Source: Acrocarpospora macrocephala
GTDB lineage: Bacteria; Actinomycetota; Actinomycetes; Streptosporangiales; Streptosporangiaceae
Assembly: GCF_009687865.1 (NCBI RefSeq)
Contig: NZ_BLAE01000085.1
Location: 1 to 49,456, forward strand
Reading direction: 5' to 3'
Length of the DNA: 49,456 nucleotides
Under the pieces are notes generated by a model. It was not told the DNA's origin and ran no database searches. It saw only the letters and a list, made by a program, of their open reading frames with translations. The translations under genes were made by a program, and so were the position numbers. This document shows, piece after piece, positions 1 to 49,456 of this stretch (positions are counted from its first letter, which is position 1; each line of letters begins with the position of its first letter).

Positions 1-332
1 ACCGGGTGCCCTGCCTCCAGCAGCAGATCGACCAGACGGCCGTTCGGTCGTTCGATCGCGATCTGCACGTCGGCGGCGTCGGCGAGTTTGGCCAGGCGGT
101 GGATCAGCATCGCGATCCCGTCCGCGGTGTGGGCGATGGTGAACCGGTCGGCGATCGTCCCGGTGGTGTCCATCACGCAGACGGCGTGGACCTCGGTGGC
201 CCAGTTCAGTCCGGCGAAGAACTGCGCGGGGGGCAGCGAAACGGGCAAAGCGACTCCAGACGGTGGCAGCGACGATCCGGCGGCGACGGGGCCTGCTCCC
301 GGGTGGTCACTAACCGGCGCTCTACGGCGCAT
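1..332 (-). CDS. IS110-family transposase, N-terminal part (cut by the window edge)
   Basis: IS110 transposases are DEDD (RuvC-like) recombinases that move their element with a guide (bridge) RNA. About 110 residues are visible, starting at an ATG at 332-330 behind GGGAG. After a low-complexity leader of about 37 residues the RuvC-like core begins with FFAGLNWATEVHAVCVMD, then a long helix, then AIERPNGRLVDLLLEAGHPV at the edge. The Glu of the second catalytic motif (residue 94) is present. The first catalytic Asp, expected in the G-[IL]-D-W motif, reads Asn (residue 43, codon 206-204). The C-terminal Ser-containing transposase domain lies outside the window. The family call is firm from the motif pattern. 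Whether the copy is active is doubtful because of the Asn. Confidence 0.8.
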   Translation of the reverse strand, partial: MRRRAPVSDHPGAGPVAAGSSLPPSGVALPVSLPPAQFFAGLNWATEVHAVCVMDTTGTIADRFTIAHTADGIAMLIHRLAKLADAADVQIAIERPNGRLVDLLLEAGHP

Positions 333-484
333 CTCCCTGTTGCCGGTCCCAAGCCCCGCGAGAACCGGGGGCGGCGGTGTCATGGAGGCCCTCGAAGAGC
401 GACCGCACAAGGCCGTCACCCCGGCTCCCGCCGGGTTCCAACAACAAGCACCATACGGGTGCCTGTGAGAAGGATGGTGCCCTA
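333..484. other. Gap upstream of the IS110 transposase, with hairpins
   Basis: No gene of its own is visible. In IS110-group elements the non-coding end upstream of the transposase carries the bridge RNA, so this is where one would be. The DNA can fold: cccggc (420-425) pairs with gccggg (430-435), and gcaccat (448-454) pairs with atggtgc (474-480), the latter just before the GTG of the next gene. The element boundary cannot be placed without the other end. The RNA assignment is inference. Confidence 0.3.
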
Positions 485-1531
485 GTGACCGCGAACACCC
501 ACGAAAGGGACACCGCCCAGGCGACCGGCACCGCCGCCCTCGTCCGCCACCAAAGGATCACCATCCACGAGGTGAACACCCGCCTGACCCACCTCCGCAC
601 CGGCCCCCTGGCCGACCGCCTGCCCCATCCCGACAGCCCCGAAGGCCGCAACCTCCGCAGATGGCTGGTCCAACTGATGGCAGCCGAACTCATCGTCCAC
701 CAGGAGACGAACGCTTTTGCCCATGATTCCCCGCTGCTGATCGACCCCGCCCAGAACGCGACAGCACCAGTCGAGCAGGCCGACGGTCAAGCCGCGGAGG
801 CACTTGCCGGTGCGGGCGGGCAAGAAGTAGCGGCTGTTGCCAGCGGACCAGGGCGAGCCGCCGGTCAAGCCGTAGATCGAGCCGTGGAGGAGCCCGCCGG
901 TGCGGGTGGGGCCGTTGTCGGTAGACCGGGGCGAGCCGCCGGTCGAGCTGCGGAGGCGCTTGCCGGTGTGGGCGGGCAAGAAGTAGCGGCCAGTGCCTGC
1001 GATCTGGGGCGAGCCGCCCGTCGAGACGAGGTGATCGGCCTGGACCTCGCGATGCGGACCGGGGGAGTGGCCGCGGCTGTGCTCGCGACCGTTGCGGGTC
1101 GTGCGCTCTTTGAGCGGGTGACCGCTGGGGTGCACGTGGACGAAACCGAAATATCCGGCTATTACGTGCGGAATCCGGATGAGTTTGCTGTGCCGGAGAC
1201 GCGGTGGACGCGGGAGCTCGGTCCGATCCGGCGGGGTGAGCTTGCCGGGGCGATCGAGGATGCCGTCTTTGGGGCGGCCGAAGGAGAGGTCGTTGGCCCG
1301 GTCGACGGGCCTGGGGGGCCGTGGACGCTCACGGTTGAGCGGATTGATGGGGGAGGGCGCAAGCCGTACCAGATGGTGCGGGAAGGGATTGGGCGGGAGC
1401 TTGCGCTGGCGCGGCGGGAGCAGGTGTTCGGGCGGTGGTTGGAGGGCAGGATGGCCGCGTGGGTGCGGCTGTCGCCGGGGTTCGAGCATCCCGGCGATCC
1501 TCGGCAGCCCGACGCCGTCCACCGGCACTAG
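485..1531 (+). CDS. Parvulin (PpiC/SurA)-like peptidyl-prolyl isomerase domain protein
   Basis: A 348-residue protein resembling SurA/PpiC-type foldases. The N-terminal half is helical (VRHQRITIHEVNTRL). The C-terminal part (about 245-330) has the parvulin pattern: ETEISGYYVRNPDEF, then a stretch around FGAAEGEVVGPVDGPGGPWTL, as in rotamase domains where a peptide-binding strand follows 'G.v.gPv.t..G.h...v'. There is no signal peptide or lipobox, so it is probably cytoplasmic, unlike classical SurA. The GTG start at 485 is chosen because AGAAGGA lies 10 bases upstream; the frame is open further back but enters the IS110 end. Residues about 100-185 are a low-complexity Ala/Gly-rich expansion made of three imperfect repeats encoded by direct DNA repeats. 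Only 10 bases separate it from the acyltransferase gene, so they may be co-transcribed. The domain call is moderate; the substrate is unknown. Confidence 0.6.
   Translation: MTANTHERDTAQATGTAALVRHQRITIHEVNTRLTHLRTGPLADRLPHPDSPEGRNLRRWLVQLMAAELIVHQETNAFAHDSPLLIDPAQNATAPVEQADGQAAEALAGAGGQEVAAVASGPGRAAGQAVDRAVEEPAGAGGAVVGRPGRAAGRAAEALAGVGGQEVAASACDLGRAARRDEVIGLDLAMRTGGVAAAVLATVAGRALFERVTAGVHVDETEISGYYVRNPDEFAVPETRWTRELGPIRRGELAGAIEDAVFGAAEGEVVGPVDGPGGPWTLTVERIDGGGRKPYQMVREGIGRELALARREQVFGRWLEGRMAAWVRLSPGFEHPGDPRQPDAVHRH
794..997. repeat. In-frame direct repeats inside the parvulin-like gene
   Basis: Bases 794-841 and 950-997 are near-identical direct copies 156 bases (52 codons) apart, with a more diverged copy between them near 882-930. 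They encode repeats of the type AAEALAGAGGQEVAA / AVEEPAGAGGAVVG / AAEALAGVGGQEVAA, each followed by a GRAA motif. The spacing keeps the frame. Confidence 0.75.
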
Positions 1532-1541
1532 GGTGAGCCTC

Positions 1542-2987
1542 ATGGGACGGCAATTGAGCGCGCTGGACGCGCAGTTCCTCAACTTCGAGACGGCCGCCAA
1601 TCTGGCGCACATCGCCGGGCTGACCGTGCTCGACCCCACATCCGCCCCCGGCGGGGTGGTCACCAAAGCCGGGATCATCGATCTGCTCCGGAAGCGGGCG
1701 CATCTCGCGCCGCCGTTGCGGCGCAGGCTGGTGGAGGTGCCGTTCGGGCTGGATCATCCGTACTGGGCGGAGGACCGCGAGGTCGACTTCGACTACCACG
1801 TGCGGGAGCTCGCGCTGCCCCCGCCCGGCAACGACCACCAGCTCGGCGAGCAGGTCGCCCGGCTGCACGGGCGGCGGCTCGACCGGCGCAAGCCGCTCTG
1901 GGAGCTGTACCTGATCCACGGCCTCGCGGGCGGGCGGGTCGCCATCTACACCAAGGTCCACCACGCCGCCATCGACGGCATCGAGGGCGCCGAGGTGCTC
2001 GCCGCGCTGATGGACCTGACGCCGGAACCCCGCGAGGTCGAGCCCGACGACGAGCCGCTGGAGACCGCGCCGGACCTGCCGGAGATGGTCACCCGGGGGT
2101 TCTCCCGGCTGCTCGACAACCCGTCCGCCGTGCTGCGGTTCGTGAGCAACGCGGTGCCCCGGCTCGACGAGCTGCCGGTCGTCGCGCAGATCCCCGGCGC
2201 GGGCCTGGTGGCGCGGCTCATCCGCGGGCTCGGCTGGACCGGCGACACACCCGGACCGGAACTGCCCGACCTGCCCCGGCTGACCGTGCCGCGCACGCCG
2301 TTCTCCGGGCCGATCACCCCGCACCGGCGGTTCGCGTTCGGTCGGCTGCCGCTGGCCGACGTGAAGAAGGTCAAGAACGCGCACGGGGTCACCGTCAACG
2401 ACGTGGTGATGGCGCTGTGCGCGACCGCGGTCCGCCGCTGGCTGGTCCAGCGCGACGAGCTGCCCGCGGAACCGCTGGTGGTGGGCATCCCGTTCTCCAC
2501 CCGGGGCGAGGCCGACGACGACTCGATCGCCAACCAGGTGCTGCTGGCGACCACGACCATCCCGACGGACGTGGCCGATCCGGTGGCCCGGCTGTCGATC
2601 GTCAGCACCGCGATGGCCGCCGTGAAGGAGCGGTTCTCGGTCGCCCCGGCGACCTGGCTGCTGGAGTTCAGCCAGGCCATGCCCGCCGCGCTCAGCGGCC
2701 TCGCCGACCGGGCCGCGTTCCGCCTGGCCGCCAGGACCGTCCCGGTGATGAACCTGATGATCTCCAACGTGCCGGGACCGCAGCTGCCGCTCTACATCTG
2801 CGGCGCACGCGTGCTCGCCCAGTTCCCCGTCTCGGTGATCACCGACGTCAGCGGCGGCATCAACATCACCGTGTTCTCCTACGACGGCTTCCTGGACGTC
2901 GGAATCGTTGCCGACCGGGAGATGGTGCCCGACATCTGGGACTTCATCGACTACCTGCAGGACGCCCTGACCGAGCTGATGCCCTGA
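1542..2987 (+). CDS. Wax ester synthase / diacylglycerol O-acyltransferase (WS/DGAT)
   Basis: A 481-residue member of the bifunctional WS/DGAT family, which transfers an acyl group from acyl-CoA to diacylglycerol or a fatty alcohol and so makes storage triacylglycerol or wax esters. The catalytic motif HHAAIDG (HHxxxDG) is at 140-146, preceded by the family's PLWE motif at 118-121. The C-terminal half has the conserved NDVVMALCATAVRRWL helix and the MISNVPGPQLPLYICGARV segment typical of actinobacterial Tgs proteins. Length is normal. The ATG at 1542 is chosen because the protein then begins with the family's standard MGRQLSALDAQFL. There is no strong Shine-Dalgarno; a short GGGTGAG lies upstream. 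It follows the parvulin-like gene by 10 bases. Confidence 0.92.
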   Translation: MGRQLSALDAQFLNFETAANLAHIAGLTVLDPTSAPGGVVTKAGIIDLLRKRAHLAPPLRRRLVEVPFGLDHPYWAEDREVDFDYHVRELALPPPGNDHQLGEQVARLHGRRLDRRKPLWELYLIHGLAGGRVAIYTKVHHAAIDGIEGAEVLAALMDLTPEPREVEPDDEPLETAPDLPEMVTRGFSRLLDNPSAVLRFVSNAVPRLDELPVVAQIPGAGLVARLIRGLGWTGDTPGPELPDLPRLTVPRTPFSGPITPHRRFAFGRLPLADVKKVKNAHGVTVNDVVMALCATAVRRWLVQRDELPAEPLVVGIPFSTRGEADDDSIANQVLLATTTIPTDVADPVARLSIVSTAMAAVKERFSVAPATWLLEFSQAMPAALSGLADRAAFRLAARTVPVMNLMISNVPGPQLPLYICGARVLAQFPVSVITDVSGGINITVFSYDGFLDVGIVADREMVPDIWDFIDYLQDALTELMP

Positions 2988-3099
2988 CTTATCGAGAAAT
3001 ATCCGGCACGTCGTGCGTTGGCGCGATCGAGGTGTTTCACCGCTTCGCCAGCCCCGGGGGCGGACGACCTTGGGCATTCGCGCCAACAACGGCTGGGCG

Positions 3100-3300
3100 C
3101 TACTTGATGAAGCATGTGCCTGGCACGGCTCTGCCGAGGACCCCGCCGACACAGCAGTAGCTGCGCACAGCCCGGGCGAACGCTTCGGTCGACTCTTGGG
3201 GCGTGTCTACTTGGCGAAGTATGTGCCCGGCGCGTCTCTGCCGAGGACCCCGCCGACACAGCGGTAGCTGCGCACGCCGCGGGCGAACTCCTCGGTCGAC
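3100..3300 (-). repeat. Tandem duplication of the 3' end of the kinase gene
   Basis: Bases 3207-3300 (the last 31 codons and stop of the kinase gene) are repeated at 3100-3193, offset exactly 107 bases. The real tail reads STEEFARGVRSYRCVGGVLG and the downstream copy STEAFARAVRSYCCVGGVLG. Both end in a TAG. The copy lies beyond the kinase stop and has no start of its own, so it is a non-coding relic. The remaining sequence between 2988 and 3100 shows no gene. Confidence 0.85.
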
Positions 3301-5003
3301 GGCGGTAGCACCGACAGCTGCCATCTGTCGGCCGTGTAGCGCGCGGCCGCCGGCGACCTGGAGGCCATCAGCACGCTCATCGAGCACAGCTTGGCGACCT
3401 TGGGGTGGTCTTCGAGCTCGTTGAGGTTGCTGGTCAGGGCGTCCAGAGGTAAGGGTGAGACGGCGAAGGTCTCCCAGGCGTGTCGGGCCTCGCAGCCCAC
3501 CCGGGGCGCGGTTACCGCGCCCGCGATGGAGACGATGCCGCTCCAGCATTCGGCTTCCTTGACGCAGGCCCCGCCCTCGACGACCGTGGCCGCGCAGCCC
3601 TCGGTGTAGGTTGCCACCTCGATGGTCGGTTTGTCCTGGCCTGTGCCGATGGACTGGCCGATGCCGGGGTTATCGCCGGTGGACCGGATCTCACTGCTCG
3701 CGGGCGGTTCCTTGTCCAGCACCATGTACGCGATACCGCCCGCCAGCGCGAGCGCGAAGATCGTCGCGACCACCGCGAACACGATCGAGGAGTTCCGGGC
3801 AGGCGGCGTCGCCGGAGGCACGACCTTCGGTGTGGTCGGGGAGCGATGCACATCCGCTACGGGATGTTTTCCGCCGGGCGATGTCATCGCATAAGGATGG
3901 GCGACATATCCGGCTTGCCCGGGAGGCGGAGCGTAAGCGGGCGGGCCAGACGGCGAAGCGTAAACGGGAGGACCGGGAGGCGGTCCCGCGAAGCCGCCGG
4001 GACGTCCCGCCTGATTGCCCGGCCCGGGCGGCGGAAACGCCCGCGATCCTGGCGAGGGCGGCGGGAACTCGCGCGACCCTTGCGGGAACTCAGGCCCAGG
4101 TGGCTGCGCGGCGTACTCGCGCTGCCGTTCCGCGGGATTCGCCAGAGCCGCCGGGGCCGGGCCCGCGCTGGTGCCGTCCACGGTCAGCAGGGTGAGAGCG
4201 TCGCGGAAACGCGCCGCCGTCGGAGTCCGGCGGGCCGGATCGCTGGCCATGGCCTCGCGCAGCACGTCCACCAGCGCCACCGGAACGCCCGCGATGTCCG
4301 GAATCGGCTGCCGGTGCAACGCCATGATCACGGCGATGTTGACCACGCCGCTCTGCGGGAACCTGGGCGGCCGCCCGCTCAGCAGCGCGTAGAGGGTGGC
4401 GGCCAGCGCGTACACATCACCGGTCGCGGTCGGCTCGCTCAGATCGAACGCCTCCGGCGGCGCGTACGCGGGCGTCAGCGACTCCCGGGTCACCGACATC
4501 TCGGCGCCCTCACCCGCCGACGGCATCGTGGCCAGCCCGAAGTCCGACAACGCCACCAGCCCGTACGAATTGAGCAGGATGTTGGCCGGTTTCACGTCCC
4601 GGTGCAGCACCCCGGTGGCGTGCGCGGCGGCCAGCGCGTCCGCGATCTTGATGCCGATGTCACGCACCTCGCGCACGCTGAGCGGCCCGTGCTTCCGCAG
4701 CCGGTCGGCCAGCGACCCGCCGGGACACAGCTCCAGCACCATGTACGGACGCCCGTCCGGCAGCACGCCCGCGTCGTACACATCGGCCACATGAGGATGC
4801 CCGGACAGCGCGCCCGCCGAGGTGACCTCGCGCATGAACCGCCGCCGGTCCCGATCCGACACCAGGACCCGGTTGTCGATCTTCAGCGCCACCTCGCGCC
4901 CGACCGCCAGCTGCCTGGCCCGGTAGACGATGCCGAACCCGCCCTGCCCGAGGATGTCGAGCACCTCGTAGCCCTGCACCAGCGGGGCGCCCGCCTCACT
5001 CAT
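3207..5003 (-). CDS. Membrane-anchored Ser/Thr protein kinase (PknB-like)
   Basis: A 598-residue Hanks-type kinase. Gly-rich loop GQGGFGIVYRAR is at 19-30, catalytic Lys41 in VALKI, HRDVKPANIL with H134-R135-D136, DFG at 154-156 and a PPEAF motif near 182. A Pro/Gly-rich juxtamembrane linker (about 300-400) precedes one transmembrane helix (about 405-427). An extracytoplasmic domain of about 170 residues follows with several Cys (TEGCAA, GGACVKEAEC, GCEARHAWE, KLCSMSV). It has no PASTA repeats; the Cys-rich ectodomain is a septum-type sensor common in actinomycete kinases. The ATG at 5003 has AGGAGG at a good distance. The 3' end has a tandem copy downstream. Ligand and substrates are unknown. 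Confidence 0.93.
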   Translation of the reverse strand: MSEAGAPLVQGYEVLDILGQGGFGIVYRARQLAVGREVALKIDNRVLVSDRDRRRFMREVTSAGALSGHPHVADVYDAGVLPDGRPYMVLELCPGGSLADRLRKHGPLSVREVRDIGIKIADALAAAHATGVLHRDVKPANILLNSYGLVALSDFGLATMPSAGEGAEMSVTRESLTPAYAPPEAFDLSEPTATGDVYALAATLYALLSGRPPRFPQSGVVNIAVIMALHRQPIPDIAGVPVALVDVLREAMASDPARRTPTAARFRDALTLLTVDGTSAGPAPAALANPAERQREYAAQPPGPEFPQGSREFPPPSPGSRAFPPPGPGNQAGRPGGFAGPPPGPPVYASPSGPPAYAPPPGQAGYVAHPYAMTSPGGKHPVADVHRSPTTPKVVPPATPPARNSSIVFAVVATIFALALAGGIAYMVLDKEPPASSEIRSTGDNPGIGQSIGTGQDKPTIEVATYTEGCAATVVEGGACVKEAECWSGIVSIAGAVTAPRVGCEARHAWETFAVSPLPLDALTSNLNELEDHPKVAKLCSMSVLMASRSPAAARYTADRWQLSVLPPSTEEFARGVRSYRCVGGVLGRDAPGTYFAK

Positions 5004-5051
5004 GGCCTCCTCCTTGCCAGCGGCACCTTACCGCACCCGAAGGAGACCCGT

Positions 5052-5177
5052 TTATTCACTTTGCTCGGCTTTCACGCCCAGAAGTTTCTCGGCCTCCGTG
5101 TGCAGGGCGTGGATGAGAACCAGGCGCACGCGCAGCTCCGCGTCGCCCGGGTCCTCGGTCGTGATGGGATCGTCCAT
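5052..5177 (-). CDS. Small acidic hypothetical protein (41 aa)
   Basis: A short open frame from ATG 5177-5175 to TAA at 5052, encoding MDDPITTEDPGDAELRVRLV and continuing with a helical segment that ends KAEQSE. It lies between the kinase and the ABC transporter on the same strand and fills a gap otherwise empty. Codon use resembles neighbouring genes and the product looks like a short amphipathic helix with an acidic N-terminus. Upstream, an AT-rich stretch near 5218-5235 could hold a promoter. The Shine-Dalgarno is weak (CCGGA). I do not recognise the family; it is supported by coding character and position only. Confidence 0.4.
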   Translation of the reverse strand: MDDPITTEDPGDAELRVRLVLIHALHTEAEKLLGVKAEQSE

Positions 5178-5243
5178 TCCGGAATGTGGACGCCCCGTCG
5201 GGCCACGTGGTTTGCGCGGTATAACGGTTGTGTATACGAGTGG

Positions 5244-6098
5244 CTACTCACCGAAGCGGGACAACCGGCCCTTGGTGCGGGCGTGGCGGAGGGTCAGGCC
5301 GTACAGCCAGAGGGCGAGCGCCACGTATGCCACGTCGAGGAGCCCGGCGGCGGCGAGCGAGCCCCAGGGGATGGCGCCGCCGTCGAGGACCGTGCGCATG
5401 CCCTCGAAGACGTAGGTGGCCGGGATGACCGCGGCGATCGCCTGGAGGACCTCGGGCAGGACCGACACCGGGTAGAAGACGCCCGCCAGCGGCTGGAAGA
5501 CGAAGACCAGGCTCCAGGCGATGACCTGGGCGCCCTCGCCGAAGCGGAGCACGCAGGAGATCGCCACGAAGGCCAGCGACCAGCCCATCACCATCAGGAC
5601 GGCCATGAACGGCACCAGGCCGATGCCGATGGTGAACAGGCCGAACCCGTACAGCGCGTAGGCGAGGAGCGCCATGAAGGTGATCCCGGCCGCGATCTTG
5701 GTGAGCGAGAAGAGCACCAGGCCGGTCATGTACTCGGCCGGGGTGACCGGGGTGACGTGCACGTTCAGCAGGTTCCTGCTCCAGATCTCCTCCAGGAAGC
5801 CGATCGCGACCTCGTTGGCGGCCCGGTGCAGCACCTGCCAGAGCAGGATCGCGCCCAGCAGCATGGAGACGACGAACGGCACCTTCTGGGCCTGCAGGAA
5901 GAGCGTCAGGTAACCCCACACGACCAGCTCGATCACCGGCCAGAAGACGATCTCGAACACCCGGATCGGGCTGCGCCGCAGCGCCGCCAGGTCCCGCACC
6001 ACGACCCCGCCGACCCGCCTCCGCCGCGCGGCCATGCTCAACGGCGGGTACGCGAGACTCGCCGCACCATCCACGGACATATCGCGACTTATGGTCAT
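5244..6098 (-). CDS. ABC-2 type transporter permease
   Basis: A 284-residue inner membrane protein with about six hydrophobic helices, of the ABC-2 exporter permease family (NodJ/DrrB-like). After a short basic N-terminus (MAARRRRVGGVVVRDLAALRR cut by helix 1) come segments such as VIELVVWGYLTLFL, MLLGAILLWQVL, IAAGITFMALLAYAL, LVPFMAVLMVMGWSLAF and the conserved FQPLAGVFYPVSVLP loop. That loop, P-[LF]-x-G-x-F-[YF]-P, is characteristic of ABC-2 permeases. The ATG at 6098 overlaps the ATPase stop (ATGA), so translation is coupled. With the ATPase it should form a heteromeric exporter; the cargo is unknown. Confidence 0.88.
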   Translation of the reverse strand: MTISRDMSVDGAASLAYPPLSMAARRRRVGGVVVRDLAALRRSPIRVFEIVFWPVIELVVWGYLTLFLQAQKVPFVVSMLLGAILLWQVLHRAANEVAIGFLEEIWSRNLLNVHVTPVTPAEYMTGLVLFSLTKIAAGITFMALLAYALYGFGLFTIGIGLVPFMAVLMVMGWSLAFVAISCVLRFGEGAQVIAWSLVFVFQPLAGVFYPVSVLPEVLQAIAAVIPATYVFEGMRTVLDGGAIPWGSLAAAGLLDVAYVALALWLYGLTLRHARTKGRLSRFGE

Positions 6099-6829
6099 GC
6101 GGGGACCGCGCCTTCCCTGGCGACCTTGAGGAATACCTCTTCCAGGTCGTCCACCCCGAAATCGTCCGCCAGTTCCGTTGCGGTGCCTTGGGCGATGATC
6201 CGCCCGGCGGACACGAAATGGATCCGGTCGCACATGCGCTCTACCTCGCGCATGTTGTGCGAGGTGATCAGCAACGCGGTTCCGGTCTCCCGGGCGACCC
6301 GCACCAGCAGGCCCCTGATCCGGTCGCCCGCGTCCGGGTCGAGCGCCGCCGTGGGCTCGTCCAGGATCAGCAGCCGGGGTTCGTTGATGAGGGCTTTGGC
6401 CAGTTGCACGCGGGTGTGCTGCCCGGAGGAGAGCTCGATCACCTTGCGTCTGGCCAGCGGCCCGATCTCCAGCAGGTCGATGATCTCGCCGACGCGTTCT
6501 CGGGGGCGGCGCAGGCCGTACAGACGGGCGAAAGCGTCCAACACCTCCCGCACATGCAGCACGCCAGGCAAGCCCAGATAGCTCGCCGAGAAATTGACCT
6601 GGCTAAGCACCTCGGTCCGATGCCGGGCCAGATCGAGCCCGAACATACGAACCGTCCCCGAATCCGGGGTGATCAGCCCAAGCAACATATGCAGGGTCGT
6701 CGACTTCCCCGCCCCGTTGGGCCCAAGCAGCCCCGCGATCTCCCCCTGCCCAACCCTGAGGCTGATCCCGTCGACGGCCTGAACGTTCCCGAACCGTTTG
6801 GCGAGATCTTCCGCCTCAAGAATCAGCAC
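6095..6829 (-). CDS. ABC transporter ATP-binding protein (ABC-2 exporter)
   Basis: A 244-residue nucleotide-binding subunit. Walker A is GPNGAGKST, the Q-loop lies around LSQVNFSASYLGL, the signature region reads ELSSGQHTRVQLAKAL, Walker B is LLILDEPTAALD, and the switch His is in LLITSHNMREVE. It belongs to the NatA/CcmA-like group. I chose GTG 6829 because it gives a normal-length protein beginning VLILEAEDLAKRFG. The longer upstream frame runs antisense through an IS630 relic and is not credible. The Shine-Dalgarno is weak. It overlaps the permease by ATGA. Confidence 0.88.
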   Translation of the reverse strand: MLILEAEDLAKRFGNVQAVDGISLRVGQGEIAGLLGPNGAGKSTTLHMLLGLITPDSGTVRMFGLDLARHRTEVLSQVNFSASYLGLPGVLHVREVLDAFARLYGLRRPRERVGEIIDLLEIGPLARRKVIELSSGQHTRVQLAKALINEPRLLILDEPTAALDPDAGDRIRGLLVRVARETGTALLITSHNMREVERMCDRIHFVSAGRIIAQGTATELADDFGVDDLEEVFLKVAREGAVPA

Positions 6830-6881
6830 CCACCCAGCGTGAGCGCTCGCCCTGCCACTCGCAACGCGTTTTCCAGGCGGC

Positions 6882-7078
6882 CGGCGACTCGGCTGAAGCC
6901 CGCAGATCCCGATGCGCCGGGCGGTCGAGCGTGCGAACACCATCTGGGTGAAGGAGACCGGCCCCCAGATAGAAGGTGAGGCCACCGAGCGCGGTGCTCG
7001 GATCAGCTTCGTGGACGAGCTGGGGCAGGATCTACCGGACGCTCACCCAGGAATATGCGGTCAACGCGGGCGACTTCG
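6882..7078 (+). pseudogene. IS630-family transposase relic
   Basis: Plus-strand translation reads RRLG-stop-SPQIPMRRAVER, then ANTIWVKETGPQIEGEATER, GARISFVDELGQDL, ending in a stop near 7078. This matches the linker and second catalytic block of IS630 transposases, whose usual form is 'RLGWSPQ.P.RRA.ER...I..WVKETWPQIE......GA.I.FEDEAGQ.L'. TGA at 6894-6896 stands where the family has Trp (one base change), and the frame is lost after GQDL. Neither the N-terminal helix-turn-helix part nor the last catalytic block is present. It lies between the ABC exporter and a low-GC gene pair, marking an old insertion site. Family match is from memory of motifs. Confidence 0.65.
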
Positions 7079-7085
7079 GTGAGGC

Positions 7086-7724
7086 TCAGAGTTCATCCCG
7101 GGATAGCCAGCCGCCCGGTATCAGGCGAGCCAGTTGTCCCTCCAGATAATCGGAAAGCGGATCACCGCTCGTGCGAAGCTCGTGGTAGATCTTGATAAGA
7201 CGATGCGGGCGTTCCAGTATTTCGTCGAGGCTGTCTTCGAATCGCACGAAACCATCGATCAGTTCGGGGAGCCTCGCGCGGAACTCGTCCAGGCGATCTA
7301 AATGGAACAGGCTGCAGGTGGAGTATTCGCTGACCACCAGGTGGCGCCAGTAGATGTCTCGCTCGACGAAGTAGTCGCGGCTGATGCGCGTGGACAGGTC
7401 GAGGACTTGGGCATGCTCGCCCCTGGCATACCTGATCGCGATGGCGTGGAAAAGCGCGAACTGGTGGCTCGGATCCAACTCCAGCGAGGTGGTGAGTTCG
7501 CTGAGCGCCTCCGCCTGGAGCGTGAATTCCTCGGTGGAGAGCTGGTAAAGACAAAGGCCACGCAGGTAGTGTGCCTCCGCCGATCGGTTGAAGCGGCTTG
7601 TGACCAAGGTGCATTCAGCGAGAGCGGCTTGCCACGCCTGAACCGATTCCGGCGTGTTCCACGCGTCTTCGGCCGCGTCGATGAGACTGTATACGCGCTC
7701 GCCTTCCAGCGGGTCCTCCGGCAT
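7086..7724 (-). CDS. Hypothetical TPR-like helical protein (212 aa)
   Basis: A protein made of paired helices. SAEAHYLRGLCLYQLS and LSELTTSLELDPSHQFALFHAIAI look like two tetratricopeptide-type units (about 45-110), followed by an acidic C-terminal half (RLDEFRARLPELIDGFVRFEDSLDEIL). There is no signal peptide, membrane helix or catalytic motif. The start ATG (7724-7722) overlaps the stop of the upstream gene as TAATG, so the two are translationally coupled. GC content is clearly lower than in the flanking genes, and an IS630 relic adjoins it, suggesting acquisition. Such TPR-like cytoplasmic proteins often act in protein-protein contacts; no function can be assigned. Confidence 0.7.
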   Translation of the reverse strand: MPEDPLEGERVYSLIDAAEDAWNTPESVQAWQAALAECTLVTSRFNRSAEAHYLRGLCLYQLSTEEFTLQAEALSELTTSLELDPSHQFALFHAIAIRYARGEHAQVLDLSTRISRDYFVERDIYWRHLVVSEYSTCSLFHLDRLDEFRARLPELIDGFVRFEDSLDEILERPHRLIKIYHELRTSGDPLSDYLEGQLARLIPGGWLSRDEL

Positions 7725-8077
7725 TATCGATTTCCAGGTTCGTGATCATCCCAAAGATCGGCAGCGAACAATGCCGAGGCAATTTGTCCCCACTTAAGTC
7801 GAATCAAGTATTCGTCTCCGTCGCGATCCAGGTCTTGGCTGGCAACGAGCCCAATTAGTGCGAGCTGTCCAGCGAGGGACCGCATGAGGGTTTGTTCAAA
7901 GGTCTCAGCGGAATGTGGATCCAACTCCTCTCGTGCCCAGGCGGCTCTGGCCGTCTCTATCAAGGTCACGGGAAGGCGAACTTCTACGGGGCTAAGCTGT
8001 TCTCGGAGGTGGCGTCCTATCTCTGCTAGATTAAAGCTGTCCTTGCGAAAGCGTTCTTGGGCTGGAGATTCAGTCAT
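7724..8077 (-). CDS. Hypothetical protein (117 aa), coupled to the TPR-like gene
   Basis: A small soluble protein of 117 residues, helical in the middle (FEQTLMRSLAGQLALIGLVA) with a more polar C-terminus (GDEYLIRLKWGQIASALFAADLWD). I do not recognise the family. It starts at ATG 8077 and its TAA (7724-7726) overlaps the ATG of the next gene. An AT-rich stretch at about 8078-8130 upstream is the likely promoter. Lower GC than the surroundings. The tight pair could be a small accessory cassette, but there is no toxin or immunity motif to support this. Confidence 0.65.
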   Translation of the reverse strand: MTESPAQERFRKDSFNLAEIGRHLREQLSPVEVRLPVTLIETARAAWAREELDPHSAETFEQTLMRSLAGQLALIGLVASQDLDRDGDEYLIRLKWGQIASALFAADLWDDHEPGNR

Positions 8078-8158
8078 ATAGCCGTTTCTTATTGGGCTAT
8101 TCGTAACTTTCGATAAATGGTCAAAGGGAATTGTGGGGGGTGGTTCTTGCTGGTGTGG

Positions 8159-9301
8159 TTAGGTGGCGGGTTCGGGGGCCGGTTTTGGAGGTGGCGCGGG
8201 CGCGGCCGGTTTCTGGTCGTCCGGCGGTGGGGTTACTGGGGGGCCGGAGTCGGGGGAGCGGCCCTGGGCGTTGCGGATTAGGGCGACGATTACGGAGGTT
8301 ACGGGGGCGGCCAGGAAGGCGCCGACGATGCCGGCTATGACGCTGCCGATGGCTAGGGCGACCAGGATGATGGCGCCGGGGAGGTCCAGGGCCTTGCCGT
8401 AGATCATGGGGGCTAGGACGTGGCCTTCTAGTTGCTGGATGAGGATCACGACGGCGATGACGATTAGGGCGACCAGCCAGCCCTGGGCGACGAAGGCGAC
8501 GACGGCGGCGAGCAGGCCGGCCAGGAAGGCGCCGACGACCGGGAGGAAGGCGCCGAGGAAGGTGAGTACGGCGAGGGGGAGGGCGATGGGGACGCCGAGG
8601 ATCCAGAGGGCCAGGCCGATGAAGAAGCCGTCGACGAAGCCGACCGCGGCCACGCCGCGGATGTAGCGGCCGACCACGTCGAAGACGACGCGGCTGGTGT
8701 TGACGATGTGCGGGCGGCTGGGGCGGGGGGCGAGGTCGGCCACCCAGCGCAGCAGTACGTCGCCGCTGTGCACGAGGTAGATGGCCAGGATGACGGCGAG
8801 GACGGCGCCGATCACGATCTCGCCCGCGATCGTCACGCCGGTGAGGGCGCCGGTGGCGATCACCTGGCCGCGTTCCTCGATGAAGGTGCGGGCCTGGGCG
8901 ATCAGCTCGTCCAGACGGGCCTGGTCGAGGCCGAGGGAGGCGGCGAAGGTCTGCAGGTCGGCGACCGCCGTGTCGACGCTCGCGCCGAGCTGGCCGAAGC
9001 CGCTGATGGTCGGGGGGACCAGGATGGCGATGAATCCGGCGAACAGTGCCATGCCGCCGACGATGACGAGCACGGTGGAGAGGGTGCGGTTGAGGCCGCG
9101 GGAGCGGAGCCAGCGGGCCGGGGGATACATCAGGGCGGTGAGGAAGATGGCGAAGACCACCGTGATGGCCACGGTTCTGACCTGGTAGAGCACCCAGAGC
9201 ACGACCGCCACCAGGGCGATCAGGATGAGGATGTGTTTGGCGGTGAGGCTTGCCCGGTAAAGGGCGCCTCCTCCGTTCTCGGCGTTCGCCGGTTTCATCA
9301 T
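8159..9301 (-). CDS. AI-2E family transporter (PerM/TqsA-like)
   Basis: A 380-residue polytopic membrane protein of the AI-2E/UPF0118 family. Hydrophobic helices near the N-terminus (HILILIALVAVVLWVLYQV, AITVVFAIFLTALMYP) are followed by the family's motif region: VGRYIRGVAAVGFVDGFFIG, GVPIALPLAVLTFLGAFLP and LEGHVLAPMIYGKALDLPG. The last is the conserved 'E.h.l.P.i.g....lhP' block. The tail is Pro-rich and cytoplasmic (about 345-380). Members export autoinducer-2 or act as ion antiporters; the substrate here is unknown. The start at the first of two ATGs (9301) has GAGGGAG immediately upstream. The next ATG (9298) is equally possible. Confidence 0.88.
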   Translation of the reverse strand: MMKPANAENGGGALYRASLTAKHILILIALVAVVLWVLYQVRTVAITVVFAIFLTALMYPPARWLRSRGLNRTLSTVLVIVGGMALFAGFIAILVPPTISGFGQLGASVDTAVADLQTFAASLGLDQARLDELIAQARTFIEERGQVIATGALTGVTIAGEIVIGAVLAVILAIYLVHSGDVLLRWVADLAPRPSRPHIVNTSRVVFDVVGRYIRGVAAVGFVDGFFIGLALWILGVPIALPLAVLTFLGAFLPVVGAFLAGLLAAVVAFVAQGWLVALIVIAVVILIQQLEGHVLAPMIYGKALDLPGAIILVALAIGSVIAGIVGAFLAAPVTSVIVALIRNAQGRSPDSGPPVTPPPDDQKPAAPAPPPKPAPEPAT

Positions 9302-9380
9302 CGCTCCCTCACTCGTCTCAGGATCTGCCCGCAGATGATCGCAGATGATCGCAGGTCGGCGCGATGGGGATCTACGCGAG

Positions 9381-9467
9381 GCGCGCCCGGTGGTATTCGC
9401 GCTAGGCACGCCCGGCGGTATCTAAGCGGGGCAAGCCCGGCGGTGGGGGGAAACCGCCGGGCTTGCC
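9381..9467. repeat. Three direct copies of a GCCCGGCGGT-type element
   Basis: Copies at 9381-9400, 9406-9427 and 9431-9448 share the core GCCCGG[CT]GGT at about 25-base spacing, between the AI-2E gene and the symporter. The third copy forms the left arm of the hairpin listed separately. The role is unknown; it may be a small non-coding duplication. Confidence 0.6.
9430..9467 (-). terminator. Strong hairpin terminator downstream of the symporter
   Basis: ggcaagcccggcggt (9430-9444) pairs perfectly with accgccgggcttgcc (9453-9467): a 15-bp GC-rich stem with an 8-base loop. It lies downstream of the minus-strand symporter operon and upstream of the AI-2E gene. There is no clear U-tract, as is usual for actinomycete terminators. 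Confidence 0.75.
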
Positions 9468-9504
9468 GGGAGGAGGGCTCTGGCGGAAGCCCTCCGGCCT
9501 CTAT

Positions 9505-9599
9505 GCGGCCCGAGCGGTTTCGCTGGGCCCAGGGGTGTCGCGTGGAGCCGTTTGCGGGCCGAGCGGTTTCGCCGGGCCCTGGGATGTCAGGTGGAGCCG
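9505..9599 (-). repeat. 49-bp tandem duplication at the 3' end of the symporter gene
   Basis: Bases 9554-9599, which contain the last codons and the TGA (9587-9589) of the symporter gene, are repeated imperfectly at 9505-9550, offset 49 bases. Both copies end in gtggagccg on the plus strand. This is the same kind of 3'-end duplication seen at the kinase gene. Confidence 0.75.
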
Positions 9600-11182
9600 G
9601 TGATTTCCAGGTCCCGGACTCGGGGGTCGTTCGCGTCGGCGTAGTAGTCGTCCGGGCTGGTCGCGTCGGGGCCGTCGGCGACCTTCGCGGCGCGGGCGAT
9701 CCAGGTGCCGAGGACGGCGACGACCAGGTTCACGATCAGCGCCAGGAAGCCCGCGTAGATCGTCATCTTGGTGTCGAGGCCGAGCTTCTCCAGCGGGAAC
9801 GCCGAGCCGCCGAAGTGGGCGTGGTCGATGGCGGGGTTGGCGATGTTGTAGAGCAGCAGCATGCCGGCCGACATGCCCGCGACCCACCCGGCGATCAGGC
9901 CCACCCGGTGGAACCACCGGCTGAACAGCCCGAGCGTGATCGACGGAAGCGTCTGCAGGATGATCACCCCGCCGATGAGCTGCAGGTCGATGGAGAACTG
10001 CGGGTCGATGAGCAGGATGAACAGGACCGCGCCGATCTTCACCACCAGGGAGGTGACCTTGCTGACCGAGGCCTCCTGGGCGTCGGTGGCGTCCGGGCGG
10101 AGATACTCCCGGTAGATGTTGCGGGTGAACAGGTTGGCCGCCGCGATCGACATGATCGCCGCCGGCACCAGCGCCCCGATCCCCACCGCCGCGTACGCCA
10201 CACCCGCGAACCAGTCGGGGAACATCCGGTCGAACAGCTGCGGCACGACCGTGTTGACATCCCGCCCGATCGGGGTGACCCCGGCCGCGATGGCCATGTA
10301 CCCGAGCAGCGCGATCAACCCCAGCAGCAGGCTGTAGGCGGGCAGCGCCGCCATGTTCCGCTTGATCACGTCCCGGTTCCTGGACGCCAGCACCCCGGTC
10401 ACGCTGTGCGGATACAGGAACAGCGCCAGCGCCGAACCCAGCGCCAGCGTCACGTACTGCAGCTGGTTGTTGGCGTTGAGCAGGATGCCGTCGCCGGGCG
10501 CGGGCGTCGCGTCGAACTTGGCCTGCGCCGCGTCGAAGATCGACCCCCATCCGCCCAGCTGGGCCGGGATGTAGATGATCGCCACCAGGATCACCACGTA
10601 GATGAGGATGTCCTTCACGAACGCGATCAGCGCGGGCGCCCGCAGCCCCGACTGGTAGGTGTAGGCCGCCAGGATCGCGAACGCGATGATCAGCGGCAGA
10701 TCCCCGGACACCCCCATCGTCTTCAGCACGGCCTCGATCCCGACCAGCTGCAACGCGATGTACGGCATCGTCGCCACGATCCCCGTGATCGCCACCAGCA
10801 GCGCCAGCGACGGCGACCCGAACCGCGCCCGGACGAAGTCGGCCGGCGTGACGAACCCGTGCACGTGCGACACCGACCACAGCCGGATAAGGATCAGCAG
10901 CACCAGCGGATACACGATCACCGTGTACGGCACCGCGAAGAACCCCATCGCCCCCGCCCCGAAGAGCAGCGCCGGAACCGCCACGAACGTATACGCGGTG
11001 TACAGATCACCCCCCACCAGGAACCAGGTGATCCACGACCCGAAGTTCCGCCCGCCGAGCCCCCACTCGTGCAGGCTGGCCAGGTTCTCCGCCCGCCGCC
11101 ACCGCGACGCGACGAACCCCATGCCGCTCACCAGCACGAACAGCGTGGTGAAGATGATGATCTCGGTGATGTGCCCGCTCAT
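9587..11182 (-). CDS. mctP: Sodium:solute symporter, monocarboxylate permease type (MctP/ActP-like)
   Basis: A 531-residue solute:sodium symporter (SSS family) with about 13 hydrophobic helices. It starts MSGHITEIIIFTTLFVLV and carries the conserved GGRNFGSWITWFLVGGDLYTAYTF region of the MctP branch, then YPHSVTGVLASRNRDVIKRN and PAAIMSIAAANLFTRNIYRE, the SSS signature. Members take up lactate, pyruvate, acetate and similar acids. The ATG at 11182 overlaps the TGA of the DUF3311 gene (ATGA), an arrangement conserved for these permeases. Gene symbol assigned by family resemblance. The 3' end is duplicated just downstream, and a 15-bp hairpin follows. Confidence 0.88.
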   Translation of the reverse strand: MSGHITEIIIFTTLFVLVSGMGFVASRWRRAENLASLHEWGLGGRNFGSWITWFLVGGDLYTAYTFVAVPALLFGAGAMGFFAVPYTVIVYPLVLLILIRLWSVSHVHGFVTPADFVRARFGSPSLALLVAITGIVATMPYIALQLVGIEAVLKTMGVSGDLPLIIAFAILAAYTYQSGLRAPALIAFVKDILIYVVILVAIIYIPAQLGGWGSIFDAAQAKFDATPAPGDGILLNANNQLQYVTLALGSALALFLYPHSVTGVLASRNRDVIKRNMAALPAYSLLLGLIALLGYMAIAAGVTPIGRDVNTVVPQLFDRMFPDWFAGVAYAAVGIGALVPAAIMSIAAANLFTRNIYREYLRPDATDAQEASVSKVTSLVVKIGAVLFILLIDPQFSIDLQLIGGVIILQTLPSITLGLFSRWFHRVGLIAGWVAGMSAGMLLLYNIANPAIDHAHFGGSAFPLEKLGLDTKMTIYAGFLALIVNLVVAVLGTWIARAAKVADGPDATSPDDYYADANDPRVRDLEITGST

Positions 11183-11376
11183 GCCCGGGTCCGCCGATAC
11201 ACCAGGATCGTGATGGACACGCTGAGCAGGATGAACAGCAGCTGCAGCCAGTAGAACAGCGGGATCCCGAACAGGCGCGGCTCGATCGAGTTGAACAGCG
11301 CGGGGATCAGCGGCACCACGACGGGGACGACCAGCAACCAGTACCAGGGGTTGCGATCGGAGCGGGGAGCGTCCAT
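11179..11376 (-). CDS. DUF3311 small membrane protein
   Basis: A 65-residue protein with two hydrophobic helices (WYWLLVVPVVVPLIPALF and FYWLQLLFILLSVSITILVY) ending in a basic tail RRTRA. This is the standard DUF3311 form that is almost always encoded directly upstream of an MctP-type symporter, probably as a small accessory subunit, like the DUF485 partner of ActP. The ATG at 11376 has AAGGAAG upstream, and the stop overlaps the symporter start. Confidence comes from both sequence and context. Confidence 0.88.
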   Translation of the reverse strand: MDAPRSDRNPWYWLLVVPVVVPLIPALFNSIEPRLFGIPLFYWLQLLFILLSVSITILVYRRTRA

Positions 11377-11496
11377 CGCGTCTTCCTTCCGGGAGGCCGG
11401 ACAAGTTGTCGAATCGCAGCGTAAAGTGACCCGCGTCACAGATGGCCTCACCGATCGGCGAGCGGTGCCGTTAGCGCGGCGAACGGTCAGAAGGGG

Positions 11497-13071
11497 TCAC
11501 TGGTGCGGCAGCAGCACCGCCGACGGGCGCGCCGGATCGTGGAAGACCTCCTGGTCACTGGCCACCATCGGCCCGCCGGAGCCCAGCGGCTCGCCGGTGC
11601 CGGGATTGCGGGGAATACGGGGATACGCCCCGCTGGCCACCTGCACCCGGATCTGGTGCCCGCGCCGGAACCGGTGCCCGATCGGCCACAGCTCGACCAG
11701 CACCCGCCGCACCCCGTCCGCGTCCGCGACATCGGCCGGGGTCAGCCGGCGTACGCCCTCGCACACGTTCCGCGAAACCCCGTCCGGACGCACGTCGCAC
11801 ACCCGGACCACCAGGTCGGTGTGCTCGCGGCTGGTCCGCACGAACAGCTCGGCCGACACCGGCCCGATCACGTCGGTGTCGGCGGTCAGCACCGGCGAGG
11901 TGTAGACGAGCACGTCCCGCCGCGCCTCCAGTCGCCGGTTGTCACGCGGCTCGGAGTTCCCGATCAGCACAGGCCCGCCCAGCACCGGTGTCGGATATTT
12001 CGGGTCATATCGGTACCTGTCCGGGGAGGATGTTCCCGGGCTCTCCGGCCCCAGGTTGAAGCCCGGCTGCAGGTGCCACCGCCGCGTCCGCGTTCCCGGC
12101 ACCGGCCAGTCCGGATAGTCGCGCCACTCGTTCGCGCCGGTCACGAAGATCCGTACCGGCTCGGCCCGCAACCCCGACGGATCCCCGAGCAGATGCGCCC
12201 GGAACCAGGCCAGCGCGTCCGCGTTGGCCGTGCGCCCGTGCCGCACGTCGGCGTGATACCACGGCCCGATCGTCAGGTACGGCTGCCGCCCCGCGGCCCG
12301 CATCGCCGCGTAATCCTTGAGCTGCCACGGCAGGAACACGTCATACCAGCCGCCGGTCATCGTCACCTCGGCCGCCACCCGCTCGACGGAGGCCGAGAAA
12401 TCCCGCTTCCGCCAGTACGGCGACGACACCTCCCCGTGATGGGCCAGCAGATCCTGGAAGAACGGCAGCGGCCGCCCGGCCGACAGCCGGTCCAGCTCGC
12501 CCAGCGGCCGTCCGGACAGCACCGCGCGCCGGGTCCGCCGGGGCGCCAGCAGCGCCGACGCGCCGCCGATCCGGCTCTCCATCCCGGCCGTCAGCGTGGT
12601 CCAGATCAGGGACGACTCCAGCGCGAACGCCCCGCCCACGTACGCCGCCTCCCGGAAGGAGGACGCGGTCACCTGGGTCGCCATCGCGCGCAGATCGGGC
12701 GTTTCCGCCGCGATCGCCCACTGGGTGAAGCCCAGGTAGGAGGGGCCGTGCATGGCGAAGCTCCCGCCATACCAGGGCTGGGCGCGCATCCAGGCGACCG
12801 TGGCCAGGCCGTCCTCGTGCTCGTCGCCGAGCGGGTCGAGCAGCCCGCCGGAGCCGAAGCCGCCCCGGCAACTCTGCACCACGACCTGGAAACCCTGGCG
12901 GGCGAAGCCCTTGCCGTACATCCAGCCGATCATGCCGCCCCGGCCGTATGGCGAGCGGATCAGGATGGTCGGCGGGCGGGAGACGCCGACGGGGGAGTAG
13001 AGGTCGGCGAGGAGGGTGACACCGTCGTGCATCGGCACGCGCAAGTCCCGCCGAACAGTAATGCGTGACAT
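11497..13071 (-). CDS. CocE/NonD family hydrolase (X-Pro dipeptidyl-peptidase S15 type)
   Basis: A 524-residue alpha/beta-hydrolase of the CocE/S15 group, which cleaves esters or acyl-proline peptides. The N-terminal beta region reads VPMHDGVTLLADLYSP, followed by PTILIRSPYGRGG (oxyanion Tyr) and a nucleophile Ser in MHGPSYLGFTQW (GxSYxG). A cap domain follows, then IGPWYHADVRHGR with a likely catalytic His region. The C-terminal jelly-roll domain (about 330-524) contains DVIGPVSAELFVRTSREHTDLVVRV, typical of the family. ATG 13071 is used; a GTG directly before it (13074) is possible. No Shine-Dalgarno is visible. A perfect 12-base palindrome lies 5 bases upstream, suggesting repression at the start site. 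Confidence 0.88.
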   Translation of the reverse strand: MSRITVRRDLRVPMHDGVTLLADLYSPVGVSRPPTILIRSPYGRGGMIGWMYGKGFARQGFQVVVQSCRGGFGSGGLLDPLGDEHEDGLATVAWMRAQPWYGGSFAMHGPSYLGFTQWAIAAETPDLRAMATQVTASSFREAAYVGGAFALESSLIWTTLTAGMESRIGGASALLAPRRTRRAVLSGRPLGELDRLSAGRPLPFFQDLLAHHGEVSSPYWRKRDFSASVERVAAEVTMTGGWYDVFLPWQLKDYAAMRAAGRQPYLTIGPWYHADVRHGRTANADALAWFRAHLLGDPSGLRAEPVRIFVTGANEWRDYPDWPVPGTRTRRWHLQPGFNLGPESPGTSSPDRYRYDPKYPTPVLGGPVLIGNSEPRDNRRLEARRDVLVYTSPVLTADTDVIGPVSAELFVRTSREHTDLVVRVCDVRPDGVSRNVCEGVRRLTPADVADADGVRRVLVELWPIGHRFRRGHQIRVQVASGAYPRIPRNPGTGEPLGSGGPMVASDQEVFHDPARPSAVLLPHQ

Positions 13072-13075
13072 CACG

Positions 13076-13087
13076 TACCAATTGGTA
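13076..13087. promoter_or_regulatory. Palindrome TACCAATTGGTA, operator candidate
   Basis: A perfect 12-base palindrome 5 bases upstream of the hydrolase start, in the divergent region shared with trpL. Its position over the likely transcription or translation start suits a repressor site. The binding factor is unknown. Confidence 0.5.
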
Positions 13088-13095
13088 ACATATCG

Positions 13096-13109
13096 GACAT
13101 CCGGATGTC
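13096..13109. promoter_or_regulatory. Palindrome GACATCCGGATGTC, operator candidate
   Basis: A perfect 14-base palindrome, 9 bases from the previous one and upstream of the -35 element of the trpL promoter. It could regulate either divergent unit. No regulator gene adjoins it. Confidence 0.5.
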
Positions 13110-13119
13110 ACCTGCTGAA

Positions 13120-13148
13120 TTGCCGATCGTCGGCGGCCCGGCTATTGT
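13120..13148 (+). promoter_or_regulatory. Promoter of trpL-trpEG
   Basis: TTGCCG (13120-13125), 17 bases, TATTGT (13143-13148) fits a housekeeping sigma promoter. Transcription would start about 13154-13156, at or next to the trpL ATG (13156), so the leader peptide may be made from a leaderless transcript. Confidence 0.6.
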
Positions 13149-13155
13149 GTGCCCC

Positions 13156-13188
13156 ATGCGAACTCCTCAGCAGTGGTGGCGCCGCTAA
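13156..13188 (+). CDS. trpL: trp operon leader peptide
   Basis: A ten-codon frame, MRTPQQWWRR, with two adjacent Trp codons (13174-13179) and a TAA. It sits 113 bases before trpEG and is followed by an intrinsic terminator, the classical attenuation layout known for Streptomyces trpE genes. A stalled ribosome at the Trp codons would block the gccgc/gcggc pairing (13181-13196) and change the downstream fold. It could be leaderless, as the promoter -10 ends 7 bases upstream. Confidence 0.9.
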   Translation: MRTPQQWWRR

Positions 13189-13233
13189 CAGGCGGCAGTC
13201 GAACCCAGGGTTTCGCATTCGCGAGCAAGCACT

Positions 13234-13259
13234 GGCCGCCCCGGTTGGGCGGCCTTTTT
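13234..13259 (+). terminator. trp attenuator terminator
   Basis: ggccgccc (13234-13241) pairs with gggcggcc (13247-13254) around a 5-base loop and is followed by TTTTT (13255-13259). It is a full intrinsic terminator between trpL and trpEG, expected to act when tryptophan is plentiful. Confidence 0.9.
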
Positions 13260-13301
13260 GTGTTCGCCTCCGGGGCTCGATAAGGGATCAAGGGGCGAAC
13301 G

Positions 13302-15434
13302 GTGGAGATCACCCGATATAGGACCGACGGGGGCGTCGAGGTCGAGCGCGGCGTGCGCGAAGTTTCCGAAGCCGCGCTTGAGGAGATCGTGACCGCGCTC
13401 GGGGAGCGGCGCGGCGGGGCGTTCTCCTCGGGCATGGACTATCCGGGCCGATACAGCCGGTGGGCGTTCGGCTACGTGGATCCCTGCCTGGAGATCGTGG
13501 CGCGCGGGCGGAACATCTCCGCGCGGGCGCTCAACGCGCGCGGCCGGGTGGTCCTGCCCGCCGTGGCGGCCTGCCTGCTCGCGGCCGGCGAGATCGTGGG
13601 GGAGCGCACTGGGGACTGGATCGAGGTGGCCGTCGCCGAGTCGGCCGAGTTCCTGCCCGAGGAGATGCGCAGCCGCCGCCCGACCGTCTTCACCGCGATC
13701 CGCGAGGTCATCGCCGCCTTCAAGGGCGAGGACCCGCACCTCGGTCTGTACGGCGCGTTCGGCTACGACCTGGCCTTCCAGTTCGAGCCCATCCGGTACG
13801 CGCTGACCCGCCCCGAGGACCAGCGCGACCTGGTGCTCCACCTGCCGGACCGGCTCGTCGTCATCGACCGCGTCCGCGAGACCTGCGTCGAATACTCCTA
13901 CGATTTCACCCTCGGCGGCGCGTCCACCAAGGGCTTGCCGCGCACCGGCGACACCCGCCCTCTCCGCAAAGCCACCCAGATCCCGAAAAATCCGGAAAAA
14001 GGTGGCTATGCGGATGTGGTGGCCAAGGCCAAGGAGAAGTTCAAGCGCGGCGACCTGTTCGAGGTCGTGCCCGGCCAGGTCTTCCACGCGCCCTGCGACG
14101 ACCCCGCCGCCTTCTACCGGTCCCTCCGGGTCAGCAACCCCGCGCCGTACGAGTTCCTGATCAGCCTCGGCGACGGCGAGCACCTGGTCGGCGCGTCTCC
14201 CGAGATGTACGTCCGGGTCGCCGGCGACCGCGTCGAGACCTGCCCGATCTCCGGCACCATCGCCCGCGGCGCCAACCCGGTCGAGGACGCCGAGGCCATC
14301 CGCACGCTCCTGTCCAGCGTGAAGGAGGAGTCCGAGCTGACCATGTGCACCGACGTGGACCGCAACGACAAGTCCCGGATCTGCGTGCCCGGCTCGGTCA
14401 AGGTCATCGGCCGCCGCCAGATCGAGATGTACTCCCGGCTGATCCACACCGTCGACCACATCGAAGGCCGACTCCGCCCCGAATTCGACGCCCTGGACGC
14501 CTTCCTCACCCACATGTGGGCCGTCACCGTCACCGGCGCGCCCAAGACCTGGGCGATGCAGTTCATCGAGGACCACGAGGCCACCACCCGCCGCTGGTAC
14601 GGCGGCGCCGTCGGCTTCATCGGCTTCGACGGCTCCATGAACACCGGCCTCACCCTGCGCACCGCCCAGATCAGGGACGGCGTCGCCATGGTCAGGGCCG
14701 GCGCCACCCTGCTCTACGACTCCGACCCCGACGCCGAGGAGCGCGAGACCGAGCTCAAGGCCAGCGCCCTGCTCGGCGCGCTCGCCGCCGTCGGCAAGCC
14801 GGACCAGGCGGGCACGCCGGGACCCGAGCGCGAGCAGCCGGGCGCCGGCCACAACGTGCTCCTGATCGACCACGAGGACTCCTTCGTCAACACCCTGGCC
14901 GACTACTTCCGCCAGCAGGGCGCCACCGTGGTCACCCTCCGGCACGGCTTCCCCATCGAGATGGTCGACCAGATCGCGCCCACCCTGGTCGTCCTGTCGC
15001 CGGGCCCCGGCTGGCCGTCCGACTTCGGCACCGACTCCCTGATCAAGGCCCTGTACGCCAGGGAGCTGCCCGTCTTCGGCGTCTGCCTGGGCCTGCAGGC
15101 CATGGTCGAGCAGGCGGGCGGGACGCTGGAGCTGTTGCCGTACCCGGAGCACGGCAAGCGCGGCCAGGTCAAACGGGAGGGGGACAGCGCGCTGCTGGAG
15201 GGACTGCCGGAGGCGTTCACCGCGGCCCGTTACCACTCGCTGCACGCCAAGCACCCGGGCGTGCACGGGTTCACCGTCACGGCGGCCACCGCCGACGGCG
15301 CGGTCATGGCCATCGAGGACGTGCCCAACCGGCGGTTCGCGGTGCAGTTCCACCCCGAGTCGATCCTGACCACCGAGGGCGGCGCGGGCGCCCGGATCAT
15401 CGCCAATGTGCTGCGCCTGTGCGGGTTTAATTAG
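13302..15434 (+). CDS. trpEG: Anthranilate synthase, fused TrpE-TrpG
   Basis: A 710-residue single-chain anthranilate synthase that converts chorismate and glutamine to anthranilate, the first step of tryptophan synthesis. Residues 1 to about 500 are the TrpE/chorismate-binding part: GDLFEVVPGQVF, GASPEMYVRV, CPISGTIARG, DVDRNDKSRIC and GAPKTWAMQFIED are conserved catalytic and Mg-binding blocks. Residues about 520-710 are the class I glutamine amidotransferase: LLIDHEDSFVNTLADYF, the nucleophile Cys595 in VFGVCLGLQAM, and the His/Glu pair in VQFHPES. The GTG at 13302 follows AAGGGG. The fused form is common in actinomycetes with trpL-type attenuation. It could serve primary or secondary metabolism; no other trp genes are nearby. 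Confidence 0.95.
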   Translation: MEITRYRTDGGVEVERGVREVSEAALEEIVTALGERRGGAFSSGMDYPGRYSRWAFGYVDPCLEIVARGRNISARALNARGRVVLPAVAACLLAAGEIVGERTGDWIEVAVAESAEFLPEEMRSRRPTVFTAIREVIAAFKGEDPHLGLYGAFGYDLAFQFEPIRYALTRPEDQRDLVLHLPDRLVVIDRVRETCVEYSYDFTLGGASTKGLPRTGDTRPLRKATQIPKNPEKGGYADVVAKAKEKFKRGDLFEVVPGQVFHAPCDDPAAFYRSLRVSNPAPYEFLISLGDGEHLVGASPEMYVRVAGDRVETCPISGTIARGANPVEDAEAIRTLLSSVKEESELTMCTDVDRNDKSRICVPGSVKVIGRRQIEMYSRLIHTVDHIEGRLRPEFDALDAFLTHMWAVTVTGAPKTWAMQFIEDHEATTRRWYGGAVGFIGFDGSMNTGLTLRTAQIRDGVAMVRAGATLLYDSDPDAEERETELKASALLGALAAVGKPDQAGTPGPEREQPGAGHNVLLIDHEDSFVNTLADYFRQQGATVVTLRHGFPIEMVDQIAPTLVVLSPGPGWPSDFGTDSLIKALYARELPVFGVCLGLQAMVEQAGGTLELLPYPEHGKRGQVKREGDSALLEGLPEAFTAARYHSLHAKHPGVHGFTVTAATADGAVMAIEDVPNRRFAVQFHPESILTTEGGAGARIIANVLRLCGFN

Positions 15435-15635
15435 AAAGTCGTGATCTGGACAGCCGCTGCGGTGAGTCGCCTGGTCGGCGGCCATGCGGCTGGCCATGGG
15501 ACGGGTTTCTGATTAACAAAACCGAGAGTGATCGGTGGACACGGAGGGTGACGGACTCCTAAAGTCCTGGTGTCCTCGCACGTCATCGACAGAAAGGGCG
15601 GTCCGGCCGGGCCGCCCTTCTGGATTGGCAGGCCC
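15435..15635 (+). promoter_or_regulatory. Leader region with hairpins before the amidohydrolase
   Basis: No gene is seen. A hairpin with an 11-bp stem (one G-T pair), aagggcggtcc/gggccgccctt, and a GGCC loop occupies 15594-15619, 16 bases before the amidohydrolase ATG. Just upstream, ggact/agtcc and ggacac/gtgtcc pairs around 15533-15575 offer alternative folds. It may be the trpEG terminator, an attenuator of the next gene, or both. No U-tract follows. Confidence 0.5.
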
Positions 15636-16736
15636 ATGAACCTTCCCGATCAGGTCGCCGAAGCCCTGCTCGCCCCGCTCGTGGATCAGCACTGTCGCGG
15701 GGTGCGCCGTGACGACCTGGTCAGGTCCGCGTTCGAGACGCTGATCGCGGCGAGCGAGACGCCCGCGCCGCCGGGGACGACGCACTTCGACAGCCCGATC
15801 GGGATGGCCGTGCGGCGCTGGTGCGCGCCCGTGCTCGGCCTGGAGCCGCACGTGCCGCCCGCCGTCTACCTGGCCAGGCGCCTGGAGCTCGGCGCGGCGG
15901 AGGTGAACCGGCTGCTGCTGCGGGCGGCCGGGGTGGTGGCCTTCCTCATGGACGGCGGGGATGAGCAGGATGTGCTGTCCGTCGCCGAGACCGGGCGACT
16001 CGGCGGGGCCGCCGCCGACGAGATCGTCCGGCTGGAGCGGATCGAGGAGGAGATCGCGGCGGACGGGCTGCCGTCACTGGACTATCTGGATCGGCTGGCG
16101 CACGAGGTGGGGGTCCGCGCCTCGCGGTGTGTCGGGTTCTCCTCGGTCGTCGCGTACCGGTGCGGGCTGGATTTCGAGCCGGGCCGGCCGTCCCGGGGGC
16201 TGCTGCTGGCGGCGGCGGGGCGGCGGCTGGCCGACCCCAAGCAGCCGCTCACCGACCCCGTGCTGCTGCGCCACCTGCTCTGGATCGCCGTGGACGTGGC
16301 GCGGGAACGCGCCCTGCCGATCCAGTTTCCGTGCGGGAACGGCGGGGACCGGCCGCATCGCGGCGATCCGGCGCTGATGAGCGGGTTCATCCAGGCGCTG
16401 CTGCCGCTCAGCGTGCCGGTGATCCTGCTGGACTGCTACCCGTTCCACCGGCAGGCGGCGCATCTGGCCGCCGCCTTCCCGCACGTGTACGTGGGTGAGG
16501 CCACGACGGCGGTGCTGGGCGAGCTGCTGGAGCTGGTGCCCTTCCACAAACTGCTCTTCGGCTCCGGGGGAGCGGGCGTAGCCGAAACCTGCTATTTGGG
16601 CGCCCATAATCACCGGCGCGGCCTGGGCCGGGTGATCGCCGACCGGCTCGAATCAGGCGATTGGTCGGTGGCCGACGCGGTTCGCGTTGCCCACATGCTG
16701 GGGTCCGCAAACGCGCGCCGTATATATCGTCTTTAA
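15636..16736 (+). CDS. Amidohydrolase-related protein (FluG/uronate isomerase-like fold)
   Basis: A 366-residue protein of the metal-dependent hydrolase superfamily, close to the amidohydrolase part of FluG-type proteins. Conserved blocks are IQFPCGNGGDRPHRGDPALMSGFIQALL, then PVILLDCYPFHRQAAHLAAAFPHVYV, and near the C-terminus PFHKLLFGSGGAGVAETCYLGA, where family members usually have 'k.l.gSDa'. Several expected metal-binding positions look altered (LLDCYPFHR where relatives have His, and SGGAGV where they have SD). Activity is therefore uncertain. The ATG at 15636 is used, with a weak GGCAGG upstream; a GTG at 15570 is in frame but lies before the hairpin. The substrate is unknown. Confidence 0.7.
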   Translation: MNLPDQVAEALLAPLVDQHCRGVRRDDLVRSAFETLIAASETPAPPGTTHFDSPIGMAVRRWCAPVLGLEPHVPPAVYLARRLELGAAEVNRLLLRAAGVVAFLMDGGDEQDVLSVAETGRLGGAAADEIVRLERIEEEIAADGLPSLDYLDRLAHEVGVRASRCVGFSSVVAYRCGLDFEPGRPSRGLLLAAAGRRLADPKQPLTDPVLLRHLLWIAVDVARERALPIQFPCGNGGDRPHRGDPALMSGFIQALLPLSVPVILLDCYPFHRQAAHLAAAFPHVYVGEATTAVLGELLELVPFHKLLFGSGGAGVAETCYLGAHNHRRGLGRVIADRLESGDWSVADAVRVAHMLGSANARRIYRL

Positions 16737-16779
16737 GTAGGAGGACAAGAGGTGGATCTTGGGCGGATAATCTCCCCTG

Positions 16780-17688
16780 ATGAGTGCTATTGAGATTAGA
16801 AACCTATCGAAATCGTTCGGGCTCGTCCGAGCCGTCGACGATGTCTCCTTCACCGTGGAGGCCGGGACCGTCACCGGATACCTCGGGCCCAACGGTGCGG
16901 GCAAGACCACGACCTTGCGCTCGCTGCTCAGCCTGGTGACCCCCGACGCGGGGGAAGCCCTGGTGAACGGGCGGCGATACGCCTCACTCGAGCACCCCCT
17001 CACCGAGGTGGGCGCCGTCCTTGAGGCCACGAGTTTCCATCCGGGCCGCACGGCCCGCAACCATTTGCGCATCATGTGCACCGCGGCGGGCCTGCCCGCC
17101 ACCCGGGCCGACGAGGCGCTTGAGACGGTCGGCCTGGCGGACGCGGCGGGGAAGCGGGTCGGCGGCTTCTCCCTCGGCATGCGCCAGCGGCTGGCCCTGG
17201 GCTCCGCCCTGCTGGGCGAACCCAAGATCTTCATTCTGGACGAGCCCGCCAACGGCCTGGACCCGGCGGGCATCCAGTGGCTGCGCGGCTTCCTGCGCCA
17301 CCTGGCCCACGAGCGAGGGGCCGCCGTGCTGGTCTCCAGCCACGTGCTGTCCGAGGTGGAGCAGACCGTGGACAACGTTGTGATCATCGCGCGCGGCAAG
17401 CTGGTCCGGCAGGGCTCGCTCGCCTCTCTGACCCAGAACGGCGACAGCGCCGTCCGGGTCAGGACCGCCGCCGACTTCCGGCCCGCGCTGGAGGCGGCCG
17501 GCGCCCGGGTGGACGAGGTCGAACCCGGCCTGCTCCGGGTGTACGGCCTGGACGCCGAGGCCATCGGCCAGCTGGCCCTGGACAACCGGGTCCTGCTGAC
17601 CGAGGTCACCCAGGAGCGCTCGGACCTGCAGCAGGTCTTCCTCGAACTCACCGAGGACACCCCGGTCGCGGCGGAGGGCGTCAAATGA
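16780..17688 (+). CDS. ABC transporter ATP-binding protein (ABC-2 exporter, second system)
   Basis: A 302-residue nucleotide-binding subunit. Walker A is GPNGAGKTTT, the signature is FSLGMRQRLALGSALL (degenerate LSGGQ as in BcrA/CcmA exporters), Walker B is IFILDEPANGLDP, and the switch His is in VLVSSHVLSEVE. The C-terminal 80 residues form the extra domain of drug or lantibiotic exporters, ending EVTQERSDLQQVFLELT. The frame overlaps the permease start by ATGA. It probably exports a peptide or lipophilic compound; the substrate is unknown. Confidence 0.9.
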   Translation: MSAIEIRNLSKSFGLVRAVDDVSFTVEAGTVTGYLGPNGAGKTTTLRSLLSLVTPDAGEALVNGRRYASLEHPLTEVGAVLEATSFHPGRTARNHLRIMCTAAGLPATRADEALETVGLADAAGKRVGGFSLGMRQRLALGSALLGEPKIFILDEPANGLDPAGIQWLRGFLRHLAHERGAAVLVSSHVLSEVEQTVDNVVIIARGKLVRQGSLASLTQNGDSAVRVRTAADFRPALEAAGARVDEVEPGLLRVYGLDAEAIGQLALDNRVLLTEVTQERSDLQQVFLELTEDTPVAAEGVK

Positions 17689-18470
17689 GCAACCTGATCC
17701 GCGCCGAGCTGCAGAAGCTCTTCAGCACCCGCATCTGGTGGGCGATGCTCATCGTGATGCTCCTGCTGACCGGCCTCAGCCTGACCTTCATCGTGATCTT
17801 CGCCGGGGACCCCGCCCAGAACGGCGCACCCGGGCTGCCCGCCCTGGACGACCCGGCCTGGCTGCCGATCGGCCTGTCCACCGCCTCCGGCGGCACCATC
17901 TTCACGATGATCCTCGGCGTCATCATGATGACCAGCGAGTACCGGTACCAGACCATCACCGGCACCTTCCTCACCACGCCGCAGCGGGGCCGGGTCATCG
18001 CCGGCAAGCTGGGCGCGGGCGTGCTCGTCGGCATGCTGTTCGCGGTGATCTCCCTGCTGGTCGTCGGCGCGGTCTGCGTCACCGCCGTCCTGATCGCGGG
18101 CGGCGAGGTCAGCCTGACCGGCAACCGGGTGCCGCAGATCGTCATCGGCGTCTTCGCCAGCCTCGCCCTCTACGCGATGTTCGGCATCGGTCTCGGCGCC
18201 CTGATCCGCAACCAGATCGCGGCCCTGATCGGCGCGATCGTCTGGGCCTACGTGATCGAGTCCATCTTCGCGGCGATCCCGGCCCTGCAGGTCGTCGGCA
18301 AATGGCTGCCCGGCGGCGGCTCGCAGGCGCTCATGAGCATCGACGTCGACACCGGCCTCGGCCGGCCGGACCTGCTCCCCGCCTGGGGCGGCGCGCTGCT
18401 TCTGGTCGGCTACGCGGTGCTGTTCGCCGCCGTCGCCAACCTCACCACGACCAAGCGCGACATCACCTGA
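17685..18470 (+). CDS. ABC-2 family permease
   Basis: A 261-residue membrane protein with six predicted helices: WWAMLIVMLLLTGLSLTFIVIF, GGTIFTMILGVIMM, LGAGVLVGMLFAVISLLVVGAV, VIGVFASLALYAMFGIG, AALIGAIVWAYVIESI and GALLLVGYAVLFAAVANLTTT. MSNLIRAELQKLFSTRIWW is the standard start of ABC-2 permeases paired with BcrA-type ATPases, and EYRYQTITGTFL is a conserved loop. ATG 17685 overlaps the ATPase TGA. A perfect-stem terminator follows. Confidence 0.9.
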   Translation: MSNLIRAELQKLFSTRIWWAMLIVMLLLTGLSLTFIVIFAGDPAQNGAPGLPALDDPAWLPIGLSTASGGTIFTMILGVIMMTSEYRYQTITGTFLTTPQRGRVIAGKLGAGVLVGMLFAVISLLVVGAVCVTAVLIAGGEVSLTGNRVPQIVIGVFASLALYAMFGIGLGALIRNQIAALIGAIVWAYVIESIFAAIPALQVVGKWLPGGGSQALMSIDVDTGLGRPDLLPAWGGALLLVGYAVLFAAVANLTTTKRDIT

Positions 18471-18477
18471 GCCTGAC

Positions 18478-18510
18478 GCGTGCCGGTACGGCGGTGCCGT
18501 ACCGGCATGC
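18478..18510 (+). terminator. Hairpin terminator after the ABC operon
   Basis: gcgtgccggtacggc (18478-18492) pairs with gccgtaccggcatgc (18496-18510) through 15 pairs, one of them G-T, around a GGT loop. A T-rich stretch follows. It separates the ABC pair from thyX. Confidence 0.8.
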
Positions 18511-18533
18511 GATCTTCTTCTAAGCTGAAGGTC

Positions 18534-19244
18534 ATGGTAAAGATCCAGAGTGATGTCACCGTCGAACTGGTCAAGCACAGCGCGTCCGACAGCGACGTGC
18601 TGTGGGCGGCGCGGGTTTCGACGGCGGGGGAGCAGTCACTGGAAGAGGTCCACAAGGATCCGCAGCGGTCCAAGGGCCTGATCAACTTCCTCATGCGCGA
18701 CCGGCACGGCAGCCCGTTCGAGCACAACTCGATGACCTTCTTCATCAGCGCGCCCATCTTCGTGTTCCGCGAGTTCCACCGGCACCGGGTCTGGTCGTAC
18801 AACGAGGAGAGCGGGCGTTACCGGGAGCTGCAGCCCGTCTTCTACGTGCCGGGCAAGGACCGCAAGCTCGTGCAGGAGGGTCGGCCCGGCAAGTACGTGT
18901 TCGCCGACGGCACCGACGAGCAGCACGCGCTGGTCGAGCGGGTCATGGAGGCGTCCTACCGGCAGTCGTACGCCGCCTACCAGGAGATGCTGGAGGCCGG
19001 GATCGCGCGTGAGGTGGCCCGCGCGGTGCTCCCGGTGGGGCTGTTCTCCTCCATGTACGCGACGTGCAACGCCCGGGCGCTGATGCACTTCCTGTCGTTG
19101 CGCACCAAGGACGACCGGGCCGCGGTGCCGTCCTTCCCGCAGCGGGAGATCGAGATGGTGGCCGAGAAGATGGAGGCGCTCTGGGCCGAGCTGATGCCGC
19201 TCACCCACGAGGCCTTCAACGGCAACGGGCGAGTAGCGCCCTAG
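18534..19244 (+). CDS. thyX: FAD-dependent thymidylate synthase ThyX
   Basis: A 236-residue flavin-dependent thymidylate synthase, which makes dTMP from dUMP with methylene-tetrahydrofolate and NADPH. The ThyX motif RHRxxSxxxxSxRY is clear in FHRHRVWSYNEESGRY (near residues 79-94). HGSPFEHNSMTFFI and ARALMHFLSLRTKDDRA are further conserved dUMP/FAD contacts. Length is normal. ATG 18534 is preferred over an in-frame ATG further upstream that reads through the terminator hairpin. The TAG lies in a CTAG shared with the stop of the convergent gene. Confidence 0.96.
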   Translation: MVKIQSDVTVELVKHSASDSDVLWAARVSTAGEQSLEEVHKDPQRSKGLINFLMRDRHGSPFEHNSMTFFISAPIFVFREFHRHRVWSYNEESGRYRELQPVFYVPGKDRKLVQEGRPGKYVFADGTDEQHALVERVMEASYRQSYAAYQEMLEAGIAREVARAVLPVGLFSSMYATCNARALMHFLSLRTKDDRAAVPSFPQREIEMVAEKMEALWAELMPLTHEAFNGNGRVAP

Positions 19245-19549
19245 CTCAACGCCGGGAGGACGTACACCTCCGCCCCTGGGGGGAGGGCGCAGTCCAGGCC
19301 GCCGAAGCGGCGGGCGTTCTCACCGCACACGAAGATGCTGATGTGGCGGCGCAGGCTGCCGTACTCGTCGCGCAGGCGCTCCTCCAGCGACGGGTGGGTG
19401 CGGCGGAGCGTGTCGAGCGCTCCGCCCAGGGTCGGCAGGTCGTCGTCGGAGGCGGCGACGGCGAACACCTTGACCTCGGTGAGGTCGCCGACCCAGTGGC
19501 GGAGCGTGCTCGGCAGCACGAACGTGACCAGCGTGACCGGTTTGGCCAC
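19241..19549 (-). CDS. ThiS/MoaD-like ubiquitin-fold protein without the C-terminal GG
   Basis: A 102-residue beta-grasp protein: TLVTFVLPSTLRHWVGDLTEVKV, SLEERLRDEYGSLRRHISIFV and CALPPGAEVYVLPALS follow the MoaD/ThiS pattern. Family members are activated at a terminal Gly-Gly, normally LPA.SGG. Here the frame ends at LPALS with a TAG, so the thiocarboxylate-forming end is absent. The next in-frame codon is GGC. The GTG start overlaps the upstream TAG by one base (TAGTG), linking it to the BNR-repeat gene. Its stop shares a CTAG with thyX. Confidence 0.75.
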   Translation of the reverse strand: MAKPVTLVTFVLPSTLRHWVGDLTEVKVFAVAASDDDLPTLGGALDTLRRTHPSLEERLRDEYGSLRRHISIFVCGENARRFGGLDCALPPGAEVYVLPALS

Positions 19550-20625
19550 TACAGCACCGCCGCTCGCGTGGTGAAGACGTCGGGCAGGCGGCGGGCGATC
19601 AGGTTCCAGCTCTCGCCCTCGTCGGCGGAGCCGTAGACCTCGCCGTCCCGGGTGCCGAAGAACAGCCCGGCGGCGGAGGCGGTCATGGCGTCGCGCAGGA
19701 TCGAGGAGTAGACAGGCTCGTCCGGCAGGCCCTGGGCGAGGGCCCGCCAGCTGTCGCCCGCGTCGTCGGTGCGGAAGACCTGATACCGATGCCCGACCGG
19801 GCTGCGATCCATATCCCCATGGAGCGGGAAAACGAACGCGGTGTCCGGCTTATCGTTATTTATCACGATTGGGAAGCCGAAGTCCGACGGCAGGTTGTCG
19901 CCGATCGATGTCCAGTTCGTGCCGAAGTCGTCGGATCGGTAGACGCCCCAGTGGTGCTGCAGGAACAGCCGCTCGGGCCGCGCCGGGTGGTTGGCCACCT
20001 TGTGCACGCACTGCCCGAACTCCGGATACTGGCTCCCCTCCGGGTTGAACGGCACCTTGATCCCGCGGTTGGCGGGCTCCCAGGTGCCGCCGCCGTCCTC
20101 GCTCCGGAAGAAGCCCGCCGTGGAGACCGCCGCCCCGATCCTGGCCGGATCGGTGGCGTGCGGGATCACCGTGTGCAGGCACATGCCGCCCCCGCCCGGC
20201 ACCCACTGCGGCCGGGTCGGGTGATCCCAGAGCCCCTCCATCAGCCGGTAGCTCCGGCCGCCGTCCTCGGAGCGGAACAGCGCCGCCGGCTCGGCCCCCG
20301 CCCAGACCACGCCCGGCTCGGTCGGCGACGGCTGGAGCTGCCACACCTTCTCCAGCGTCGTGCCCGTCCGCTCGGGAAAGGCCACCGGCGGCTGCTCCGC
20401 CTCCTGCCAGGTCGCGCCGAGATCGTCCGACCAGAGCACGGAGGGCCCGAAGTGCCCCCACTCGATCGCGGCGATCACCCGCGGCGTCTCCGTCCGGGTG
20501 TCGATCGTCACCGCGTGCACGGCCACGTTGGCGAAATGCACCGGATCCATCTTGTACGGGCCGTTGCCGGACGATCGGGCGAGAAACAGCCCTTTGCGGG
20601 TGCCGATCGCGAGCAGTGCGTCCAT
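19549..20625 (-). CDS. BNR/sialidase-type beta-propeller protein
   Basis: A 358-residue cytoplasmic-looking protein built from BNR (Asp-box) repeats: LWSDDLGATWQEA, FRSEDGGRSYRL, FRSEDGGGTWEPA, YRSDDFGTNWTSI, FRTDDAGDSWRAL and YGSADEGESWNLI match S-x-D-x-G-x-x-W. It starts MDALLAIGTRKGLFLARS with no signal peptide, so it is unlikely to be a secreted sialidase. The conserved pairing with a ThiS/MoaD-like gene is a known actinobacterial arrangement of unknown role. The start ATG is 20625 with AAGGAGGTC upstream. Confidence 0.85.
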   Translation of the reverse strand: MDALLAIGTRKGLFLARSSGNGPYKMDPVHFANVAVHAVTIDTRTETPRVIAAIEWGHFGPSVLWSDDLGATWQEAEQPPVAFPERTGTTLEKVWQLQPSPTEPGVVWAGAEPAALFRSEDGGRSYRLMEGLWDHPTRPQWVPGGGGMCLHTVIPHATDPARIGAAVSTAGFFRSEDGGGTWEPANRGIKVPFNPEGSQYPEFGQCVHKVANHPARPERLFLQHHWGVYRSDDFGTNWTSIGDNLPSDFGFPIVINNDKPDTAFVFPLHGDMDRSPVGHRYQVFRTDDAGDSWRALAQGLPDEPVYSSILRDAMTASAAGLFFGTRDGEVYGSADEGESWNLIARRLPDVFTTRAAVL

Positions 20626-20721
20626 ATGGAGACCTCCTTGGGATATGGGCGAAGTCCCGTGGCGGACGGCTCAGGCCCCATGCTGCCAGTCAGGCCGGGA
20701 TCGGTGTGGGTGGACGTGAGA

Positions 20722-21837
20722 TTACAGCTCTCCTTGGATCGTGTCCCGGTGGATCCGACTCAGCGGAATCCCGGCGCGCTGCAGGCGGCGTACGGTCTCG
20801 TTGACCATGCCGGCCGGCCCGCAGACGTAGACCTCGTGCTCCGCCCAGGAGTGGAACCGCGCCATCACGTCGGGCACCCGGCCGCGCATGCCGTCGAAGG
20901 CCGGCTCCTCCGAGACGATCGGCATCACCCGCAACCAGGGGAACCCCGACTCCATCCGGACTAGATCCGGCATGTCGTACAGGTCACAGGCCCTGCGGGC
21001 GCCGACCAGCAGGTGCACGTTGGGCCGCTTCCCCGAGGCGATCACCTGCTCGACGATCGCCTTCAGCGGCGCCAGGCCGGTGCCGCCCGCCACGCACAGG
21101 AGGTCGCGGCCCGAGTCGGTCGGCGCCATCGTGCCCACCGGCGGCCCGAGCAGCACCTGGTCGCCGATCCGGGTGTGCAGGGCCAGTGCGGTGCTCACCC
21201 AGCCGCCGGGCAGGGCCCGCACGTGCAGCCGGATCGTGTTGTCCTCCCGCGGCGCGTTGGCGATCGAGTACGTCCGCCAGACGCGCGGCCAGCGGGCGGT
21301 CTGCACGCTGACGTACTGGCCGGCGGTGAAGTCCAGGCGCTGGCCCGGGCGGAGCGTGACCACGGCGATGTCGGGCGCGCGCAACTCGTGGTCGATCACC
21401 TCCGCCAGCCACCAGGCCGGGGACACCCCCGCGTCCGCGTCGGCCGACCCGATCATCAGATCGGCGGCGGCCGTGTACGCGGCCACCCAGGCGGCCTCGA
21501 CCTCGGAGTTCCACGCCTCGGCGGCGAACCGCTTGATCGTGGCGACCAGCGCGTTGCCGACCGCGGTGTAGTGCTCGGCCATGACGCCGTACTTGCGGTG
21601 ATCGCGGCCCAGCTGTCCCAGGTACCCCCCCAGGCTGCCCGGGCTGTCGAGCATCCAGACGATTCGGGTGAGCGCGCCGAACAGGCGGTCGCGCTGCACG
21701 TCCATGGCCGGAGGGAACATTCCCCTCAAATGTGGATTTTCCGCGAAAAGGCGCCCATAGAAGTACGCGGCGGCCTTGTCCGCAACGGGCTCGATGGCCG
21801 AGAAACTCTCTTTGACGAGGCGCGGATTTAACGACAT
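20722..21837 (-). CDS. Flavohemoglobin-like globin / FAD-NAD reductase fusion
   Basis: A 371-residue protein. The N-terminal 130 residues are a globin-like domain with YFYGRLFAENPHLRGMFPP and DHRKYGVMAEHYTAVGNAL (proximal His in the F helix). They are followed by a ferredoxin-reductase module: RTYSIANAPR (FAD motif RxYS), CVAGGTGLAPLKAIVEQ (NAD-binding GGTG) and VYVCGPAGMV (CGP motif). The layout equals flavohemoprotein Hmp, which detoxifies nitric oxide, but the branch resembles actinobacterial 'globin domain-containing' oxidoreductases. ATG 21837 is used; a GTG at 21852 is in frame. An inverted repeat (21859-21881) precedes it. Confidence 0.85.
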   Translation of the reverse strand: MSLNPRLVKESFSAIEPVADKAAAYFYGRLFAENPHLRGMFPPAMDVQRDRLFGALTRIVWMLDSPGSLGGYLGQLGRDHRKYGVMAEHYTAVGNALVATIKRFAAEAWNSEVEAAWVAAYTAAADLMIGSADADAGVSPAWWLAEVIDHELRAPDIAVVTLRPGQRLDFTAGQYVSVQTARWPRVWRTYSIANAPREDNTIRLHVRALPGGWVSTALALHTRIGDQVLLGPPVGTMAPTDSGRDLLCVAGGTGLAPLKAIVEQVIASGKRPNVHLLVGARRACDLYDMPDLVRMESGFPWLRVMPIVSEEPAFDGMRGRVPDVMARFHSWAEHEVYVCGPAGMVNETVRRLQRAGIPLSRIHRDTIQGEL

Positions 21838-22194
21838 GTGCGTGAGTCCCACCCTAGGAGACCGGAAATCGACTCCGGTCTAGTCCATCCACCTCCCTGA
21901 CGGCTCCGGGTGATGAGCGCCCAGCGGCCCCGGCTCAACCGGACACTCATTTCGGAGTGTTCCACTCGCACTCGGGCGTCACAACTGTTTCCCTACAAGG
22001 TGGTGCGAAAGCATACCCTGAGTAATGGGAAAGTCATCCTCCGTGATTATGGATGGGCTTATTTCGGACAATGAAGGTGAGGAGCCTTCACGTTGATCGG
22101 GAGTGCTGCCATTGATACGTGGGATACGTGACAAAACCGAAATCGAGTACGCCATGATGGGCTTGCCGTCGCGAAGAACCCCCTGGAGAACGCC
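21838..22194. promoter_or_regulatory. Divergent gap between the flavohemoglobin and amidotransferase genes
   Basis: About 360 bases with no confident gene. An inverted repeat agaccgga-N7-tccggtct (21859-21881) sits 22 bases before the flavohemoglobin ATG and may be an operator. Further on there are short inverted repeats (around 21945 and 22072-22089) and a duplicated atacgtg near 22116-22132. TGGAGAA precedes the ATG at 22195. Confidence 0.45.
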
Positions 22195-22878
22195 ATGCCC
22201 CGTCCGCTCGTTGGCATCACCACCTATCTGGAGGCCGCCCGCTGGGGCGCCTGGGTGAGGGAGGCGGTGCTGTCCCCGCAGGCGTACGCGCGCGCGGTGG
22301 AGAAGGCGGGCGGATTGCCGGTGCTGCTCCCGCCCCTCAGCCCCGCCGGCGCCGAGGACCACCTCCGCGGCCTCGACGCCCTCCTCCTCGCCGGCGGCGC
22401 CGAACTCGACCCCGGCATGTACGGCGAGTCCCGCGACTCCCGCGTCGACGAGCCCCAGACCCACCGCGACCGCTTCGAACTCGCCCTCACCCGCGCCGCC
22501 ATCGCCGCCGGCCTCCCCCTCCTCGGCATCTCCCGCGGCATGCACATGCTCAACGTCGCCCAGGGCGGCACCCTCATCCCCTGGCTCCCCGAGGTCGTCC
22601 ACCACGACCGCCACGCCACCGCCCGCCACACCATCACCGTCAGCGTCTCCAGCAAGACCGGCAAAGCCATCGGCGACCGCGCCGAAGTCACCGGCCCCCA
22701 CCAGCAATCCGTCAAACGCCTCGGCACCAACCTCCTGGCCGTCGCCTGGGCCGACGACCAGATCGTCGAGGCCATCGAACTCCAGGGCCACCGCTTCGCC
22801 GTCGGCGTCCAATGGCACCCCGAACGCACCGAGGACAACCGCCTCATCGAAGCCCTGATCGACGCGGCCCGCCCTTAA
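22195..22878 (+). CDS. Class I glutamine amidotransferase, PuuD-like, nucleophile Cys replaced by Ser
   Basis: A 227-residue member of the gamma-glutamyl-gamma-aminobutyrate hydrolase (PuuD) family. PLVGITTYLEAARWG, GLDALLLAGGAELDPGMYG and VGVQWHPERTEDN are the usual blocks, and the His/Glu pair is in WHPE. The nucleophile elbow, normally LGICRG, reads LGISRGMHMLN: residue 113 is Ser (TCC at 22531-22533). The enzyme may be inactive, or use Ser. Start ATG 22195 with GGAGAACGCC upstream. No polyamine genes are near. Confidence 0.85.
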   Translation: MPRPLVGITTYLEAARWGAWVREAVLSPQAYARAVEKAGGLPVLLPPLSPAGAEDHLRGLDALLLAGGAELDPGMYGESRDSRVDEPQTHRDRFELALTRAAIAAGLPLLGISRGMHMLNVAQGGTLIPWLPEVVHHDRHATARHTITVSVSSKTGKAIGDRAEVTGPHQQSVKRLGTNLLAVAWADDQIVEAIELQGHRFAVGVQWHPERTEDNRLIEALIDAARP

Positions 22879-22917
22879 CGGGCAACGCGGAACGCGCTGC
22901 CACCGTTCGGTGCCCTA

Positions 22918-23073
22918 CCGTCCGGGTGCCACGGTGTGGGCGGGGGCGGGCGGAGCCCGAGGGCAGTCAAAGGGCTGGGCGGGTGGGAACAGCCACCGTT
23001 CGGGTGCCACGGCGACGGCGGGGGCGGGCGGAGCCCGAGGGTAATCAAAGGGCTGGGCGGGTGGGAACAACCA
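22918..23073. repeat. Two tandem 78-bp repeats downstream of the TIR-NACHT gene
   Basis: Copies at 22918-22995 and 22996-23073 are about 90 percent identical by eye. Partial copies flank them (ccaccgtttcg after, ccaccgttcggt before at 22901). The array ends 8 bases before the minus-strand stop of the large gene. The unit is G-rich. The arrangement resembles the other 3'-end duplications in this window. Confidence 0.8.
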
Positions 23074-23081
23074 CCGTTTCG

Positions 23082-26000
23082 TCAGAACTCCTCGTCGGCG
23101 ACGAGACGGCGGACCGCGCCGAGGTGGGAGTCGAGTTCTCCGGGTTCGAAGCGGCACATGGCGATGGCGTACCAGAATTCGCCGTGGACGTCGCCTTCCT
23201 GCTTGTAGCGGCCGTCGGGGGCGAAGGCGGCCCAGCCGTCGGGGATGCCCAGGAGTGTGACCTTGCGGGTGGGTTCGGGGGTGCTGAGGTCCCACAGGAT
23301 GATCGTGCCGTCGTCGCCGGCTGAGGCCATCAGCGGCTCGGTGGGGGAGAACACGACGGAGAAGACGCGGCGCGCGTGGCCGGGCAGCGTGTGCAGGTGC
23401 TCGCCGGTGCGTACGTCCCACAACCGGATGACGAGGTCGTCGCCCGCGGTGGCCAGCATGGCGCCGTCGGGGGTGAAGGCGCCGGTCCACAGCCGCCCGG
23501 CGTGCCGTTCGAGCACATGCAGCTCGGCCCCGGTGGCGTGGTCCCAGATCCGGGCCCGGCCATCATTGCTGATGCTGGCCAGCACCGTGCCGGCGGGGTT
23601 GAAGACGACCTTGTAGACGCGGTCCTCATGGCCCCGCATGACGCGCAGGCACTCGCCCGTGGCCGCGTCCCAGACCCGGACCGCCCGGTCGTCGCAGCCC
23701 GTCGCGACGAGATGGCCGTCGGGACTGAAGTCGATGGACCGCACCCGGCCCCGGTGATCGGCCAGATTGACCATGAGCTTGTTGCTCGTCCGGTACCACA
23801 ACCGCACCGAGTCGTCGTCGTTCGCGGTGGCCAGGACCATGCCGTCCGGGCTGAACGCCTGCGCCCAGACGTAGTCGGTGTCGATGTCGAGCTCGCGCTC
23901 GAAGGGCCACCGGCCGCCGGTCTGCCACAGGTGCACGCCGCCGTCGTTGGTGGCGGTGGCGATGCGCTCGCCGTCGGGGCTGAAGACCGCCGAGGTCAGC
24001 TGGTCGCCGACGCCGGTGAGCTTCTCCAGCAGGCGGCCCGAATGCGGATCCCAGATGCGGACGATCCCATCGTTCCCGCTGCTGGCCAGCATGGAACCGT
24101 CAGGGCTGAAGTCGACCGAGCTGACCCGGCGGCCGTGCCCGCGCAGCGTCCGGGTGACCTGCCCGGTGCCCAGGTCCCACAGCCGGATCGAGTCGTCGTT
24201 CCCGGTCGTGGCGAGCTGGCTGCTGTCGGGGCGGATCGCGAACGGCCAGATCGAGCCCCGGTGCCCGGCCAGCCGCTTGCTCGGCCGCCCGGTTTCCGCG
24301 TCCCACAGCCGCAGCGAGCCGTTGCTGTCCGCGCTGATCAGCGTCTTGCCGTCGGGGGTGAACGACACCTGGTAGACGGCGCCGGTGTGCCCCGCGAGCT
24401 GCCGCGGGGTGTGCGGGGCGCGCAGATCCCAGATCCGCATGACACCTTCGGTGTCGCCGGTGGCCAGCAGATGGCCCGCCGGGTGGAAGTCGACGGCGTA
24501 CACGCGGCCCGGGTGGCCCTGGAGCTCGTGCCGGATCGCGCCCGTGGCGGTCTCGAAGACGCGGACCAGGCCGTACTGGTCGCCCGCCGCCAGCAGCACG
24601 CGGTCGGGGCTGAGCACGAGCCGGTAGACCGGCCCCGTGCCCTCCGACAGCACGCTGCGCACCTCGCCGGTGGTCAGATCCCAGACGCGTACCGTGGCCG
24701 AGGCGTCCCCGGTGATCAGGGTGTCGCCGCCGGGCCCGAACACCGCCGTGTAGACCGGCGCGGTGTGCCCGGGGAGCGAGCACAGCAGCTCGCCGGAATG
24801 GGCGTGCCAGACCCGGATGACGCCGTCGGCCGAGCCCGCGGCCAGCAGCGTGCCGCCCTCGTTGAACAGCAGCGGCCAGACCCCCTCGGGGTGCACCTTC
24901 AGGATGTGCGTGCACAGGCCGGTCGCGGTGTCCCAGATCCGCACGTTCCCATCCGCCGAGCCGGAGGCCAGCAGCATCTGCGAGCCGAACGCCAGCGCGT
25001 AGGCCCGGTCCCGGTGCCCGTGCAGGGTGCGCAGCGGCTGCCCGGAGGGCGCCTCGAAGATCTGCACGCCGCCGTCGTCACTGCCCACCGCGAAGATCTG
25101 CCCCTCCGGGTCGTACGCGATGGCGTTGGGCAGCCGGCTCGTCCCGGGATGGAACCCGTACGGCACCCCGACCGTGGCCGGGGCCAGCTGCGCCTCGATG
25201 GGGCTGCCCGGCACGATGGCGGCGTCCCGCAGCTCCGGCGCGCTCAGCAGCCGCTCGCCCGCCCGCACGTTGATGAGGATGGCACGCGACCACCTGCTCC
25301 CCGCGATGGTCGCGTCACGCAGGTCGGTGCGGGCCAGCCGGGTCCTGGACAGGTCCGCGCCGCGCAGGTCGGCCCCCGTCAGCCGGGCCTCGTCCAGCCA
25401 GGCGCCCGCCAGCTTGGTGCCGCGCAGCACCGCCCGCGACAGGTTCGCGCCGACCAGCCGCGCGTCGGTCAGGTCGGCGTCGGTCAGATCCACCTCCTGC
25501 AGGTCGCGGTGCGAGAGATCCTCGCCACGCAACCGCGCCCCCCGCAGGTTGGTCCGGGCGGGCGTACGCAACCGAGTGATGATCTTCAGCGCGTTCCGCC
25601 GCGAGACGTCCTCGGCCGCGGGGTCGGCCAGGACCTTGTCGGCCCAGCTCTGGCAGTGGCGCGCCTCGGCCAGGTCGCACAGGAAGTCGACCGTGAGCTG
25701 GGACAGCACCCGCCGCGACAGTGCCTTCGGCGTCTCGCCCCCCGCCGTGAACTCGTCGGCGATGTGGTGGGCGACGAGCCATTCGGCCACCGATCCGTGA
25801 ATGAACCCGAAAAGACCCTCGCTGGTCCTGACCAGCAGGCTGGCGGTGCCCACCGTGTGCGCCGCCTGCTCGCCCGACATCCGCCCGTCGGCCAGCCCCG
25901 ACAGGGTGTCGGCCACCTCGGCCAGCTCGGCCAGGCGCAGGAACGGCTCGTTGGTCTCCCACAGCCGCATGGCCAGCGTGTGAACCGCCGCCCACAGGTC

Positions 26001-28772
26001 GGCCACCTCGAGCCCCGCCTGCACACCCGGCAGGTTCCCCAGGCGCACCTGCTCGAACTGCAGCCAGGAGTCGAGGATCTCCTGGTAGAGGACGGCCGCG
26101 CTGACCGTGTGGCGGGCGTCTGCGACGGTGCGCAGCCGATCCTCGGCCAGCTGGGCGATGAAACTGAGCATCCGGGGATTGCGGGCCAGCCCGCTCAGGT
26201 CCTCGATGCCGTCCAGCAGCCGCAGCCGCTCCTCCGCGCGCTTCCGATCGCCGTACGCGTTGACCAGGTAGGCCAGGATCTGCTCATTGGAGAAACCCTC
26301 GACACTGAGGACCCGCCGCTGCGGCAGCACCCCCACCATCCCGCCGAGATTGGTGAACACCTGCTGGTCGGACTTGAAATGCTGGGTACGGCTCGCCACG
26401 ACGATCTTCGCCCGATCCTGCGCCGCCTGGAGCAGCGTTTCCAGATGATCGGCGGCCCGGTCATAGGTCACGCGGGTGACCAGCTCATCAAAACCATCGA
26501 AGAACAGCACGATCCGCCCCTGCCGGAGCATGTACTGGAACGCCTTCAGGTCGATGTGCTCCTCGCCGTGATTGGCCAGGTGCGCCGCGATGAGCCCCTC
26601 CACCGAGTGCGCCTTGTCCAGGGTGCGCAGGTCGATGAGGATCGGGATGATCTGCGCGGTGTCGGCGGTCATCCGGCGCACCACCTCGCGCAGCACGAAC
26701 GTCTTGCCCCGGCCGAAGTCGCCCAGCAGCAGGATGAACCGGCCGTGCTCGCCGCCGAGCAGCGAGATCAGCTCACCGGCCAGGTCATGGCGTACCCCGC
26801 TCTCCGGCCGGTCGAGCTCCCGGAAGTCCTGCGGCACGTAGAGGTGCGCGGGATAGGCCGGATCGTCGTTGAGCCGGTTGGTCTGCCGGATCGCGTACTC
26901 CGACAGGTCGACCAGCCCCTGGAACTCCACCAGGCTGCGCAGCCGGACGCCCCGCCGCGCCGCCTCGTCGCGCAGCGCGGACGGCGGGGCGGCGCCCAGA
27001 TAGACCAGCTCCGCGCTCTGCTCCATGCTGCCCGCGTGCACCTGCCGGGCGAACGCGTCCACGTCGGCGGCGGTGGGCTCGCCCACCACCGCGCCCACCC
27101 AGAACTGCCGGACGAAGTCCTCCTCGCGATAGGTCACCCGCAGGCGCGGCGGGTCGGACTCGACCGTCCTGATCACGGTCCGCTCGAACCGCGACTCGCA
27201 CGCCTCCGCGATCCGCTCCAGCAGGTCCGCGCGCGGGTCGGGCGCCGCGATCGGAAGCGGTTCCGCCACCTCCATCATCCCGTTGTCGGCCGGGCCGCTC
27301 ACCGCCGGGTAGACGCCGCTGACCGACGACCAGCTCCGCTCCACCCGCCGGGCCTCGGCGCCGATCCGGTGCACGCCGACCCCGCCGGGGGTGAACTCCA
27401 GCACCTGGTGCCGCCCGGGCGCCAGGCCGGGCAGGCACAGCGCCCCGGAACCGAGCTCGACCGGCTCGCCGCCGCCGCTGCCCTGCAGGACCGCGTGCAG
27501 CTTCCCGCCGAGCAGGGCCTCCACGCTCGCCCGGTCGGTGAGCGAGTCGCTCTGCCCGGCCCGCAGGTTGTGGTAGAGGGCGCCGATCCGCAGCCAGCCC
27601 TCCCGTTCGAACGGGCGCAGCCGCTCCGCGAACCAGGCGGCCTGCGACTCCCCGACCAGGCCGTGGTCGTCCTCCGGGCGGTGGCTGAGGGCCATCGTCG
27701 AGTTGAGCCCGGCCACCACCACCTTGATCTCCGGAATCGCGAACAGCGTCCACGGCTGCGCGCTGTCGAACATGATCGAGTCCAGGCCCTGGTAGAGCTC
27801 CTCGAACAGCGACGCGAAGTGCCGCCACTTCGGCCAGTACGGCGGCTCGGGATGCTCGTCGTCGGCCCGGCAGTGGTGGAAGTACGCCTCGCAGGCCGCG
27901 ATGTTCACATCCTTGGCCCCCGGCACCACGATCATCCGCTGCGGTTCGAGACCCACGAGCGCCCGCAGCCCGGTGAGGAAGTCCATCGCCATGGCCGACT
28001 GCTTGCGGCTGCCCGTCGCGGTCAGGTCGCCGGTGACCACCAGCAGCTCGGGCCGGGGCACCCCGCCGTCGGTCAGCTGGATCAGCTCGGCGAAGACGCG
28101 GGCCTGCAGCGCCTCGGGGCTGAGCGGCGCCTCGTGGCCCAGCGTCCGGCCGAACCTCGGCCCGGCCAGGTGCAGGACGCTCACGCTGCCGCGCTGGCCC
28201 TGGGCGTGGAAGCCGGCGGGAAAGGTGGGCGGGACCACCGGCGCCCGGCGCGCCCGGCCCTGGCCGGTCAGCACCCGCGGCTGCGGGAAGGCGAGCGGGG
28301 ACGGGGTCCGCGCGGCGGCCTCGGACGGGAAGTTCGGCCCGGCCACCGGCTTGGCCCGGCCGGTGAGCGCCTCCCTGATGCGGGTCAGCAGCAGCCCTCT
28401 GGCATGGTCGGGATCGGTCACCCCCAGCAGATCGACCCAGGTGATCGTGGACAGCAGCCCGTCGACCTGGCAATCCTCCAGCCGTACCGTGATGAGTTTC
28501 TTCCCCGGGTTATCCGGATTCGCGCGAAGTGCCGCCTGCCATTCCAATCGACCGAATCGCGACCCCATATAATTCTCGGTGAGCAACGCCAGCACGATGG
28601 CCGACTCCTTGACCCCCCGGTCCATGAAGTCGACAAAGTTGGTGCCCGGCACGAAGTCCCAGGCCTGCAGCATTGTGCGATATCCTGCAGCCTCAAGTTC
28701 CCAGGCCAGCCACGTCGCCCACCGTTCATCGGCGGGGGAGTAGCTGATGAATATGTCGGTGGGGCGCTCCAT
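23082..28772 (-). CDS. TIR - degenerate phosphoesterase - NACHT - pentapeptide - WD40 STAND protein
   Basis: A giant 1896-residue NLR-like protein. In order: a TIR domain (1-145; DIFISYSPADERWATWLAWE, with Glu77 in RFGRLEW at the NADase Glu position); a calcineurin-like region (about 195-475) with LHLAGPRFG, VVTGDLT and VVPGAKDVN, where active enzymes have D-x-H and G-N-H-D, so metal ligands are missing; an REase-like segment (about 515-625); a NACHT NTPase (Walker A GDFGRGKT at 684-691, Walker B IVLFFDGFDEL at 754-764); helical repeats; pentapeptide repeats (about 1075-1170); and 15 WD40 blades (about 1210-1840) with a conserved C-terminal GEFWYAIAMCRFEPGELD block. Such proteins sense foreign signals through the propeller and oligomerise; TIR then depletes NAD. 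The ATG at 28772 is used; GGAG-like bases lie upstream. Confidence 0.92.
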   Translation of the reverse strand: MERPTDIFISYSPADERWATWLAWELEAAGYRTMLQAWDFVPGTNFVDFMDRGVKESAIVLALLTENYMGSRFGRLEWQAALRANPDNPGKKLITVRLEDCQVDGLLSTITWVDLLGVTDPDHARGLLLTRIREALTGRAKPVAGPNFPSEAAARTPSPLAFPQPRVLTGQGRARRAPVVPPTFPAGFHAQGQRGSVSVLHLAGPRFGRTLGHEAPLSPEALQARVFAELIQLTDGGVPRPELLVVTGDLTATGSRKQSAMAMDFLTGLRALVGLEPQRMIVVPGAKDVNIAACEAYFHHCRADDEHPEPPYWPKWRHFASLFEELYQGLDSIMFDSAQPWTLFAIPEIKVVVAGLNSTMALSHRPEDDHGLVGESQAAWFAERLRPFEREGWLRIGALYHNLRAGQSDSLTDRASVEALLGGKLHAVLQGSGGGEPVELGSGALCLPGLAPGRHQVLEFTPGGVGVHRIGAEARRVERSWSSVSGVYPAVSGPADNGMMEVAEPLPIAAPDPRADLLERIAEACESRFERTVIRTVESDPPRLRVTYREEDFVRQFWVGAVVGEPTAADVDAFARQVHAGSMEQSAELVYLGAAPPSALRDEAARRGVRLRSLVEFQGLVDLSEYAIRQTNRLNDDPAYPAHLYVPQDFRELDRPESGVRHDLAGELISLLGGEHGRFILLLGDFGRGKTFVLREVVRRMTADTAQIIPILIDLRTLDKAHSVEGLIAAHLANHGEEHIDLKAFQYMLRQGRIVLFFDGFDELVTRVTYDRAADHLETLLQAAQDRAKIVVASRTQHFKSDQQVFTNLGGMVGVLPQRRVLSVEGFSNEQILAYLVNAYGDRKRAEERLRLLDGIEDLSGLARNPRMLSFIAQLAEDRLRTVADARHTVSAAVLYQEILDSWLQFEQVRLGNLPGVQAGLEVADLWAAVHTLAMRLWETNEPFLRLAELAEVADTLSGLADGRMSGEQAAHTVGTASLLVRTSEGLFGFIHGSVAEWLVAHHIADEFTAGGETPKALSRRVLSQLTVDFLCDLAEARHCQSWADKVLADPAAEDVSRRNALKIITRLRTPARTNLRGARLRGEDLSHRDLQEVDLTDADLTDARLVGANLSRAVLRGTKLAGAWLDEARLTGADLRGADLSRTRLARTDLRDATIAGSRWSRAILINVRAGERLLSAPELRDAAIVPGSPIEAQLAPATVGVPYGFHPGTSRLPNAIAYDPEGQIFAVGSDDGGVQIFEAPSGQPLRTLHGHRDRAYALAFGSQMLLASGSADGNVRIWDTATGLCTHILKVHPEGVWPLLFNEGGTLLAAGSADGVIRVWHAHSGELLCSLPGHTAPVYTAVFGPGGDTLITGDASATVRVWDLTTGEVRSVLSEGTGPVYRLVLSPDRVLLAAGDQYGLVRVFETATGAIRHELQGHPGRVYAVDFHPAGHLLATGDTEGVMRIWDLRAPHTPRQLAGHTGAVYQVSFTPDGKTLISADSNGSLRLWDAETGRPSKRLAGHRGSIWPFAIRPDSSQLATTGNDDSIRLWDLGTGQVTRTLRGHGRRVSSVDFSPDGSMLASSGNDGIVRIWDPHSGRLLEKLTGVGDQLTSAVFSPDGERIATATNDGGVHLWQTGGRWPFERELDIDTDYVWAQAFSPDGMVLATANDDDSVRLWYRTSNKLMVNLADHRGRVRSIDFSPDGHLVATGCDDRAVRVWDAATGECLRVMRGHEDRVYKVVFNPAGTVLASISNDGRARIWDHATGAELHVLERHAGRLWTGAFTPDGAMLATAGDDLVIRLWDVRTGEHLHTLPGHARRVFSVVFSPTEPLMASAGDDGTIILWDLSTPEPTRKVTLLGIPDGWAAFAPDGRYKQEGDVHGEFWYAIAMCRFEPGELDSHLGAVRRLVADEEF

Positions 28773-28811
28773 GACGTCAGTATCGCTGAGCCACTCCGGA
28801 TCGGTACCCTG

Positions 28812-30041
28812 ATGTTCTCATTGGTACGAGATATGGGACAACGGTCTGTGCCTCTCTGGAAGCGGGCCGTAGCCGCCTTGACCCCTCTCGACTGGGTTCG
28901 CATCGCGTTACTGGCAATCGGAATCGGGTGCGTGGTCACCGGCCTGCTACCGGCTGACGAGGCCTTTTCGAGTTTTCAGCGAATAGCCCCGCTGATGCTT
29001 TTCCTGGCGGCCGTCATCGTGCTCGCCGAATTGACGAAGCAAGCCCAGGTGTTCGACGTCATCGCGACCCGGCTGGCGCTGCTGGGCCGCGGCTCCTATC
29101 CGATGCTTTTCCTGCTCTGCGTGGCGTTCGCGTCCTGCACCACCATGTTCCTGAACCTGGACACCACCGCCGTGCTGCTCACTCCGGTGATGCTCGCGCT
29201 CGCGCCGCGCGCGCGGATAGCGCCGCTGCCGCTGGCGATGACGACGGTCTGGCTGGCCAACACCGCCAGCCTGCTGCTGCCGGTGAGCAACCTGACGAAC
29301 CTGCTCGCGCTGGACAAGGTGGGCCTTTCCGCGCCGCAGTTCGCCGCCCGGATGTGGCTGCCCCAGCTGGTCTCGATCGCCGTCACGATGGTGCTGCTCT
29401 GGGTGTTCTTCTGGCGCGCGGGCGCGCGCGGCGCGGACCGCTACGAACCGGCCGCCCCCGAGCCGATCGGCGACCGGGTGCTGTTCTGGGTCACCGCCGG
29501 GGCCTGCCTGATGTTCATCGCCGCCATTCTGGGCGGCCTCCAGATAGAGATCGCGGCGCTCGCCGCCGCGGCGCTGGCCATCGTGGCCTACCTGGTGCGG
29601 GATCGCGGGTCGCTGCGGCCCTCGCTGATCCCCTGGCAGCTGCTCGTCTTCGTCACCGGCCTGTTCCTGGTGGTGCCGACCCTGATGCGGCACGGCCTGG
29701 CCGACGTGATGACCTCCATCATCGGCGCCGACCACGGGTTCGCCGGGCTGCTGCGCGCGGGCGGCGCCGGCGCGGGCCTGTCCAACGTGGTCAACAACCT
29801 GCCGGCGTATGTCGCGGGCGAGCAGGTCATCCCGGTGGACAATCACGACCAATTGCTGTCGCTCCTGGTGGGCACCAATGTGGGCCCGGTCATCACCCCG
29901 TGGGCCTCGCTGGCCACGCTGCTCTGGTTCGAGTCGTGCCAGCGCCACGCGGTGAAAGTCCCGCTCGTGAAATTCATGCTGACCGGCGCTCTCCTGGCGG
30001 TGTGTATCGTGCCGGCCGTGGTCGCGGTGGTGACTGTCTGA
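28812..30041 (+). CDS. ArsB/NhaD-type (ion transporter superfamily) permease
   Basis: A 409-residue polytopic membrane protein of the ion transporter superfamily, close to ArsB-like and NhaD-like permeases. Helices include WVRIALLAIGIGCVVTGLL, IAPLMLFLAAVIVLAELT, LLCVAFASCTTMFLNLDTTA, LANTASLLLPVSNLTNLLAL and GAGLSNVVNNLPAYVAG. The NLDTTAVLLTPV and NN-PA segments are the family's pore motifs. It may export arsenite or an ion; no ars genes are close. The ATG at 28812 gives a possibly leaderless product; ATG 28833 is equally likely. It diverges from the TIR-NACHT gene with 39 bases between. Confidence 0.8.
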   Translation: MFSLVRDMGQRSVPLWKRAVAALTPLDWVRIALLAIGIGCVVTGLLPADEAFSSFQRIAPLMLFLAAVIVLAELTKQAQVFDVIATRLALLGRGSYPMLFLLCVAFASCTTMFLNLDTTAVLLTPVMLALAPRARIAPLPLAMTTVWLANTASLLLPVSNLTNLLALDKVGLSAPQFAARMWLPQLVSIAVTMVLLWVFFWRAGARGADRYEPAAPEPIGDRVLFWVTAGACLMFIAAILGGLQIEIAALAAAALAIVAYLVRDRGSLRPSLIPWQLLVFVTGLFLVVPTLMRHGLADVMTSIIGADHGFAGLLRAGGAGAGLSNVVNNLPAYVAGEQVIPVDNHDQLLSLLVGTNVGPVITPWASLATLLWFESCQRHAVKVPLVKFMLTGALLAVCIVPAVVAVVTV

Positions 30042-30073
30042 CGAAAACCGGCGGTTCGGCCTACAATAAGCGC

Positions 30074-30718
30074 ATGGTGGATCTCCCGGTTTATGACGCC
30101 GTTCTGCTGCCGCCCGAGGCCGTGAATGCGGGGTCAATTCGGCTGAGCGAGTGGTGCGCGAGCCAGACGCCGGCGGAATTCACCCTGAAAGCCGGTGAAC
30201 TCTATCCTCACATCTCGCTCTACATGGCCAACTTCACGCCCGCCGACCTCGATTCCGCGCGAGACGAGCTACGATTAATCAGCAAATCGATGCCCGAAAT
30301 CCCCCTTGCGGCGGACCATTTCTCCGGCAACGACCAGGGCATGTTCGAACTGTTCTACCGGAAGACCGAAGCCGTCACCCGGTTGCAGGAGTCCATCATC
30401 GAGCGGCTCAATCCGCTGCGCACCGGCCTGCGGCTGCGCGACCCGGTGGGCCGGGTGCTCGCCGACCACCGGCTCAGCGCCCCGCCGACCGCCCGCGCCA
30501 ACCTCGACCGGTACGGCTACGACGAGATCGGCGACCTGTTCCGGCCGCACATCACGATGACCCGCTTCCGCGAGCGCGGCCACCAGATCGCGGCCGATCT
30601 GCTGCCGCCCCCCGAGTCATTCACCGCCGTCTACCGCACCCTCGCGCTCTGCGTGATGGGCGAGCACGGCACCTGCACCGAGATCGTGGAGACCTTCGAG
30701 CTCGCCAGCGAGCGCTGA
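30074..30718 (+). CDS. 2H phosphoesterase (2'-5' RNA ligase family)
   Basis: A 214-residue two-His phosphoesterase with the paired motifs YPHISLYM (H46-x-S48) and FRPHITMTRF (H159-x-T161). 2H enzymes act on cyclic or 2'-linked phosphodiesters such as 2',3'-cyclic nucleotides, tRNA ends and oligonucleotide messengers. It follows the permease by 32 bases and is probably co-transcribed with it. Its last 102 bases overlap the 3' end of the convergent phosphatase gene. ATG 30074 is used; there is no clear Shine-Dalgarno. Substrate unknown; a role in removing a signalling nucleotide next to a TIR protein is only a hypothesis. Confidence 0.85.
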   Translation: MVDLPVYDAVLLPPEAVNAGSIRLSEWCASQTPAEFTLKAGELYPHISLYMANFTPADLDSARDELRLISKSMPEIPLAADHFSGNDQGMFELFYRKTEAVTRLQESIIERLNPLRTGLRLRDPVGRVLADHRLSAPPTARANLDRYGYDEIGDLFRPHITMTRFRERGHQIAADLLPPPESFTAVYRTLALCVMGEHGTCTEIVETFELASER

Positions 30719-31483
30719 CCGGATCTCGGCGAGGTGGCCGGGCCGGCAGGCGATGAAGTTGCGCTCGGCCTCGGGGAGATCGATCCGCTGGTCGAACAGC
30801 CCGCCGTCGAAGGCGCGTAGCTCGACCCCCGACTCGTGGGCGATCAGCGCCCCCGCCGGGAGATCGACGAGTTCGGCCCGGTAGCCGATGAATCCGTCGA
30901 TCTTTCCCCTGGCCAGCAGGGTCCACCCGACCAGCGGCGCCCACAGTTGCAGCAGCCGTCCGGCCTTGGCTTCCAGCGCCGTACGCAATCCGCGCGCGGT
31001 CGCGTCCTCGCGGCCCACCGAATGGCCCTGGGTCCAGGCCAGCAGCAGCGACCGCCGCCCGGGCGGCGGGTCCGGCGGCAGGCCCGGGCCGTGCGCGCCG
31101 GCGCCGCGGACGGCCGACCAGGTGCGCCGGGAGACCGGGTCGTGGACGACGCCGGCCTGGGGGAGCTTGCCGACGCACAGGGCGATGCCGACCGCGTAGA
31201 CCGGCAGCCCGATCGCGACGTTGTTGGTGCCGTCCAGCGGGTCCACGAGCCAGACGCGGTCGCCGTCCGCGCCGCTCGCCCCGGATTCCTCGGCGAAGAT
31301 CTGGTCGTGCGGGTAGGCGGCGCGCAACCGGCCGACGATCAGCTCTTCGACCCTGAGGTCGAGGTCGGTGAGGACGTCCGCGCCGTCCCCCTTGGCCTCG
31401 ATCCACTGCGGTTCCTCGCGGAGCAGTTCGCCCGCTGCCTCGACCGCCTCGATCGCCAGGCCCAGTTCCGCCGTCACGTCCAC
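30617..31483 (-). CDS. Inositol monophosphatase family phosphatase (CysQ/IMPase-like)
   Basis: A 288-residue Mg-dependent, Li-sensitive sugar-phosphatase fold. Conserved blocks are IFAEESGA (Glu metal ligand), WLVDPLDGTNNVAIGLPVYAVGIAL (motif D-P-L-D-G-T) and VDLPAGALIAHESG (usually W-D-x-A-A). The family includes inositol phosphatase, fructose bisphosphatase, CysQ (3'-phosphoadenosine phosphatase) and NADP phosphatase; I cannot choose. GTG 31483 is preferred for its upstream GGAG at 7 bases, and it overlaps the cupin stop (31474). The last 102 bases overlap the convergent 2H gene, an unusually long antisense overlap, so the C-terminal 34 residues lie outside the family core. Confidence 0.85.
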   Translation of the reverse strand: MDVTAELGLAIEAVEAAGELLREEPQWIEAKGDGADVLTDLDLRVEELIVGRLRAAYPHDQIFAEESGASGADGDRVWLVDPLDGTNNVAIGLPVYAVGIALCVGKLPQAGVVHDPVSRRTWSAVRGAGAHGPGLPPDPPPGRRSLLLAWTQGHSVGREDATARGLRTALEAKAGRLLQLWAPLVGWTLLARGKIDGFIGYRAELVDLPAGALIAHESGVELRAFDGGLFDQRIDLPEAERNFIACRPGHLAEIRSALAGELEGLHDLGAGAVLAHHAEREGAVDGGE

Positions 31484-32139
31484 GTGCCGTCTCCCCCCGG
31501 TTCGCGGGTCAGCCTGGCGATCGCCAGCCGGGCCGCCTGGATCGTCTCCGCGCTCGTGCAACGCGAGCGCGGCAGCGTGTGGCCGGCCACCTCCGGCGGT
31601 CCCAGCGAGAGGTCCGGCCGCGAGCCGCCCGTCCGGCCGAGGACGACCGTCGCCGCCTCGCCCGAGTCTCCGACTTCGGTGCTGTGAAAAACCCCAGAGG
31701 GCAGGGAGTAGGTGGTGCCGCCGCGGTGGACGTCGGCCCGTCCGGGCAGGTAGTGGACCGTGCGGTCGGAGGCGCGTATCTCGTCGACGTCGCCGTGGCT
31801 GACGACCTCGAAGATCCGGTGGGTGGTTCCCTCGCGGAGATCCCCGAGCACGTTGCGGATCTGGCCGTACAGGACGAAGCTGGTCAGTTCCCAGCTGTGG
31901 CAGTGGACCTGCGAGGTGCTGCTGGCGGCCGAGGCGAGTTCGGGCGACCACAGGTGGATGCAGACTCCGAGCTCGCCGCTGCGCTCGACGGGCAGGCAGA
32001 GGAAGCCGAGCGGATGCCGTACCGCCGTGAGGGGCAGGTGGCCCGCCGCGATGTCGCGCAGCACGGATTCCGCCCAGCGGGGGAGGGCGGCCGGGGCCGT
32101 GCCCTCGTCGATGTGGAGCTGTAGATCCGAGTAGCGCAT
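31474..32139 (-). CDS. Cupin-fold protein (cysteine dioxygenase-like region)
   Basis: A 221-residue protein with a cupin core: VHCHSWELTSFVLYGQIRNVL (H-x-H-x(2)-E) and later LPGRADVHRGGTTYSLPSGVFHSTEV, with the second cupin motif's His. The H-x-H metal site suggests an Fe-dependent dioxygenase or sensor role. Start ATG 32139 is set by AGGAG six bases upstream. It sits 39 bases downstream of protein A and overlaps the start of the phosphatase gene, so the three probably form one operon. Substrate unknown. Confidence 0.65.
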   Translation of the reverse strand: MRYSDLQLHIDEGTAPAALPRWAESVLRDIAAGHLPLTAVRHPLGFLCLPVERSGELGVCIHLWSPELASAASSTSQVHCHSWELTSFVLYGQIRNVLGDLREGTTHRIFEVVSHGDVDEIRASDRTVHYLPGRADVHRGGTTYSLPSGVFHSTEVGDSGEAATVVLGRTGGSRPDLSLGPPEVAGHTLPRSRCTSAETIQAARLAIARLTREPGGDGTWT

Positions 32140-32178
32140 GTGTCGCTCCTCAGTCGGCACCAGGTCTCCCTCAGGGGC

Positions 32179-33216
32179 TCATAGGTATGGGTCGGACGCC
32201 GCCAGCGCGCGCCGGGTCAGCTCGATGACCTCGGCGTCCCGGAACGAGTCGAGCGGGAGACCCAGCGTCTGGAAGAGATCGCGCACCTCGTCCAGGGCGG
32301 GCTCGTCGGCGAGCGGCACCCGCAGCACGCGGTCGATCGGAACGTGCCTGGCCTGGCTGAAGCTGATGTTGAGCTCGGTCTGGCACCAGGAGTAGTAGAG
32401 CTTGTCGTGCGCCGCGAGCAGGGCGGGCGCGGCGGGATCCTCGCGGGTGACGATCACGTGCGAGGCGGCCATGTCCCAGCGGCACGTCGAGATCGTCGAG
32501 GACAGGCCGACGGCGATGGTGAGGAAGTCGTTGTGCTTGCGGTACCAGCTGGCCGCCAGGATGGTCGCGTAGGACTCCAGGCGCGCCCGCTCTGCCGTCC
32601 ACGGGTCGCCCTTGCCGGTCGGAAGGGATCGGCGGAACCGGGCGTACGCCTCGCAGACGGTGGTGTTCTCCGGGTCGATGATCTCCAGCTGCACCCGGAG
32701 CGGGCGGCGGGCCGCCCGGGAGTTCTCCACGCACTCGCGCAGCGTCACCGCGCGGATGAACGTTCCCGTGCCGCCCTTGAAGATCCAGCTGTTGCTGTCC
32801 CGCCAGGCCGCCGCCAGCTCGGCCCGCACCTGCGACCCGGCGAGCAGCGACACCACGGACACCTGGTCCAGCGTGTGCCGCGTCTGCTCGAGCAACCCGG
32901 TCACCTCGTCGTGGCGCTCGGCCATCGTGGCGAGCGCGTCCCGGGAATCGGCCGCCAGCTGCCGGAGCTCGGCCGGCTGGGCCAGCATCCGGTTGCGGAT
33001 CAGCGTGGTCGCCACCAGCGCCAGCACGAGCAGCGTGCCGTTGCTGGTGACCGGATCCTTGAACCTATCCGGTATGCCCGGAATTGTGTCGACCAGGATG
33101 GCGATGATGGCGATGATGAGCGCAATGCCCGCGTCAGGCTCATTACGCAGCCAGGTCAGCCGTAACCGTTGCCACATGTTCCGCTCGGAACCGCCCCCGC
33201 CGTTCTCGATCGCCAT
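32179..33216 (-). CDS. Two-TM membrane protein A (paralogue of 33332-34294)
   Basis: A 345-residue protein of unknown family. After a short polar start (MAIENGGGGSERNMWQR) come two hydrophobic segments (ALIIAIIAILVDTI and TLLVLALVATTLI), a short coiled coil (about 75-110), and a soluble domain of about 230 residues. That domain contains SWIFKGGTGTFIRAVTLRECV, VQLEIIDPENTTVC and LESYATILAASWY. Protein B shares these blocks, so the domain is real. The ATG at 33216 has GAGAGAAG upstream. It heads a likely operon with the cupin and phosphatase and is divergent from B across 115 bases. A two-TM plus cytoplasmic domain layout fits membrane-targeted effector proteins, but this is inference. Confidence 0.75.
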   Translation of the reverse strand: MAIENGGGGSERNMWQRLRLTWLRNEPDAGIALIIAIIAILVDTIPGIPDRFKDPVTSNGTLLVLALVATTLIRNRMLAQPAELRQLAADSRDALATMAERHDEVTGLLEQTRHTLDQVSVVSLLAGSQVRAELAAAWRDSNSWIFKGGTGTFIRAVTLRECVENSRAARRPLRVQLEIIDPENTTVCEAYARFRRSLPTGKGDPWTAERARLESYATILAASWYRKHNDFLTIAVGLSSTISTCRWDMAASHVIVTREDPAAPALLAAHDKLYYSWCQTELNISFSQARHVPIDRVLRVPLADEPALDEVRDLFQTLGLPLDSFRDAEVIELTRRALAASDPYL

Positions 33217-33331
33217 GAAGCTTCTCTCGCATTCGTGAACGAGTTGAATTACCCCTACCCCATAACTAGTCTGTACGTCCAGGCACATGTCCGCCACCCT
33301 GGCAATTATCTCAATTGAGGTGAGGACCGAA
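33217..33331. promoter_or_regulatory. Divergent promoter region between paralogues A and B
   Basis: An AT-richer 115-base gap (around 33240-33320) lies between the two divergent starts. GGTGAGGA precedes the B start at 33332. No clear palindrome was found. Confidence 0.35.
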
Positions 33332-34294
33332 ATGAAGCGGCGGATTGTCTGGCTGGTTACGAACTCAGACGTCGCCCTCGCGTTGTCCGTCGCCATCGTG
33401 GTCGCCGTACTCGGGGTGGTCGGGCCGGATTCGGAGAAGGCGGGACCCGCCGAGAGCGCCACGCTGGCCACCCTCGCCGTCCTGGCGGTGATCCTCCTGC
33501 GCGACCGGGCCCGCAACGACCAGCGGGACCAGGACTGGCGGGAAGCCCTGGCGGAGACACAGCTCCGGCTCGACCGGCTGGCCGACGGAATCGACCGCAG
33601 CTCAGGGGTCTACTTCGTGATCGGCCTCGAGTTCGGCAAGGTCCTGGCCGCCGCCCGGCAGTCCACCGACCGGTGGCTGTTCAAGGGCGCGACCGGAACG
33701 TACGTGCGCGCGGTCACCCTGCCGGAGTGCGTCGACCACGCGCGGCTGTCGAGGCGGGCGCTCGTTTTCCGGCTGGAGATTCTCGATCCCACCGACCCGG
33801 AATTATGCGAACGGTACGTCCGCATGCACCAGCGACTCACCACCCGGGCGGACAGCCCGGAACACTCGTGGACGATGGACGAAACACGCCGCGAACTGTT
33901 CGCGACAATTCTGGCGGCCTGCTGGTACCAGCAGCGGTACGAAATGCTCGATATCGACATAGGCCTCTCGTCGAAACTTTCGATTCACCGGTACGAGTTG
34001 TCGTCCCGATGCCTGATCATCACGCAGCGTGGCCCGAGTTTTCCGGCCACGATCGTGGAGAGCGGGAACCTGAGCTACGACCTGTGGAACACCGAGCTGG
34101 CGGTCAGCCTCCGCCAGTCGAAGCTGCTCCCCATGAAGCAGATCCAGGACGTGCCGCTGAGCGCCTCGCCCAGCGCCGACGAGGTCCGCAGCGTGTTCTC
34201 CCTGCTGGGGGTCGCCCTTCCGGACACGTACACGGACGCCGACCTGGAGGAGATCTCGGAACTCGCCCTCGCGTCCGCCAACCCGTACGAATAG
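33332..34294 (+). CDS. Two-TM membrane protein B (paralogue of A)
   Basis: A 320-residue protein homologous to A throughout its soluble part. RWLFKGATGTYVRAVTLPECV, FRLEILDPTDPELC, LFATILAACWYQQ and GLSSKLS align with the same blocks in A. The N-terminus has two hydrophobic stretches (ALALSVAIVVAVLGVVG and SATLATLAVLAVILL) then a coiled coil (AETQLRLDRLADGI). Both proteins end in a similar acidic helix. ATG 33332 is used, with GAGG six bases upstream, rather than the ATG at 33287. The gene ends 34 bases before the convergent NTPase gene. The A/B pair looks like a duplicated and diverged two-component membrane module. Confidence 0.75.
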   Translation: MKRRIVWLVTNSDVALALSVAIVVAVLGVVGPDSEKAGPAESATLATLAVLAVILLRDRARNDQRDQDWREALAETQLRLDRLADGIDRSSGVYFVIGLEFGKVLAAARQSTDRWLFKGATGTYVRAVTLPECVDHARLSRRALVFRLEILDPTDPELCERYVRMHQRLTTRADSPEHSWTMDETRRELFATILAACWYQQRYEMLDIDIGLSSKLSIHRYELSSRCLIITQRGPSFPATIVESGNLSYDLWNTELAVSLRQSKLLPMKQIQDVPLSASPSADEVRSVFSLLGVALPDTYTDADLEEISELALASANPYE

Positions 34295-34328
34295 GGCTGT
34301 CCCCGACTGAGGCCCTGGCGTGACCCGG

Positions 34329-36314
34329 CTACCCGGGCAGATCCCAGGCCTTCCTGATCTCCCGCAGGGCCTCGCCGGCGCGCTCGTCGGCGACCCCGAG
34401 GTCACGGCGGACCCGCGCCAGCGCGTCGAACGAGCCGGGAAACCCCGAGTCGGAGGCGCGCGTCAGCCGGTCCAGGGTCAGCTCGGCGGTGAAGATCTGC
34501 TCGATGGTGCGCAGGAAGCCGCGATCGTCGGCCAGGCGGGCCGACTCGCGGGTGAGCAGGGCGGCGGTGATCTCCGGCAGCGTGCGGGGACGATCGGGCA
34601 CGATCAGCGCCGCCGCTGCCCGGGCCGTACGCAACAGGTCGCGGGGCATGCCGCCGGACAGGCAGTGGAACAACGCCGCGAACGGCACCGGCAGGCCGAC
34701 CGCGCGGGTGTCGAGCAGCCGCGTCGCCGTGGCCAGATCCAGCGGCTCGACCCGGATGATCTCGTCGATCGCGCTGTCGAAGGCGTCGCGGCGGCCGACC
34801 GGGGCCAGATCCGCCTCCCGCAGCGCCTCGTCGGAGACCGACAGCAGGAACAGGCAGTTCGGTACGTCGAAGACGACCTTGAGCTCGTTGACGAAGTCGC
34901 GGGCGCGGGCGGCCGGCTCGATCCGGTCGAGTTCGTCGATGCCGACGACCAGGCCGCGGGGTTTGAGGCCGGTGGTGGTGAGTTCGTCGGCCAGCGTGTG
35001 CAGGAAACCTTTCAGGGCGTCGACGATCTCCAGGTAGGTGAGCGGCTGGCGGGCCCGGCTGCCGCCGCGTTTGGCCGAAATGCCGAAGCCCTGCCAGCCC
35101 GCGTTCATGCTGGCCTCGCTGGTGCGGGTCTGCAGGTAGTGGATCCACTCCAGGTGCTTGGCGGCGGCCCCGGCGGCGGTCTTGAGCTCGGCGGCGATCG
35201 CCGACCGGCACAGCTGGGCGAACAGGCCGAGCATGAACTCGCGTCGCTCGTAGACGACCGGCGCGGAGATCACCAGGCCCAGCCGCTCGGAGCCGTCGCC
35301 GCAGAAGGCGTGCAGCAGGTCGGTCTTGCCGACGCCGCGCGGGCCCGACAGCGCGATGCTCCCGCCGTCCATGCCGTTGGCCACCACCGTCAGCGTCTCC
35401 TCGGCGGCGGTCGAGACGTGGAAGGCCAGGCCGCGGACCTGGCGCAGGCCGGGGGTCTGTTTGAGGTGCAGCGTCAAAGCGTGGCGGCGGGTGATGTGGG
35501 CGCCGATCTGGGCGCGCAGCAACCCGCGCAGCGCCTCGGCCACCGAATCCCACCAGGCCGCGCGCAGCCGCTCGGCGTCCTGGTTGTCCGGGGCCAGCAG
35601 CCCGCGGCGCCACACCTGAACTCCCGCGCCTTCTGAAGCCTGCAAGAACAGCAGATATGGCGCGACGAACAGCGCCCCGACGATGAGGCTGACCGGCGTG
35701 CCCCAGGCGTAGCCGTCATCATCCCCGGCCGGACGGTTGTGGGCCATCTGCCAGAAAAGCTGATCCGCGGCGGAGGCCCCCGCGACCACGAGGGCGGTCA
35801 TCACGAACAACGCGACGTCGGCACTCCAGGAGTAGCGGGCTGACTCGTTCCCCGCGCGGACCCGCGGCAAGAGGGAGAACAGGGCGAAGGCCACGCGCCC
35901 CGCCACCGCCGCGATGACGATCGAGGTCAGCAGCAGGCCGATGCCGCTGCCCACGACCCCGATCATCGACACCGGCCGATTTTCGATCAGTGCCGCTTTG
36001 AACTCGTCATTCCACGCCCCCGTCATGATGGCCGCCAGCGCGACGAGCAGCGCGAACGCCCCACCGGCCCAGAAGATCACCCGCACTCGCCGCCGCCGGC
36101 TCCATACGCTCTGCGCCCGGCCGGCGGCCTCCCGGTACTCTTGCTCCGCGGCGCGCGCGTGGCCAAGCAGGGCCCCTCGTTGCGCCAGCGCCGCCGCCCG
36201 CAGGTCAGCCGCCGAAGGCGCGTGCTCCCCGGCCATGGCGACAGTGAACTCCGGCTCCTCCAGGACCCGCCTGACGAGCTCATCGAACTCCTGGCTGCGC
36301 TCATCGGCGACCAT
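34329..36314 (-). CDS. KAP-like P-loop NTPase with four transmembrane helices
   Basis: A 661-residue protein. Residues 79-97, 115-140, 165-182 and 207-225 are hydrophobic helices in the N-terminal third. Then a P-loop domain carries Walker A GPRGVGKTDLL (324-331) and Walker B GLVVGIDELDRI (454-463, hhhhDELDR as in KAP NTPases). The helical C-terminus carries FHCLSGGMPRDLLRTARAAA. KAP-type NTPases are membrane-linked STAND-like ATPases, known also from phage-defence contexts. ATG 36314 has AGGAGG upstream. It lies next to the divergent A/B pair. No partner effector is fused. Confidence 0.8.
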   Translation of the reverse strand: MVADERSQEFDELVRRVLEEPEFTVAMAGEHAPSAADLRAAALAQRGALLGHARAAEQEYREAAGRAQSVWSRRRRVRVIFWAGGAFALLVALAAIMTGAWNDEFKAALIENRPVSMIGVVGSGIGLLLTSIVIAAVAGRVAFALFSLLPRVRAGNESARYSWSADVALFVMTALVVAGASAADQLFWQMAHNRPAGDDDGYAWGTPVSLIVGALFVAPYLLFLQASEGAGVQVWRRGLLAPDNQDAERLRAAWWDSVAEALRGLLRAQIGAHITRRHALTLHLKQTPGLRQVRGLAFHVSTAAEETLTVVANGMDGGSIALSGPRGVGKTDLLHAFCGDGSERLGLVISAPVVYERREFMLGLFAQLCRSAIAAELKTAAGAAAKHLEWIHYLQTRTSEASMNAGWQGFGISAKRGGSRARQPLTYLEIVDALKGFLHTLADELTTTGLKPRGLVVGIDELDRIEPAARARDFVNELKVVFDVPNCLFLLSVSDEALREADLAPVGRRDAFDSAIDEIIRVEPLDLATATRLLDTRAVGLPVPFAALFHCLSGGMPRDLLRTARAAAALIVPDRPRTLPEITAALLTRESARLADDRGFLRTIEQIFTAELTLDRLTRASDSGFPGSFDALARVRRDLGVADERAGEALREIRKAWDLPG

Positions 36315-36371
36315 CCCTGAAGCCTCCTGTCCACGTCCTTCCGACAGGATGGCGTGGCTCAGCCTCGCGCG

Positions 36372-36980
36372 TCAGCGCCGTACGGCATCAGCGCCCTCGT
36401 GCTGGGGTGCGCAGCCCTTCAGCACGAGGGCGACCAGTGCGTTCGCGTCGTCGGCGGTGGGCGGGCGCTGCCGGGCGAGAACGCGGTACAGCAGCGAGCC
36501 CACCAGGGTCGAGGCGACCGTGGGCAGGTCGGCGTCGGAGTCGATCTGCCCGGCCCGCTGGGCGCTTGCCAGCCGCTGGAGCAGCGACGTCTCGTGCGGC
36601 TCGGTGAAGTGCCGGTACAGACGATCCGCGACCTCCTGGTTGTCCACCGTGGCGGCGGTCAGGGCCAGGACCAGGCCCGAGCCCTCCGGCGACGTCAGCC
36701 GTGCCACCCAGGCGCGCGACCACTCGCGCAGATCGTTGGCGATATGACCGGTGTCGGGGAGCGGCTCCACCTGCTGCGACAGGCCCCCGCTCAACGCCGC
36801 CTCGGCGACCACGGCGCTCTTCGAACCCCACCAGCGGTAGACGGTCTGCTTGCCCACCCCGGCCCGGCCGGCGATCCCCTCGATGGTCAACCGCTCGTAA
36901 CCCACAGCCGCGAGCAGGAACCGGGTCGCTTCGAGAATCGCCAGCCGCGAAGCCTCGCTGCGCTTGCGGCCACTTGACAT
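36372..36980 (-). CDS. TetR-family transcriptional regulator
   Basis: A 202-residue regulator. The N-terminal helix-turn-helix (about 10-55) reads AILEATRFLLAAVGYERLTI, then IAGRAGVGKQTVYRWWGSKSAVV. The C-terminal ligand domain is about 140 residues. It is divergent from an SDR gene, with a 17-base palindrome between them, so it probably represses the SDR operon and itself. ATG 36980 is chosen for a normal TetR start (MSSGRKRSEASRL); GGAGG lies somewhat far upstream. Confidence 0.88.
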   Translation of the reverse strand: MSSGRKRSEASRLAILEATRFLLAAVGYERLTIEGIAGRAGVGKQTVYRWWGSKSAVVAEAALSGGLSQQVEPLPDTGHIANDLREWSRAWVARLTSPEGSGLVLALTAATVDNQEVADRLYRHFTEPHETSLLQRLASAQRAGQIDSDADLPTVASTLVGSLLYRVLARQRPPTADDANALVALVLKGCAPQHEGADAVRR

Positions 36981-37015
36981 GACACCAGCGTAGGCACCTC
37001 CGGTAGTCTCCATTA

Positions 37016-37032
37016 CGAGACGTGTCGTCTCG
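37016..37032. promoter_or_regulatory. TetR operator candidate
   Basis: CGAGACG-TGT-CGTCTCG is a perfect palindrome with 7-base arms, midway between the divergent TetR and SDR starts and about 25 bases before the SDR ATG. It is the probable binding site of the adjacent regulator. Confidence 0.7.
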
Positions 37033-37056
37033 AAATCTCGGATTGGAGTCACAGAC

Positions 37057-37899
37057 ATGGCGTACGGAGTATTGGTCGTGGTCGGAACCGGCGGGATGGG
37101 CGTCGCGGCGGCGCGCAGGATCGGGCCCGGAAAGCGCGTTCTGCTCGCCGACTTCAACGAGGCGGCGCTGGACGCGGTCGCCGGCGCGCTCCGCGACGAA
37201 GGGCACGACGTCACGACTCAGGTCGTGGACGTCTCATCCGGGGAGTCCGTCCACGAGCTCGCCCGTACCGCGGCTCGGCTCGGCCCGGTCACGCAGGTGC
37301 TCCACACGGCTGGGCTCTCCCCGGCGCAGGCGCCCGTGGAGGCGATCCTGCGGGTCGACCTGCTCGGCGTCGCGCTCGTGCTGGACGAGTTCGCCGAGGT
37401 CGTCTCCCCGGGAGGGGCCGGTCTGGTCATCGCCAGCATGTCCGGGCATCTCATGCCGCCCCTGCCCCCCGAGGTGGAGATCCAGCTCGCGACGACCCCC
37501 ACCGGCGAGCTGCTGAACCTCCCCGCCGCTTCCCCCGGCGCGTTCGCGTCCCCCGGCCATGCCTACTCTTTCGCCAAGCGGGCCAATCAGGTGCGTGTCC
37601 GCGCCGCGAGCACACAGTGGGGCCGTAAGGGAGCACGCGTCAACACCATCAGCCCCGGCGTCATCTCCACGGCGATGGGCCGGCAGGAGCTGGCCTCACC
37701 CTCCGGCGCGTTCATGAGAGCGATGGTCGACGGCTCCGGCACCGGCCGCCTCGGCTCTCCGGACGACATCGCATCCGCCGCCGCGTTCCTGCTGTCGGAC
37801 GCCGCCTCGTTCATCACCGGCACCGACCTCCTCGTGGACGGCGGCGCCGTGGCCGCCGTGTCCACCGGCCACACCGCGTTGTCGATGGCCGCGAGCTGA
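37057..37899 (+). CDS. Short-chain dehydrogenase/reductase (SDR)
   Basis: A 280-residue classical SDR. The Rossmann start VVVGTGGMGVAAARRIG stands for the usual TGxxxGxG. The acidic residue after beta-2 (LLADFNEAAL) suggests NAD preference. Later come LHTAGLSPAQ (usually NNAG), the S-x(n)-YxxxK pair with Ser in VIASMSGHLMP and YSFAKRANQ, then a C-terminal SPGVISTAMGRQEL and GTDLLVDGGAV. Active-site Tyr and Lys are present. ATG 37057. It is probably controlled by the divergent TetR and heads a unit with the broken isochorismatase. Substrate unknown. Confidence 0.88.
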   Translation: MAYGVLVVVGTGGMGVAAARRIGPGKRVLLADFNEAALDAVAGALRDEGHDVTTQVVDVSSGESVHELARTAARLGPVTQVLHTAGLSPAQAPVEAILRVDLLGVALVLDEFAEVVSPGGAGLVIASMSGHLMPPLPPEVEIQLATTPTGELLNLPAASPGAFASPGHAYSFAKRANQVRVRAASTQWGRKGARVNTISPGVISTAMGRQELASPSGAFMRAMVDGSGTGRLGSPDDIASAAAFLLSDAASFITGTDLLVDGGAVAAVSTGHTALSMAAS

Positions 37900-37928
37900 C
37901 CCCGTACCCGACAACAGGAGACGTGACC

Positions 37929-38484
37929 ATGCCCATCAGCGCACTGGACCCGACAACCGCACTCCTCGTGATCGATCTCCAGCACGCCACCGTTAGCAAC
38001 CCCACCGTCCACCCGATCGGCGGCATCGTCGCCAACGCCGCCCGGCTCGCCTCGGCGTTCCGCCGCCATGGCCTCCCGGTGGCTCTGGTCAGCGCCGACC
38101 TGAACGACCCGCCCCCCGGGGCGTACGGAGCTTGGCCGGCCCAGGGCGCCGATTCCGGCGGACGCGCTCGAGATCGTTCCCGGGCTCGCGCCGCAGCCCG
38201 GGGACATCAGGATCACGAAGCGGGGATGGAGCGCGTTCGCCGGCACCCCGCTCGACGCGCGGCTCGCCGAGCGGGACGTCACGCAGGTCGTCATCGCGGG
38301 GATCGCGACCAGTTTCGGCGTCGAGTCCACGGCCCGGTACGCCTACGACGCCGGTTATCACGTGACGATCGCCCTGGACGCGATAACCGACCTCGACGTT
38401 GGGGCGCACGAACGCGGCGTGACCAGGGTTTTCCCCGTACTGGGCGAGACCGGCACCACCGATCAGATCCTCACGCTGCTCTGA
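37929..38484 (+). pseudogene. Isochorismatase-family hydrolase, broken by a frameshift
   Basis: The first frame begins at ATG 37929 (AGGAG eight bases upstream) and reads ALDPTTALLVIDLQHATVSN with the family Asp nucleophile-partner region. After LVSADLNDPPPG it continues out of frame. In the frame one base on, starting inside the run at 38112-38121 (C6G4), the family sequence resumes: PGRTELGRPRAPIPADALEIV, TKRGWSAFAGTPLDARLAE, VVIAGIATSFGVESTARYAYD, ending with a TGA at 38482-38484. Removing one base from the run restores a normal ~184-residue protein. The shift is either a sequencing error in a homopolymer, a true pseudogene, or slippage-regulated. It lies in a likely operon with the SDR gene. 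Confidence 0.85.
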
Positions 38485-38600
38485 GGGTGACCGATCTCAT
38501 AATGCGGGGACGAGAATGTGAGGGAGAAGCAACACGGAGCGTTCTTGATGGGGGATTGCCGTGCGCTTACGCTCCGCAGGAGGGAACGGATGCGTGCGGC

Positions 38601-39965
38601 ATGGCAAAAATGTTCGACACCGCGCTGCGGATGGACGCGGCGGGACCTGGTGGGATTCCCATCCTTAATAATCTTCGTTTTCTACGGCATTCCGCTTGGT
38701 ACGCGCTGGATCGGGTCGCACCGAAGTTTCCCGGGCCGGTCGTACCGCTGACCGGTGGGAACGGGTCGGTCGTCCTGCTCAGGGGCGAGGAGGCGATCCG
38801 GCGGTATTTCACCGACAACGACACCTTTCATCGGCTGAGCGATGGCCTCTTCACGCTGCCGGAAGGGCGGCCCTGGTCGCGGATGTTCGACGCCGTCATC
38901 ACCTTCAACGGGGAGCGGCATCGTCGGGCGCGCAAGCTGCTCATGCCCGTCGTGCACAAAAGCGCGATGGAGCATTACGCGGTGGTATTCGCCGACACCT
39001 TCAAGCGGACCAGATTCGCCGCGTCCGATAGCGAGCCGTTCGACATGGCGGCCGAATTCCTCGACGTCACCCGGGCCAACATGCTCACCTGCCTGCTCGG
39101 CCTCGAACCGGACGAGGAGAACGTCGCCCTCGCCCACGCCGTCCACCGGCTGCTCCAGGCCACGCTGAACCCGATGGTCTTCATGTACCAGAAGGAACGC
39201 GACTGGACCCCGTACGGCAAGTGGACCCGGCAGGTCGCCGGCGTTTACGACCGGCTGGCCGGGATCATCGAGCGCAAGCGCGCCGAGGAACCCCGCCCGG
39301 ACGCGTTGTCCATCCTCTGCCACACCACCGACGAGAACGGCGACTCGCTGACCACGCCGGAGATAGCCGGCGAACTGCACGGCCTGTTCGCGGCCGGGTT
39401 CGAGACCACCGCGATGTCGATGACGTGGGCGTTGCTGACCATCCTCGGCACACCTGACCTGGAGGTCTCCAGCGAGGAACAACTGGACGCCGTCGTGAGG
39501 GAGTCGCAGCGGCTCATCCCGACCGTGCCGCTCTCCCTGCCGCGACGCGTGACGCGGGACGTCGAGATCGACGGGGCGCCGCCGATCCCGCGTGGCGCGC
39601 TGGCCTTCACGGCCCCGCTGCTCGAACACCGCGACCCGGTGGCGTTCCCCGATCCCGGCGCCTTCCGCCCGTCGCGCTGGACCGACGCCCGCCCCTCGCC
39701 GTACGCGTTCCTGCCGTACGGCGTCGGCCAGCGGCGCTGCCTCGGAGCATCCTTCGCGGACCTGCAGATCAGGACGACACTCGCCCTCATCCTCGCCTCC
39801 GGCAGACCACAACTGCTCACCACCGAGGTCGACTACCGCATCAAATCCGGCGCGACCGCGTTCCCAAAGAAGCCGATCATGGTCAGCACGGGCGGCAACG
39901 CCTCCGCCCCCGGGCCGGTCACCGGCACCGTCACCAAGCTGTGGAACCGGTCATCAGCCGGTTGA
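38601..39965 (+). CDS. Cytochrome P450
   Basis: A 454-residue heme monooxygenase. I-helix GLFAAGFETTAMSMTW has the oxygen-activation E-T-T; K-helix VVRESQRLIPTVPLSLPRRV has ExxR; the meander and heme loop read FLPYGVGQRRCLGASFA with the Cys ligand. The overall type resembles CYP102/CYP51-like long bacterial P450s. ATG 38601 is chosen; the frame is open far upstream through the isochorismatase region, so the exact start is uncertain, and a GTG at 38487 would add 38 residues. It probably acts with the SDR on the same substrate. A hairpin terminator follows. Confidence 0.88.
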   Translation: MAKMFDTALRMDAAGPGGIPILNNLRFLRHSAWYALDRVAPKFPGPVVPLTGGNGSVVLLRGEEAIRRYFTDNDTFHRLSDGLFTLPEGRPWSRMFDAVITFNGERHRRARKLLMPVVHKSAMEHYAVVFADTFKRTRFAASDSEPFDMAAEFLDVTRANMLTCLLGLEPDEENVALAHAVHRLLQATLNPMVFMYQKERDWTPYGKWTRQVAGVYDRLAGIIERKRAEEPRPDALSILCHTTDENGDSLTTPEIAGELHGLFAAGFETTAMSMTWALLTILGTPDLEVSSEEQLDAVVRESQRLIPTVPLSLPRRVTRDVEIDGAPPIPRGALAFTAPLLEHRDPVAFPDPGAFRPSRWTDARPSPYAFLPYGVGQRRCLGASFADLQIRTTLALILASGRPQLLTTEVDYRIKSGATAFPKKPIMVSTGGNASAPGPVTGTVTKLWNRSSAG

Positions 39966-39992
39966 CCGCCGTCCTGCGCGGGCGGCGGTCAA
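39962..39992. terminator. Bidirectional hairpin between P450 and erm genes
   Basis: ttgaccgccg (39962-39971) pairs with cggcggtcaa (39983-39992), and the stem continues with one G-T pair for 13 pairs in total around a tgcgc loop. It lies between two convergent genes and could end both. Confidence 0.7.
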
Positions 39993-39999
39993 GCTCGTC

Positions 40000-40812
40000 T
40001 CAGCGGTGCAGTGCGGTGAAGAGCGTGACCCACTGGTCGGGATGAACGAACGCCACCACCGTGCCACGCGCGATACCCGCCCGGGCGAAGGCCGCGCCCA
40101 CTCCGTCGTAATGCCGGTTGAGTGAGGCGTACAGCGAGCCGCCGACGCCGGAGAAGCCCAGCTCCACCAGCTCCTGCCACGCGTGGCCATCGTCGACGAG
40201 CGGCTCGGGCCGTCGCTCGATCCGCAGGATCGCCGAGTCGACGGAGGGAACGGGCCGGAAGCTCTCCCTGCCGATCCTGCCGAGCAGCTCCCACGAGAAC
40301 CACGGCCAGCTCTCCACCGTCACCAGGCTCCACCTGCCGAAGTCGCCGCTGCGCTTGCGGGCGTACTCCACCTGGGTGAGCAGCGTGGCCGAGGTCAGCT
40401 CCGGCGCCCGCAGACACCAGTCGACGATCTTGGAGGTGATCGAGTACGGGATGTTCCCCACAACCGCGAACGGCTCGCCCGGCGGCCGTACCGCGGTGAA
40501 ATCACCCTTGACGATCCTAAGCTTGGTCTTGGCTCTGAGCTTGGCCACCAGCAGCGGATCGATCTCGTACCCCACGACCGTGGCGCCCGCCCTGGCCAGC
40601 GCCATCGTGAGCACTCCCTCTCCGGCCCCGGGCTCAAGCACGAGACCACTCGGCCGCGCCGCCTTGACCACCTGCTCTACGGCATGCCGATCGACCAGGA
40701 AGTTCTGCGAGAACTCCCGCCGCGCCCGATCCCTGGGCGTGCGACCGCCACCACTTTTCCTGGCCTTCTTCTGGGTATACGAATAGTTCCCGTGCGCGAA
40801 GTCCTGCGCCAC
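40000..40812 (-). CDS. erm: Erm-type 23S rRNA (adenine-N6) methyltransferase
   Basis: A 270-residue SAM-dependent methyltransferase of the Erm family, which methylates A2058 of 23S rRNA and gives macrolide, lincosamide and streptogramin B resistance. FSQNFLVDRHAVEQVV is the Erm/KsgA start; SAM motif I is VLEPGAGEGVLTMALA; the target-base motif is VGNIPYSITSKIV (N-I-P-Y). Adjacent FRPVPSVDSAILRIERR is also conserved. A basic N-terminal extension (YTQKKARKSGGGRTPRDRAR) is typical of actinomycete Erm enzymes. The GTG at 40812 has AAAGGG eight bases upstream, inside a small hairpin (40821-40830). A leader peptide and attenuator lie upstream. Confidence 0.9.
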   Translation of the reverse strand: MAQDFAHGNYSYTQKKARKSGGGRTPRDRARREFSQNFLVDRHAVEQVVKAARPSGLVLEPGAGEGVLTMALARAGATVVGYEIDPLLVAKLRAKTKLRIVKGDFTAVRPPGEPFAVVGNIPYSITSKIVDWCLRAPELTSATLLTQVEYARKRSGDFGRWSLVTVESWPWFSWELLGRIGRESFRPVPSVDSAILRIERRPEPLVDDGHAWQELVELGFSGVGGSLYASLNRHYDGVGAAFARAGIARGTVVAFVHPDQWVTLFTALHR

Positions 40813-40820
40813 AGCAAAAG

Positions 40821-40898
40821 CCCTTTCGGGTCCTCGAGATGAATGGAATCTCGACGGGCCCTGGGCTCGCGTCCCGCGAAGCTAGCGAGCCAGAGCCC
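40821..40898 (-). promoter_or_regulatory. erm attenuator hairpins
   Basis: Three hairpins on the minus strand lie between the leader frame and the gene: a 13-pair stem with one bulge (40886-40898 with 40856-40869), tcgagat/atctcga (40834-40840 with 40848-40854), and CCC-GAAA-GGG (40821-40830), which holds the Shine-Dalgarno. A ribosome stalled on the leader would cover the first arm and could free the erm start. Confidence 0.65.
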
Positions 40899-40935
40899 GG
40901 CTGCTGCGCATACGCATGAAACAGATGCAGTACAT
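40882..40935 (-). CDS. erm leader peptide with Arg-Met-Arg motif
   Basis: A 17-residue frame, MYCICFMRMRSSRALAR, 70 bases upstream of erm with AGGGTGA before it. Residues 8-10 (R-M-R) fit the +x+ pattern at which macrolide-bound ribosomes stall, as in the ErmD leader (M-R-L-R). Codons 13-17 lie in the left arm of the main attenuator stem, so stalling at codons 9-10 would open it. Position, size and motif make it a convincing leader; untested. Confidence 0.7.
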   Translation of the reverse strand: MYCICFMRMRSSRALAR

Positions 40936-41103
40936 GCGGATCACCCTACGAAGGATCCCCTGAAATCGCGACGTATTTTCCGGAACGGTGCGTCCGTGAC
41001 CGTCACCGAAAGTGGCTCACGGCCTGGTCAATCGTCCACCTGTCAGCGTGCTATGCGATCGAGAGCCACTGAACGCGGACGATGTAGACCTCGCCGCGTA
41101 CAC

Positions 41104-41451
41104 CTATGCCTGCACTCCACGCTCGGCGAGTAGTTCGCGCCAGGTTCTGTCTCCACGGGGCACTGCTTGGCCGCGGTCGGCGAGTTCTTGTACTCGCGCG
41201 GCGTGCTCATACATGCGTTCGCGACCTGCGCGGTCGTGCATGGAGTCGTGGGCGATCAGCCACCAGGTATGGATGAACTCGTTCAGCTTGCCGAGATCGA
41301 GCGTGGCCCGCACCTCATCCAGTGCCATGCGTAGGCCCGCGTCGAAAGCCTCCCGGTCCTGCGGCACGGTCAACGCCACGCGGATCGAACCCAAGTTCTT
41401 ATCCAGCACGGGTGCGCTCACGTTCACCGGCTCATGCGGTTGCGCGGTCAT
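41104..41451 (-). CDS. DUF6247-like hypothetical protein (115 aa)
   Basis: A 115-residue soluble protein resembling actinobacterial DUF6247: a polar, variable N-terminus, then VPQDREAFDAGLRMALDEVRATLDLGKLNEFIHTWWLIA and a C-terminal RTWRELLAERGV helix. Such genes are small, often next to toxin-like or hypothetical partners, and their function is unknown. Here it stands alone between erm and a nucleotidyltransferase gene. ATG 41451 has AAGGGGGG upstream. The DUF label is from memory of the pattern. Confidence 0.65.
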   Translation of the reverse strand: MTAQPHEPVNVSAPVLDKNLGSIRVALTVPQDREAFDAGLRMALDEVRATLDLGKLNEFIHTWWLIAHDSMHDRAGRERMYEHAARVQELADRGQAVPRGDRTWRELLAERGVQA

Positions 41452-41557
41452 GAGGCAGTCCCCCCTTTCGCTGGCCCGATTCAGAGGTTACGTCAATTCA
41501 CTGGTGTGACGTGTCGGCTAGGCGGAACTTCTAGTGATCAAGGTAATCGCAGGGGGC

Positions 41558-42319
41558 TTACTGAGGGTCGGATAGGAGTTCTCGGATGGCGTTGGCGATT
41601 ACGGGGTCGACGGTGAAGTGTTTCTCTAGCCAGGTCAGGGTGGTTGTGGCGGCCTGTCTGTTGTGTTCGTAGCCGGGGGCCATCTCGGCCAGTGGCAGCA
41701 CGGCCGGTGGGTATGCCTGCTCTACGCGTCGGCTGGGTTCGAACGGGTCGCGGCGGGGGTGAGGGTGGGCGGAGGTGAGGTGTAGCAGGGCGATCACTCG
41801 GTCGATGGCGTACGACTGGATGAAGCGGGTTGCGGTCAGGCGCTCGCCGCGCAGTTCGCGGTGGAGGCCGACGTAGAGGTTGGTCAGGGCCTCGTTCAGG
41901 TGGAACTCGACCGTGTCGTACTGCGGGCCAGAGGGTGGTGCGCCGCGATTCGCCAGGTCGGTGGGGGCGTCGTCGCGTTGCCAGACGACTCGCGCGCCGT
42001 GGAAGGGGATCTTGGGTAGTTCGTCGACCGTGAAGATCGCGTACTCGACGAAGATCCCGTCGGTGAACAGCGCCTTGCGCCCGTTTTGGTCGGTGGCGAA
42101 GCTGTACGCCACTGGGCAGGGCGCCTGCAACCAGTCGATGGAATCCACATAGCGGGGCTTGGCGGCGTCCTCGACGACGACGAAGAAGTCCAGGTCGGAG
42201 TGCTCGTCGAGCCGGTCGTGCTCGGAACCCGCCGAACCGACGCCGAGTAGCGCGAGAACGTCACCGCGCGTGGCCAGATGGGCGGCGAGATCGTCCAGCC
42301 GTCGCAGCATGGGGTGCAT
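41558..42319 (-). CDS. Resistance-type nucleotidyltransferase
   Basis: A 253-residue minimal nucleotidyltransferase. The signature is LLGVGSAGSEHDRLDEHSDLDFFVVVED (G-S-x(n)-D-x-D), followed by a family block KALFTDGIFVEYAIFTVDELPKIPF seen in lincosamide/aminoglycoside nucleotidyltransferases (Lnu/ANT-like), which adenylate and inactivate antibiotics. The C-terminal half is helical with HLNEALTNLYVGLHRE. ATG 42319. Placed beside erm it could extend the resistance spectrum, but the substrate cannot be read from sequence. Confidence 0.7.
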   Translation of the reverse strand: MHPMLRRLDDLAAHLATRGDVLALLGVGSAGSEHDRLDEHSDLDFFVVVEDAAKPRYVDSIDWLQAPCPVAYSFATDQNGRKALFTDGIFVEYAIFTVDELPKIPFHGARVVWQRDDAPTDLANRGAPPSGPQYDTVEFHLNEALTNLYVGLHRELRGERLTATRFIQSYAIDRVIALLHLTSAHPHPRRDPFEPSRRVEQAYPPAVLPLAEMAPGYEHNRQAATTTLTWLEKHFTVDPVIANAIRELLSDPQ

Positions 42320-42528
42320 CCACGTCTTCCCTTCGTGAAGAGTCGACGTTTCAGCCCGTACAGCCCCTTATAGCCGCCGAGGTCGCGACACCTGCTCCCC
42401 GTGAGCCTCGGCGAGGCGGCAGGTGTGTGTCAAGAGGTGGGGGCGGGACAACGTCGCCTGAAGAGGTACTAGACTTGGAGTGTTCGTTATCTTGTATTGT
42501 TCGTGTTTATGAAGGCAGGCTGCGCGCC

Positions 42529-45232
<2,704 letters not shown>

Positions 45233-45236
45233 TCAC

Positions 45237-45275
45237 GACGTCCAGGCCGGCCCGGTACCGGCCGGCCTGGACGTC
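45237..45275. terminator. 16-bp hairpin terminator after katG
   Basis: gacgtccaggccggcc (45237-45252) pairs perfectly with ggccggcctggacgtc (45260-45275) around a 7-base loop. It starts 5 bases after the katG stop and lies just before the stop of the convergent gene, so it can work for both. Confidence 0.9.
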
Positions 45276-45279
45276 CTTG

Positions 45280-46365
45280 TCAACGGGGCATTCGCTTGAC
45301 GAAGGCCTCGGCGGCATGGAGCAGGACCGGGTCCCTGGTCCGGCTGTATTCGCGTAGGGCCGCCTCGGTGAGTTTGATGACGTGTTCGTCGCCGTGCTCG
45401 ACCGCGCGCCGGAGCAGCACCGCCCGGTCGGGAGTGTCGGGCGGGTCCTCCCGGTAGAGACCGTCGCCTGCCGCGTCCGCGGCGAACGCCGTGATGATCG
45501 CGCCGATGATCTGCCAGCTTGCCGCGATCGTGGGCCGATGGAGCTCGACCGGCAGTGACGGCAGTACGAGCCGGGCGGCGGCCGGAGCGGTGACCGCGTG
45601 GCAGAAGGCGATGGGCGCGTCCGGACGGGTCCAGAGGACGCGCGCGGCCGCCGCGATGAGCCGATCCAGGGCCACGTCGGGATCGGCGGGGGCGCCGTAG
45701 GCGTCAAGCCCTTCAGCGAAGCGCGGGACTCGGACAAGCGCGGCCAGCCGTCCGCCGATGCCGGCCCCGGACGAAGGCTCCGCCGAGTCCATGCGGGGCA
45801 GGCGCGCGATCGAGTCAGCCGGGCCGAAGGCGCCGTTCAGAGCCGGCGAGCCGGGCAGCGGCTGGTAACGCGCGGCCCAGAACGCGAGGCCGTGCGCGAA
45901 CTCGTCGACGAGCGGCCATGGGGGAGGGTCGCCGGCGGCGGAGAGCACCCGGACGATGTGCGCGGTCCGGATGACACCGTGCGTAGCGCTGGCAGCCATC
46001 CCGGGCAGTAGCCTCGGCCACCACGTCACCAGGACCTGCCGCCATGGGGCCTCGCCAAGCTCCCGCCGGAAGGTGGCCACCCAATCCCCGAGCCGCCGCA
46101 TGTCCCCGGTCGCGGACCGCCATTCGTCAGCCTTGATCGGCCGCCCTGCCGGTGGCTCCGGCTCCAGCTTGGCACGATACGCGTCAACCCAGTCCGGAAC
46201 CACGTCGCCCGCGCCCATGGCTATCAGCGCTTCGGCGGCCATCGGCCCATGGTTGGCAAGAAACCCCGCGAACTCCACCCCCGTACCCCGGAGCCGATCC
46301 AGGGCGTCCAGCAGTCGATCCGGTGGCTCATGACGATCGGCCACGTGCCCTTCTGCGATGTCCAT
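45280..46365 (-). CDS. Questin oxidase-like protein (DUF4243)
   Basis: A 361-residue protein with the questin-oxidase-like pattern: FLANHGPMAAEALIAMGAGDVVPDWVDAYRAKLEPEP near the N-terminus, then WWPRLLPGMAASATHGVIRTAHIVR and LAFWAARYQPLPGSP, and a His-rich C-terminal region (GDEHVIKLTEAALREY). Fungal questin oxidase opens an anthraquinone ring; bacterial homologues are of unknown role. Several His (ANHG, ATHG, TAHIV, FCHAV, GDEHV) fit a metal- or cofactor-free catalytic site. Start ATG 46365. It converges with katG at the shared hairpin. Confidence 0.8.
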   Translation of the reverse strand: MDIAEGHVADRHEPPDRLLDALDRLRGTGVEFAGFLANHGPMAAEALIAMGAGDVVPDWVDAYRAKLEPEPPAGRPIKADEWRSATGDMRRLGDWVATFRRELGEAPWRQVLVTWWPRLLPGMAASATHGVIRTAHIVRVLSAAGDPPPWPLVDEFAHGLAFWAARYQPLPGSPALNGAFGPADSIARLPRMDSAEPSSGAGIGGRLAALVRVPRFAEGLDAYGAPADPDVALDRLIAAAARVLWTRPDAPIAFCHAVTAPAAARLVLPSLPVELHRPTIAASWQIIGAIITAFAADAAGDGLYREDPPDTPDRAVLLRRAVEHGDEHVIKLTEAALREYSRTRDPVLLHAAEAFVKRMPR

Positions 46366-46859
46366 AGGTCCAAACTAAGACAAGATCAACAGCCCTGCCG
46401 TATTGATCGCCGGCCCGGCCGTCAGGTTGCGGCCTGCCAGGAGCAGGTCAGCGCCCTGGTCCGCCTGCGGGTTCCACGGTCGTGGCGCCCGGCGTGAAGT
46501 GGTGAGAACGGTTCACCCGGGTCCGTACTTATTTCCGAATGGCGGGTCTATATGTATATATACCCGACCATCACTGTCTGGGCATCGGGATGCCGTAATG
46601 CCCGAATTGATCTTGCTGATCCGGCATATTGCAGCCTCTGTCATGAGGTGGTTAAATCTGAGTAAACCTAGCAGTAGAGACATAACGGACCGCACCGCGA
46701 TTAACCGCGAAAGACGCGTCGGAACATAGACGCGAAGATGTCGCGCGCATCCTCACTCAACAACTCCCTGCAGGAAACCCGGGTTATGCCATAGCCATCC
46801 CGATTTCTGTCATGCCCATCCACCGAAGGTGTGGATAATCCGCTCAGAAGGAGTTTATC
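46366..46859. other. Long intergenic stretch, lower GC, with tatata palindrome
   Basis: About 490 bases hold no confident gene. An imperfect palindrome around gggtctatatg/tatatataccc (about 46544-46565) marks a likely promoter region. A 43-codon open frame (46598-46729) is listed separately. The start of the WD40 gene has AAGGAG at about 46847-46852. Confidence 0.5.
46598..46729 (+). CDS. Possible small protein (43 aa), tentative
   Basis: MPELILLIRHIAASVMRWLN begins a 43-residue frame ending in a basic, polar tail (DRTAINRERRVGT). The first half is a hydrophobic, possibly amphipathic helix. No strong Shine-Dalgarno. It could be a short peptide ahead of the WD40 gene or chance. Confidence 0.25.
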   Translation: MPELILLIRHIAASVMRWLNLSKPSSRDITDRTAINRERRVGT

Positions 46860-48557
46860 ATGATAGGACACGCTGGCCCGATCAGCGGTATCTCTGCCTA
46901 TGGGGATGACTTTATCGCGACAGCGGGTTACGACAATCGGGTCATCCTGTGGAATCAGAAGACGGGCGAAGCGGTGTCCCGTGTCATCCACGATCACCTT
47001 GCCAACCAGTGCACTTTCAGTCCTGACGGGAGGCTGCTTGTATCATCGTCCAGCGATTACTCTGCTCGCCTCTGGTCGGTGCCAGACCTCCGGCTGATGG
47101 CAGTGCTAGGAGATCACGAAGACGACGTCGAAATGTCGGTCTTCCACCCGACGGAGCGTATGGTCGCGACCGCTTCGCGTGATTACCGGGTACGTGTATT
47201 CGATTACAACGGCGAGCTGCTCCATTGCTTTACCGGCCACACCGCGGACGTCATCAGCGTTCAGTGGAACCATGGCGGGGACCAGGTCATCAGCTCCAGC
47301 GACGACGGGACGATCAAGCGCTGGTCACTCGTGAGCGGCCTGTTGGTGCAGGACATCGACCTGGGCGGAGTCGAGACGGACACCATCGCGATCCACCCGA
47401 ATGGAGTGATCTACGCGGGAAACGACGACGGGCAGCTAATCGTGCTCGATGGAGAATCGGTCACGAAGGTGGACGCGCATGCGGCCGGCATCAAACGTCT
47501 CGCGATCGGCATCGAAAAGAACCTGTTGGTCAGCCTGAGCTATGACAGAACCATGCGTATCTGGGATATCAGTTCCGGTTTTCCACGTCCGAAAGTCTCG
47601 ACGAATCTTCCCGCGGAGGTCTGGCCCCGGTCCTGTGCCTTCGCCGGTGACTCGTCCATAGTCCTCGGCACATTCGGCTCGACGTATCAATCATACGACT
47701 ACCAGCAGGACAGGTGGATCGGCAGAGAAGTAGCGCCGACCTACGGCCTAAATGCCATATACGCCCATGAAAGCGGGCGAATCACCGTGGGTGATGCCGG
47801 TATAGTGTGGCGAGACAACCAAGAGCTGTCACGGCCAGGCAGTCTTTGCAACTTCTTCGCTCCCATCGCCGATCGGCTCATCACGGGTGGACAGCTGGGA
47901 ATAATCTTCGACGTGCTCACCGGACTGCCGATCCACCAGCACAGATCACCATTGAACTGTGGAGTCTCCTTCAAGAGAGACGATCTCGACCACGTAATCG
48001 TCGGCACTTACACCGGTGAAGGGCTTGTCTTCTGCAGATCGAACAACGGCATCGACTACGTGGCCGAACTAAAACTCCACGACAACGCGGTAAAAGGCGT
48101 CGCCTCGTCTGGTCGCTACATCTTCTCGGTCAGTGCGGACGGTAGCTGTACCTGGTTCGACAAGGACGATCTCACCCTGGTGAAGACGATCCACCGTGCC
48201 CACGACAAGATAGCGAACGGCTGTGTCGGCCTGGGCGGTGGAGAGTTCGCCAGCATCAGCCGGGACCTGAAGCTACGCATCTGGTCAGCCGACTTCACTG
48301 CGACCGTTATCGACACGCCCTACACGCACTCGATCAAGTGCATCGCGGCGAGCGCCGATGCTCGCTGGATCGCAACCGGAACCTACGACGGTCACATCGG
48401 CATCTTCGACCGCATCACGGGGACGTGGGCGGCGCTCACCCGCCCAACCGCGTCTGGCATCAGCTCGCTGGCGTATGACCCCCGGCACGATGTGTTCCTT
48501 GGCAGCTCGTATGACGGGCAGGCATACGAGTGTGCCGTCCCCGTCACCAGCGGGTAG
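46860..48557 (+). CDS. WD40-repeat protein (565 aa)
   Basis: A beta-propeller protein with at least ten WD-like blades: ISAYGDDFIATAGYDNRVILWN, CTFSPDGRLLVSSSSDYSARLWS, VFHPTERMVATASRDYRVRVFD, VISVQWNHGGDQVISSSDDGTIKRWS, LAIGIEKNLLVSLSYDRTMRIWD, then more diverged blades and ISRDLKLRIWS, ATGTYDGHIGIFD at the end. It lacks signal peptide, TM helix or fused catalytic domain, so it is a cytoplasmic scaffold or sensor. ATG 46860 has AGAAGGAGT upstream. GC is lower than in the left part of the window. It precedes an MFS transporter with a 283-base gap. I do not know its partner. Confidence 0.88.
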   Translation: MIGHAGPISGISAYGDDFIATAGYDNRVILWNQKTGEAVSRVIHDHLANQCTFSPDGRLLVSSSSDYSARLWSVPDLRLMAVLGDHEDDVEMSVFHPTERMVATASRDYRVRVFDYNGELLHCFTGHTADVISVQWNHGGDQVISSSDDGTIKRWSLVSGLLVQDIDLGGVETDTIAIHPNGVIYAGNDDGQLIVLDGESVTKVDAHAAGIKRLAIGIEKNLLVSLSYDRTMRIWDISSGFPRPKVSTNLPAEVWPRSCAFAGDSSIVLGTFGSTYQSYDYQQDRWIGREVAPTYGLNAIYAHESGRITVGDAGIVWRDNQELSRPGSLCNFFAPIADRLITGGQLGIIFDVLTGLPIHQHRSPLNCGVSFKRDDLDHVIVGTYTGEGLVFCRSNNGIDYVAELKLHDNAVKGVASSGRYIFSVSADGSCTWFDKDDLTLVKTIHRAHDKIANGCVGLGGGEFASISRDLKLRIWSADFTATVIDTPYTHSIKCIAASADARWIATGTYDGHIGIFDRITGTWAALTRPTASGISSLAYDPRHDVFLGSSYDGQAYECAVPVTSG

Positions 48558-48840
48558 CGAGTCTCGGATCTCGCGTAGCTGCGCGTACAGATGAGCCCAA
48601 GAGGCTTCTCATAAGCCTTCGCCGACCCTGGCGATCGATCTTGTGGCCATCGCCTACCGCGAGAACGTCCAATTGCGTGCCAGCCTCCGCGGCCCGGAGT
48701 TCCTGGATAAGCCCTTGGGGAGCCCAGAGCCGGCTGCCCAATGGGAGGACGCCTGCCGTCCGAGTGCACAAGGAACCTACGCATGCCCTGCAATTGAGGC
48801 TGCGCAAACCGTTGAAACGTATCCACGATCGGGATGAGGC
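48558..48840. other. Gap between the WD40 and MFS genes
   Basis: About 280 bases with only short, unconvincing open frames on both strands. Translations such as IAYRENVQLRASLR are suggestive of a decayed coding region, but they change frame and show no clear family. Confidence 0.4.
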
Positions 48841-49456
48841 GTGACTAGGACCGTCAATCGCGGCAGATTACCCCGTCTGCAGAGAATTCTGTCGGCGGCC
48901 GGGCTGCCCATGCTGCGTGGCTACAGAACGGTCATCATAGCGGTCCTGATCGATGGAATCGGCGCGGGCATGTTCCTGCCCTTCTCCATCATTTTCTTCG
49001 ACAATTCAACCGACCTTTCCCTGTCTTGGATCGGAACAGCCCTCACGATCGCCACCCTGCTGGCAATGCCGGCCGCGCTGCTGGCCGGATCCGGAATCGA
49101 CCGGTGGGGGCCCGCATCCATTCTCGTCGCCAACAATGTGGTAGCCGCCCTCGGCTACATCTCGTATTTCTGGGTCCATGACGTCATCACACTGATCGCG
49201 GCATCGGCCATAGTGCTGATTGCGGATCAGCTGTACTGGTCGGCCTGGCCGGTGTATGTGGCCGATATCAGCCGGGGCCAGGACCTGGACCGATGGTTCG
49301 CCCTGACCAATGTCGTCAGAAACGTGAGCGTCGGACTAGGCGGCCTGCTTGGCGGCGTCATCGCCTCCAGCTATGGGCCGTCGTCTCTCTCCTGGCTGCT
49401 CGGCGTGAACATAGTGACCTGCTTCATCGCGGGGGCGATATTTTCCAGCAAACGCA
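48841..49456 (+). CDS. MFS transporter, N-terminal part (cut by the window edge)
   Basis: About 205 residues of a major-facilitator transporter, open at the right edge. Helices include TVIIAVLIDGIGAGMFLPFSIIFF (helix 1), LSWIGTALTIATLLAMPAALLAG (helix 2), the MFS loop 2-3 motif GSGIDRWGPASILVANNVVAALG (degenerate G-x(3)-D-R-x-G), and further helices to VGLGGLLGGVIASSYG and LLGVNIVTCFIAGAIF. GTG 48841 follows GATGAGGC. It may export a product of the gene set beginning here. Family certain, substrate unknown. Confidence 0.85.
   Translation, partial: MTRTVNRGRLPRLQRILSAAGLPMLRGYRTVIIAVLIDGIGAGMFLPFSIIFFDNSTDLSLSWIGTALTIATLLAMPAALLAGSGIDRWGPASILVANNVVAALGYISYFWVHDVITLIAASAIVLIADQLYWSAWPVYVADISRGQDLDRWFALTNVVRNVSVGLGGLLGGVIASSYGPSSLSWLLGVNIVTCFIAGAIFSSKR

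Follow-up and report, generated by a model that had tools for sequence, protein, structure and literature searches.

A gene on the minus strand of the window, the 49,456-nucleotide stretch of Acrocarpospora macrocephala DNA analysed here (contig NZ_BLAE01000085.1, assembly GCF_009687865.1), encodes what reads as a TIR-STAND receptor of the immune type; the general kind is known, and this protein appears unusual in keeping dead former effectors. We consider it probable, at roughly 60%, that it is a STAND switch encoded by a single gene, in which one weapon has taken the place of another through effector succession, with the TIR domain as the live effector. The gene (23082..28772) is real, a single ORF of 1,896 aa with an ATG start and a GC3 of 0.94. 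A 2,221-aa antisense frame (23376-30041) was rejected as a gene, its GC3 over the overlap being 0.72 versus 0.94; only its end is real and corresponds to the permease gene described below.

Pfam gives the domain order TIR_2, NA-iREase3, NACHT, pentapeptide repeats and WD40, all on the minus strand. The TIR domain covers residues 5-123 (28404..28760; TIR_2 match at residues 7-122, E 1e-34) and contains Glu77 within FGRLEW, with an aromatic residue at -4 (position 73). It is followed by a pseudo-phosphoesterase, the remnant of a calcineurin-like fold recognized by motif loss and DS9_1 homology (residues 195-475, 27348..28190), and by NA-iREase3, the NACHT-associated inactive REase (residues 512-625, 26898..27239), matched as a segment by PF22739 at residues 515-623 with E 6e-38. 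The NACHT ATPase and its C-terminal part occupy residues 679-1070 (25563..26738; PF05729, E 1e-11, 45 bits versus a cut-off of 26.7), with Walker A (GDFGRGKT) at 684-691 and Walker B (IVLFFDGFDEL) at 754-764. Pentapeptide repeats (PF00805, E 4e-35) fill residues 1071-1190 (25203..25562), and a WD40 propeller region of about 15 blades, defined by Pfam and the repeat pattern, extends over residues 1205-1833 (23274..25160). Pfam counts 14 WD40 stretches; a simple pattern picks out 12 blade strands and three more were found on reading at the same 42-residue spacing, which gives the 15 blades proposed in the sequence-only reading. The domain map of that reading was borne out by Pfam, except that the calcineurin-like region is below cut-off in Metallophos and was recovered by DS9_1 homology, and its residue numbers for Glu77 and both Walker motifs proved correct. 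The last 63 residues (1834-1896, 23085..23273) form a conserved C-terminal tail, with 61% mean identity between the window protein and 78 orthologues from the best 80 of 118 relatives, and no Pfam family matches it above cut-off. With a NACHT carrying Walker A and B, an N-terminal TIR and a C-terminal WD40 region, the protein has the layout of a STAND-type receptor, the roles of these parts being predicted ones. Animal Apaf-1 also has a STAND ATPase followed by a WD40 region of 15 repeats (7+8 blades); it carries a CARD instead of a TIR and an AP-ATPase, and the likeness is one of analogy only. PADLOC returned no full-length match to any system protein and partial matches to the TIR part only.

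A scan of named genomes yielded 118 relatives, the best 80 of which were taken as the orthologue set; they stem from Herbidospora, Actinomadura, Nonomuraea, Streptosporangium, Microbispora, Streptomyces and other genera. A frame covering the query was recovered in all 80, and this number of orthologues in named genomes indicates that the ORF is more than a chance frame. Three of them end before the TIR (L017, L073, L085) and two are incomplete at the far end (L034, L036). The Walker motifs are conserved across the set. Median dN/dS values from 38 disjoint orthologue pairs (37 for TIR and WD40) were 0.07 (0-0.28) for the TIR, which is the most conserved part, 0.20 (0.04-0.95) for the dead phosphoesterase, 0.22 (0.06-0.71) for NACHT, 0.25 (0-0.82) for the pentapeptide repeats, 0.29 (0.07-1.17) for the iREase and 0.29 (0.10-0.75) for WD40; the very high GC3 probably makes dS too low and the ratios too high, so that contrasts among domains are more reliable than the absolute values. 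The dead phosphoesterase is under constraint equal to that on NACHT, and purifying selection on it continues. Carriage on plasmids was considered and rejected: among 20 matching plasmid records one alone covers at least 80% of the query, and this 11.85-Mb Nonomuraea record is chromosome-like.

Glu77, the TIR motifs and the aromatic residue at -4 are present in every one of the 77 orthologues (of the best 80) that possess the N-terminus. The glutamate at the catalytic position is also invariant in the 30 TIRs of a hand-chosen set (A2), and in a wider sample 56 of 62 TIRs have Glu at position 77: 41/43 over a dead phosphoesterase (missing in two), 3/3 over an intact one and 12/16 without phosphoesterase (missing in four). 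When the TIR profile was compared with solved chains, TLRs scored best, followed by MyD88 and others; AbTIR (8g83), Cat1 (9mud) and TIR-APAZ, which are TIR NADases of defence systems, were matched as well. Unlike in those proteins, the TIR of the window protein shares its chain with a STAND switch. TLRs are not known to be NADases, and since the solved TLR chains also align a Glu at position 77, Glu77 is support for NADase activity and not proof of it. The best reading of these data is that the TIR is the live effector of the STAND protein, and the earlier proposal of a TIR-bearing STAND sensor-effector with its catalytic-position Glu kept is supported to that extent. The same genome (G000) holds four further TIR_2 matches on contigs C18, C11 and C73.

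The calcineurin-like region reaches 12.3 bits on Pfam Metallophos, below the cut-off of 21.5 (E 0.24); against DS9_1, the NCBIfam phosphoesterase model with a curated cut-off of 420, it scores 61 bits. In four relatives whose motifs are intact, the scores are 49-57 bits on Metallophos and 102-110 bits on DS9_1, and the family profile matches 2xmo, the LMO2642 protein, with E 0.0024. On the basis of the DS9_1 score, the 2xmo match and the Metallophos scores of the intact relatives we regard the region as homologous despite its own Pfam score. Three of its five metal-site motifs are lost: GPR replaces DxH in motif I, GAKD replaces GNHD, and GHxH is absent, with GD and His401 retained. Among the best 80 orthologues, DxH or DxQ in motif I occurs in none, GNHD in none and GHxH at its place in none (the string lies elsewhere in the domain in three); GD is found in 63, and His401, the lone His of motif IV, in all 80. 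With these losses and curated scores not reached, the region does not qualify as an active calcineurin-like phosphoesterase of the DS-8/DS-9 kind, and we rejected it as an active second effector on the grounds that the catalytic motifs are gone across the orthologues. The block 311-319 is nevertheless invariant among 39 sequences. In NA-iREase3 the invariant columns of the 39 sequences contain no D...(D/E)xK, and the Pfam family itself is named inactive. Judged by their residues, both domains look like dead enzymes. The calcineurin-like and REase-like regions of the sequence-only reading are present, and it is as active layers that they fail, their catalytic motifs being absent from the orthologues.

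The search for NA-iREase3 gave hits in 37 of the 394 genomes sampled from the class and in 86 of 250 genomes of the window's family; in family f85 it occurs in 24 of 35 genomes, in f7 in 26 of 200, and in the window's own genus in one of five. For a survey of architectures we sampled 100 loci, covering 46 of 48 hits in f85, 29 of 36 in f7, 3 of 3 in f3 and 28 of 90 in the window's family; outliers were preferred, so the proportions that follow are not prevalences. The loci contain 106 Pfam hits, and narrower profiles recovered 100 iREase ORFs (59 + 41), missing six hits (L205, two in L236, L239 and two in L238). A phosphoesterase is present in 77 of the 100 ORFs. Among the 23 without it, which include the short frames L189, L197, L198, L204 and L253, 16 have a TIR directly on the iREase and seven are unclear, other or fragments. 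The front of the protein is readable in 71 of the 77; three are cut (L172, L192, L214) and three unclear (L170, where a TIR stands just ahead of an assembly gap, L221 and L234). We scored a phosphoesterase as intact when D.[QHRT] in motif I, GD, GNHD and GHxH occurred jointly, and assigned front modules by the TIR profile and simple sequence patterns. Among the 71 readable ORFs, intact and dead phosphoesterases number 6 and 4 with nothing in front (the dead ones being L222, L227, L231 and L232), 3 and 43 behind a TIR, 4 and 5 behind a trypsin-like domain, 0 and 3 behind an HTH, 0 and 2 behind a module labelled SAV2336-like, and 0 and 1 behind another TIR. L177, which has 71 low-complexity residues before the domain, was assigned by hand to those with nothing in front. 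An intact phosphoesterase without TIR thereby occurs in 10 of the 100 ORFs of this non-random sample (six bare, four trypsin-like). Leaving out six of the 13, motif I of the intact relatives is mostly DxQ rather than DxH, which is why they are possibly non-canonical enzymes. Pfam confirmed the fronts in several examples (Trypsin_2 in L223 and L210, HTH_3 in L225, TIR_2 in L171 and L187, NNH7-NACHT in L215); for the fronts provisionally labelled SAV2336-like, Pfam gave no match. A phosphoesterase-NACHT-WD40 backbone lacking the TIR does exist, as the sequence-only reading had it; calling it common in actinomycetes overstates the case for the iREase-bearing form, given the 37 positive genomes in the class sample.

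Individual loci deserve mention. By pattern, a trypsin-like domain precedes phosphoesterase-iREase-NACHT at L209, L210, L223, L224, L226, L233, L235, L238 and L246, and four of this group carry an intact phosphoesterase. L215 has an NNH7-NACHT module ahead of iREase-NACHT in one 2,367-aa frame with two NACHT units. At L227, a frame with hydrophobic stretches lies between the permease and the TIR-less, dead-phosphoesterase protein and is possibly a separate effector.

A tree of 95 NACHT regions was built by a quick method; 44 of its 92 inner branches were starred and the root was not inferred. The window protein falls into a starred set of 39 rows in which every phosphoesterase is dead or absent and the fronts are 32 TIRs, three HTHs (L224b, L225, L243), NNH7-NACHT (L215), nothing (L227) and two that are cut. 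The clearest series of intermediates is a separate starred set (100) of seven rows, in which L177 begins with an intact phosphoesterase, L182, L187 and L188 have a TIR and an intact phosphoesterase, and L199, L202 and L203 have a TIR and a decayed one. Thirteen rows in which the TIR adjoins the iREase directly fall together in a single starred set, and the TIR tree returned largely matching sets with long-branch warnings. The association between a front module and a dead phosphoesterase has a Fisher p of 0.0017; kinship leaves four independent pairs, with low power and no significance, so that the link between front module and phosphoesterase decay is suggestive. A strict rule that the phosphoesterase is intact only when no front module is present was rejected because of seven exceptions. 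Since lost catalytic residues are seldom regained, we take the intact forms as the start of the series and the dead ones as its end; on an unrooted tree, this direction of succession would be the expected one, and where a relative begins with an intact phosphoesterase, that domain would be its effector. The sequence-only reading had taken the TIR for an added effector. This was not upheld for a recent addition: the TIR is fixed in the 77 nearest orthologues with an N-terminus and present in 32 of the 39 tree rows, and with the TIR the most conserved part and the dead phosphoesterase also under selection, it is no late add-on.

A CitMHS/ArsB-like permease gene (28812..30041, plus strand; CitMHS E 3e-39) stands head to head with the TIR-STAND gene across a gap of 39 bases between the two start codons as placed (28773..28811). 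All 77 of the nearest loci that have upstream DNA show the same arrangement, three of the best 80 lacking such DNA. Of the 37 rows in the 39-row set that have upstream DNA, 26 carry the permease and 11 lack it, namely L174, L176, L178, L183 and L186 of f85, the HTH-fronted L224b, L225 and L243, and L215, L229 and L247. Outside this set it occurs at L221, L222 and the fragment L253; the other fetched loci have no permease within the 0-13 kb available. The 250 family genomes comprise 80 with both iREase and permease, six with the iREase only, 19 with the permease only and 145 with neither (permease E 1e-60). A divergent permease lies within 4 kb of 77 of the 90 iREase hits in these genomes, the other 13 being nine other architectures, three permease-free contigs (fragments or small) and one true exception, G566 (L247). 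We examined 18 of the 19 permease-only sites. Sixteen have no piece of the gene, although one of these, L277, has only 1.7 kb beyond the permease; L269 has a broken relic, and L279 has a TIR and phosphoesterase pieces at the contig end. The permease thus outlives the TIR-STAND gene, and its obligate dependence on the TIR gene was ruled out. At L269 (4221-5379) a broken remnant beside the permease retains phosphoesterase pieces, the NACHT end, pentapeptide, WD40 and the tail, and by all appearances is a decaying copy of the TIR-STAND gene.

The other four genomes of the window's genus have neither gene nor permease, and two genomes of genus g295 have a second permease 80% identical to that of the window, in G716 next to a second TIR gene. 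Taken together, this similarity and the lack of both genes elsewhere in the window's genus suggest movement of the pair from one genus to another. In the intergenic stretch, GATACT lies upstream of the TIR start at 12 of 23 aligned loci (28773-28811 and 22 related) and (A/G)ATACT at 16 of 23, with GATACC in two Herbidospora; in the window GATACT ends 6 bases ahead of the ATG, a position that may reflect a leaderless transcript. Elsewhere in the window, the opposite and overlapping frames 32179-33516 (minus strand) and 33287-34294 (plus strand) match the same places in relatives and for that reason look like paralogues; neither matches NCBIfam. A second, smaller WD40 protein of 565 aa is encoded at 46860-48557.

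Among tested systems the closest is DS-8, a metallophosphatase-NACHT anti-phage protein; its defence depends on residues of both the phosphatase and the ATPase, according to the DefensePredictor paper (PMC13092281). Like the window protein, DS-8 has a calcineurin-like domain and a NACHT in one chain, although the DS8 model matches the window NACHT part only weakly (27 bits; curated cut-off 790), and with DS-9A the link is the DS9_1 match of the phosphoesterase given above. Unlike both, the window protein has a dead phosphoesterase, a TIR, an iREase and a WD40 sensor. The effector-switch-sensor layout and inactive enzymes in such systems are described in PMC12169576, PMC7159879 and PMC8195603. 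bNACHT proteins such as bNACHT25 share the order of effector, NACHT and C-terminal sensor; bNACHT25 has an active PD-(D/E)XK nuclease, whereas the window protein has a TIR in front and an inactive REase-like domain (PMC12169576). Among the literature matches listed, as titles and starts of abstracts, no TIR over a dead phosphoesterase on a NACHT was found.

We propose that the WD40 propellers would sense the trigger, probably phage, together with the pentapeptide repeats, and that NACHT would then bind and hydrolyse ATP and oligomerise. This would gather the N-terminal TIRs for cleavage of NAD+ or a NAD-derived molecule, which would stop or kill the cell. The phosphoesterase, its metal site lost, would be kept between TIR and switch as an adaptor or a regulatory layer, and NA-iREase3 may represent a similar layer of greater age. 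Against this mechanism counts the fact that the gene is mostly single-copy and syntenic across genera, unlike a typical defence island. A rival reading would be a housekeeping or developmental regulator that acts with the adjacent permease and has no part in defence: in addition to the divergent pairing at all 77 nearest loci, the permease occurs in 80 of 86 iREase-positive and 19 of 164 iREase-negative family genomes (Fisher p 4e-39, uncorrected for kinship), and 82 of the 86 positive genomes have a single iREase hit. We hold such a role to be unlikely, as the permease persists where the gene has left no piece, 11 of the tree rows with upstream DNA have the gene and no permease, and only one of the five genomes of the window's own genus has the gene at all.

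Two other readings concern single domains. The lost catalytic residues combined with the median dN/dS of 0.20 and the invariant block 311-319 could mean that the dead phosphoesterase triggers the TIR itself, either as an integrated decoy imitating a phosphoesterase attacked by phage or as a nucleotide-binding sensor, and inactive enzymes have been proposed as decoys in PMC7159879. A plain adaptor accounts for the same facts, nothing points directly to ligand binding, sensing usually falls to the WD40 region and natural TIR-iREase-NACHT forms manage without a phosphoesterase, all of which makes the decoy or sensor improbable. That the TIR is a non-enzymatic assembly domain recruiting another protein, in the manner of the animal TLR adaptors, would agree with its best profile scores being those of TLR chains; the invariance of Glu77 and the aromatic residue at -4, along with the matches of the same profile to AbTIR, Cat1 and TIR-APAZ, leaves us with strong doubts about it. 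We favour the STAND switch with the TIR as its live replacement effector. A tentative and rather speculative extension would have each new effector added in front and the old ones kept dead as a permanent part of the activation path, in the order iREase, phosphoesterase and TIR. In it, the phosphoesterase may have become a decoy or a sensor of nucleotides, and the permease may be a linked partner.

If such a layered receptor is real, living genomes would record the order in which its weapons were changed. The surviving intermediates join the tested anti-phage phosphatase-NACHT architecture to the TIR-STAND proteins, and effector replacement becomes testable on one NACHT-WD40 frame with a live phosphoesterase, with both effectors, with a TIR over a dead phosphoesterase or with the TIR alone. 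The family also shows that an inactive enzyme domain can persist under selection within a bacterial immune-type receptor.
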